Source: Ferrimicrobium sp.
Lineage (GTDB): Bacteria; Actinomycetota; Acidimicrobiia; Acidimicrobiales; Acidimicrobiaceae
Reading direction: 5' to 3'
DNA length: 37,610 nt
Assembly (NCBI GenBank): GCA_022690815.1
Contig: JALCZJ010000025.1
Location: 1 to 37,610, forward strand
Shown here: one piece after another, positions 1 to 37,610 of the stretch
How the letters are laid out: the number at the start of each line of letters is the position of its first letter
Numbering within the stretch: the first letter of the stretch is position 1
The notes under the pieces: generated by a model
Told to the model about the DNA's origin: nothing
Databases searched by the model: none
What the model saw: only the letters and a program-made list of their open reading frames with translations
Position numbers and translations under genes: made by a program

Positions 1-761
1 AGGGGGGGTCGGGTGGCGGCGGTGAAGGCGTGTTCAAAGGTGCGAAGGAGCGCTGGTGTAATCCCGAGTTGCTCCAGGTAGGCGTGAACCGATCCAAATG
101 ACGCCTTGAGGTAGTCCAGGGTAGCCCTGGCCGTTTGAGGCGTGGAGCGCAGAACGGCCGCCGGTAACGCGCCCCAGTTGACGGGGTCCACGTCGGGATC
201 ATTCGCTGCCAGCACGCGTTGGAGAGCGAGTTCTGTGAGCGAATAGTCTTTGGCGATCAGATCGTCGGGCACTCCAGCGACCGCGAGTATGAGCATCGCG
301 ACGATGCCGGTTCTGTCCTTGCCAGCCGCACAGTGGAACAGGAGGGGCCAGCGATCTGAGTCGAGGATGGTGGTTACGGCGTTGGCAAGCGATGCCGGTT
401 GACTGTCGAGGATCGCTGCATAGACCTGTAGGAGATAATCCGGGTCGTTGCGGTCCAGTCCAGAGTCGATCGAGACATCGAGCAGCGGGAAATGGAGTAG
501 CTCGACACCACCAACGTTGTCAAGGAATCCTTGGTCGCGTCGCTCTTGATCTGAACGGAGGTCGATGATGGTTGTGAGCTTGAGTTCATCAAAGAGCGCG
601 TGCTGCGCCTCCTCGGTGAGGCGAAAGAAGGCCTCGGATCGAAAGAGGAGGCCATGACGAGTAATACGCATGTTGGTCGTCGGATAACCTCCGAGCTCTC
701 GAAGGTTATAGAGACCCTCATAGTCGATGAACTGATCTGGTTGTGCACGCATGAACTCCAT
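1..761 (-). CDS. Tyrosine phosphatase-like protein, partial (3' end beyond window)
   Basis: Translating the minus strand from an ATG at 761 gives about 253 residues with no stop before the window edge. Near the start is NLRELGGYPT, and around residue 140 is the P-loop HCAAGKDRTG, the CX5R signature of the bacterial tyrosine/dual-specificity phosphatase family (Y_phosphatase3 type). In that family Cys is the nucleophile, Arg binds phosphate, and the segment DLRSDQER carries the conserved Arg/Asp region. It is expected to be a soluble cytoplasmic enzyme acting on phosphotyrosine or phosphoinositide-like substrates; the real substrate cannot be read from sequence. A second ATG at 752 is possible. 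No good ribosome-binding site precedes either start, and a strong hairpin (766-800) sits 5 bases upstream, so the gene may be leaderless. The upstream pilin gene is on the same strand. Confidence 0.88.
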   Translation of the reverse strand, partial: MEFMRAQPDQFIDYEGLYNLRELGGYPTTNMRITRHGLLFRSEAFFRLTEEAQHALFDELKLTTIIDLRSDQERRDQGFLDNVGGVELLHFPLLDVSIDSGLDRNDPDYLLQVYAAILDSQPASLANAVTTILDSDRWPLLFHCAAGKDRTGIVAMLILAVAGVPDDLIAKDYSLTELALQRVLAANDPDVDPVNWGALPAAVLRSTPQTARATLDYLKASFGSVHAYLEQLGITPALLRTFEHAFTAATRPP

Positions 762-765
762 GCTA

Positions 766-800
766 GAGGCCGACCCCCAACAACGTGGGGAGTCGGCCTC
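766..800 (-). terminator. Strong hairpin after the pilin gene, terminator-like without U-tract
   Basis: GAGGCCGAC-CCCC, a short loop, then GGGG-A-GTCGGCCTC forms a 13-bp stem with one bulged base. It lies between the pilin stop (834) and the phosphatase start (761). No T-run follows on either strand, so it is either an imperfect terminator or an mRNA 3' end stabiliser for the pilin transcript. Confidence 0.6.
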
Positions 801-833
801 GTGACGATCATGAGAGTACTGAGGTGTTTCGAC

Positions 834-1337
834 CTACCAGTTGGCGGCAGCTGCCGAGGAGTTGTAACCGGTCATACCACCATTCGTGGTATCGAGCGTG
901 CAACCAGGGGCGCTGGTGCCGCTGTAATAGTAGGTTCCGGCCCCCGTTCCAGTGGCCACATCAGCGATACCAAAGTAGTGACCCGATGCAGACTGCTCTG
1001 ACAAACACACGTATGGTATCGTAGCACTCGATGGGCTCGTTGTCACCGTGATCTTCGGCGTTGTCCCCGTAAGATCATTGGTATAGGCAGGATCAAGGGG
1101 TGCTAAGTTCGCTGCATCGACATACGTCTGATTGTTGGTGTAGGCGACAGACTCTGATGTCAAGAGGTTGCGCAGGTCAGTCTCTGCGGCCTTGTTTTGC
1201 GCGGACGTCCGGGCACCCAGAAACGTTGGGATCGCGATCGCCGCGAGAATGCCCATGATCAAGATCACGACCATTAACTCGATGAGGGTAAACCCGGACT
1301 CATCACTCTTTGTCAACTTACGATAGATCTGAGACAT
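834..1337 (-). CDS. pilA: Type IV major pilin (prepilin)
   Basis: A 167-residue prepilin. The leader ends at Gly15, followed by mature Phe1 and the class III signal G|FTLIELMVVILIMGILAA, with Glu at mature position 5, which is needed for methylation and subunit assembly. The hydrophobic N-terminal helix is the membrane anchor and polymerisation core. The C-terminal half is Ser/Thr/Gly/Ala-rich with two cysteines (PYVCLSEQ and APGCTLD) that could form the usual C-terminal disulfide loop. A good Shine-Dalgarno (AAAGGAG) lies just upstream of the ATG at 1337. It is divergent from the prepilin peptidase gene, which would process it, and close to the pilMN/pilO assembly genes. Name and role are secure at family level; whether the pilus serves adhesion, twitching or DNA uptake is not visible here. 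Confidence 0.95.
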   Translation of the reverse strand: MSQIYRKLTKSDESGFTLIELMVVILIMGILAAIAIPTFLGARTSAQNKAAETDLRNLLTSESVAYTNNQTYVDAANLAPLDPAYTNDLTGTTPKITVTTSPSSATIPYVCLSEQSASGHYFGIADVATGTGAGTYYYSGTSAPGCTLDTTNGGMTGYNSSAAAANW

Positions 1338-1424
1338 CCTTTTCTCCTTTGATGGTTCTTGCGTCTCGGTGCACCGGTGTTCCGGTACTCACACTGCTTC
1401 GGCGTCGTTTGCGCGAAAACTTGA

Positions 1425-2291
1425 GTGAAATTAGCACAAATGGTGAAATTATCGCACTATGCCATTCGATCACCTGGCCCATGCGACATTGACGTGAGGC
1501 TCGGTGACTCAACCCGACTGCTCTTTGATCCGACAACCTGGGCTATGGGCGTCGTGATCGGTATTGTCGTTGGGCTGATTGGCGGATCGGCGATGGCGGC
1601 ATTATCGTTTCGCATCCAACACGACATGCCGTTGGTCTTGGATCGTTCGCGTTGCCCATCGTGTGGGCATCTGATTCGAGCCTATGATAACGTACCGATT
1701 CTCGCCTACCTGTGGCTCCGTGGCCACTGCCGTGACTGTAAGGTGGCGATCCCCATCCGTTATCCACTCATCGAAGTTACCGGTGCGCTCATTGGGGTCG
1801 TCGCTGCTCGTTGCCCAGTCGACGCCATCGAGCAGGTGAGCTGTGGTTTTGCCTTGCTGGTGGGTCTTGGGGCGGCGCTCATCGACTTAGAGACCTACCG
1901 TATTCCCAACCTGTTGACCTATCCGAGCGCGCTGATCCTCGTCGTGCTTGGGCTAGCCAATGGGTTCTCAACTGGTCAATGGCCAGTCGTTGCTACGACG
2001 CTCGGTCTTGCCTTGGCCGTCTTGGTTTTCTTTGTGCTTTTGCGGATCGTCTCGCGAGGAGGCATGGGGCTTGGGGATGCCAAGCTCGGGGTTGTCTTGA
2101 CGCTGGGACTGGCACCGCTTGGTCTGGCGATCGTAGCGGTCGCGGTGCTCGTGAGTTTCTTCATAGGTTCGATCATCGGAGTCGGCCTCATTTTTGCACG
2201 ACGCGCCAGCTTGCGTGCCAAGCTGCCGTTTGGCCCATTTCTGGCGCTAGGCTTCCTAATCACCGCTCTGGGTACTGGTATTTATCACTGA
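1425..2291 (+). CDS. pilD: Prepilin peptidase / N-methyltransferase (type IV leader peptidase)
   Basis: An integral membrane aspartyl protease that cleaves prepilin leaders and methylates the new N-terminus. The N-terminal domain has the two CxxC pairs (RCPSCGH and HCRDCK) that hold zinc in the methyltransferase half. The catalytic aspartates are in ALIDLETYRIPN and GMGLGDAKL (the GxGD motif), separated by hydrophobic helices; about seven to eight membrane segments can be seen. The open frame begins at GTG 1425, but the first membrane helix begins only around residue 41 (ATG 1545), and a GTG at 1494 is also in frame. No clear ribosome-binding site picks one, so the first 40 residues are uncertain. 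Its natural substrate is probably the pilin encoded divergently at 834-1337. Confidence 0.93.
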   Translation: MKLAQMVKLSHYAIRSPGPCDIDVRLGDSTRLLFDPTTWAMGVVIGIVVGLIGGSAMAALSFRIQHDMPLVLDRSRCPSCGHLIRAYDNVPILAYLWLRGHCRDCKVAIPIRYPLIEVTGALIGVVAARCPVDAIEQVSCGFALLVGLGAALIDLETYRIPNLLTYPSALILVVLGLANGFSTGQWPVVATTLGLALAVLVFFVLLRIVSRGGMGLGDAKLGVVLTLGLAPLGLAIVAVAVLVSFFIGSIIGVGLIFARRASLRAKLPFGPFLALGFLITALGTGIYH

Positions 2292-2363
2292 AAGCGCCAG
2301 GAGCTATCAACTTTTAGCTGAACCGCGCCGATAGACATCCAAGAGTTCAGCGAGGATTCAAGG

Positions 2364-4079
2364 ATGGAAAGACTCATACTCGTCGAGATTGGAGCATTCT
2401 CCATCAAGGCCTGCGAGATCGAGGTTGGTCGGCGACCACGCCCACCGCTTTGGCTGGCCCATCGGGTTTTGCCAGATGGAGCCGACGAAAATCCAGATAA
2501 AGTCGTAGAGACGCTCCGCGGGCTGCTCAAAGATGTGGGAACCCGTACCCGCAAGAGCAGGCTTGTCATCACCGATCCGGATCTCGTCGTGCGCAGCCTC
2601 ACGGTACCGAGCTCTGAGAAGCGCGAACTCGAGATGACCTTCGGCTTCGCGATGACCGAGGTATTGCCGCTACCGCTCGACGAGCTGGTGGTTGACTACG
2701 AGACGCGAGGCAAGGGCCGGTCGCCAAACCTTAATGTGGTGATGGCTGGAGCCCCCAGGATGTTGGTCTCACGGGCGATCGAGATCGCTGAGCGCAGTGG
2801 CCTGCGCGTCGATTGGGTCGACGTAGGGCCGTTGGCAGCGGCGCGAGCGGTGAGCGAGCTGCAGGGATTACACGGTGATGGGTACTACCTCGTGGTCGTG
2901 GGGGCGACCACAACCACGATCGAGGTGGTCGTCGATGATCAGCCTCAGCTGGTTCGTTCCATCAACATGGGCGGGGACCTCATAACCCGCGAAATCGCCA
3001 GCCGCTTGGAGGTAACCTACGAGCACGCCGAGGGCCTTAAGCGTGCCAGTGCGAGGACTCAAGGCACACAACGATCCATGAGTCAGGTAGTCCGCCCACC
3101 CGTGGCGGATCTGGCGACTGCGGACGAGATCGTGGCTGATGGCGTGCGATCGATCGTTCGCGAGGTCGCGTCATCGATCGATTACTTCGCCATTCAACGG
3201 GGTTATACCGAGATCGATCGACTCGTGCTTGTTGGTGGATCCTCGGCGGTTGACCTTCTTGGCACCGAACTTGGTGACAAGCTGGGTCTGCGCATCGAGC
3301 GCCCGGGGCCACGCCAGGTGTTGCGACTCATCGAGGCTGACGCCTTCGTGGAGGAGACATCGAGCAACTGGGTGGAGATGACTGGCGCTGCCTTGCGAGC
3401 GGGCGCAAAGAGCAAGGATGTCAAGTACGCGAACCTGTTGCCGGCACGGGTGCGGGTGCGTCGACTACGACGTCAGCAGCTCGCGGTGGCGAGCCTGCTC
3501 GGGGTTGTCGTTGCGGGAGCCGCGGGTCTCGTCACGGTCCAACGGCTCGATCAATTGCATCAGGTTGAGGCCACCCAGACCCAGACGGCCGCACAGCTGC
3601 ATGTGGTGGCCAATGAGATGGCGCGATATGCCAGCTATGGAACGCTCGCCCAGGGGGTCAACTCCGCGCGGGCACCCTTGATGGCGGAGCTCAAGTCTTC
3701 GATCGACTTTCCGCAGTTGCTAACCCAGATTGCCGCAGCGACGCCGTCGGACTCATGGCTTACGACCCTCAGCATCCAGGCGCAAACCACGCAGACGGGT
3801 CTTGGTGTGACGTTTGCGTTGGAGGGATGTTCGCAGTTGGCGCCAGCGCACTGGCTCACGTCGATGGGTCACCTTGGGTTCTTACGCGATCTGTGGGTCT
3901 CCTCGTCCACGTTGGTGCCCCCATCGTCGACGACGGGCTCCTCGTGCGCCGTTGGTGTTTCCAAAGTTGACGGGATCGAAGCAGGTCAAACGACCTATCA
4001 GGGTTCAGCGGTGATCGCTGATGTGTTTGGCCAGTATCGCAGTGCGTCATATCTTCATCAGTTAGAAGTGCAACCGTGA
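2364..4079 (+). CDS. Fused PilM-PilN type IV pilus inner-membrane assembly protein
   Basis: A single 571-codon frame covers two proteins that are normally separate. Residues 1-340 resemble PilM, the cytoplasmic actin-fold ATPase-like protein: phosphate-1-like LVEIGAFSIKACEIE at the start, phosphate-2-like VVVGATTTTIEVV near 180, and adenosine-motif-like RLVLVGGSSAVDLL near 290. At residue 357 the sequence NLLPARVRVRR begins, which matches the start of PilN (the NLLP peptide that docks into a groove of PilM), followed by one membrane helix (about 373-392) and a periplasmic/extracytoplasmic PilN domain to the end. Fusion would fix the PilM-PilN contact in a 1:1 ratio. The start ATG at 2364 follows GAGGATTCAAGG. 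It overlaps pilO by 4 bases (GTGA). No internal stop or frameshift was found. Confidence 0.9.
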   Translation: MERLILVEIGAFSIKACEIEVGRRPRPPLWLAHRVLPDGADENPDKVVETLRGLLKDVGTRTRKSRLVITDPDLVVRSLTVPSSEKRELEMTFGFAMTEVLPLPLDELVVDYETRGKGRSPNLNVVMAGAPRMLVSRAIEIAERSGLRVDWVDVGPLAAARAVSELQGLHGDGYYLVVVGATTTTIEVVVDDQPQLVRSINMGGDLITREIASRLEVTYEHAEGLKRASARTQGTQRSMSQVVRPPVADLATADEIVADGVRSIVREVASSIDYFAIQRGYTEIDRLVLVGGSSAVDLLGTELGDKLGLRIERPGPRQVLRLIEADAFVEETSSNWVEMTGAALRAGAKSKDVKYANLLPARVRVRRLRRQQLAVASLLGVVVAGAAGLVTVQRLDQLHQVEATQTQTAAQLHVVANEMARYASYGTLAQGVNSARAPLMAELKSSIDFPQLLTQIAAATPSDSWLTTLSIQAQTTQTGLGVTFALEGCSQLAPAHWLTSMGHLGFLRDLWVSSSTLVPPSSTTGSSCAVGVSKVDGIEAGQTTYQGSAVIADVFGQYRSASYLHQLEVQP

Positions 4080-4732
4080 GGGGTGCTAGGTCAATGAAGA
4101 GATCTCGGTCATCGACGAGTACATCGGTTGAGGGGTCGTCAGCGAGCGATGTCCGTGCGAGGTCCAAGCGCCCGATCGTAGCGATGGTGATCGTCGGTGT
4201 CGTGGTCGTTTTGGTTGGCACTGGTTGGTATCTTGGCATCTACGCGCCGGTAAGCCAGCACATCGCCACCACACAAAGCCAAGTGAATGTGGAACAAGCT
4301 CAGATGGCTGCTGACCGGGCGCAGCTCGCCCAATTGATCCAGGACAAGCGAGATGCCCCCCATCTTAGGGCCGAACTGAGCGCACTGACCAAAGCGTTAC
4401 CGGTGACGTTCTCGCTTGCGGACTTTATCGACCAGGCAGACGCCGCGGCAGCCCAGGCCGGCGTCCCTCTGCTCCAGATCACGCCCGCCCAGCCGGGAGC
4501 GTTAGCCACTACCACAACGGGTGGTACCGCCACCGTTGCTGGCGTGAGCGCGATCACCTTCTCAGCCGAGGCCAGCGGGACCTTTGTGGCGCTCATGCAC
4601 TTTCTCCACGCACTCGATCACCTGCAGGAATTAGTCAACGTCGGAACGGTTCAGTTATCGGCGCTGGCTGCGGGTGGCACGAACCCCAAGATCAATCTGT
4701 CGTTTACCGGTGCGGTTTACTACCGCAGTTAG
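4076..4732 (+). CDS. pilO: Type IV pilus assembly protein PilO
   Basis: 218 residues starting at GTG 4076, overlapping the upstream stop by 4 bases; ATG 4094 is a possible alternative. A basic cytoplasmic tail is followed by one membrane helix (about residues 33-55), then a coiled-coil-like stretch rich in Gln/Ala (SQVNVEQAQMAADRAQLAQL) and a globular domain with the PilO-type pattern ALPVTFSLADFIDQADAAA...GVPLLQITP. PilO pairs with PilN in the inner-membrane alignment complex. Its position directly after the PilM-PilN fusion supports the call; sequence conservation of PilO is low, so the assignment rests on order, topology and the domain pattern together. Confidence 0.88.
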   Translation: MRGARSMKRSRSSTSTSVEGSSASDVRARSKRPIVAMVIVGVVVVLVGTGWYLGIYAPVSQHIATTQSQVNVEQAQMAADRAQLAQLIQDKRDAPHLRAELSALTKALPVTFSLADFIDQADAAAAQAGVPLLQITPAQPGALATTTTGGTATVAGVSAITFSAEASGTFVALMHFLHALDHLQELVNVGTVQLSALAAGGTNPKINLSFTGAVYYRS

Positions 4733-4742
4733 AGGAGCAACG

Positions 4743-5144
4743 ATGACCAGTTTAGAGATTGCAGCACTTGTCGAGGAGTCCGAACAGAATCGGGCGGCTG
4801 AGGCCGACCCAGAACCCGAGCATGGCGCTCGCCGACTCACTGCCAAGACGTTGGTGCTGATTGCACTTAGCGTTTTGGTGCTCGCCGCTGGTGGCTACTA
4901 TCTGTCTGCTCGGGGAGCGCCTCAGGCGACGCAGTCGCCAACGCCTGTGGTGCCGGCCGAAGCCTCGCGATCATCTCATGCAGCAACGCCGGGATCGACG
5001 GCTGGTTCGAGCGTGGATGCGGGCCAGGCCCGTCAGGCGGCGAGCCCGGTCCCTGTCTCAGAGTACTTCTCGGTTAAGAATCCGTTTGCACCAAAGATCA
5101 CATCCCAAGCCAACGCAGCGTTGACGCCAAGTGGTGTTGGCTAG
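4743..5144 (+). CDS. Single-pass membrane protein in the PilP position of the pilus operon
   Basis: 133 residues from ATG 4743, chosen because GAGGAG lies 5 bases upstream. An acidic cytoplasmic segment (residues 1-32) is followed by one membrane helix (about 33-54), then a low-complexity Ala/Ser/Pro/Thr region and a short C-terminal motif EYFSVKNPFAPKI. The NPFxP element resembles the R/N-D-PF-xP motif near the start of mature PilP/GspC-type proteins, but the folded PilP domain and lipobox are absent. In an organism without a classical outer membrane a secretin partner is not expected. It is the last gene of the pilus group, 10 bases after pilO. I would call it a pilus-associated unknown. 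Confidence 0.75.
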   Translation: MTSLEIAALVEESEQNRAAEADPEPEHGARRLTAKTLVLIALSVLVLAAGGYYLSARGAPQATQSPTPVVPAEASRSSHAATPGSTAGSSVDAGQARQAASPVPVSEYFSVKNPFAPKITSQANAALTPSGVG

Positions 5145-5181
5145 GACTGAGGGGTTAGGGCTGAGTGCAGTGGCCATCGGC

Positions 5182-5187
5182 TAATCT
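5182..5187 (+). promoter_or_regulatory. Possible -10 element for leaderless aroC
   Basis: TAATCT lies exactly 6 bases before the aroC ATG (5194), and no Shine-Dalgarno is present. This spacing would place transcription start at or next to the ATG. The same geometry occurs before mihF (27507-27512). No convincing -35 is seen. Confidence 0.4.
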
Positions 5188-5193
5188 CTAGCC

Positions 5194-6429
5194 ATGCTTA
5201 GGTATCTCACCGCCGGTGAATCTCATGGCCGCTCGTTGGTTGTCATCGTTGAAGGCCTACCAGCTGGGCTGGCGGTAACCTCCGATCAACTCGGAATGGA
5301 GCTGGCCCGACGCCGACTGGGGTACGGGCGTGGACCTCGTATGCGTTTTGAAGCCGACGAGCTGGTGCTCACCGCCGGGATCCGACACGGCCGAACGCTT
5401 GGATCTCCGGTGGCCATCGAGATCAAGAACTCCGAGTGGGAGCGCAAATGGACTGAGGAGATGTCTCCGAACCCCGGATATCCCTCGAAGAAGTTGACCA
5501 AACCGCGTCCAGGGCATGCGGACCTCGCCGGCATGCTCAAGTACGGCTTCGACGATGCCCGTGACGTGCTTGAGCGGGCCTCGGCGCGAGAGACCGCCGC
5601 AAGAGTGGTTGCCGGTGCGCTCGCAAAGCTGCTGCTCGCGCGTCTTGAGATCGCCGTCGTCTCCCACGTGGTCCAGATCGGCGATGTGAAGACCGCTCGG
5701 ACGACGATCCCTTTCCCTGAAGATCTGCCCCGCATCGACGCCTCCGAGGTGCGTTGTCTCGACTCGGAAGTCGAAGCTCTCATGATCGCTGAGATCAAGG
5801 CCGCCGCGAAGGTTGGGGATTCTCTGGGTGGTTCGGTCGAGGTGGTGGCCCATGGCGTGCCAGTGGGGCTTGGGAGCCATGTCCATTGGGATCGCAAGCT
5901 CGATAGCCAACTCGCCGGCGCGTTGATGTCGATCCAAGCGGTGAAGGCGGTGAGTATCGGAGCTGGGATTGAGGTGGCCAGGCGTCATGGTTCGACTGCT
6001 CATGACGCGATTCAATTCGACCCCACAACGGGTCAATACCGGCGGCCCACGTGGCTTTCAGGAGGTATCGAGGGAGGGATCTCCAATGGAGCTCCAGTCG
6101 TTGCCGAGGTCTGGATGAAGCCGCTAGCGACCTTGAACCGTCCGGTGCTTGAGACGGTAGACATGGCGACCAAGGAGTCAGCTCTCTCGTTCAAGGAGCG
6201 TACCGATGTCGTGGCGGTCCCGGCGATGGGGGTGGTCGCCGAGGCGATGACGGCGCTTGTCATCGCCAACGAGGCCACCAGGAAATTTGGCGGCGACTCG
6301 GTGGCGGAGTTCACCCGCAACTGGCGGGCGTACCGAGATAACCTCTCGGCGACCCCGTCGGCGGTTATGGATGATCGGCCGTTGTCCGAAGGTGAGCCGG
6401 TTCGGGTGAACGACACGAGCCGTGACTGA
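5194..6429 (+). CDS. aroC: Chorismate synthase
   Basis: 411 residues. It catalyses the last shikimate-pathway step, anti-elimination of phosphate from 5-enolpyruvylshikimate 3-phosphate to chorismate, using reduced FMN. The N-terminal signature LTAGESHGRSL, the flavin-site segment KPRPGHADLAGMLKYG, and the signature DDARDVLERASARETAARV are all present, and the C-terminal NEATRKFGGDSVAEF matches the family. Length is normal for actinobacterial AroC. It overlaps aroB by 8 bases, so the two are translationally coupled. There is no ribosome-binding site; a -10-like hexamer suggests a leaderless mRNA. Confidence 0.98.
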   Translation: MLRYLTAGESHGRSLVVIVEGLPAGLAVTSDQLGMELARRRLGYGRGPRMRFEADELVLTAGIRHGRTLGSPVAIEIKNSEWERKWTEEMSPNPGYPSKKLTKPRPGHADLAGMLKYGFDDARDVLERASARETAARVVAGALAKLLLARLEIAVVSHVVQIGDVKTARTTIPFPEDLPRIDASEVRCLDSEVEALMIAEIKAAAKVGDSLGGSVEVVAHGVPVGLGSHVHWDRKLDSQLAGALMSIQAVKAVSIGAGIEVARRHGSTAHDAIQFDPTTGQYRRPTWLSGGIEGGISNGAPVVAEVWMKPLATLNRPVLETVDMATKESALSFKERTDVVAVPAMGVVAEAMTALVIANEATRKFGGDSVAEFTRNWRAYRDNLSATPSAVMDDRPLSEGEPVRVNDTSRD

Positions 6430-7531
6430 AGCATCGGTGCTTGCGCAGCTGATCGATGCGGCCAGGAGCGGTGGGGAGCAAGCACCTGTGGTGCGCTACG
6501 AGTTGTCAATCGATGGATTTGCGATCCCTACGATTGTTGGCATCAATGCCTGGAGCGAGCTTGGAGCGCTCATCCCCGCGCATTGGTCTCGTGTGGTGCT
6601 CGTCACCCAAAGTGCCATACCTGGGCGTTTTACAGCGCCCCCTGGCGCCCCCTGGGTGGTCATCCCCGCAGGGGAGGCTGCAAAACGCGCATCGGTGGCT
6701 GAACGTCTTGCCGAACGCTTGGTCGATCTCGGCCTTGGACGCAGCGGTGGATTGATCGCCGTCGGTGGTGGTGTCGTCACCGACCTCGTTGGCTATGTGG
6801 CGTCGACGTTTATGCGAGGTATTGAGTACCTCAACGTGCCAACGACGTTGTTAGGGATGGTCGACGCCGCCATTGGTGGTAAGACTGGGGTCAATCTGAC
6901 AAGGGGCAAGAACCTTGTCGGCTCCTTTTTGCAGCCGACCGGCCTTCTTTGTGATCTTGGCTACCTGGCGACGCTTTCGCGTCGCGAGTGGTTGAGTGGA
7001 GCAGGGGAGCTGGCCAAGTACAGCTTCTTTGCCGATGGGGCTCTCGCCGGCCGCCCCTTGGCCGATCAAATAATCGCCGCTCAACAGCTCAAAGAGGCCT
7101 ATGTCGCTAGCGATACCCGGGAATCGGGTCGACGGAGTCTGCTCAACTACGGACATACACTTGGCCATGCGATCGAGGGTGTCTTCCTCGGCCAGGGCGA
7201 CGATGGAGCGATCTCACATGGTGAGGCGGTCGCCGTCGGGCTGATGTTTGCGGCATTGCTCGCCGAGCATATGGGCCGCATCGATCATGCGCGTGTTCAG
7301 TATCATCGTGATGTTCTTTCCGCCTACGAGCTCGACTGGAGACTCCCCTATGGATTGGGAGTGGATGCTTTGGTTCACTACATGAGAGCTGATAAGAAGA
7401 ACCAAGGTGATCTGAGTTTTGTCCTTGATGGGGTGAACGGACTTGAGCTGGTGCATGGCGTGGATGCGGTACTCGTTCGGCGCCTGCTCAAGGATTATCC
7501 GCGAAGGGAGTATGTCGTTGAGCGAACCTGA
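6422..7531 (+). CDS. aroB: 3-dehydroquinate synthase
   Basis: 369 residues starting at GTG 6422 inside the end of aroC. It converts DAHP to 3-dehydroquinate using NAD+ and a divalent metal. The NAD-binding glycine-rich region GGLIAVGGGVVTDLVGYVAS, the substrate loop NVPTTLLGMVDAAIGGKTGVN, and the metal ligands in GAGELAKYS (Glu), NYGHTLGHAIE (His) and ISHGEAVAVG (His) are all intact. In many actinobacteria aroK lies between aroC and aroB, but here they abut directly and no kinase-like P-loop is present in either protein. Confidence 0.98.
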   Translation: MTEASVLAQLIDAARSGGEQAPVVRYELSIDGFAIPTIVGINAWSELGALIPAHWSRVVLVTQSAIPGRFTAPPGAPWVVIPAGEAAKRASVAERLAERLVDLGLGRSGGLIAVGGGVVTDLVGYVASTFMRGIEYLNVPTTLLGMVDAAIGGKTGVNLTRGKNLVGSFLQPTGLLCDLGYLATLSRREWLSGAGELAKYSFFADGALAGRPLADQIIAAQQLKEAYVASDTRESGRRSLLNYGHTLGHAIEGVFLGQGDDGAISHGEAVAVGLMFAALLAEHMGRIDHARVQYHRDVLSAYELDWRLPYGLGVDALVHYMRADKKNQGDLSFVLDGVNGLELVHGVDAVLVRRLLKDYPRREYVVERT

Positions 7532-8021
7532 TGGATCGTTGCCTCTAGGTGAACCACAAGCGCGGAGTCGCTCCATCGTTGTAGCGCATGGGCCTAATCT
7601 GAACCTGCTGGGCAAGCGTCAACCCGCGATCTACGGCCATGCGACGCTCGATGATCTCGTCACGCTGGCACGAGCCAGGGCCGAGGGATATGGTTATGAG
7701 CTCACGAGTTATCAGAGCAACAGTGAAGCCGATCTTGTTGGGTTGATTCACGGCCTCGGGCCCGCTTGTCGCGTTCTTATTCTCAATGCCGGGGCCCTGA
7801 CACATTACTCTTGGGCAATCGCTGATGCGATTGCGTCAAAGAACATTCCAACCATTGAGCTTCACATTACCAATCCAGCGGCGCGGGAGAGCTTTCGCAC
7901 GATATCGGTGCTGGCCCAGGTTACGAGTGGCTCGATAGCAGGGTTTGGCTCCATCGGCTACGCGCTGGCCGTTGATGCGGCCGTACTGCTCGATGCCAAA
8001 GCGGATGCGAGCCACGGCTGA
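7512..8021 (+). CDS. aroQ: 3-dehydroquinate dehydratase, type II
   Basis: 169 residues from ATG 7512, overlapping aroB by 20 bases. This small dodecameric type II enzyme dehydrates 3-dehydroquinate to 3-dehydroshikimate. Motifs: GPNLNLLGKRQPAIYG (with the catalytic Tyr), YQSNSEADLVGLIHG, LILNAGALTHYSWAIADAI, and the His-containing ELHITNPAARESFR, then GFGSIGYALA. The family usually starts only a few residues before GPNLNLLG, so the first 20 or so residues here are an extension or the start is slightly downstream; AAGGGAG sits unusually close to ATG 7512. Last gene of the aro block. Confidence 0.96.
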   Translation: MSLSEPDGSLPLGEPQARSRSIVVAHGPNLNLLGKRQPAIYGHATLDDLVTLARARAEGYGYELTSYQSNSEADLVGLIHGLGPACRVLILNAGALTHYSWAIADAIASKNIPTIELHITNPAARESFRTISVLAQVTSGSIAGFGSIGYALAVDAAVLLDAKADASHG

Positions 8022-8555
8022 GGATTCGCTGGGATGTATGCAATGGGCCCCTCAATTGTATGTGCCTCAGGCTAGGCTCACCCTGGAGGCTTAGATGATC
8101 TCAGGTTGTTGTGCCCGTTCGTCCTTTGCAGAGGGTTGACTCGTCGGGGTTTGGTATGTCATGGTGGTCCCGCCCGGTTGTTCGATTGTGTCGTCTTTGA
8201 CGCTGGTGTTTGTCTTTGACAGTGGTGTTCATGGTTGGTGCTAGCTCTTCGTCGTGGTTACGCGCCGTAGTCGACCCTCACGTGTCGAGCCTTCATCGTC
8301 GGTCTTGCCGGTCCCTGCTAGGTCGAAGGATCGATATCAACTCGTTGTTGGACGGCGGTTGTGACAGACAAGCGGGGATGGTCGAGAGAATGGAGTATGG
8401 CGAGGGTGCTATCGGGTCCAGCCGGACCTGGGTGCATTGGTGCTGCATCGATTCGTAGCAGTGACTTCGCCATCGGATGTGTTGGCAATGGTGGTTGGCC
8501 TCTGATTCATCGTTGATGAGAGCGCCGTTAGTGAGCTGGTAGATAAGGGAGAGTA
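8022..8555. other. Non-coding gap between aroQ and the next gene, with short tandem repeat
   Basis: About 530 bases with no convincing gene on either strand. It holds a possible stem at 8064-8090 (GCCTCAGG paired with CCTGGAGGC with one bulge; no T-run) that might end the aro transcript, and a tandem 19-base imperfect repeat at 8193-8230. It must also contain the promoter of the gene starting at 8556. Confidence 0.6.
8193..8230. repeat. Two tandem copies of a 19-base imperfect repeat
   Basis: GTCTTTGACGCTGGTGTTT (8193-8211) is followed immediately by GTCTTTGACAGTGGTGTTC (8212-8230). Sixteen of the 19 positions match. It lies in the non-coding gap upstream of the gene at 8556. Confidence 0.7.
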
Positions 8556-9218
8556 GTGTCGTCAAGGCCACGCAATAGAGCAGATTATACGTTACCGGAG
8601 GAGACGCCAAAGAGGAGACAACGCCGCCTGCTGTGGGTCGTTGGGGTGGTGGTGGTAGCCGTCGCAGTGGAGCTCCTGATTGTGTATCCGAACAAGATCA
8701 CCAAGGTACAGCAGCAGGCTGACTTTAAGTCGTTTGTTGTGTCCATGCGAAGCGACGTGCTTGGGTGCCAGGTGGCACTCCAAGATGGCTATCACGCCCT
8801 CGCTCGGGTTCATGCCGGAGACACGAGTCAGCTCAGCGTTGCGAATACGATTCTCCAACAAGATGAGGCCTACTGTACGCTTGCCGTCAACTCAGACCTG
8901 TACAACTTGGCGACACTTTCACCACCGAATGATCTCAACAAGTTTAACCTCACGCCGGTAGCTCATAACCTCTATGCCTGGGCCTACCCAGGTGCTGCCG
9001 GTATTCTGGCTGACTCCGAGACCTTGCTGACGCATCCGACCAACCAGGGAGCGATCAAGAATCTGGAAACCCGGATCCACAACATGGACCTGTTGCTCAA
9101 CTCGGTGAATAACGACCTTGCGAAGGTCTCCGCACAGCTCGATCTTTCGCCTCAGAAGGTGAATTTGAGCCCACTGACGGACATGCCATCGTTTGTCAGA
9201 GCGCAGCTTTCGTCGTAG
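8556..9218 (+). CDS. Membrane-anchored protein of unknown function
   Basis: 220 residues from GTG 8556, preceded by AAGGGAG at suitable spacing. A short basic cytoplasmic tail (PKRRQRRLL) leads into one membrane helix (about residues 24-45); the rest should be outside the membrane. The external part is mostly predicted-helical in character with two cysteines (LGCQVAL and EAYCTLAV, about 37 residues apart) that could form a disulfide. I do not recognise a family. Its 3' end overlaps the convergent nusB gene by 23 bases. Confidence 0.8.
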   Translation: MSSRPRNRADYTLPEETPKRRQRRLLWVVGVVVVAVAVELLIVYPNKITKVQQQADFKSFVVSMRSDVLGCQVALQDGYHALARVHAGDTSQLSVANTILQQDEAYCTLAVNSDLYNLATLSPPNDLNKFNLTPVAHNLYAWAYPGAAGILADSETLLTHPTNQGAIKNLETRIHNMDLLLNSVNNDLAKVSAQLDLSPQKVNLSPLTDMPSFVRAQLSS

Positions 9219-9633
9219 GTCGGTACTGGCTTGCAACGGAAGCCAGCACGCCATTCAGGAACTTCGGTGAGTCCTCGGTCGAGAGTAGGTCCCCGAGGCG
9301 GAGTGCCTCGGCGATGATGACTGAGGTCGGGAGTTCGCTCTTGAATCGTAGCTCCCACACACCCAGCATTAAGATCGATCGATCAACCGGATTGAGTCGG
9401 GTGATCGTCCAGTCGTAGAGGTGCTCGCTGATCGTGGCGTCGATAACGCTTCGCTGGTCATCGATGGCCGCGATCCGTTCGGTGACGAACGCGGGGTAGG
9501 AGCGTGCCTTGTCGCCGAGCACCGCCATGGGGCTGATCTGGCGCAAGAGCGACTCGTAGATAATGGCCACCACCTGCTCCCGGAGGACTCGAGAGTGCTC
9601 GATTGCATCCTGATGGGAATGGTGCTGACTCAT
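9196..9633 (-). CDS. nusB: Transcription antitermination factor NusB
   Basis: 145 residues. NusB binds boxA RNA with NusE (S10) in rRNA antitermination and supports ribosome assembly. The all-helical NusB pattern is visible: HSRVLREQVVAIIYE at the start, then ISEHLYDWTITRLNPVDRSILMLGVWEL and PTSVIIAEALRLGDLLSTEDSPKFLNGVLASVA, matching the family consensus W..RL..VDR.IL...YEL...P..V.INEA and S..F.NGVL. Start ATG at 9633 is 3 bases after the efp stop, so it is coupled to efp. The gene runs into the opposite-strand 8556-9218 gene. Confidence 0.95.
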   Translation of the reverse strand: MSQHHSHQDAIEHSRVLREQVVAIIYESLLRQISPMAVLGDKARSYPAFVTERIAAIDDQRSVIDATISEHLYDWTITRLNPVDRSILMLGVWELRFKSELPTSVIIAEALRLGDLLSTEDSPKFLNGVLASVASQYRPTTKAAL

Positions 9634-9636
9634 GAT

Positions 9637-10203
9637 TTAGGCACGAGTGAGATAGTCGCCACTGCGGGTGTCGACCTTGATGCGGTCCCCCTGGTTCACG
9701 AAGAGGGGAACCTGGAGCACGTGCCCGGTCTCGAGTGTGGCTGGCTTGCGCGCACCCGAGACACGATCGCCTTGGATACCTGGTTCCGTTTCGGTGATGG
9801 TGAGCTCAACGGCAGCCGGAAGTTCGACGCCAACGATGGCTCCCTCGTAGGTCGAGATAGTGGCAGTGGCGTTCTCAATCAGGAAGTTCTTGGCGTTGCC
9901 AAGCGCTGCCTCGGGTACGTTGAGCTGTTCATAGGTTTGTGAATCCATAAAGATGTAGTCCACACCATCGTTGTAGAGGTACTGCATCTCGCGCTTGTCG
10001 ATAATGGCCTGCTCGATCTTCTCGTCGGCACGATAGGTTCGGTCGATGACCGCTCCGGTGCGCAGGTTCTTCAGCTTGGTGCGCACGAAGGCTCCGCCTT
10101 TGCCAGGCTTGACATGCTGGAATTCGATCACCGTGAAGAGACCGTCGGAGATCTCTAGCGTCATACCGTTCTTCAGGTCGTTAGTCGTGGTCGAGACCGA
10201 CAT
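9637..10203 (-). CDS. efp: Translation elongation factor P
   Basis: 188 residues, the normal EF-P length. EF-P binds the ribosome between P and E sites and relieves stalling at polyproline stretches. The domain I tip loop [10 protein letters not shown] carries Lys35, the position modified in some lineages; the C-terminal signature ([17 protein letters not shown]) is intact. Which modification pathway is used cannot be seen: no epmA/earP or ymfI-type gene lies in the window. The start ATG at 10203 has GAGGAG 7 bases upstream. Order pepP-efp-nusB is classical in Gram-positive and actinobacterial genomes. Confidence 0.98.
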
Positions 10204-10388
10204 CGATTGCTCCTCGTCTTGTGCTCTGCGCGTTGGCTGCGTTCTATGGATTTGTCGAATGTTGACGTTCGCGCCTTCGGTCTGGACCCTGTTGCTCTGG
10301 ACCCTTTGGGTTTCCCGGACCTGTTGGGCCAGGGCTGGTTAGGTATAGGCCTTGGGTGCGAGTCGTCAGATACTTCTATCCTACCCGT

Positions 10389-11567
10389 TCAATGAGCACT
10401 TCCCCCGAGGCTGATGCCGAATGATGAGCGCGTCAACGGTGTCGGAGCAGATGTGGTGGTGAGGTAGAGGTCTTCGAGTCGGATGCCAAAGTCGCCAGCG
10501 AAGTACAGCCCTGGCTCGACGGTGAGACACATCGATGGCTCGACTTGGACATCGAAGGCGTTGGCGGTAAACGGTTGCTCGTGGATCTCAAGCCCAACGC
10601 CATGGCCGACACCATGGAGTAGATACTCTTCAACCCCATGCTCGCGCAGCGAGGCTCGCGAAGCCTCTTCGACGGCGTGAACGTTGTGACCCGGGTGCAG
10701 TTGAGCCACGCCGGCGGCCTTGGCTGCTGAGACCAGTTCGTAAGCTTGGCGGTAGGCATCCGGCGGCTCTCCAAGATAGAACGATCTGGTCGAGTCTGAG
10801 CAGTATCCGTTCACCATGGCCCCAAAGTCGACGACGACGGGGGTGGGAGCCACGATAGGTTGGCGTGTCGGGCGGGCGTGAGGCAGCGAGGTGCGCGCTC
10901 CTGATGCAACGATCGTCGCAAAGGAGACACCTTCCCCACCATAGTGGCGTACGTAGTACTCGAACCAGCCGGCAAGCGCTAGCTCGGTTGGCTGATCATC
11001 AAGATGAGCAAGAGTTGCTTCGATAGCGAGGTCGGCGACGCGGGAAGCCTCAGCAATGGCCGCGATCTCAGTGGGATCCTTGTGTGCTCGCATGGTCGCG
11101 AGTTTGCCCGCGACATCGACGAGCTCGTGGCCAGCCTCTCTCAGCGCGAGATAGTTGGTGAGAGAGAGGGAGCTCATGTCGACGGCGACGACCCTTGGAG
11201 GGGTTTGGGGGCCGAGGATGCCTTTCGGGCCAAGGATTGGGTCACATGCCACAGCGAGGGCGACTCCGTGTTGGGCTGCTTGCTGTGTGGCTTGCTCCAG
11301 GTAACGCCCATCTGTACACAGATACGCTGCGGGCTCCCTCGCCGGATCGATAAGCAAGGTTCCGTTGGAGCCTCGGAATCCGCAGAGGTATTGAACTAGC
11401 GCAAAATGGTCGCTGAACAGCATATCTGCATGGACTTGGTCAAGAAGGTTAGCCAGTGCGAGGAGTCGGCGCTCGCCGAAGGCGCCCTCAGGCTCGTCTG
11501 GGGTTTCACTGTGAGTCAACCCAGAATCTGAGGTTTGCGTATGCAAATAATTCAACTCGCTTGTCAC
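10389..11567 (-). CDS. pepP: Xaa-Pro aminopeptidase, M24B family
   Basis: 392 residues from GTG 11567 (GGGGAG 8 bases upstream). A creatinase-like N-terminal domain (about 30-160) is followed by the pita-bread metallopeptidase domain. The dinuclear metal ligands are all visible: two Asp in VVVDFGAMVNGYCSDSTRSF, His in LHGVGHGVGLEIHE, Glu in TVEPGLYF and Glu in IRLEDLY. It should release N-terminal residues that precede proline; it could equally be labelled pepQ, since the two names are used interchangeably in this gene neighbourhood. It is followed by efp after 185 bases containing two copies of GGGTCCAGA (minus-strand reading), and is divergent from the oxidase block. Confidence 0.95.
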   Translation of the reverse strand: MTSELNYLHTQTSDSGLTHSETPDEPEGAFGERRLLALANLLDQVHADMLFSDHFALVQYLCGFRGSNGTLLIDPAREPAAYLCTDGRYLEQATQQAAQHGVALAVACDPILGPKGILGPQTPPRVVAVDMSSLSLTNYLALREAGHELVDVAGKLATMRAHKDPTEIAAIAEASRVADLAIEATLAHLDDQPTELALAGWFEYYVRHYGGEGVSFATIVASGARTSLPHARPTRQPIVAPTPVVVDFGAMVNGYCSDSTRSFYLGEPPDAYRQAYELVSAAKAAGVAQLHPGHNVHAVEEASRASLREHGVEEYLLHGVGHGVGLEIHEQPFTANAFDVQVEPSMCLTVEPGLYFAGDFGIRLEDLYLTTTSAPTPLTRSSFGISLGGSAH

Positions 11568-11727
11568 TGAGCGTCTCCCCGTGTGCTAGATTGGTCCGTG
11601 TACGAAAAGACTCTACAAGGATTGGCATCGCTCACAGGGCGCGCCGCTTTGATAGGGGTTTGGTGTGTGCTGAGTGTTGTGTCGACAAGGGTTACGTGTG
11701 GTGAGTCACAGTGAAGATGAGGCGTAA

Positions 11728-12633
11728 ATGAGAACCTTGGCGTTGTCTGAGGGAAGTTGGGATTGGACGAAGACGGTCAAGGGCTACGTCGGCCTCACGA
11801 AGCCGCGCATCATTGAGCTGTTGCTGATCACCACGGTCCCAGCGATGGTGGTAGCAAAACATGGGCTCCCGTCACTGTTTTCCATCGTCATCACCGTCGC
11901 CGGCGGAACCTTGGCCGCTGGCGGCGCAAACGCCGTCAACATGTGGTACGACCGAGACATCGATGCGCTCATGAAGCGCACCAAGAATCGTCCGCTCGTT
12001 ACCGGTGCGGTCTCTCCAACAGGAGCGCTCATTTTTGCTATCGCGCTCGAGGTCATCGCGTTCGCGATGCTCTCATGGGGTGATAACGTGCTATCGGCCT
12101 CGCTCGCGCTGGCTGCTGCGTTGTTCTACGTCTTTATTTATACGATGTGGCTGAAGCGTTCGACGTCACAAAACATCGTGATCGGTGGGGCCGCTGGGGC
12201 GGTGCCCGTGCTGGTGGGCTGGGCTGCAGTGACCGATTCGCTATCGCTCGCTGCCTGGCTGATGTTTCTGGTCATCTTCATCTGGACTCCACCGCATTTT
12301 TGGGGGCTTGCATTTCGGTACTCCGACGACTACTCGGCCGCTGGTGTGCCCATGCTGCCGTCGGTCGCCACCCGGAAGCGCTCGGCGCGTGACATTCTCA
12401 TCTACACCTTCGTCCTCGCTGCAACTACCGGGGCGCTCGGCTTTGCGGCCCACTTAGGTTGGGTGTATGCGGTAGCGGCAATCGCATTGAACGCTGGCTT
12501 TATCGGTTATGCCATCAAGCTCTACCGCAATCTCACACCCAAGGTAGCCATGCGGGTCTTCTCCTATTCGATCACGTATCTGTCGTTGCTGTTCATCGGC
12601 ATGGCCGTCGATGTGGCGGTTCGAGGTCACTGA
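11728..12633 (+). CDS. ctaB: Protoheme IX farnesyltransferase (heme O synthase)
   Basis: 301 residues, polytopic UbiA-family prenyltransferase that adds farnesyl to heme b to make heme O, the precursor of heme A for aa3-type oxidases. The substrate motif NMWYDRDIDALMKRTKNRPL contains the DxxxD aspartates; YTMWLKRST and WTPPHFWGLAFRYSDDY (second Asp-rich region) are also typical. About eight to nine membrane helices. It starts the respiratory block and shares the stop/start TGATG with the next gene. No ctaA (heme A synthase) is seen in the window. Confidence 0.97.
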   Translation: MRTLALSEGSWDWTKTVKGYVGLTKPRIIELLLITTVPAMVVAKHGLPSLFSIVITVAGGTLAAGGANAVNMWYDRDIDALMKRTKNRPLVTGAVSPTGALIFAIALEVIAFAMLSWGDNVLSASLALAAALFYVFIYTMWLKRSTSQNIVIGGAAGAVPVLVGWAAVTDSLSLAAWLMFLVIFIWTPPHFWGLAFRYSDDYSAAGVPMLPSVATRKRSARDILIYTFVLAATTGALGFAAHLGWVYAVAAIALNAGFIGYAIKLYRNLTPKVAMRVFSYSITYLSLLFIGMAVDVAVRGH

Positions 12634-13253
12634 TGGCTGTGCTTGAGCCCATCGAACGACCGCGGGTCTCCCGCTTTGGTCCTCGGGTTTGGATCTTTCT
12701 GATCGCGGTGACGGTGATCATCGTGATCGCGTATGCCATCTACATGGCCTCGCTCTCGGATACCAACACCTCGACGGCCTCAGCCTCGTTGGGTTCGCTG
12801 TCCCAAGTTCAGTCGGGCAAGTCTCCACTGGTAGGCAAGACGGTGCCAAACTTCTCGCTGCCAGAGCTTGCCGTCGACGGCAAGGCAGCAACTGGTTCGG
12901 TCTCGCCGACGGATTTTGTTGGCCACCCGTTGGTGATCAACTTCTTTGCCTCTTGGTGCACCGCCTGCCAGGCGGAGACGCCGATGGTTGCCTCGGTCGC
13001 TCAAAATCTCGCGCACAAGGTCGACTTCCTTGGTGTCGATGAAAACGATACCAACACCAAAGCCCTGGCGTTCATCACTCAGGACCATATTGAGTACCCG
13101 GTGGTCACCGATCACGCCTCGCTCCAAGGCAAGTATCTCTTGATCGGGCTGCCGACGACGGTGTTCGTGGCTGCTGACGGCAAGGTTGCTGGTGTCGTGC
13201 AGGGGCAGATGACGCAGAAGATTCTCGAGCATTGGGTGTCCCGTATCGAGTGA
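12633..13253 (+). CDS. Membrane-anchored thioredoxin-like protein (TlpA/ResA type)
   Basis: 206 residues, start ATG 12633 sharing one base with the ctaB stop. One N-terminal membrane helix (about 22-43) is followed by an extracytoplasmic thioredoxin fold: GKTVPNFSLPEL, then FFASWCTACQAETP with the redox pair Cys109/Cys112, and the cis-Pro segment IGLPTTVFVAADG. TlpA/ResA-type proteins reduce cysteines in apo-cytochrome c or in the CuA site and Sco proteins. Its place between ctaB and the cox genes points to oxidase or cytochrome maturation, but substrate is inferred. Confidence 0.92.
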   Translation: MAVLEPIERPRVSRFGPRVWIFLIAVTVIIVIAYAIYMASLSDTNTSTASASLGSLSQVQSGKSPLVGKTVPNFSLPELAVDGKAATGSVSPTDFVGHPLVINFFASWCTACQAETPMVASVAQNLAHKVDFLGVDENDTNTKALAFITQDHIEYPVVTDHASLQGKYLLIGLPTTVFVAADGKVAGVVQGQMTQKILEHWVSRIE

Positions 13254-13266
13254 GTTGTGCGCTATT

Positions 13267-13282
13267 CGGCGAGTGATCGCCG
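13267..13282. other. Small perfect hairpin in the tlpA-cupredoxin gap
   Basis: CGGCGA-GTGA-TCGCCG, a 6-bp stem with a 4-base loop, 13 bases after the thioredoxin stop. There is no T-run. It could attenuate transcription or protect an RNA end, separating the ctaB group from the cox group. Confidence 0.4.
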
Positions 13283-13377
13283 GAACCGGTCAGTGGATCG
13301 TCAAGATCGCTGGTCGCAACCCTGGTGAGGGGTGTCGGGTTGGAATGGGAAAAAACAAAGTAGAAAGGGGGTGAAGG

Positions 13378-14061
13378 ATGAATAAGGGTGCAAGAATTTC
13401 GATTGTTCTTGTGTCTGCAGCAGTCGCTGTTGGGTTGATTCTGTTCGGTATCTTCGGGTACCTGCGAACCTATCCACCGACGGTTGTATTCACGCCTTCT
13501 CCAACGCAGCCACATACGGTTGACGTGACGTTGCAGGTTGATCCAGATGTTGGACCGGGACATGCACATCCGGCGTGGCCGGGCTGGTTTGCCAAGAATG
13601 CGCAGGGTAAGTGGGTCCAGACAACCCTCTATCAGGTGCCTGAGAGGACCTATGTCCACGTGACGGTCTATGAGTACGATTCGGGTGGTCCACTCCGCAA
13701 TCCAATTTGGGGTAAAGTCACCGGCACGGTTGGCAACGATGTCGTTTTGAACGGCAAGACTGTCAGCTTGTTGGATGCGGCCCAAGGCTTCGGTGTTGGT
13801 CATACGATAGTGGCTCCAGCCTTGGGCCTTTCGGTCCCGGTGTGGGGTCTGAGTGGCACGGAAAAGACGTTCTGTCAGACTGGCCCGTGTACGTTGTCGA
13901 ATGCTCATAACGTAGAGACGTTTACCTTCTATACGGGTAACCATCCACATAACTATCGTTGGCAGTGCTTTATCCCTTGTGGAGCTGGCTACTTGAATGG
14001 CAACGGTGGTCCAATGGCGACCACTGGTTACATGGCTGGCTTCTGGAAGGTGGTGGCCTAA
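13378..14061 (+). CDS. Membrane-anchored cupredoxin-like protein of the oxidase cluster
   Basis: 227 residues; ATG 13378 preceded by AAAGGGGGTGAAGG. A single N-terminal helix (about 8-30) anchors an extracytoplasmic domain. Near the C-terminus are candidate copper ligands: His177 (NAHNVETF), Cys197 and Cys201 in WQCFIPCGAG, and Met213 (GGPMATTGYM). The Cys-x3-Cys spacing is that of a CuA site, but the next CuA ligand (His, four residues on) is Tyr here. Another cysteine pair, Cys166/Cys171, lies upstream. The gene shares a TAATG junction with coxB. It may be an extra electron carrier or oxidase subunit. The family is not one I can name with certainty. Confidence 0.8.
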   Translation: MNKGARISIVLVSAAVAVGLILFGIFGYLRTYPPTVVFTPSPTQPHTVDVTLQVDPDVGPGHAHPAWPGWFAKNAQGKWVQTTLYQVPERTYVHVTVYEYDSGGPLRNPIWGKVTGTVGNDVVLNGKTVSLLDAAQGFGVGHTIVAPALGLSVPVWGLSGTEKTFCQTGPCTLSNAHNVETFTFYTGNHPHNYRWQCFIPCGAGYLNGNGGPMATTGYMAGFWKVVA

Positions 14062-14978
14062 TGGCGATGACCGAAGAGGCGATGAGGGAGCGTAAGGAGT
14101 ACGCCAAGAAGGCGGGATGGAAGATCTTCGCCATTTGGTTGGTACTTTCGCTGATCGGCGAAGTGTTGGTGCTCTATGTCTGGGGGCCACATATGCCACC
14201 AGGTGACATGACCACCTCGGCGGCGAGTCAGCAGTTCGACTTCAAGGTGCTCACCGCCATGGTGGTACCGGTCTTGTTGATGGTCTGGGTTTATGGGGCG
14301 TGGTCGCTGATCAACTTCCATGCCACCAAGACCGATCGAGGAGATGGTATCCCGTTGCGCGGGAATCGGCGCGTGCAAGGAATCTGGTATGTCACTTCGG
14401 CGGCGCTGGTGCTCTTCTTGGCCGGTTTCGGTACGTATGAGCTGATCAACGGCAACGGTGTCGGTAGTGGTGAAGGTCCATCACCGATTTGGAAGCCGAC
14501 GGCAAAACACATGTTGGTGGTGCAGGTGATTGCCCAGCAATGGCGTTTTACCTATCGGTGGCCGCAGTTCGGGGGCATGGAGACGACCTCCATTGACCTT
14601 CCGGCCGATACCACCATCCAGTTCGATGTGACTTCGCTCGATGTCATCCACGACTTCTGGGCCTATCAGCTCGGTGTCAAGGCTGATGCGAACCCGGATG
14701 TGAACAACGTGGCCTATACGACCACCTCGAACCAGTTGGGGCGCTTCACCGTTCGCTGTGACGAGCTCTGTGGGATCTGGCATGGTGCTATGTATAACTA
14801 CGGGCACGTGGTCTCAAAGTCGGCCTTCTACACGTGGGCATCCAATATGGAGGCACAGAATGCGTCGGTGACGAAGCTTCTTCCTCCGTTCGCGACAACC
14901 TATACCCCTTCGTACTCCGGTGCGGGTGGTGGTTATTATCCGTCGTATGACCCCAACGGTCATGCGGTAACGTATTAA
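14061..14978 (+). CDS. coxB: Cytochrome c oxidase subunit II (CuA-containing)
   Basis: 305 residues from ATG 14061. Two or three N-terminal membrane helices (around 20-42, 64-83 and 112-134) lead to the extracytoplasmic cupredoxin domain. The CuA ligands are complete: His197 (DVIHDFW), then CDELCGIWHGAM giving Cys233, Glu235 (backbone), Cys237, His241 and Met244. This implies electron entry by a soluble or bound donor such as a cytochrome c or cupredoxin, not quinol. The C-terminal tail is Tyr/Ser/Gly/Pro-rich. An aromatic region VIAQQWRFTYRWP precedes the CuA domain as in other family members. Confidence 0.97.
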   Translation: MAMTEEAMRERKEYAKKAGWKIFAIWLVLSLIGEVLVLYVWGPHMPPGDMTTSAASQQFDFKVLTAMVVPVLLMVWVYGAWSLINFHATKTDRGDGIPLRGNRRVQGIWYVTSAALVLFLAGFGTYELINGNGVGSGEGPSPIWKPTAKHMLVVQVIAQQWRFTYRWPQFGGMETTSIDLPADTTIQFDVTSLDVIHDFWAYQLGVKADANPDVNNVAYTTTSNQLGRFTVRCDELCGIWHGAMYNYGHVVSKSAFYTWASNMEAQNASVTKLLPPFATTYTPSYSGAGGGYYPSYDPNGHAVTY

Positions 14979-14990
14979 AGGAGCTTGTAA

Positions 14991-16940
14991 ATGGCAATTG
15001 ATATGACGCCAGCCGCGGGTGTCGGTTCTCCAACCGACCTCGAGGCTCGGGGCCTCAAAGCCGCCAAGCCATGGTTCAAGGGAAATATGATCACCGCGCT
15101 GATCGGCGGCGGGATCGGGTATGCCTTCGGCCACTGGCTCGGCAACGCCATTGCCTCGAACTATTCCGTGTACGTAAGTAGTGGTCAAAATGAGGTTGCG
15201 ATCTACCTCTCGTTGATCATCGGCTGCCTCGGTTGGTTTATTGGTCTTGGGGCTTTGAACTATCCGATTCAAAAACTGCTTGGTCTTGAGCCCGCTGAGG
15301 CGCCCAAGAGCGAGAAGCGGACGTTTTGGGAGCACTTTACGTATTCGACCGATCACAAGGTTGTTGGCGTTCAGTACCTCTTTGGAATGCTGCTGTACTT
15401 CCTCGTTGCTGGGTTGTTGGCCCTCGGTATCCGTACCGAGCTGCTCTCACCGGTGAACCATATCTGGGCGCCGGATACCTACATCGAGATCGTTGGCGAG
15501 CACGGAACCATGATGATGATGATGATGACGTCCATCGTTATGGGCCCATTTGGTAACTATCTGATTCCGCTCATGATTGGGTCGAAGAAGATGGCGTTCC
15601 CGCGTCTCGAGGCAGCGTCGTTCTGGTTCACGGTTCCGTCGTTCTTGATCCTCCTCTCTGCGCTTTGGCAGGGTGGTTTTCAGTCAGGATGGACGGGCTA
15701 TGCCCCATTGTCGATCCAAGGGGGTCCAGGCCAGAGCGACTATGATGTCGCTTTTGCGTTGATGGCTCTGTCGATGATCTGCGCTTCCATCAATATGGCG
15801 GCAACCATCATCAACTATCGTGCGCCAGGTATGCGCTGGTCGAGGATGCCGATCCTCTCGTGGGGCATGATTACCACAGCGTTCACGATGTTGCTGTCAG
15901 TGCCGGTGCTCTTCGATGGACTTTATGTGATGAGCCTTGACCGAGGGGTCCGCACGGCTATGCTCTATGCCGGGCATGGAGGTAGCTCCTTCCTTTGGGA
16001 AAACCTCTTCTGGTTCTTTGGGCATCCTGAGGTCTACCTGTTGGCCCTGCCTGGCTTTGCCATCACGGTTGAGATGCTGCCGGTCTTTGCCCGTAAACCA
16101 GTGTTTGCGCTGAAGACCTCGACGGCCGGACTCATCGGTGTCGCGGTACTGAGCTTCTTCGTTTGGCAGCATCACTTGTTCATGTCGGGTATGAACCCTG
16201 ATATGCGGCCGTTGTTCATGTTGACCACGGAGCTGATCTCCATTCCTACCGGATTCCTGTATCTGGTGGCAATGGGTACCGTTTGGCGAGGCAAGATTCG
16301 CTTTGAGGTCCCGATGTTGTTCCTCTTGGCTGTCTTTTGGAACTTCCTCTGGGGTGGCGTTACGGGTGTGTACAACTCTGACGTTCCGGTTGATGCCCTG
16401 GTGCACGGAAGTTTCTTCGTCATGGCGCACTTCCACTTCACCATTATGGGTCAGCTGATCTTTGCGGTGTTTGCGGCGGTGTACTACTACACGCCATTAA
16501 TCTTCGGCATACGGTTGAATGACAAGTTGGGTAAGATCAGCTTCTGGATTATCTTCGTGGCGTTCAACTCGACCTTCCTGCCGTTGTTCATGATCGGCTT
16601 GCTTGGCCAGCCTCGACGTGTGTTCGAATATGCCGTGCGCTTGCAGCACTTGAATCAGTGGGTGTCTATTTCGGCCTACGTCCTAGGCTTCGGTATCTTG
16701 TTGTACGTGATTAATCTCATTTGGTCGCTAGCGGTGACGAGGACACCGTCGGGTCCAAACCCATGGGAGTCGCGTGGACTCGAGTGGCAAGTTGGTTACC
16801 CGATCCCGCCGGATAACTTCGTGAAGATCCCGGTTGTCAACCGTGATCCGTATGGGTATGGCACCGGGGATGATACACCGGTCGCTGATCTTGACCCAGT
16901 GGGTGACAGGGCTGCTGTTGTGACTGGAGGTGATGCGTAG
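14991..16940 (+). CDS. coxA: Cytochrome c oxidase subunit I with altered proton-channel residues
   Basis: 649 residues; SD AAAGGAG. Catalytic subunit with heme a and the heme a3-CuB centre. Present: heme a ligand His171 in GEHGTMM, CuB ligands His345 (GHPEVY, with Glu347 and the cross-link Tyr349), His394/His395 (WQHHLF), and the heme pair in MAHFHF. Aligned by motif to bovine numbering, the D-channel entry Asp91 is Lys200 (IGSKKMAFPR instead of IGAPDMAFPR) and the K-channel Lys319 is Leu423 (IPTGFLYL instead of IPTGVKVF); the Mg-site Asp369 is Gly. The N-terminus has an extra region of about 95 residues with two membrane helices. Six consecutive Met codons (15510-15527) lie next to His171. 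It ends in a TAGTG overlap with coxC. Confidence 0.97.
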   Translation: MAIDMTPAAGVGSPTDLEARGLKAAKPWFKGNMITALIGGGIGYAFGHWLGNAIASNYSVYVSSGQNEVAIYLSLIIGCLGWFIGLGALNYPIQKLLGLEPAEAPKSEKRTFWEHFTYSTDHKVVGVQYLFGMLLYFLVAGLLALGIRTELLSPVNHIWAPDTYIEIVGEHGTMMMMMMTSIVMGPFGNYLIPLMIGSKKMAFPRLEAASFWFTVPSFLILLSALWQGGFQSGWTGYAPLSIQGGPGQSDYDVAFALMALSMICASINMAATIINYRAPGMRWSRMPILSWGMITTAFTMLLSVPVLFDGLYVMSLDRGVRTAMLYAGHGGSSFLWENLFWFFGHPEVYLLALPGFAITVEMLPVFARKPVFALKTSTAGLIGVAVLSFFVWQHHLFMSGMNPDMRPLFMLTTELISIPTGFLYLVAMGTVWRGKIRFEVPMLFLLAVFWNFLWGGVTGVYNSDVPVDALVHGSFFVMAHFHFTIMGQLIFAVFAAVYYYTPLIFGIRLNDKLGKISFWIIFVAFNSTFLPLFMIGLLGQPRRVFEYAVRLQHLNQWVSISAYVLGFGILLYVINLIWSLAVTRTPSGPNPWESRGLEWQVGYPIPPDNFVKIPVVNRDPYGYGTGDDTPVADLDPVGDRAAVVTGGDA

Positions 16941-17599
16941 TGGCTACTGGCGTACAGTCAGCTGATGCTCAGCCGGTTATCGACGAGGAGCAGTATTACC
17001 ATGATGCCCAGCTTGGGGCGCTTTGGACGGCTTCGCGCACGCTGATTCCGGTGGTGGCTACCACCTTTGGTGGGATCTACTTTGCCTACTTCTATCTGCG
17101 CTCGCTCAACTCGAATGGGTTGTGGGATCCGCATGGTCAGACTGCGTCAAAGATCATAGGGCTAGCAGTTCTGCTGCTCGTGGTCGTTGGGACTGCGGTT
17201 CAGCTCATGGCGGGCCGTCGGCTTCGTAGAGGCTTCAGCACCGACTTCATCGTGGGTACTGCGGCTAATACGTTGCTGCTCGTTATTGCCACCGGACTGC
17301 AGATTTGGGAGCTCACTCGGCTCCCATTTCCGCCGGCGGCCAGCGGGTATGCGGGGGTGTTCATCGCCTTTGCACCGATTAACGCACTCTGTATTGGTCT
17401 GAGCGCGTATTGGGTGTTTACGTTGATGATGCGGGCGATTCGCAGTTACAACTTCTATCGGGCTGACGGTGGGATAGGTGTTTCGGCACATCGCGCAGCT
17501 GAGAACTTCCGGGCAAACGTCGATGGTTTCGGCGCTTACGGTATCTTCTTCATGCTGTTGTCGATCCTGTCGTGGTACCTGTTCTACGTGTTGCATTAG
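16940..17599 (+). CDS. coxC: Cytochrome c oxidase subunit III-like protein
   Basis: 219 residues starting at GTG 16940, sharing one base with the coxA stop. About five membrane helices, with the final ANVDGFGAYGIFFMLLSILSWYLFYVL typical of the end of subunit III (normally W.FV..VWL.LF...Y). The conserved family Glu and the central His-x-x-H motif are not obvious, so it is a divergent member. Subunit III stabilises the catalytic subunit and supports proton uptake. Assignment rests on length, topology and operon position. Confidence 0.88.
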   Translation: MATGVQSADAQPVIDEEQYYHDAQLGALWTASRTLIPVVATTFGGIYFAYFYLRSLNSNGLWDPHGQTASKIIGLAVLLLVVVGTAVQLMAGRRLRRGFSTDFIVGTAANTLLLVIATGLQIWELTRLPFPPAASGYAGVFIAFAPINALCIGLSAYWVFTLMMRAIRSYNFYRADGGIGVSAHRAAENFRANVDGFGAYGIFFMLLSILSWYLFYVLH

Positions 17600-17773
17600 C
17601 TCGTAGGTTGGGAGACTGACAGCCATCCTTTGGAAGTAGCGTAAGACGCTGCTTCGCTAGGGTTGGCTCTGCAGAGTCGTTCTGTGGATCGTAGTTCGGT
17701 ATTGCCTAGGTGTTGCTAAGAAATCAGGAGAGAGCATCGTGTTCGTGCAGTTGAGGGAGAGTGAGGTTCGCAG

Positions 17774-18574
17774 ATGGTGTCAGTGATCGCTGTTAGCATC
17801 CTCTCCCTTGCCTGTGTCGTGATCGGATTGGTGCGGGCTCGGCGCAATGGGGGGTTTCACGGGATCCAGGGTCGGCTGGCGCTTGCTGTCGTCGCACTCG
17901 GTGTCCTGATGGATCCTTTCGCAGTCGACTACGCGGCACGCTCTCTCTGGTTTCACTCGCTTTTACTGGTAGTAGTTTCACTGTGGTTGGCCTTGGTCGT
18001 GTTGTCGAAGGAGGTCATCCGTGGCATCGATCGTCTTCGTGACCGTGGTCGGTTCGCTGAGTTCGGACTGCGGTGGGTGTGGGGATTTGTCGTTGTCCAA
18101 GACGTCTTGCTTTGGGTCGGGTTCCAGGATGGTTTCGAGCATGTGGCGCTCCGTGACCCCATTGTTTTGGCGGTCTTGATCTATGTTGAGGTGGTGATCT
18201 CGGCTGCGGTGATCTTTCTCCTCTCGGGGGACGGGCGCCCGAACGTCACGCACGTACGTCAGGTGATCATTGCTTGGTCATCGGCGATGGTGGTGATGGC
18301 ACTCGGTGTCTCGCTCGGGCTTTCTGGGCCGTGGTTCGGGTTCGTGTCGGCATCGGCGGCAGCTCTTCATCAGGAGACGGAGCAGCAGATTGCTGCGGTC
18401 ATCTTCGTGATTCTCGGAGGTGCTCCGTGGTTCCTGATCGGGACACAGAAGATGCGACTATGGTTGGAGTCAGAAGAGCGTGAAGCTGTTGTCAGCTTTT
18501 CAGCCCCGATCCAGCGTTTTGGGCGTTCGGTGAAGGTTAGTCAGGTAAAGCGGGGGCGTGTTGAAGGGAGGTGA
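17774..18574 (+). CDS. CtaG-like integral membrane protein, probable oxidase assembly factor
   Basis: 266 residues with about seven membrane helices. Two patterns recall the caa3-oxidase assembly factor CtaG family: a His-containing helix RSLWFHSLLLVVVSLWLAL (family: HM.QH.LL) and the late segment ETEQQIAAVIFVILGGAPWFL (family: DQQ.AG.IMW..G). The matches are partial. It follows coxC after 174 bases that include a GTG-initiated 15-codon frame (17739-17786) of doubtful meaning. The C-terminal tail (about 30 residues) is basic and cytoplasmic. A role in CuB insertion or oxidase assembly is inferred from position. Confidence 0.72.
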   Translation: MVSVIAVSILSLACVVIGLVRARRNGGFHGIQGRLALAVVALGVLMDPFAVDYAARSLWFHSLLLVVVSLWLALVVLSKEVIRGIDRLRDRGRFAEFGLRWVWGFVVVQDVLLWVGFQDGFEHVALRDPIVLAVLIYVEVVISAAVIFLLSGDGRPNVTHVRQVIIAWSSAMVVMALGVSLGLSGPWFGFVSASAAALHQETEQQIAAVIFVILGGAPWFLIGTQKMRLWLESEEREAVVSFSAPIQRFGRSVKVSQVKRGRVEGR

Positions 18575-18577
18575 AGA

Positions 18578-18703
18578 GTGTTCGGAAGTGTGACAGGCTA
18601 TACAGCGGGTGCTGATATGACTTTTGCCATCCCGATTGGTATTTTTGCGCTGGCGGTGGTTTATGGCTTCTTTGCAAGAAGGAAGCTGTCGAATCGCCGA
18701 TAG
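18578..18703 (+). CDS. Small single-pass membrane peptide closing the oxidase operon
   Basis: A 41-residue frame: GTG 18578 is preceded by a very strong Shine-Dalgarno (AAGGGAGG, 6 bases before the start). After MFGSVTGYTAGADM comes a membrane helix (about residues 14-33) and a basic end FARRKLSNRR, predicting the C-terminus in the cytoplasm. It lies 3 bases after the CtaG-like gene and 29 bases before the terminator. Small one-helix subunits are common in terminal oxidases (for example subunit IV or CydX-like peptides), so it may be an accessory subunit. I recognise no family. Confidence 0.72.
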   Translation: MFGSVTGYTAGADMTFAIPIGIFALAVVYGFFARRKLSNRR

Positions 18704-18732
18704 GGTCAGACCCATCCAGTGTTGAGTAATAG

Positions 18733-18772
18733 GCGTGAGGGGTCCGGGAGAGCCGGGCTCCTCACGCTTTTT
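18733..18772 (+). terminator. Rho-independent terminator of the oxidase block
   Basis: GCGTGAGG (18733-18740) pairs with CCTCACGC (18760-18767), with an inner CCGG/CCGG stem, followed by TTTTT. It is the clearest intrinsic terminator in the window and separates the cox genes from the pyr operon. Confidence 0.9.
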
Positions 18773-19047
18773 GTTGTCTGGGATGGGATTCGCTGGGCCA
18801 ATCGAACAGACGATGCTCCGACAAGGGGTGGGATGCCCCGCGTGCTGGGCCGACGGGTCCCACCTTCTCGCGTTGTTCGATAGCTCGGTGATGCCGTGGC
18901 GATGTCGATCCTCCTGGATGCGGATTGGGTTGTTGACGGTCAGCGTCTTGCCTCGCCCTGATGTCGAGGTACGGTGCCGGGTCGATTGTGAGTCGGTCGT
19001 GATGGGGGGGATCTGTTGGCTGGTGCGAACTGAGGTTCGTCTGCTGC
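18773..19047. other. Non-coding stretch before the pyr operon promoter
   Basis: About 275 bases between the terminator and the pyrR promoter. I see no gene with a ribosome-binding site and no convincing structure. Confidence 0.5.
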
Positions 19048-19053
19048 TAGGAT
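19048..19053 (+). promoter_or_regulatory. Extended -10 element of the pyr operon promoter
   Basis: TGC-TAGGAT is an extended -10 (TGN plus TANNNT). It would start transcription near 19060, giving a leader of about 43 bases that contains the PyrR-binding hairpin. No clear -35 is visible. Confidence 0.5.
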
Positions 19054-19068
19054 CGTAGCGACCGTTAA

Positions 19069-19088
19069 CTGAGTCCAGTGAGGCTCAG
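19069..19088 (+). promoter_or_regulatory. PyrR-binding RNA hairpin in the pyrR leader
   Basis: CTGAG-TCCAGTGAGG-CTCAG. The core AGTCCAGTGAGGCT (19072-19085) matches the PyrR-binding consensus ARUCCNGNGAGGYU at every position. It ends 14 bases before the pyrR ATG and only 2 bases before the Shine-Dalgarno GGAGGG (19091-19096). No terminator/antiterminator pair is visible, so control is most likely translational: PyrR bound with UMP would stabilise the hairpin and block the ribosome, as described for mycobacteria. Confidence 0.85.
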
Positions 19089-19102
19089 ACGGAGGGAGTG
19101 AG

Positions 19103-19633
19103 ATGGCGCGTAGTTCCGTAGTCTTCGATGATGGTGAGATCAATCGGGCGATCGCCCGCATGGCTCACGAGGTTGTCGAGCGGCTCCATGTTGATACAGG
19201 TGATGCGGCGACCGGACTGTCGGTCGTGGGTATTCGTTCTGGTGGTGTTTGGCTTGGCCAACGACTGTTGGAGCGCCTCGTAGAGTACACCGGTATCGAA
19301 ATTCCGTTCTCAGAGATCAATATTGCATCATTTCGGGATGACCGACCGCGCACGGCGGTGGTGTATGCAGGTGGCGTTGGGCAGCGTGTTCCAGCCGAGG
19401 GTGGCGTGGTCATCCTGGTCGATGATGTCATCCAAAGTGGACGCACGGCCAGAGCGGCGCTTGAGGCGATACTCTCGACGTATCGCCCCCAGCGGATTCA
19501 GCTTGCGGTTCTTATCGATCGGGGGCATCGTGAGCTCCCGATCTGCCCGGATTATGTGGGCAAGAACCTTCCTTCGGCACTGTCGGAGTATGTCGCAGTC
19601 ACCCCTCAGGGTGTGACGATCCATCGAGCCTAA
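19103..19633 (+). CDS. pyrR: Pyrimidine operon regulator PyrR / uracil phosphoribosyltransferase
   Basis: 176 residues. A PRTase-fold protein that senses UMP/UTP against PRPP and binds pyr mRNA; it often has uracil phosphoribosyltransferase activity. The PRPP loop VVILVDDVIQSGRTARAAL and the PyrR-specific LIDRGHRELPICPDYVGKNLP are complete. Start ATG 19103 with GGAGGG 6 bases upstream. First gene of the pyr operon, directly downstream of its own RNA-binding site, so autoregulation is expected. Confidence 0.97.
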   Translation: MARSSVVFDDGEINRAIARMAHEVVERLHVDTGDAATGLSVVGIRSGGVWLGQRLLERLVEYTGIEIPFSEINIASFRDDRPRTAVVYAGGVGQRVPAEGGVVILVDDVIQSGRTARAALEAILSTYRPQRIQLAVLIDRGHRELPICPDYVGKNLPSALSEYVAVTPQGVTIHRA

Positions 19634-19642
19634 GGAGTCTGG

Positions 19643-20968
19643 TTGCGTACTGTTCTGAGCCGCGGGGTGATCTTTACTGGAACGCGTTTGCTTCGGGGCG
19701 ATCTCGTCGTTGAAGATGGCCACATCGTCGCGATCGGCGAGGATGTGGAGCAGTACCGTGGGGATCGAGTCATCGACTGTGAAGGCAAGGTCGTGGCACC
19801 CAGCTTCGTCGATCTACACACCCACCTTCGGTTTCCCGGTGTCGATGAGGCCGATGACCCCGAAAGCGTTGCTCGCGCGGGGCTCGCAGGGGGTTTTGGA
19901 GTCTTGGTTGCGATGGCCAATACCGTCCCTCCGATCGATCGGCTGAGCCGTTGGCACGAAGCCAATGATCGGTTCCGCGGTCTCGGTGTCGAGGTGATCC
20001 AGGCGACGAGTGTGACCATGGATCGTGAGGGCACACAGCTAGTCGATGTTGAGGCGTTGGCTGATGCCGGGGTCCTCATCATGAGCGATGATGGATCCGG
20101 GATACAGCGTAGTGATGTGATGCGCGACGCGCTGGTGGCGTCGGCAGAGTACGGAGTCGTGATCGCACAACACAGCGAGGATGCGCGCCTAGCTGCGGGT
20201 GGTGTCATCAATGACGGTGCCTTTGTCGAGGTCCTCGGAGTCGGTGGGATTCCCGAGGTGGCCGAGTCGGCGATGGTGGCACGTGATGTCGAGCTGCTCA
20301 AGGTCATTCCTGGGCAGTTGCATCTCCAACATGTGACGGCGCGCGAGTCATTGAACCTCTATCGTCAAGCCAAGCGGGAGGGGTTGCGGATCTCGGCAGA
20401 GGTGACGCCACACCACCTACTGCTACCCGAGGGACGTGTCACGACTGGGGATACGAGGTTTAAGGTCAACCCACCACTCCGATCTCCGGCCACCCAGATG
20501 GCCCTCGTCCAGGGTGTTGTTGATGGAACCTTCGATTGCATCGCCACTGACCATGCTCCACACCCAGATTCTCGCAAGGCTGGCTCCTATGTGGATGCAG
20601 CCTTTGGCATGCTTGGCCTCGCTGAGGCGTGGTCGGCGGCCTGGATGGCGGTGCGTCGCAGTCTGCCAGCTGATCAAGCGGCGCTCGAACCAGACCTTGG
20701 GTCCAGGACCTGGTTAGCGCTTGCGCGGGTTCTGGGTGCTTTAAGCGTTGGTCCGGCGGCGGTTCTTGGTCGCTCGGTTGGCTTGCGCGCTGGTGCGGTC
20801 GCCGATGTGGTGGTTCTCGATCCCGAACAACGACCGCGTGAGGTGCCGAGCCGCTGGTACCGCTCGAAGAACACCCCCTATCAGGGTGAAGAGCTCATCG
20901 GTCGGGTTGATGAGGTGTTTCTCCGGGGTAGTCAGCTGGTGGCTGATGGGGAGGTTCTTGATGTCTGA
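19643..20968 (+). CDS. pyrC: Dihydroorotase, class I type
   Basis: 441 residues from TTG 19643, with AAGGAG 5 bases upstream that decides this start. It closes carbamoyl aspartate to dihydroorotate using a binuclear zinc site. Motifs: SFVDLHTHLRFPG (HxH metal ligands), NTVPPID, HSED, EVTPHHLLL, KVNPPLRS and CIATDHAPH with the catalytic Asp. Normally aspartate carbamoyltransferase (pyrB) lies just upstream in actinobacterial operons; here pyrR and pyrC are separated by 9 bases. It overlaps carA by 8 bases. Confidence 0.97.
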   Translation: MRTVLSRGVIFTGTRLLRGDLVVEDGHIVAIGEDVEQYRGDRVIDCEGKVVAPSFVDLHTHLRFPGVDEADDPESVARAGLAGGFGVLVAMANTVPPIDRLSRWHEANDRFRGLGVEVIQATSVTMDREGTQLVDVEALADAGVLIMSDDGSGIQRSDVMRDALVASAEYGVVIAQHSEDARLAAGGVINDGAFVEVLGVGGIPEVAESAMVARDVELLKVIPGQLHLQHVTARESLNLYRQAKREGLRISAEVTPHHLLLPEGRVTTGDTRFKVNPPLRSPATQMALVQGVVDGTFDCIATDHAPHPDSRKAGSYVDAAFGMLGLAEAWSAAWMAVRRSLPADQAALEPDLGSRTWLALARVLGALSVGPAAVLGRSVGLRAGAVADVVVLDPEQRPREVPSRWYRSKNTPYQGEELIGRVDEVFLRGSQLVADGEVLDV

Positions 20969-22490
20969 AGCCGGTTGTTTCGATCCATTTCCTTCCGTTA
21001 CGACTAGGGCCGATGGATCATTTGCCAACGCCTATCTCCCGTATCTCGGGGTGGCTGCGCTCAAGATGCCATCGCGCGGGTCGTCGTTGCCTGATGCGTC
21101 GCGCCAGCCCCTACCGAGTGAGTCGACCTCTGACTTTCGGGTGGATGATATGGGCTCCTTTCTCCCGAGGGCGCCAATGACTCTATCGCCAATACTGGCA
21201 GCGGGTACTGGCGAGTCCGCCGCTTCGGGCCCTGGCGAGGTCGATGGCATCGGGGTTCGAAGCGACGCCGATGAGGTTGGTGGCCACCCATCCGAAGGAC
21301 ATCAGCGGTCCGGGTTGCCCGGTGGGGTCGCGTTCGGCGGTGACCGAGAGGACGTGAGGAGGTCGCCGGGTTGGCTGGTGTTGCGTGACGGCACCCGTTT
21401 TAGCGGTGAGTTTGTCCATACGCGAGGTGCACCTGCGCCTCAATCGGTGGTGGCTGAGGTAGTGTTCAACACCGCGATGAGCGGCTATCAGGAGGTGGTG
21501 AGTGACCCATCGTACTACGGGCAGATGGTGTGTTTCACCACCGCACAGCTCGGCAACTACGGTATCACCGATTCGGACTTTCAAAGCGCCAAGGTTTGGG
21601 TTTCAGCGGTGCTGGCACCACGCTATAGCGCCACCGTCTCGAATTTCGCTGCCCAGCGTTCACTCGTTAGGACCCTTGAGGATGCCCAAGTGCCGCTGTT
21701 TGTCAACTTTGATGCCCGGCGACTGGTGCGCCATCTGCGCGATGTCGGTGCGATCCCGGGGATGCTCACCATCCAGGACCCTGATGCCGCCTACGAACAG
21801 GTTCGCAATGCTCAAGGTACCGACGGCAAGAACCTGGTCGACGCGGTCTCGACCCCAACGAGTTACTCGCTGGCGCCGCTTGACGGGGACGCGGTGAACG
21901 CGATAACTCCTCGTTTGGTGGTGATCGACTATGGCGTCAAACGCGCGATGCTCGCCAGCCTTCGTGGTCCCTGGGAGATCGTCGTCGTCAATGCGAGCGT
22001 GAGCGCTGCTGAAATCCGTGCACTCGAGCCCTCGGCACTCTTTCTTTCGAATGGGCCAGGTGATCCGGATGCGCTCGGCGACAAGGTGGCGACCATCCGT
22101 GAGTTCCTTGGGCATGTTCCGATCGCTGGCATCTGCCTTGGACATCAGCTGCTGGGTTTGGCGCTGGGGGCGAGAACCTACAAGCTGAAGTTTGGGCACC
22201 ATGGTTCGAACCACCCCGTGGCTCGCCTGGCCGATCACCGAGTGGCTATCACCGCCCAGAACCACAACTACGCCGTCGATGAGGAGTCACTCGCCGATGT
22301 TGCCCGAGGCGTTGAGGTCACCCATCGGAACCTCTTCGATGGTGTCGTCGAGGGGATGCGCAGTCGAGACATCAGAATCGTGAGCGTGCAGTATCACCCG
22401 GAGGCCGCACCCGGGCCGCTAGAGGAACGGGGTTATATGGCCGGCGAAATCGCTTCGCTGATAGGGCTCAAAGGAGCTGATCGTGCCTAG
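20961..22490 (+). CDS. carA: Carbamoyl-phosphate synthase small (glutaminase) subunit with long N-terminal extension
   Basis: From ATG 20961 (GGGGAGG 6 bases upstream, inside the end of pyrC) the frame encodes 509 residues, against the usual 360-390. Residues 138 onward ([14 protein letters not shown]) are a normal CarA: GEVVFNT-like [15 protein letters not shown], the glutaminase nucleophile in [20 protein letters not shown], and the catalytic His/Glu in [10 protein letters not shown]. It releases ammonia from glutamine for CarB. Residues 1-137 are Ser/Gly/Asp/Pro-rich and look disordered. In-frame GTG 21354 is an alternative start but its ribosome-binding site is poor. It overlaps carB by 8 bases. 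Confidence 0.95.
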
Positions 22491-25400
22491 GTCAGATACT
22501 CTGTCGTCGGTACTTGTAATTGGGTCTGGCCCGATCGTGATTGGACAGGCGAGTGAGTTCGACTATTCGGGGGTGCAGGCCTGTCGAGTCTTGCGAGCAG
22601 AGGGCCTTCGAGTGATCCTTGCAAACTCCAACCCAGCCACGATCATGACCGATCCGGAGTTCGCCGATGCCACCTATATCGAACCCCTGACACTCGAGGT
22701 GATGACCAAGATCATCGAACGGGAACGGCCTGATGCGCTCCTGCCGACCCTTGGTGGCCAGACCGCCCTCAACTTGGCCATGGAGCTTGACGCAAGCGGG
22801 GTGTTGGCGCGTTATGGGGTACAGATGATTGGAGCCAAGCCCGAAGCGATTCAGATTGCGGAGAGTCGCGAGGCCTTCAAGGAGCTGCTTATCACCATGG
22901 GATATGGGGGCGCCACCATCAAGGGTGGTATCGCTCGTTCCATTGAGGACGCGACTAAGATCGTGCGCACGCTGGGGTTCCCGGTTATGTTGCGGCCATC
23001 GTTTATCCTTGGCGGCGCAGGAACCGGTATTGCTCATTCCCAAGATGAATTTCTGGCCATGATGGAGGAGGGGTTGCGGGCGTCTCCGGTCAACGAGGTC
23101 CTCGTCGAGGAGTCGATCGCGGGTTGGAAGGAGTTCGAACTCGAGGTCATGCGCGATAGGAACGATAATTGCGTGGTGGTCTGTTCGATCGAAAATTTGG
23201 ATCCCATGGGTGTCCATACCGGTGACTCCATCACCGTTGCACCGATCCAGACGTTGACCGATCTCCAATACCAGGAGATGCGCTCGTTGTCTTTTGCCGT
23301 TCTGCGAGGGGTGGGCGTCGAGACCGGAGGTTCTAACGTCCAGTTCGCCGTGGACCCTGCGACTGGGCGGATGGTGGTGGTTGAGATGAACCCACGGGTA
23401 TCACGCTCCTCCGCGTTGGCGTCGAAGGCCACCGGTTTCCCGATCGCCAAGATCGCTACCAAACTTGCGCTCGGCTATACCTTGGATGAGATCAACAACG
23501 ATATCACCGAGGTGACGCCGGCCAGCTTTGAACCCGCCCTCGACTACGTGGTGGTCAAGGTTCCACGGTGGGTGTTTGAAAAGTTCGAAGGGGTGCCGGA
23601 GGTGCTCTCGACCTCCATGCAGTCGGTCGGTGAGGCGATGGCGATTGGGCGAAGCTTCGCCGAGGCATTACAAAAGGCGTTGCGCTCGATCGAGCGATCA
23701 CGGGACGGCCTGAACGCTGACGAGAGTGAGCGCGAGGTGCGTGCCCTCTCTGACGAGGAGTTGCTCGCACAGCTCACGGTGGCCTCGCCGAATCGTATCT
23801 TCTTGGTTGGTGAGGCCCTCTACCGGGGTATCGGGATCGATGTGGTGCATGCCACGACGCGGATCGATCCCTGGTTTCTCGCTGAAATCGAGGAGCTGCT
23901 CTCGGTGCGACACCTACTTGAGGGCATGGCAGGTGATCTGAGCCGGCTTGGACGCGATGAACTCATGCGTGCTCGACGGGCCGGTTTTGGCGATGCGCAG
24001 CTGGCTTATCTCTTAGGTGTCGACCTTAGCGAGGTGCGCAAGCTGCGGGCCAACTTGGGCGTGGCGAGTACCTACCAGTCGGTCGACACCTGCGCAGGGG
24101 AGTTTGAGGCCCACACACCGTACTTCTACTCCTCGAGTGAGGCGGCCACGGAGGTGGTTGGACTCGACGCCCCGACGGTCATCATTCTTGGTTCGGGTCC
24201 GAACCGGATCGGGCAGGGCATCGAGTTCGATTACTGCTGTGTGCACGCGAGTTTCGCCCTGCGCGAGCTTGGTTATCGCACGGTCATGGTGAACTCTAAC
24301 CCAGAGACGGTCTCGACCGATTACGACACCTCCTCACGGCTTTACATGGAGCCGCTGGCGCTCGAACATGTGCTTGACGTGATCGAGGCCGAGCGCAGCC
24401 GCTCCAATCTTGTCGGGGTATTCGTGGCCTTTGGTGGACAGACCCCGCTAAAACTGGCCCGCCATCTCGATGAATCCCTGATCCTTGGCACCTCGGGGGC
24501 GGCGATCGATCGTGCAGAGGACCGCAATCTGTGGTCTGAGCTTTGCGAATCCCTTGGTATTCTGCAGCCCCCAGGCACTACGGTCACAAGCCTCGAGGAG
24601 GCAAAGCGCGCGGCACGAGAGGTCGGGTACCCCGTGCTGATCCGGCCCTCCTACGTGCTGGGTGGCCGTGCCATGGAGATCGTGGCCAACGAGGAGGATC
24701 TTACCCATAGCTTCTTGCGCCTCGCCTCACTGAGCGACGAGGGGCAGATGTCGCAGTCGCGCCCGGTGTTGATCGACCGATTCCTCGAAGGTGCCATCGA
24801 GGTCGATGTGGATGCCGTTCGGGATGCGACCGGTGAGGTGCTCATCGGAGGGGTTATGGAACACGTCGAGGAGGCCGGAGTGCACTCTGGCGATTCGGCA
24901 TGCGTGTTACCCCCAGTCACCCTCTCACCTAAGGTGATTGCTAACATCGAGGCCATCATCACGGCGGTCGCCAACGAGCTCGGTGTGGTGGGGCTCATCA
25001 ACATGCAGTTTGGGGTACAAGACGAGACGGTGTACGTGATCGAGGCAAACCCGAGGGCATCACGGACAGTACCGTTTGTGGCTAAAGCGACCGGCATCCC
25101 ACTCGCTAAGATCGCGGCACGGGTGATGGTCGGTGAGACCCTTGGGGACCTGCGCGCAGCCGGTATCGTCACGATTCGGCGTGGCTCACACTATTCGGTC
25201 AAGGAAGCTGTCTTGCCATTTCATCGGTTTCCGGCCGCTGACTCGTTGCTGGGGCCTGAGATGCGCTCTACCGGTGAGGTGATGGGCATCGACGCCTCCT
25301 TTGAACTGGCCTTTGCCAAGTCACAACTCGCTGCCGGCACGGTGTTGCCCGATGGCGGTATGATCTTTCTTTCGCTGGCCAATCGCGACAAGGCAACCGG

Positions 25401-25785
25401 GCTCGTCCTGGCCCGTGAACTGGTGAGCCTTGGGTTCACCCTGGCAGCGACCTATGGCACCGCGGGTTTCCTGCGAAGCAATGGCGTTGCGATCGAGCTC
25501 CTGGTAGACAAGGTCCATGAGGAGCGAGTGACCGACGTGGGCACGGCGCGAGACGGACTTGTCGATGCGGTATGGCTCTTGAACTCACGCCAGGTGTCAT
25601 TGGTGATCAACACACCTGAGGGCTCAGGCCCCCGCGTCGATGGCCGTCGAATCCGAGCTGCAGCACAACGGTTACGGGTTCCCTGCATCACGACGATGGC
25701 CGCAGCGCTGGCGGTGGCTGGTGGGATCGGCGCTTTGCGCAACACTGGCTATCAGGTGACGCCCATTCAGGATTACCATCGGTGA
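22483..25785 (+). CDS. carB: Carbamoyl-phosphate synthase large subunit
   Basis: 1100 residues from GTG 22483 (AAGGAG 6 bases upstream). Two homologous ATP-grasp halves make carboxyphosphate and then carbamoyl phosphate for pyrimidine and arginine synthesis. The first half begins [20 protein letters not shown], the second [20 protein letters not shown] around residue 566; both have the ATP-grasp segments ([11 protein letters not shown] and [13 protein letters not shown]) and metal ligands in [12 protein letters not shown] and [14 protein letters not shown]-terminal MGS-like allosteric domain (about 960-1100, [12 protein letters not shown] onward) would bind effectors such as UMP. Ends in a GTGA overlap with pyrD. 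Confidence 0.98.
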
Positions 25786-26708
25786 GCCGAGGCGTGGATC
25801 TGTCGGTCAGGCTTGGCCAGCTCCGGCTCCAAAATCCGGTGATGACGGCGTCCGGTACCGCTGGCTACGGTGTCGAGTTTGCCAACGTCATCGACCTTAC
25901 GCTTCTTGGGGCCCACATGACCAAATCGCTCGCCGTCTTCGCCCATGCTGGGAACCCTGCGCCGCGACTGGCGCCGCTCGTTGGGGGGATGTTGAACTCG
26001 GTTGGTTTGCCTGGCCCGGGTATTGAGGCTTGGCTTGGCACCCACTATCGGCCGCTGCTGCAATCTGGTGCCGTCTTCGGTGTCAGTATCTGGGGTCGAA
26101 CCATCGATGACTACATCGAGGCGGCCACCCTACTGGCTCACGGGGCACCCGAGGTGGCACTGATCGAGCTCAACGTCTCGTGCCCAAATACTGAGGCTGG
26201 TGATCGGCTGTTTGCTCATGATCCGGTGAGCACGGCTGCGATCGTTGCGGGCTGTCGAGCGGTCATGGATCGACCACTGTATGTGAAACTCTCCCCGAAC
26301 ACTGATCGGTATTTGGAGGTCGCCGGTGCGGCCATCGAGGCCGGAGCCGATGGACTCGTTGCCATCAACACCGTCTTTGGTCAGTGGTTTGATGAGCGTG
26401 GCCCAGCACTTGGGACACCACGAGGTGGTGGACTTTCAGGTCCTCAGATTCATGGTATTGCCCTGCGAATCGTCGGCGAATTGCGCCAGAAGTTTGGGGC
26501 CATTCCGATCGTGGGTGTTGGTGGTATTGCGAGCGCCGGTGGAGTCCTTCGCATGCTGAGAGCCGGCGCCAATGCCATCCAGGTCGGTACCGCCAACTTT
26601 GTCGATCCACGACGATCACAACTCATCATCGACCAGCTCAGAGCCCGGGTCCAGATCTCAGGGATGGCGTCATTGGGTGAACTCGTTGACTCGGGCTTTG
26701 CGGGATGA
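25782..26708 (+). CDS. pyrD: Dihydroorotate dehydrogenase, class 1B-like catalytic subunit
   Basis: 308 residues from GTG 25782, coupled to carB by a 4-base overlap. A cytosolic FMN enzyme that oxidises dihydroorotate to orotate. The start [24 protein letters not shown], the catalytic Cys in [10 protein letters not shown] (class 1; class 2 has Ser), KLSPN, and the FMN phosphate-binding [11 protein letters not shown] and [12 protein letters not shown] are typical of PyrDB. Class 1B enzymes normally work with the FeS/FAD subunit PyrK, usually encoded next door; no pyrK is present in this operon. Confidence 0.95.
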
Positions 26709-26770
26709 GTTTGTGATCGGCCGAGGCCCAGGAGAAGTTATCCATGAATCATAGTAAAGGAGAGTGGGCG

Positions 26771-27445
26771 ATGAGGGAACGATTGATTCTGGCACTCGAT
26801 CGTGACGATACGGTCGCCGCCATGCGTTTGGCAACTGGCTTGCGCGAGTATTTTGGCATCGTCAAGGTGGGGCTTGAGCTGTTCTCGGCAGCTGGTCCTT
26901 CCGTCGTATTTGGGTTGCGTGAGGCAGGATTTCGGGTATTTATCGACGTCAAGCTTCATGATATACCGACGACAGTTGGTCGAGCGTCTCGCGTACTAGG
27001 ATCGCTTGGCCCGGCGTTTGTTACCATGCACGCAGTTGGGGGTGTCGAGATGGTCCTCCGCGGCGTTGAGGGGTTGATGGAGGGGGCCTCTTTGGCAGGG
27101 GAGGAGATGCCCGTGGCCTTAGCGGTCACCGTGTTGACCTCGGAGGCCAGCGCCGACCCCGAACTCCTAGGGACCCGGATCTCCATTGCGCTCGCTGGGG
27201 GTGCGCAAGGCTATGTTGCGAGTGCTCACGATCTCGCGACGACGCGGACGCTTGCCCCGGCAATGATCTCGGTGGTGCCAGGGATTCGGACAGCCGATGG
27301 GTCAGTAGATGATCAGCGTCGGGTGGCGACGGCCAGTGAGGCGCTCGCTGGCGGCGCCGACTATCTGGTCATTGGGAGGATGGTGACCGAGGCGGCTGAT
27401 CCGGTTGCGGCAGCGATGACCCTGGTGACAGGGCTCGCTGGCTAA
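26771..27445 (+). CDS. pyrF: Orotidine 5'-phosphate decarboxylase, group I
   Basis: 224 residues from ATG 26771, chosen because AAAGGAG (26756-26762) is 8 bases upstream; an ATG at 26744 is in frame but less well placed. It makes UMP from OMP. Motifs: LILALDRDD at the start, the catalytic Asp-Lys-Asp array in FIDVKLHDIPTTV, TMHAVGG, and the phosphate-binding VVPGIRTADGSVDDQRRVATASEAL and DYLVIGRMVTEAADP. The group I type is notable because many actinobacteria (for example mycobacteria) carry the longer group II enzyme. Last gene of the pyr operon. Confidence 0.96.
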   Translation: MRERLILALDRDDTVAAMRLATGLREYFGIVKVGLELFSAAGPSVVFGLREAGFRVFIDVKLHDIPTTVGRASRVLGSLGPAFVTMHAVGGVEMVLRGVEGLMEGASLAGEEMPVALAVTVLTSEASADPELLGTRISIALAGGAQGYVASAHDLATTRTLAPAMISVVPGIRTADGSVDDQRRVATASEALAGGADYLVIGRMVTEAADPVAAAMTLVTGLAG

Positions 27446-27506
27446 GAATCTGGTGGGTTTTTACTGTTTTCTTGTCAAAACGGTCCTGTTGGCCTTCGGT
27501 ATCTGC

Positions 27507-27512
27507 TAATTT
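27507..27512 (+). promoter_or_regulatory. Extended -10 element for leaderless mihF
   Basis: TGC-TAATTT, followed after 6 bases by the mihF ATG at 27519. No Shine-Dalgarno is present. Transcription would begin at or one base before the A of ATG. The geometry is the same as upstream of aroC. Confidence 0.5.
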
Positions 27513-27518
27513 GCGCTT

Positions 27519-27839
27519 ATGCCATTGCCACCACAATTGACGCCAGAACAGAGGGCCGCTGCACTTGCTAAGGGTGCAGAGGCAAGGAGGGCCCGTGCCG
27601 AGGTGAAGGAGCGCCTCAAGACTGGTAGTATGCCGCTTTCTGAGCTACTTGCGCAAGCTGAGAAGGATGAGATCATCGGGAGGATGAAGGTCCTTTCGGT
27701 TATCGAGTCGCTCCCGGGAATTGGGAAGATCAAGGCCCGCCGGATTATGGAGGATATCGGTATCGCCGAGACTCGCCGTGTTCAGGGCCTAGGCGCGGTA
27801 CAACGCAAGCGCTTGCTCGAAGAGACCGAGCGCCACTGA
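27519..27839 (+). CDS. mihF: Actinobacterial integration host factor (mIHF)
   Basis: 106 residues, the size of the short form. A basic N-terminal helix (LTPEQRAAALAKGAEARRARAEVKERLKTG in outline) is followed by the helix-two-turn-helix domain ESLPGIGKIKARRIMEDIGI that contacts the DNA backbone, and a basic end. mIHF is an essential nucleoid-associated protein in mycobacteria and Streptomyces and is unrelated in fold to E. coli IHF. Its position just before gmk is the standard actinobacterial arrangement. The stop overlaps the presumed gmk CTG start by 4 bases. Confidence 0.95.
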   Translation: MPLPPQLTPEQRAAALAKGAEARRARAEVKERLKTGSMPLSELLAQAEKDEIIGRMKVLSVIESLPGIGKIKARRIMEDIGIAETRRVQGLGAVQRKRLLEETERH

Positions 27840-28399
27840 TCGTCGTCCTCTGCGGCCCCGGCGGGGTTGGCAAAGGGACGATCGCCACTGAGGTAGTCCG
27901 CCGGATTCCTTCATTGGCGCTTTCCATATCTTGGACGACGCGCAAAATCCGCCCCGGTGAGTCGGAGGATGCCTATGTTTTCGTGAGTCGTAAGCGGTTT
28001 CTCGCGGCCGTCGACGTTGGCTTTTTTCTTGAGTGGGAGGAGTTTGGCCACAATCTCTACGGCACACCGCGTCCCAATGCGGGAGCGGGCCCCAATGGGG
28101 GGCATAGTGCGGTGCTGTTGGAGATCGACGCCAAGGGAGCGCGAACGGTTAGGAGATTGGAGCCCTCGTCGCTGATTATCGGGCTGGAGCCCCCTTCACT
28201 TGCTGCGCTACGCGACCGCATGGGTGGTCGTGGCGATTCCCCTGAACATATCGAACGCCGGGTGAAGATCGCGGACGAGGAGATGGCGCTTGCGAGAAGC
28301 ATCGCCGATCACGTCGTGGTCAACGATGATCTTGGGAGCGCCGTCGACGAGGTCGTTCACCTGATCGAGGCCTGGCTGCAGGAAAGATCCACAAGATAG
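27836..28399 (+). CDS. gmk: Guanylate kinase, apparently starting at CTG
   Basis: 187 residues if read from CTG 27836. The P-loop VVLCGPGGVGKGT begins five residues later, exactly where guanylate kinases begin (family: M-IVVISGPSGVGKGT). In this frame there is no ATG, GTG or TTG between the upstream stop (27668) and the P-loop; the first standard start is TTG 27914, which would delete the ATP site. CTG overlaps the mihF stop as CTGA, parallel to the GTGA/ATGA junctions elsewhere here. Other motifs: SISWTTRKIRPGE, FGHNLYGTPR, LLEIDAKGARTV and the lid region RGDSPEHIERRVKIADEEM. It makes GDP from GMP and ATP. Confidence 0.93.
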   Translation: MIVVLCGPGGVGKGTIATEVVRRIPSLALSISWTTRKIRPGESEDAYVFVSRKRFLAAVDVGFFLEWEEFGHNLYGTPRPNAGAGPNGGHSAVLLEIDAKGARTVRRLEPSSLIIGLEPPSLAALRDRMGGRGDSPEHIERRVKIADEEMALARSIADHVVVNDDLGSAVDEVVHLIEAWLQERSTR

Positions 28400-28894
28400 G
28401 CGACGGTGTTCTTTCGTTCAACCCGTCAAACCCATGCTGGCGAGTGGTTGACGAGAATCCGGCTCGATTACTCACCTCTGATGGGCTCCCTGCAACGCTG
28501 GTGTTGATGGCTCTTGACGAGGGTGCGTTGTCGCTAGTGCAACGCTGCTCGATGTGGGTAACAACGCTTCGGATTGGGCCACCTTGTGCCCGGCGTCGTT
28601 GCCGATACTTGAGTCAAGGGGCCCCAGAAGCGGCTCGCGTCGATGGGTGCTGCTTGCCATGAACGTGTTAGCTCGTCGATTCATAGTCGTTCGATTCATG
28701 CTCGCTCGATTTTTCAGGGCTGATTCGGCGTTGAGTGGACTGAGAATACGGTGGCTCCCTGGATGATGGGTCGTTCGACACGGGGGCAGTCGTTGTGATG
28801 TGACCGGATTTTTGCCCATCAGTGGGTGCAACTAGCACAATTGGGCAACCAGGTTGTTTAAGCTGTTGAGCACGTAAGCCGTGAGGAGTGGGAA
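28400..28894. other. Non-coding gap between gmk and rpoZ
   Basis: About 495 bases without a convincing gene. A small frame at 28444-28662 has no ribosome-binding site and no familiar composition. The gap holds a threefold imperfect repeat (28671-28714) and presumably the rpoZ promoter. Confidence 0.55.
28671..28714. repeat. Three imperfect 14-15-base direct repeats upstream of rpoZ
   Basis: GCTCGTCGATTCATA (28671-28685), GTCGTTCGATTCAT (28686-28699) and GCTCGCTCGATTTTT (28700-28714) share the core TCGATT(CAT). They are spaced 14-15 bases apart and lie about 180 bases before the rpoZ start. Confidence 0.6.
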
Positions 28895-29176
28895 ATGGAA
28901 CGAACGAGGTCGATGTTGATGCCGCCAATCGAGGTGCTCCTTGAGGATACGGGATCGAAGTTCACCCTCGTGTCGCTGGCCGCAAAGCGCGCACGCCAGA
29001 TCAACGAGTACCGTAGTCGTCTTGGCGATGGCTTGGGTACGCTGATTCCTCCTCAGCTGGAGTCCGATGCGGCCAAGTCTTTGTCGTTGGCCTTCGATGA
29101 GATCGCTGCTGGCAAGATCGTTCCGGAGTTTCATGAGGAGCTTGCCGAAGTGGTCACCGACGACGAGCCGGAGTAG
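28895..29176 (+). CDS. rpoZ: RNA polymerase omega subunit
   Basis: 93 residues from ATG 28895, with GAGGAG upstream. Omega wraps the C-terminal tail of beta-prime and helps assembly. The family core SKFTLVSLAAKRARQINEYR is complete, and the SLAFDEIAAGKI segment matches the actinobacterial form. It lies in the standard gmk-rpoZ-coaBC order, 11 bases before coaBC. Confidence 0.96.
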   Translation: MERTRSMLMPPIEVLLEDTGSKFTLVSLAAKRARQINEYRSRLGDGLGTLIPPQLESDAAKSLSLAFDEIAAGKIVPEFHEELAEVVTDDEPE

Positions 29177-29187
29177 GGCTTTGGGTC

Positions 29188-30378
29188 GTGGCTGAGCACG
29201 TCGTCGTTGTCGTCACCGGCGGAGTAGCGGCCTTTAAATCTCTCGAGGTTGTCAGAGAACTACTTGAGCGGGGCTACGAGGTTGCCACTGTCATGACTGA
29301 GGCAGCCGAAAACTTTCTTGGCCCACAGTCGCTGGCCTCCGTTGGGCACACGAATCCCTCGCGTGGCCTGTTTGGCACCTCCCCTTCACCACATACTGAA
29401 TTGGCCGAGTGGGCCGATCTGTTCGTTGTCGTTCCCGCCACCGCTGACTTTTTGGCCAAGATGGCTCATGGTCAGGCTGACGACCTCGCTACCACCTCGC
29501 TGTTGGCCTTTGACGGACCGGTGATCGTCGCGCCTGCAATGCATTCGGCCATGTGGGAGGCGCCGGCGACGCAACGCAACGTGACCACGCTCATCGGTGA
29601 CGGTGTACATGTCATGGGCCCGACGAACGGGCGACTCGCTGGCGGTGATGTTGGTGTTGGACGGCTGGTAGATCCTCTTTGGATCGTCGAGGCGGTGAGG
29701 TATTGGCTCAGTGAGACCCCACGATCACTTGTCGGCCTGTCGATTACCGTCTCGGCTGGTGGAACGCGCGAGCCAATCGATGCCGTGCGCTACATTGGCA
29801 ACCGTTCCAGTGGTCGCCAGGGATTCGCTCTCGCCCAGGTGGCTGCCATTGCAGGAGCAACGGTGCGCTGTGTTGCCACGGTAGACCCGCCGTTTCCCCC
29901 TGACCTGATCGAGATCGTCCGTGTCGAGACCGCCGTTGAGATGCTCGAGGCCATGCTCGAGGCCCAGCACGATGCCGATGTGTTGATTATGAGCGCAGCG
30001 GTCGCGGACTTTCGCGTGCGAGAACCTTTTGCCGGCAAGGTCAAACGTGCCGGCAAGGAGCGCCTTGAGCTTTCGTTGGTTGCCAACCCGGATGTGTTGG
30101 TCGAACTGGTACGCCATCGTAGCGAGGACCAAATCATCGTCGGGTTCGCGGCTGAAGTAGAGAACCTTGAGGCCAGCGTTGCGTCGAAATTGGCGAGCAA
30201 GGGGGTGGATCTGATGGTTGGTAACAACGTCGCAGCTCCCGGCACCGCGTTTGGTTCACCAGATAACGCGGTGTATCTACTGGATCGCACGGGTCGTGCA
30301 TCCTGGGTCCCGCTCGCCGCCAAGGCTGAGGTCGCCAGTGCCATCTTGGCAGCGATCGCCGTCTTGGCCAAGGTCTAG
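29188..30378 (+). CDS. coaBC: Bifunctional phosphopantothenoylcysteine decarboxylase/synthase
   Basis: 396 residues from GTG 29188. Two CoA-biosynthesis steps: the N-terminal flavoprotein (CoaC, residues 1-175) decarboxylates PPC and the C-terminal half (CoaB, from about 185) joins phosphopantothenate to cysteine using CTP. Visible: [17 protein letters not shown], the catalytic His in [28 protein letters not shown], then [31 protein letters not shown] and GFAAEVE. Compared with E. coli Dfp, the PAMN Asn is His and the ACG-motif Cys is Gly ([12 protein letters not shown]); I recall similar changes in mycobacterial CoaBC, so these may be lineage features and not loss of function. Confidence 0.96.
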
Positions 30379-30427
30379 ACTGAGCCCAAGAAGAACGAGC
30401 CTTGTGGCCTTACCTGTTGGGAGATGC

Positions 30428-31615
30428 ATGCGTCCTTACCTCTTTACCTCTGAATCGGTGACCGAGGGACACCCCGATAAGATGGCTGACCAGATCTCTG
30501 ACTCCATCTTGGATGAGATCCTGGCCCAGGACCCCGAGTCACGGGTGGCCTGTGAGACGCTGTTGACCACGGGGCTCGTGGTGGTCGCAGGTGAGATTAC
30601 CACCGAAGGCTATGTCGATATCCCAAAGATCGTCCGTCGGACGATCTGTGACATTGGATACGACAATGAAACCTATGGCTTTGACGGCAACACCTGCGGC
30701 GTCATCGTCTCTCTCGATGAGCAGTCGCGCGATATTGCCAACGGGGTTTTGACGGCGTTCGAACGACGGGCTGGCCAAGGTGACCCACTCTCGGCACTGG
30801 GTGCCGGCGATCAAGGGATGATGTTTGGCTTTGCCTGTGACGAGACGGCTGACCTCATACCGTTGCCGATCTGGATCGCACATCGTCTGGCGCAGCGTTT
30901 GACCGAGGTGCGCCGGGCTGGGCTCCTCCCATACCTTCGACCTGACGGCAAGACCCAAGTCACCGTTGAGTACGAGGGCTATCGTCCGGTTCGGATCGAC
31001 AAGGTGCTGATCTCCACCCAACATCAGGCAGGGATCGACCTCGAGACACTGCTTAAACCCGATCTCACGTCGATCGTGATTGAACCGATGCTGCCGCGTT
31101 CCATCGACATTGAAGGTATGCAGGTCTTGACCAATCCCACTGGTCGGTTCGAGATCGGTGGGCCACACGCCGATACCGGCCTCACCGGTCGCAAGATCAT
31201 CGTCGACACCTACGGTGGCTCGGCGCGCCATGGTGGGGGAGCATTCTCAGGTAAAGATCCCTCGAAAGTGGATCGCTCAGCGGCCTATGCCGCGCGTTGG
31301 GTGGCCAAGCATGTCGTGGCCTCGGGAGCTGCTAAACGGTGCGAAGTGCAGATCGCCTACGCCATTGGAGTGGCTCATCCGGTGTCCATCATGGTCGACA
31401 CCTTCGGTACCGAGGTCGTCGATCCAGCCAAGATCGAAGCGGCGATCCGTACGATTTTCGACCTGCGCCCAGCGGCCATCATTGAGGCGTTGGATTTGCG
31501 ACGGCCGATCTATCGGCGAACGGCGGCCTACGGGCACTTTGGACGCAGTGGGGTTGGCTTCACTTGGGAAGAAACCTCGCGGCTCGAACCCTTCAAGGCG
31601 GAGCTTGGCCTCTAG
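30428..31615 (+). CDS. metK: S-adenosylmethionine synthetase
   Basis: 395 residues from ATG 30428 (GGGAG 4 bases upstream). The frame is open 70 codons further upstream, but that part overlaps coaBC and is unlike the family. It forms SAM from methionine and ATP. Motifs: [20 protein letters not shown] (ATP/metal His-Pro-Asp), [12 protein letters not shown], and the P-loop-like [19 protein letters not shown] are complete. No SAM riboswitch-like structure lies in the 49-base gap from coaBC. Its 3' end overlaps priA. Confidence 0.98.
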
Positions 31616-33695
31616 CGCAGTCGATGTAATTGTCGAGATCGTCGGACGACCTGGTCCCTATCGGTATCGGTGGCCCGACAAGCTCGGCGCTCCGACGCTC
31701 GGTGACGAGGTCATCGTCGAACTCCAGACGCGGCAGATCGCTGCCTGGGTCGTCGCGATTTCCTCGCTCGATGATGACGAGCCTGTTGAGCTCAAAGAGG
31801 TGCTGCGCCTTCGGCGACCGGGTGTGAATGAGCGCCTGGTGCAACTCGCATTGGCGAGCGCGCGATGGTACGTGTGCTCGCCGGTCTATTTCTTGCGTAA
31901 GCTGCGTAGCCCTCGGGTGCGCGATGCGGCCAAGGTGAGGGCTGCGCAAGGGTCTCGGTTCGATACCGCCACTGAGTCTTCGCGCACCACTCAGCTCGCG
32001 GTCTCTGCGCCAACGGCGCATGCCGCAAATCAACAATCGCGCGAAGCGGACGACCCGTCAGTGACCGCCGGGATCCAGGCGTTGCGAGTACCCCAGGTTG
32101 GCAGCGAGGTCACGGCCATAGTGCCCCCCGATCCCGAGGCGGTTGAGCGGGGGGTTGGTGTGCGCAAGCATGCATCACAGGGTCCTCGATCACACGCTCA
32201 GTTGGTAGCCAAGCCCACAGGGCAAGCCGACGAGGAGCCCCATCGTAGGCCAGACGAGACGGCGCAGGCCGTCCCGATGACGCCGGAACTTGCTCCCATG
32301 GATCTCATCTGGCACTCACTCGGGGCGAGCTCGATCGAGATGGCGCTGGTCTTTCTGCGACAGCGCAAAGGAGGGCGTGGAATTATCGTCTGTGCCACCC
32401 TTCGCCAGCGTGCTCGCATGCTAGAAGCGCTCAAGGCCGAGGGGTTGACGGCTGGCGATGGCGACGGTGACTGGGTTGAGATCGCCTCGGGTGCGATCGA
32501 TGTGGTGGTGGCGGGCCGCTATGGCGCCTTCACCCCGATCGAGAACATCGACTTTGTCGTCGTGTTAGACCCTATCGACCCGAGTATGCGTGAGCAGGCA
32601 ATGCCGGTCGGTGACGGCCTCGAACTCGCCCGCCTTCGAGCTGGCCTCGAGGGAACCGCCGTGACGGTGATCACGGCAGCACCACCGCTGGCGGTAGCTG
32701 AGCAGGCCCGCGTGTACCGGGAGCCCTTCGCCCTTGAGGCCAAGCGGTGGCCGCAGTTTGGCGTGATTCGGCTCGCCGAGGTGGACCCGACCAGAGGGGT
32801 GGTCGGTGCGATTTTGGATCGAAGTCGAGGGGTTGGGGATGGACGGCTGATTCGTCTTGCCATTATCGTCCCAAGCACCGGTTGGAGTGGTTGGCTCCGT
32901 TGTCAAAGCTGCCATGCGTTGCAGCGTTGCCCAACCTGTCATGGTTCGCTCGTTCCACACAATCTCGACATCGAGCGTGCAGGGCTCAGCCAACGCCTTA
33001 GTTTGATCCATCGCGGATTGGTGGTCGCGGCGATGTCGTGTGCGAGCTGTTCGACTCGCATGCCTTTGCGTTGTCTGGTATGTTCGAGTCGTAAAGTCAC
33101 GACGGCGGCACTCTCGGCCGAGCGGGTTCGCGCACTGGTGGCGGGTGCTACCCAAGAGCAGGTCGAACTCGTCACCGGAGAACAAATGCCAGCCGCTGAG
33201 TCCCGCTATGTCGTTGGTGGCTACGGGTTGCTCGATCGGCTCGATGGCTGCGATGTCGTCGCTCTGGTCAATCTAGAGCAGTTCTGGGGCGCCTCATCGT
33301 TGGAGGGGGTGCCGTTGACACTGTATTATTGCAACCGTGCTGCCTCGATCGCCACTCGCGTACTGGTCTGTAGTGATGGAAGCATCGAGGGTCTCCTCAC
33401 CGGCCTTGAGTCTCGCAATCTGCGGCCGCTCTATGGCAGCGAGTTGGCGTCGCGCCAGCGCCTAGGTCTTCCTCCTGCGAAGGCCATCGCTCGGATCACC
33501 GGGGTCGATGCGGCGAAGTATCTGTATGCACAGGCACCGGAGATTCTCGCTGGTCTAGAGGTGATCGCTGAGGGCGAAACCAGCTATCTCGTCGTCGGTT
33601 CGAGCAGTGTTGAGCTGCATGAACGCCTTGGCAAGGGACGATGGCCAACCGATAGCAGGAGCTGTCGGCTGGTCTTTGATCCGCTGCAGCTTTAA
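31605..33695 (+). CDS. priA: PriA-like primosomal protein without helicase motifs
   Basis: 696 residues from TTG 31605, overlapping metK by 11 bases; AAGG lies 6 bases upstream. The N-terminal 3'-end-binding domain ([22 protein letters not shown] onward, [18 protein letters not shown]) is recognisable, followed by a long low-complexity insert (about residues 105-225) and a degenerate helicase core. Where Walker A (GxGKT) should be is SLGASSIE, and motif II lacks the DEEH box ([14 protein letters not shown]). Eight zinc-binding Cys remain: 433/436/442/445 and 479/482/490/493. The same loss of ATPase motifs is known for actinobacterial PriA, so it probably acts as a fork-binding scaffold. Confidence 0.9.
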
Positions 33696-33710
33696 GCTAG
33701 CTGAAGGTTT

Positions 33711-33722
33711 TCGGTATACCGA
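33711..33722. promoter_or_regulatory. Perfect 12-base palindrome upstream of the Sco-fusion gene
   Basis: TCGGTATACCGA is identical to its reverse complement. It sits 123 bases before the start of the membrane-Sco gene and 15 bases after the priA stop, and could be an operator for a dimeric regulator. No regulator gene is adjacent. Confidence 0.35.
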
Positions 33723-33845
33723 TACCAGGCCTTTGTCCTTTGAGTTTCACGCTAGCGCTGCCCCAACCGGTAGACTGGGTTGGATTCGATCGATCGGTGG
33801 TCGATGATCAACGGCCGATGCGTGTCAGTGTGAAGGAGATGATAC

Positions 33846-35618
33846 ATGCCTGGAATGGGGAGTCCGAGTCTTAGTTCTTTTGGACTTGCAGCTCCGTTTT
33901 ATCATCGGGTTGCGATCGAAGCGCTGATCTTGGCAGTGGTCGCGTTTGTACTGATCGCTGCGCGCTTCCTCCTCTATGGTACGGCGTTTCGAGGTACCCC
34001 CGCCTTGGCGGTGCGCGGCGGTGACGAGGCTGGGGTGGCAACGCGGATCATGGAGCCTCGAGCACGTGCGGTGCTTCGCTACGGCTTTGGTGCATTATGG
34101 ATCCTCGATGGGTTGCTGCAGTTGCAGAGTTCGATGCCGACGTCGATGATCTCGCAGGTAATTCAACCCGCAGAGACCGGACAGCCGCACTGGCTCGTTG
34201 AGTTGATGCAGTGGGGGACGAGTGCGTGGTTTCGCCATCCGATCTGGTCAGCCTCGGGGGTGATCTGGGTTCAGATCGCGATTGGACTGTGGTTGATCCT
34301 TGGTCGTGAGGGATGGTTCTCCAAGCTGGGTTACCTTCTTGCAGCCGGTTGGGGCCTGTTTGTCTGGGTGTTCGGTGAGGCAATGGGTCAAACCTTTGGC
34401 CATGGTGGCTCCTGGCTCTTTGGTGCTCCTGGTGGTGTTCTCTTCTACGTTGTAGCGGCGCTCGTATTGTTGGCCCCGTATGCCTGGTGGCAGCGGGACA
34501 AGTTGCCCCGGTGGATTCTCATGGCTGTTGGTGTGATGTTGATCGCCTTCGGCATCCAGGAGGCGCTGCCTGGACGAGGGTTTTGGAGTTTTCAGATTCC
34601 TCAGATGGTCGCGTCAATGGCCAAGGTCTCTCAACCGGGCATCATCGCCGCCAGTCTGCGGGGCTTTTATCATCTGCTTGGCGCCAACGGTGGCGCGATC
34701 GTCAACGGCATCACGGTTGCTGTCCTCGTGATCGTCGGTGCCTCCTTCGTCCTTCGCAAGGGCCTGCGGATCACCCTCCCGGTGTTTGCACTCTTCTCGG
34801 TGCTTGTGTGGTGGTTTCTTCAGGATTTCGGAGTTCTCGGTGGCGTTGGCACCGACCCGAACTCGATGTTGCCCGAACTGCTCCTCGTCATTGCTGCCGT
34901 GATGGGGCTCTCCTACTCGGAGGCGTTTGCAACCCAGCCGGCTGGGTTCTGGCCCGAGACGCTGAGCCAAGCGGGTCGACTTTTTGGTATCTGGGTGGTA
35001 GTGCTTGGTCTTGTTGGCGTGGTGCCACTTGGGTTTGCCACGGTGAACACCAGCTATTCGATTGAGTCGGCGCTCGCCTCCTCGGGTGCACCGTTTCAGA
35101 TCGATCACCCAGCTGCTGGATTTACACTGCTCGATCAGTCCGGGAACACGGTATCGTCATCGACGTTCAAGGGCAAGACGCTGATCGTGACGTTCCTCGA
35201 TCCAGTCTGTACTGACACCTGTCCACTGATCGCATCTGAGTTGCGGGAAGCGGATGAGCAGCTCTCTCCGGCACAGCGAGCCAACACGGACGTCATCGCG
35301 ATCGCGGCCAACCCGATCTTTCATAGTGTGAGCGCGGTGCGCATCTTCACCGATCGGGAGGGGATGTCGACGCTGCCAAACTGGTACTTCTTGACCAGTC
35401 CCTCCCTCAAGAGCCTTGCGGCGGTGTGGCAAAACTACGGAGTGGGGCTGTCGGTGCCGCAAAATGGCGTGATGGTCGTGCACCCCGATCTGGTCTACAT
35501 CGTTAATCCTGCCGGTGTCGAGCGGTGGATGATACCGGCTGACCCGTCAGAGACGAGTGCTGTACAATCGAGTTTTGCCTCTTTGGTGGACTCCCTGGTC
35601 AAGGGTGTACAGCATTGA
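33846..35618 (+). CDS. Polytopic membrane protein fused to a Sco-type copper chaperone domain
   Basis: 590 residues from ATG 33846 (AAGGAG upstream). Residues 1-400 contain about nine membrane helices, including RAVLRYGFGALWILDGLLQL and a HGGSWLFGAPGG loop, reminiscent of DoxX/DoxD-like membrane proteins though the family match is uncertain. Residues 420-590 are a Sco/SenC thioredoxin-fold domain: FTLLDQSGNTVSSSTFKGK, then FLDPVCTDTCPL with the copper-binding Cys455/Cys459, and His546 in VVHPDLVYIVNPAG, so all three Sco copper ligands are present. Sco proteins deliver copper to CuA of subunit II; the coxB with an intact CuA site is encoded about 19 kb upstream. Its stop overlaps a small ORF as TTGA. 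Confidence 0.85.
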   Translation: MPGMGSPSLSSFGLAAPFYHRVAIEALILAVVAFVLIAARFLLYGTAFRGTPALAVRGGDEAGVATRIMEPRARAVLRYGFGALWILDGLLQLQSSMPTSMISQVIQPAETGQPHWLVELMQWGTSAWFRHPIWSASGVIWVQIAIGLWLILGREGWFSKLGYLLAAGWGLFVWVFGEAMGQTFGHGGSWLFGAPGGVLFYVVAALVLLAPYAWWQRDKLPRWILMAVGVMLIAFGIQEALPGRGFWSFQIPQMVASMAKVSQPGIIAASLRGFYHLLGANGGAIVNGITVAVLVIVGASFVLRKGLRITLPVFALFSVLVWWFLQDFGVLGGVGTDPNSMLPELLLVIAAVMGLSYSEAFATQPAGFWPETLSQAGRLFGIWVVVLGLVGVVPLGFATVNTSYSIESALASSGAPFQIDHPAAGFTLLDQSGNTVSSSTFKGKTLIVTFLDPVCTDTCPLIASELREADEQLSPAQRANTDVIAIAANPIFHSVSAVRIFTDREGMSTLPNWYFLTSPSLKSLAAVWQNYGVGLSVPQNGVMVVHPDLVYIVNPAGVERWMIPADPSETSAVQSSFASLVDSLVKGVQH

Positions 35619-35779
35619 CACACCTTCTGGTTTGGTCGCCGACGCGACGTCCGTCGGGTAAGCGGTTGGAGCTCCAGCATTGGGCTCGAAATCAGGGGCA
35701 GGTGATTGGGGGGTGGTTGATGCCTGGTGTTGGTGTCACACGCGAGGTTCGAACGATGCGAGGTGACAGTCGTTCATGA
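35615..35779 (+). CDS. Possible 54-residue small protein coupled on both sides
   Basis: TTG 35615 overlaps the upstream stop (TTGA) and the TGA at 35777-35779 overlaps the lipoprotein ATG (ATGA), so the frame exactly bridges the two genes. The product (starts MTHLLVWSPTRRPSGKRLEL) is basic with five Arg/Lys in residues 11-18 and a Gly/Trp-containing middle (QGQVIGGWLMPGVG). AAGGG lies 10 bases before the TTG. There is no recognised family; it could be a true small protein, a coupling ORF, or chance. Confidence 0.4.
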   Translation: MTHLLVWSPTRRPSGKRLELQHWARNQGQVIGGWLMPGVGVTREVRTMRGDSRS

Positions 35780-36915
35780 AACATCCCGTTAGGGTCGGTG
35801 GCCTCTGCTTGGGGCTCGGCTCCTTGATGCTCGCAGCCTGTGGGTCGACGGCGACAACCGGAGCCAAGACGGCACAGGTTCGCCCACTCGCGCCGAACTA
35901 TGCCACGGTGCTCGAAACCAACAGCGGTGATCTCTTTGCCGAGGCACAGTCGTATCAACACGGGCAGGTGCTCGAGGCCAAGAACGGTGTGCTGCGTCTC
36001 ATGACCCCCGAAGGGGTATCGACTCGTGGCGGCGTCAGTCTGGCGTTGACCCCGGGGGGATCGACCGCGTGGGCGGCGGTCATAGCACAGCTTGAACTCT
36101 ACGTGAGCCCCATTTACGTCGGGCCCATCGGCTCTTGGAAAGCAGCCGAGCTCACCACGGCGGTCGCGCCATACCCCGGGTCGGTGTTACCCATGAATTC
36201 GACCCAAGCGGTCGCGATCGTCGGATCCAAAGCCCACGGTGCGAGGCATCAAGAGCTGGTGCAGATATCGAGCTCTGGGACGATTGGCGATCTGCTGGCG
36301 ACGAGCGCGACCCTCAACCACCTTGGTTCGCAGGCCAATTGCCTGAACCCGGTGTACGAGAGCCTGGTTGGTCCCGCCTCCAGTCCGACCCTCCTTGCTA
36401 GCTGTGCGAATGCATCTCGGGTGGAGTTCGCGCTACCGCTTGCGGGAACCTTCGTGGTGCGTACGCCACCAAAGGGGTCGTCATTTGTTGGCCTCTCTCA
36501 GCTGGTCGATCTCCCCGGCTCTAGCGTTGCGAAACCGGTGGCCGCCGCGGTGCTCGCGTCAAATGGCACCGATAAGGATCGGGTAGAGCTCGTCGGGTCC
36601 CTGGGGTCGAGTGCCACAGCTCTGTTGGATGGCCGCCCGATCTCTGCTCCGTCGGTCGCAGCTTCGGGCAATGGTGTGTGGGTGTTGGTGCCGCTTGCCG
36701 GCGGTAAAAGCCAGCTGATTGCGTTTTCGCCGACCGGCGCGGTTGCCAGCGATGTCGCGGGCCCCAAGCAAGCACAGGGACTAGGGCTTTCACTGGGTGG
36801 TCACCCCTTGGTGATTAGCGCAAATCCAAATGCTAACGTCATCACGCTGTGGCGTCTGGGCTCGACTGGTTTTGTCAAGACTGGTTCCTTCACTGTTCCT
36901 GAGGGGGTCAACTAA
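35776..36915 (+). CDS. Predicted lipoprotein of unknown function
   Basis: 379 residues from ATG 35776 (GAGGTGA 9 bases upstream). The signal peptide ends in the lipobox LAAC with Cys22 as the lipidated residue, so it should be anchored on the outer face of the membrane. The rest is rich in Ser/Gly/Val/Ala with repeated short beta-like segments (for example GGVSLALTPGGSTAWAAV, GSVLPMNSTQAVAIV, VAASGNGVWVLVPLAGGKSQ), suggesting a beta-propeller-like fold, but I name no family. It follows the Sco-fusion gene and may share its function. Confidence 0.85.
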   Translation: MKHPVRVGGLCLGLGSLMLAACGSTATTGAKTAQVRPLAPNYATVLETNSGDLFAEAQSYQHGQVLEAKNGVLRLMTPEGVSTRGGVSLALTPGGSTAWAAVIAQLELYVSPIYVGPIGSWKAAELTTAVAPYPGSVLPMNSTQAVAIVGSKAHGARHQELVQISSSGTIGDLLATSATLNHLGSQANCLNPVYESLVGPASSPTLLASCANASRVEFALPLAGTFVVRTPPKGSSFVGLSQLVDLPGSSVAKPVAAAVLASNGTDKDRVELVGSLGSSATALLDGRPISAPSVAASGNGVWVLVPLAGGKSQLIAFSPTGAVASDVAGPKQAQGLGLSLGGHPLVISANPNANVITLWRLGSTGFVKTGSFTVPEGVN

Positions 36916-36976
36916 GAGGTTCACGGCACGAGCCAGGACGCTTGAGCTAGGGCTGGACCCTGTGGAGTTGACAGAT

Positions 36977-37016
36977 TCCACCACATGCACCTTTGCGTCC
37001 ACCACATGCACCTTTG
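36977..37016. repeat. Perfect 19-base direct repeat with 2-base spacer
   Basis: TCCACCACATGCACCTTTG occurs at 36977-36995 and again at 36998-37016, separated by CG. It lies in the non-coding stretch between the lipoprotein stop (36915) and the insertion-sequence remnant that starts about 37149. Confidence 0.9.
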
Positions 37017-37148
37017 AGATTGGGTGTTCTTTGGGAATGGGCGCTGGGATGGGTGTGCGACACACAGAACTGGTTTACGCAAGATTGGGTTTCAGGGGCA
37101 CGCTACTGATACGGCTACGTTGATCACTCTTGAACATAGTTTGCCATC

Positions 37149-37300
37149 ATGTCGCTAGAGCAAGGTCAGTACCTATTGGGTTGTGGCACAGGAGCTTAGA
37201 GTCCACTCAGTGACACTACACCGATGGGAAACAAAAGGACGTATTGATCCTCCTATGCACACCACAACGGGGGTACGCCCATGATTCGATGTCTGAACCT
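37149..37300 (+). pseudogene. Remnant of an IS607-type serine recombinase (TnpA) DNA-binding domain
   Basis: From ATG 37149 the frame reads MSLEQGQYL, then a +1 shift near 37180 leads into VAQELRVHSVTLHRWETKGRI (37183-37245), continuing DPPMHTTTGVRP and a stop at 37282. This is the MerR-like winged helix found at the start of IS607-family TnpA (pattern VA..L.VS..TL.RWE..G.I.P.RT.GG.RRY). The serine-recombinase catalytic domain that should follow is missing: the next frame starts only 40 bases later. So the gene is frameshifted and deleted. Function as a transposase is not possible from this copy. Confidence 0.7.
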
Positions 37301-37323
37301 TCGATGTCTGATCCTCGTCCACT

Positions 37324-37610
37324 ATGGCCGATAGTGTGAAGCGCACGGTAGGTCTGGCCACATTGTCACGCAAGAAGGGCAAGTATGACGAGCGGTGCTT
37401 GGTGATCGGGGATACGAGCGATGCAAAGCGCGTCGTTGTCACTCATCTGCGCCAGATTAGCCTGTGGGGACTACTAGATCCATGCAAGAGCTTGCGCGAC
37501 TACGCCAAGGGTCGATACCCAGCGGGCATCAACGTTCATCTAATAGACCAGCCTCCTTTGATGCCGTGGATACCTGTGTTTGCCACATCGAGTCCTGCTT
37601 TGCTATCGGC
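37324..37610 (+). pseudogene. Possible N-terminal part of IS607-type TnpB, running off the window
   Basis: An open frame from ATG 37324 to the edge, beginning MADSVKRTVGLATLSRKKGK and containing HLRQISLWGLLDP and SLRDYAKGRYPAGINVHLIDQ. The (V)xRTVxLxTLxRKK-type beginning and helix-rich pattern recall the first domain of TnpB proteins of IS607 elements; TnpB normally follows TnpA, as here. After about 37550 another frame (DAVDTCVCHIESC) looks more family-like than this one, hinting at a second frameshift. The RuvC nuclease part would lie outside the window. The identity is tentative. Confidence 0.4.

Follow-up and report, generated by a model that had tools for sequence, protein, structure and literature searches.

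A-type oxidases are defined in PMC3084760 by the presence of both proton channels, D and K, and Table 2 of that paper lists, in Paracoccus numbers, Asp124, Asn199, Asn113, Asn131, Tyr35, Ser134, Ser193 and Glu278 for the A1-type D channel, and Lys354, Thr351, Ser291 and Tyr280 for the K channel. Proton entry and the Asn139/Asn121 gate, on which pumping as opposed to mere water formation depends, have been studied mostly by means of point mutants. The residues D132, N139, E286 and K362 of R. sphaeroides, whose numbers we use for the channel positions, are equated with bovine D91, N98, E242 and K319 in PMC12901375 (Table 2). Enzymes carrying N98D or N139D reduce O2 with pumping decoupled (PMC12901375, PMC10194837, PMC4550891); N98D alters coupling and also rescues a step in a mutant of the K-channel Lys (PMC12901375). 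In the ba3 oxidase of T. thermophilus the 132 position is Arg and the D route is inactive (PMC12901375 Table 2).

Two further systems come close to the locus described here. PMC8239418 describes iron oxidisers whose '2TM' COX1 carries an additional pair of helices at its N terminus and branches basally in trees of bacterial COX1; it also discusses variants and losses of the K channel within family A, detailed there for archaeal sequences. The rus operon of A. ferrooxidans has the order cyc2-cyc1-cup-coxB-coxA-coxC (PMC2754497), and we infer that its cup gene is acoP. AcoP is a membrane-anchored cupredoxin encoded beside cox genes, with the copper ligands His85 and Cys159-X6-His166-X4-Met171 (PMC4059628), and is a partner of the oxidase within the same operon (PMC5982212, PMC4059628); PMC4059628 describes the pathway as poorly energetic.

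The window, a stretch of 37,610 nucleotides from Ferrimicrobium sp., contains the gene order cupredoxin-coxB-coxA-coxC (Table 1). The oxidase, shared by a group of mostly acidophilic bacteria, has intact metal sites; missing are Asp132, Lys362 and Ser299 as well as the subunit-II Glu, and position 139 is Glu. Its study would test what pumping needs. Such a natural version of changes known from laboratory mutants could test how the channels control proton pumping, and it bears on the energy gain of acidophilic iron oxidisers across a very small redox gap.

Table 1. Genes and codons in the window
Feature	Positions	Strand	Description
ctaB	11728..12633	+	heme O synthase; scores 391.9 bits (cut-off 246)
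orf227	13378..14061	+	membrane-anchored cupredoxin-like protein (AcoP/rusticyanin-like); stop overlaps coxB start
coxB	14061..14978	+	subunit II with CuA motif
coxB Gln codon	14376-14378	+	stands in for the Glu at the K-channel entrance (E89 in CyoA, E101-II in R. sphaeroides)
coxA	14991..16940	+	649-aa subunit I; belongs to a divergent second oxidase of the A family
Asn189 codon	15555..15557	+	R. sphaeroides N121; retained D-route residue
Lys200 codon	15588..15590	+	D-channel Asp position, D132 in R. sphaeroides and D91 in bovine
Glu207 codon	15609..15611	+	gate Asn position, N139 in R. sphaeroides and N98 in bovine; would be the new carboxylate of the D route
Asn268 codon	15792-15794	+	R. 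sphaeroides N207; retained D-route residue
Glu347 to Tyr349	16029..16037	+	E286 to Y288; retained GHPEVY motif
Glu414 codon	16230..16232	+	helix VIII, bovine Met310; fixed in Lys-less relatives
Leu423 codon	16257..16259	+	K-channel Lys position, K362 in R. sphaeroides and K319 in bovine
coxC-like gene	16940..17599	+	membrane protein, 219 aa; start overlaps coxA stop
SCO1/SenC gene	33846-35618	+	590-aa protein; long hydrophobic N-terminal part and C-terminal SCO1/SenC domain

Subunit I and its aligned positions

CoxA is a COX1 protein by its Pfam profile (PF00115, E 2.1e-116), and it scores 509 bits with TIGR02891, under the cut-off of 670.75. Its closest relatives among PDB chains (phmmer) are mycobacterial and corynebacterial subunits I, in which IGAPDVAFPR is aligned with IGSKKMAFPR of CoxA, and VPTGIKFF or VPTGIKFV with IPTGFLYL. 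E. coli CyoB (MG1655; D135, N142, E286, Y288, S299, T359, K362) served as numbered reference and gives the equivalences K200=D135, E207=N142, E347=E286, Y349=Y288, V360=S299, T420=T359 and L423=K362; the metal histidines H171, H345, H394, H395, H480 and H482 are all retained. Glu414 falls on CyoB 353, to which bovine Met310 was transferred by the same offset as K319 to K362. It lies nine residues ahead of the K-channel Lys position and is a candidate internal proton site.

The initial annotation had placed Lys200 and Leu423 at the D-channel Asp and the K-channel Lys and a Glu at bovine Asn98, and the CyoB-numbered alignment and the codons bear this out; the alignment likewise confirms that Glu347, Tyr349 and all metal ligands are kept, and Glu414 at bovine Met310 recurs throughout the Lys-less relatives (below). 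Misalignment was considered as a cause of these assignments and rejected: the motifs align without gaps, and the result is the same in four alignments.

Compared with the A1-type lists, CoxA has Lys200, Asn268, Asn189, Glu207, Tyr129, Ser210, Met262 and Glu347 in the D channel, where five of eight residues are retained and the name-giving Asp is not among them, and Leu423, Thr420, Val360 and Tyr349 in the K channel. The ligands of the binuclear centre and the helix-VI Tyr are present (His345, His394, His395, His480, Tyr349). CoxA thus departs from both channel lists, yet is A-type by its fold, its Tyr and its Glu286. Other types were considered and rejected. A B-type enzyme has no D channel and needs, for its alternative K channel, Thr, Ser and Tyr at the positions of Lys354, Thr351 and Ser291, where CoxA has Leu423, Thr420 and Val360; a C-type (cbb3) enzyme needs a catalytic helix-VII Tyr in place of the helix-VI Tyr349 of CoxA, as well as Ser and Tyr at Thr351 and Ser291 (Thr420 and Val360 in CoxA). 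Nitric oxide reductases have H-H-X-Arom-Arom-X17-E and no helix-VI Tyr, whereas CoxA has HHLFM and Tyr349, and Glu414 is two residues off the helix-VIII Glu of these enzymes, lying at +19 from the second His and not at +21.

The fold agrees with the A-type assignment. An AlphaFold2 model of CoxA from 29 sequences, of middling confidence (pLDDT 69.5, pTM 0.76), matches subunit I of R. sphaeroides best (3fye_C; Z 44.4, rmsd 2.4, 483 aligned residues), and the 50 structural matches listed include the K362M and D132A mutants as well as a Paracoccus enzyme decoupled by a D-pathway mutation. K200 lies within the loop 196-203 of the model and E207 at the head of the helix 204-226. CoxA has about 110 additional N-terminal residues with two predicted helices, which the model places at 33-55 and 68-86, ahead of the core helix 122-152, with high pLDDT in those blocks.

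Spread of the exchange and order of events

The comparison rests on 137 non-redundant COX1 rows, with duplicates merged and with the second CyoB copy and the canonical second copies left out, except for the other COX1 of the source genome (L001). They comprise 95 Asp-less rows, 31 sister rows and 11 outgroup rows (CyoB, L001 and nine plasmid-borne sequences, with no Acidithiobacillus sequence among them). The 95 rows were chosen by their residue at 132, and their status as a clade rests on the trees instead. Among the matches listed, the class-level search (below 1e-122) found relatives in at least 28 of 198 genomes and the phylum-level search (below 1e-125) in at least 16 of 396. Among the named relatives of the window gene are Ferrimicrobium sp. 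(94%), Ferrithrix thermotolerans (75%) and Acidithrix ferrooxidans (65%). To judge by their titles, the best 80 of 196 relatives include numerous genomes from bogs and palsas, and also Streptosporangiaceae, Trebonia kvetii being one of these.

The Asp position is occupied by Arg or Lys in 94 of the 95 rows and by Gly in one, and the combinations at 132 and 139 are Arg+Glu (76), Lys+Glu (17), Gly+Glu (1) and Arg+Gln (1). Glu at the gate position is thus found in 94/95 Asp-less rows as opposed to 0/42 other rows. All 31 sister rows have Asp132 and Asn139, yet lack Lys362, and the outgroup has Asp+Asn in nine rows, Asn+Asn in one and Asp+Gly in one. Lys362 is missing from all 126 rows of the two ingroups and present in 9/11 outgroup rows, the two others having Gln; conversely, Glu353, the equivalent of Glu414, occurs in 126/126 Lys-less rows and in 0/11 outgroup rows. 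Some single rows are noteworthy in themselves. L029 (G058), with Arg at 132, is the lone member of the Asp-less clade with Gln at 139 and a natural test of the need for the Glu, which, given this Gln, is not absolutely needed. The plasmid-borne L155 (Rhizobium; D132N, N121V, T359A, K362Q) and L159 (Dinoroseobacter; N139G, N121V, K362Q) cluster with each other in both trees. Thr at the K-channel Lys position is restricted to L147 and L149. Internal stop codons are flagged in the matches of L126, L147 and L149 (one TGA each) and of L138 (TGA and TAA), and may sit at match ends.

Two trees were rooted with CyoB, itself part of the 11-row outgroup: one of 91 rows (below 86% identity, above 480 aa, trait columns removed) and one of 32 rows with bootstraps, from which L156 and L160 were removed. 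Both recover the Lys-less rows as one clade (80 rows, SH-aLRT 99; 24 rows, 100/99) and, inside it, the Asp-less rows as another (56 rows, SH-aLRT 100; 12 rows, 100/99), the clade of Asp-less representatives containing no Asp-keeping member in either tree. The fewest changes on the 32-row tree are two at position 132, three at 139, two at 362 and one at 353, and the 91-row tree requires the same numbers for 132, 139 and 362; the further changes at these positions concern L155 and L159, plus L029, which is nested among Glu rows. The order of the three Lys-less groups is supported in the 32-row tree (95/94) and unsupported in the 91-row tree.

The loss of Lys362 and the gain of Glu353 came first; one later branch then saw both the disappearance of Asp132 and the appearance of Glu139. 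The sister rows keep the Asp and the Asn and lack the Lys; therefore the loss of the Lys preceded. The initial annotation had treated the two losses as one feature; on the trees they are two successive events, of which the loss of the Lys is the older and wider. As the nearly perfect covariation of 132 and 139 goes back to one event, it is unusable as a statistical test.

Besides the window gene, the source genome (2.54 Mb in 60 contigs) carries one other COX1, which is canonical at D, N and K (IGAPDMAFPR, VPTGIKVF); its CoxB, read by eye, has the Glu at the K-channel entrance. A window-type COX1 (at least 66% identity) was found in 26 Acidimicrobiaceae genomes, some of the genes being broken by contig ends and a 172-residue fragment in G034 being excluded from the count, and in 24 of the 26 a second COX1, from the 39-42% class, is listed as well; the genomes lacking one are 83% and 76% complete. 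Second copies (16 plus that of the source genome) have D, N, E and K, with Leu at 353, in 17/17 cases, and the losses are therefore specific to the window-type enzyme in these genomes. With a canonical oxidase at hand, the window gene might be a spare, degenerate or non-catalytic COX1, the channels of which decay as the gene is no longer needed. We regard this as very improbable: the metal histidines are complete in 108/108 sequences (duplicates counted), the column of Glu207 is among the more conserved ones (entropy rank 107 of 649), and the neighbouring genes are conserved, coxB being found in 79, orf227 in 77 and coxC in 74 of the best 80 of 196 loci (tblastn 1e-5).

What remains of each channel and how protons may enter

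The two channels have been affected to very different extents. Across the 95 Asp-less rows, the D-route positions Y33, N121, S142, N207, T211 and E286 are polar in 89-100%; in the serine zone, position 200 is polar in 57% and 201 non-polar in all, which makes the upper D route drier. On the K route, polar residues occur at 362 and at 365 in 2% of the rows and at 299 in 25%, and Thr352 and Thr359 are retained in every row. The corresponding polar fractions in the outgroup (n=11) are 100% for 362, 73% for 365, 91% for 299 and just 36% for 200. The entrance Glu of subunit II is gone from 89 of 92 distinct CoxB proteins of the clade (Gln 80, Ser 6, Glu 3, Thr 1, Ala 1, Val 1) and is found in 0/22 readable CoxB proteins of the sisters; these proteins were collected by a search for the CuA motif, which misses other motifs, including that of L001. 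From these sequences the K route looks closed and the D route modified but open.

With a probability of about one half, all protons of this enzyme would enter by a modified D route that uses Glu207, the K route being closed. The enzyme would then be a specialised second A-family cytochrome c oxidase with a single input channel, hosted by acidophilic, partly iron-oxidising Actinomycetota. Its K route would be shut by the absence of Lys362 and of the subunit-II Glu and by mostly non-polar residues at 299 and 365; the D-route carboxylate would stand at 139 (Glu207) in place of 132, with Y33, N121, S142, N207 and the terminal Glu286 retained. Protons would pass via Glu207, and Glu414 may aid protonation of the active site, replacing the K channel. 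The retained residues together with the fixed Glu207 make this the most economical answer, and it is favoured by the gain of Glu139 on the very branch on which Asp132 was lost, in both trees, by the retention of Arg481 and Arg482 in 56/56 rows and by the precedent of the N98D mutants. The suggestion in the initial annotation that the Glu at bovine Asn98 acts as a substitute carboxylate has thereby become a strong candidate. Against entry by the D route speak the basic residue at 132, which could hinder proton uptake as Arg goes with an inactive D route in ba3, the drier upper D route, the Gln of L029, and Thr352 and Thr359, which the K route has kept.

Whether such an enzyme pumps is a separate matter, and normal or reduced pumping on the one hand and no pumping on the other appear about equally likely. 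That the enzyme does not pump at all, the carboxylate at 139 decoupling it so that only cytoplasmic protons are consumed, is a reading to which we give somewhat less than even chances; it is compatible with entry through Glu207, and the odds of the two readings are therefore not mutually exclusive. It finds a precedent in the N98D and N139D enzymes, which reduce O2 without pumping. On energetic grounds, an Fe(II) donor and a large proton gradient would leave too little energy for one proton per electron. The Fe3+/Fe2+ potential is about 0.77 V, near the 0.844 V computed for O2/H2O at pH 6.5, and so small a gap at cytoplasmic pH argues for reduced pumping. The exit side speaks in both directions: Asn replaces Asp407 in 21 of 56 Asp-less rows and Gly occupies the Mg-site position 412 in 56/56, but Asp407 is retained in the other 35, Gly412 is shared with 11/24 Asp-keeping sister rows, and Glu286, Arg481 and Arg482 are invariant (both Arg in 56/56 Asp-less rows). 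Moreover, removal of Asp132 from the R. sphaeroides N139D mutant reportedly restored pumping (Branden 2006), and the clade extends beyond iron oxidisers.

It is unlikely that the D route is unused and that a new path, for example through Glu414 or the extra N-terminal helices, feeds the active site, with Glu207 and Arg/Lys200 joined in a salt bridge whose role is structural and which closes off the former mouth of the D channel. The single gain of Glu414, which is universal among the Lys-less rows and absent from the outgroup, and the combination of Arg132 with an inactive D route in ba3 would suit such a path. A sealed channel, however, does not require the inner residues N121, N207 and E286, all of which are retained, and neither the Gly of L065 nor the Gln of L029 can form the salt bridge. 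The 31 sister rows, in which the Asp is kept, share Glu414, and this residue therefore fails to account for the change at 132 and 139.

Entry by the modified D route agrees with part of the earlier proposal of "different proton entry or reduced pumping" in an oxidase facing very acidic medium: the canonical Asp and Lys are absent and Glu207 is a strong candidate substitute carboxylate, but the link to the medium, as worded, is not supported. D- and K-channel entrances open toward the cytoplasm, so the changed residues of CoxA are not in contact with the acidic medium, and the clade includes Streptosporangiaceae (Trebonia) and bog and palsa genomes. An indirect link, through the large gradient to be pumped against, is sensible but unproven.

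We tentatively propose, at somewhat less than even odds, that a large natural group of the A family lives on the D route alone and that one clade within it moved the carboxylate from 132 to 139. If so, the D-only group would mirror the B and C families, which are restricted to a K-type route, the recoupled laboratory mutant N139D/D132N would have its natural equivalent in the clade, and both name-giving channel residues as well as the gate Asn would be dispensable in a working A-family oxidase.

Possible electron donors and comparison with known systems

The protein encoded by the unannotated orf227 has a predicted N-terminal helix and near-invariant His142, Cys197, Cys201, Met213 and Met219 (123-124/125). 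Its profile matches AcoP (7z3g) with E 0.0016 over 34 residues, Cys included, and the best match of its model is rusticyanin 2cak (E 5.4e-4, TM 0.32/0.45, rmsd 11.3), a weak superposition like all of the top five Foldseek hits (rmsd 8.7-11.3). Its loop consists of C-x3-C, Met213 and Met219 and has no His, unlike that of AcoP. With such a loop, the protein may have a copper site of a new kind and be the point at which electrons enter the oxidase. A second CuA subunit, as the C-x3-C might suggest, was considered and rejected (probability 4.3 for its profile against CoxB, with the Cys region unaligned). The coxC-like protein gave no COX3 match in the Pfam search. The 590-aa SCO1/SenC protein apparently fuses copper delivery to a membrane domain.

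In its gene order the locus is like the rus operon of A. ferrooxidans, with a cupredoxin gene immediately upstream of coxB (PMC2754497). It differs from the rus system in that orf227 lacks the loop His of AcoP and in that the source genome has no match to TIGR03095 or PF06525 as signs of a rusticyanin or SoxE donor, a soft absence because the control genomes matched in only one case each (TIGR03095 below its cut-off).

Variation of the K channel in family A is known. For the exchange of Asp/Asn for Arg (Lys)/Glu at 132/139 we recognised no report in the open-licence literature, within which it may be new; subscription papers and supplements lie outside this scope, and it may be in print there. 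The '2TM' COX1 as described in PMC8239418 shares with CoxA the extra N-terminal helices, the missing canonical K channel and acidophile hosts; in this comparison by description, the difference is that the 31 sampled relatives which keep the Asp carry both Asp132 and Asn139. The B-type ba3 of T. thermophilus likewise has a basic residue, Arg, at the D-channel Asp position and a single channel type, but it uses an alternative K channel and has no Glu286, whereas CoxA keeps Glu286 and lacks the polar residues of the K route. The R. sphaeroides N139D/D132N mutant is said to carry, like CoxA, a carboxylate at 139 and none at 132; CoxA differs in being natural and fixed, in having Glu rather than Asp and Arg/Lys rather than Asn, and in missing the K-channel Lys. 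With the A1-type oxidases (R. sphaeroides, Paracoccus, bovine and actinobacterial aa3), CoxA shares the fold, the metal ligands, the helix-VI Tyr, the GHPEVY motif and a CuA subunit II; unlike them, it lacks Asp132, Lys362, Ser299 and the subunit-II Glu, and possesses a Glu at both 139 and 353 and a long N terminus.
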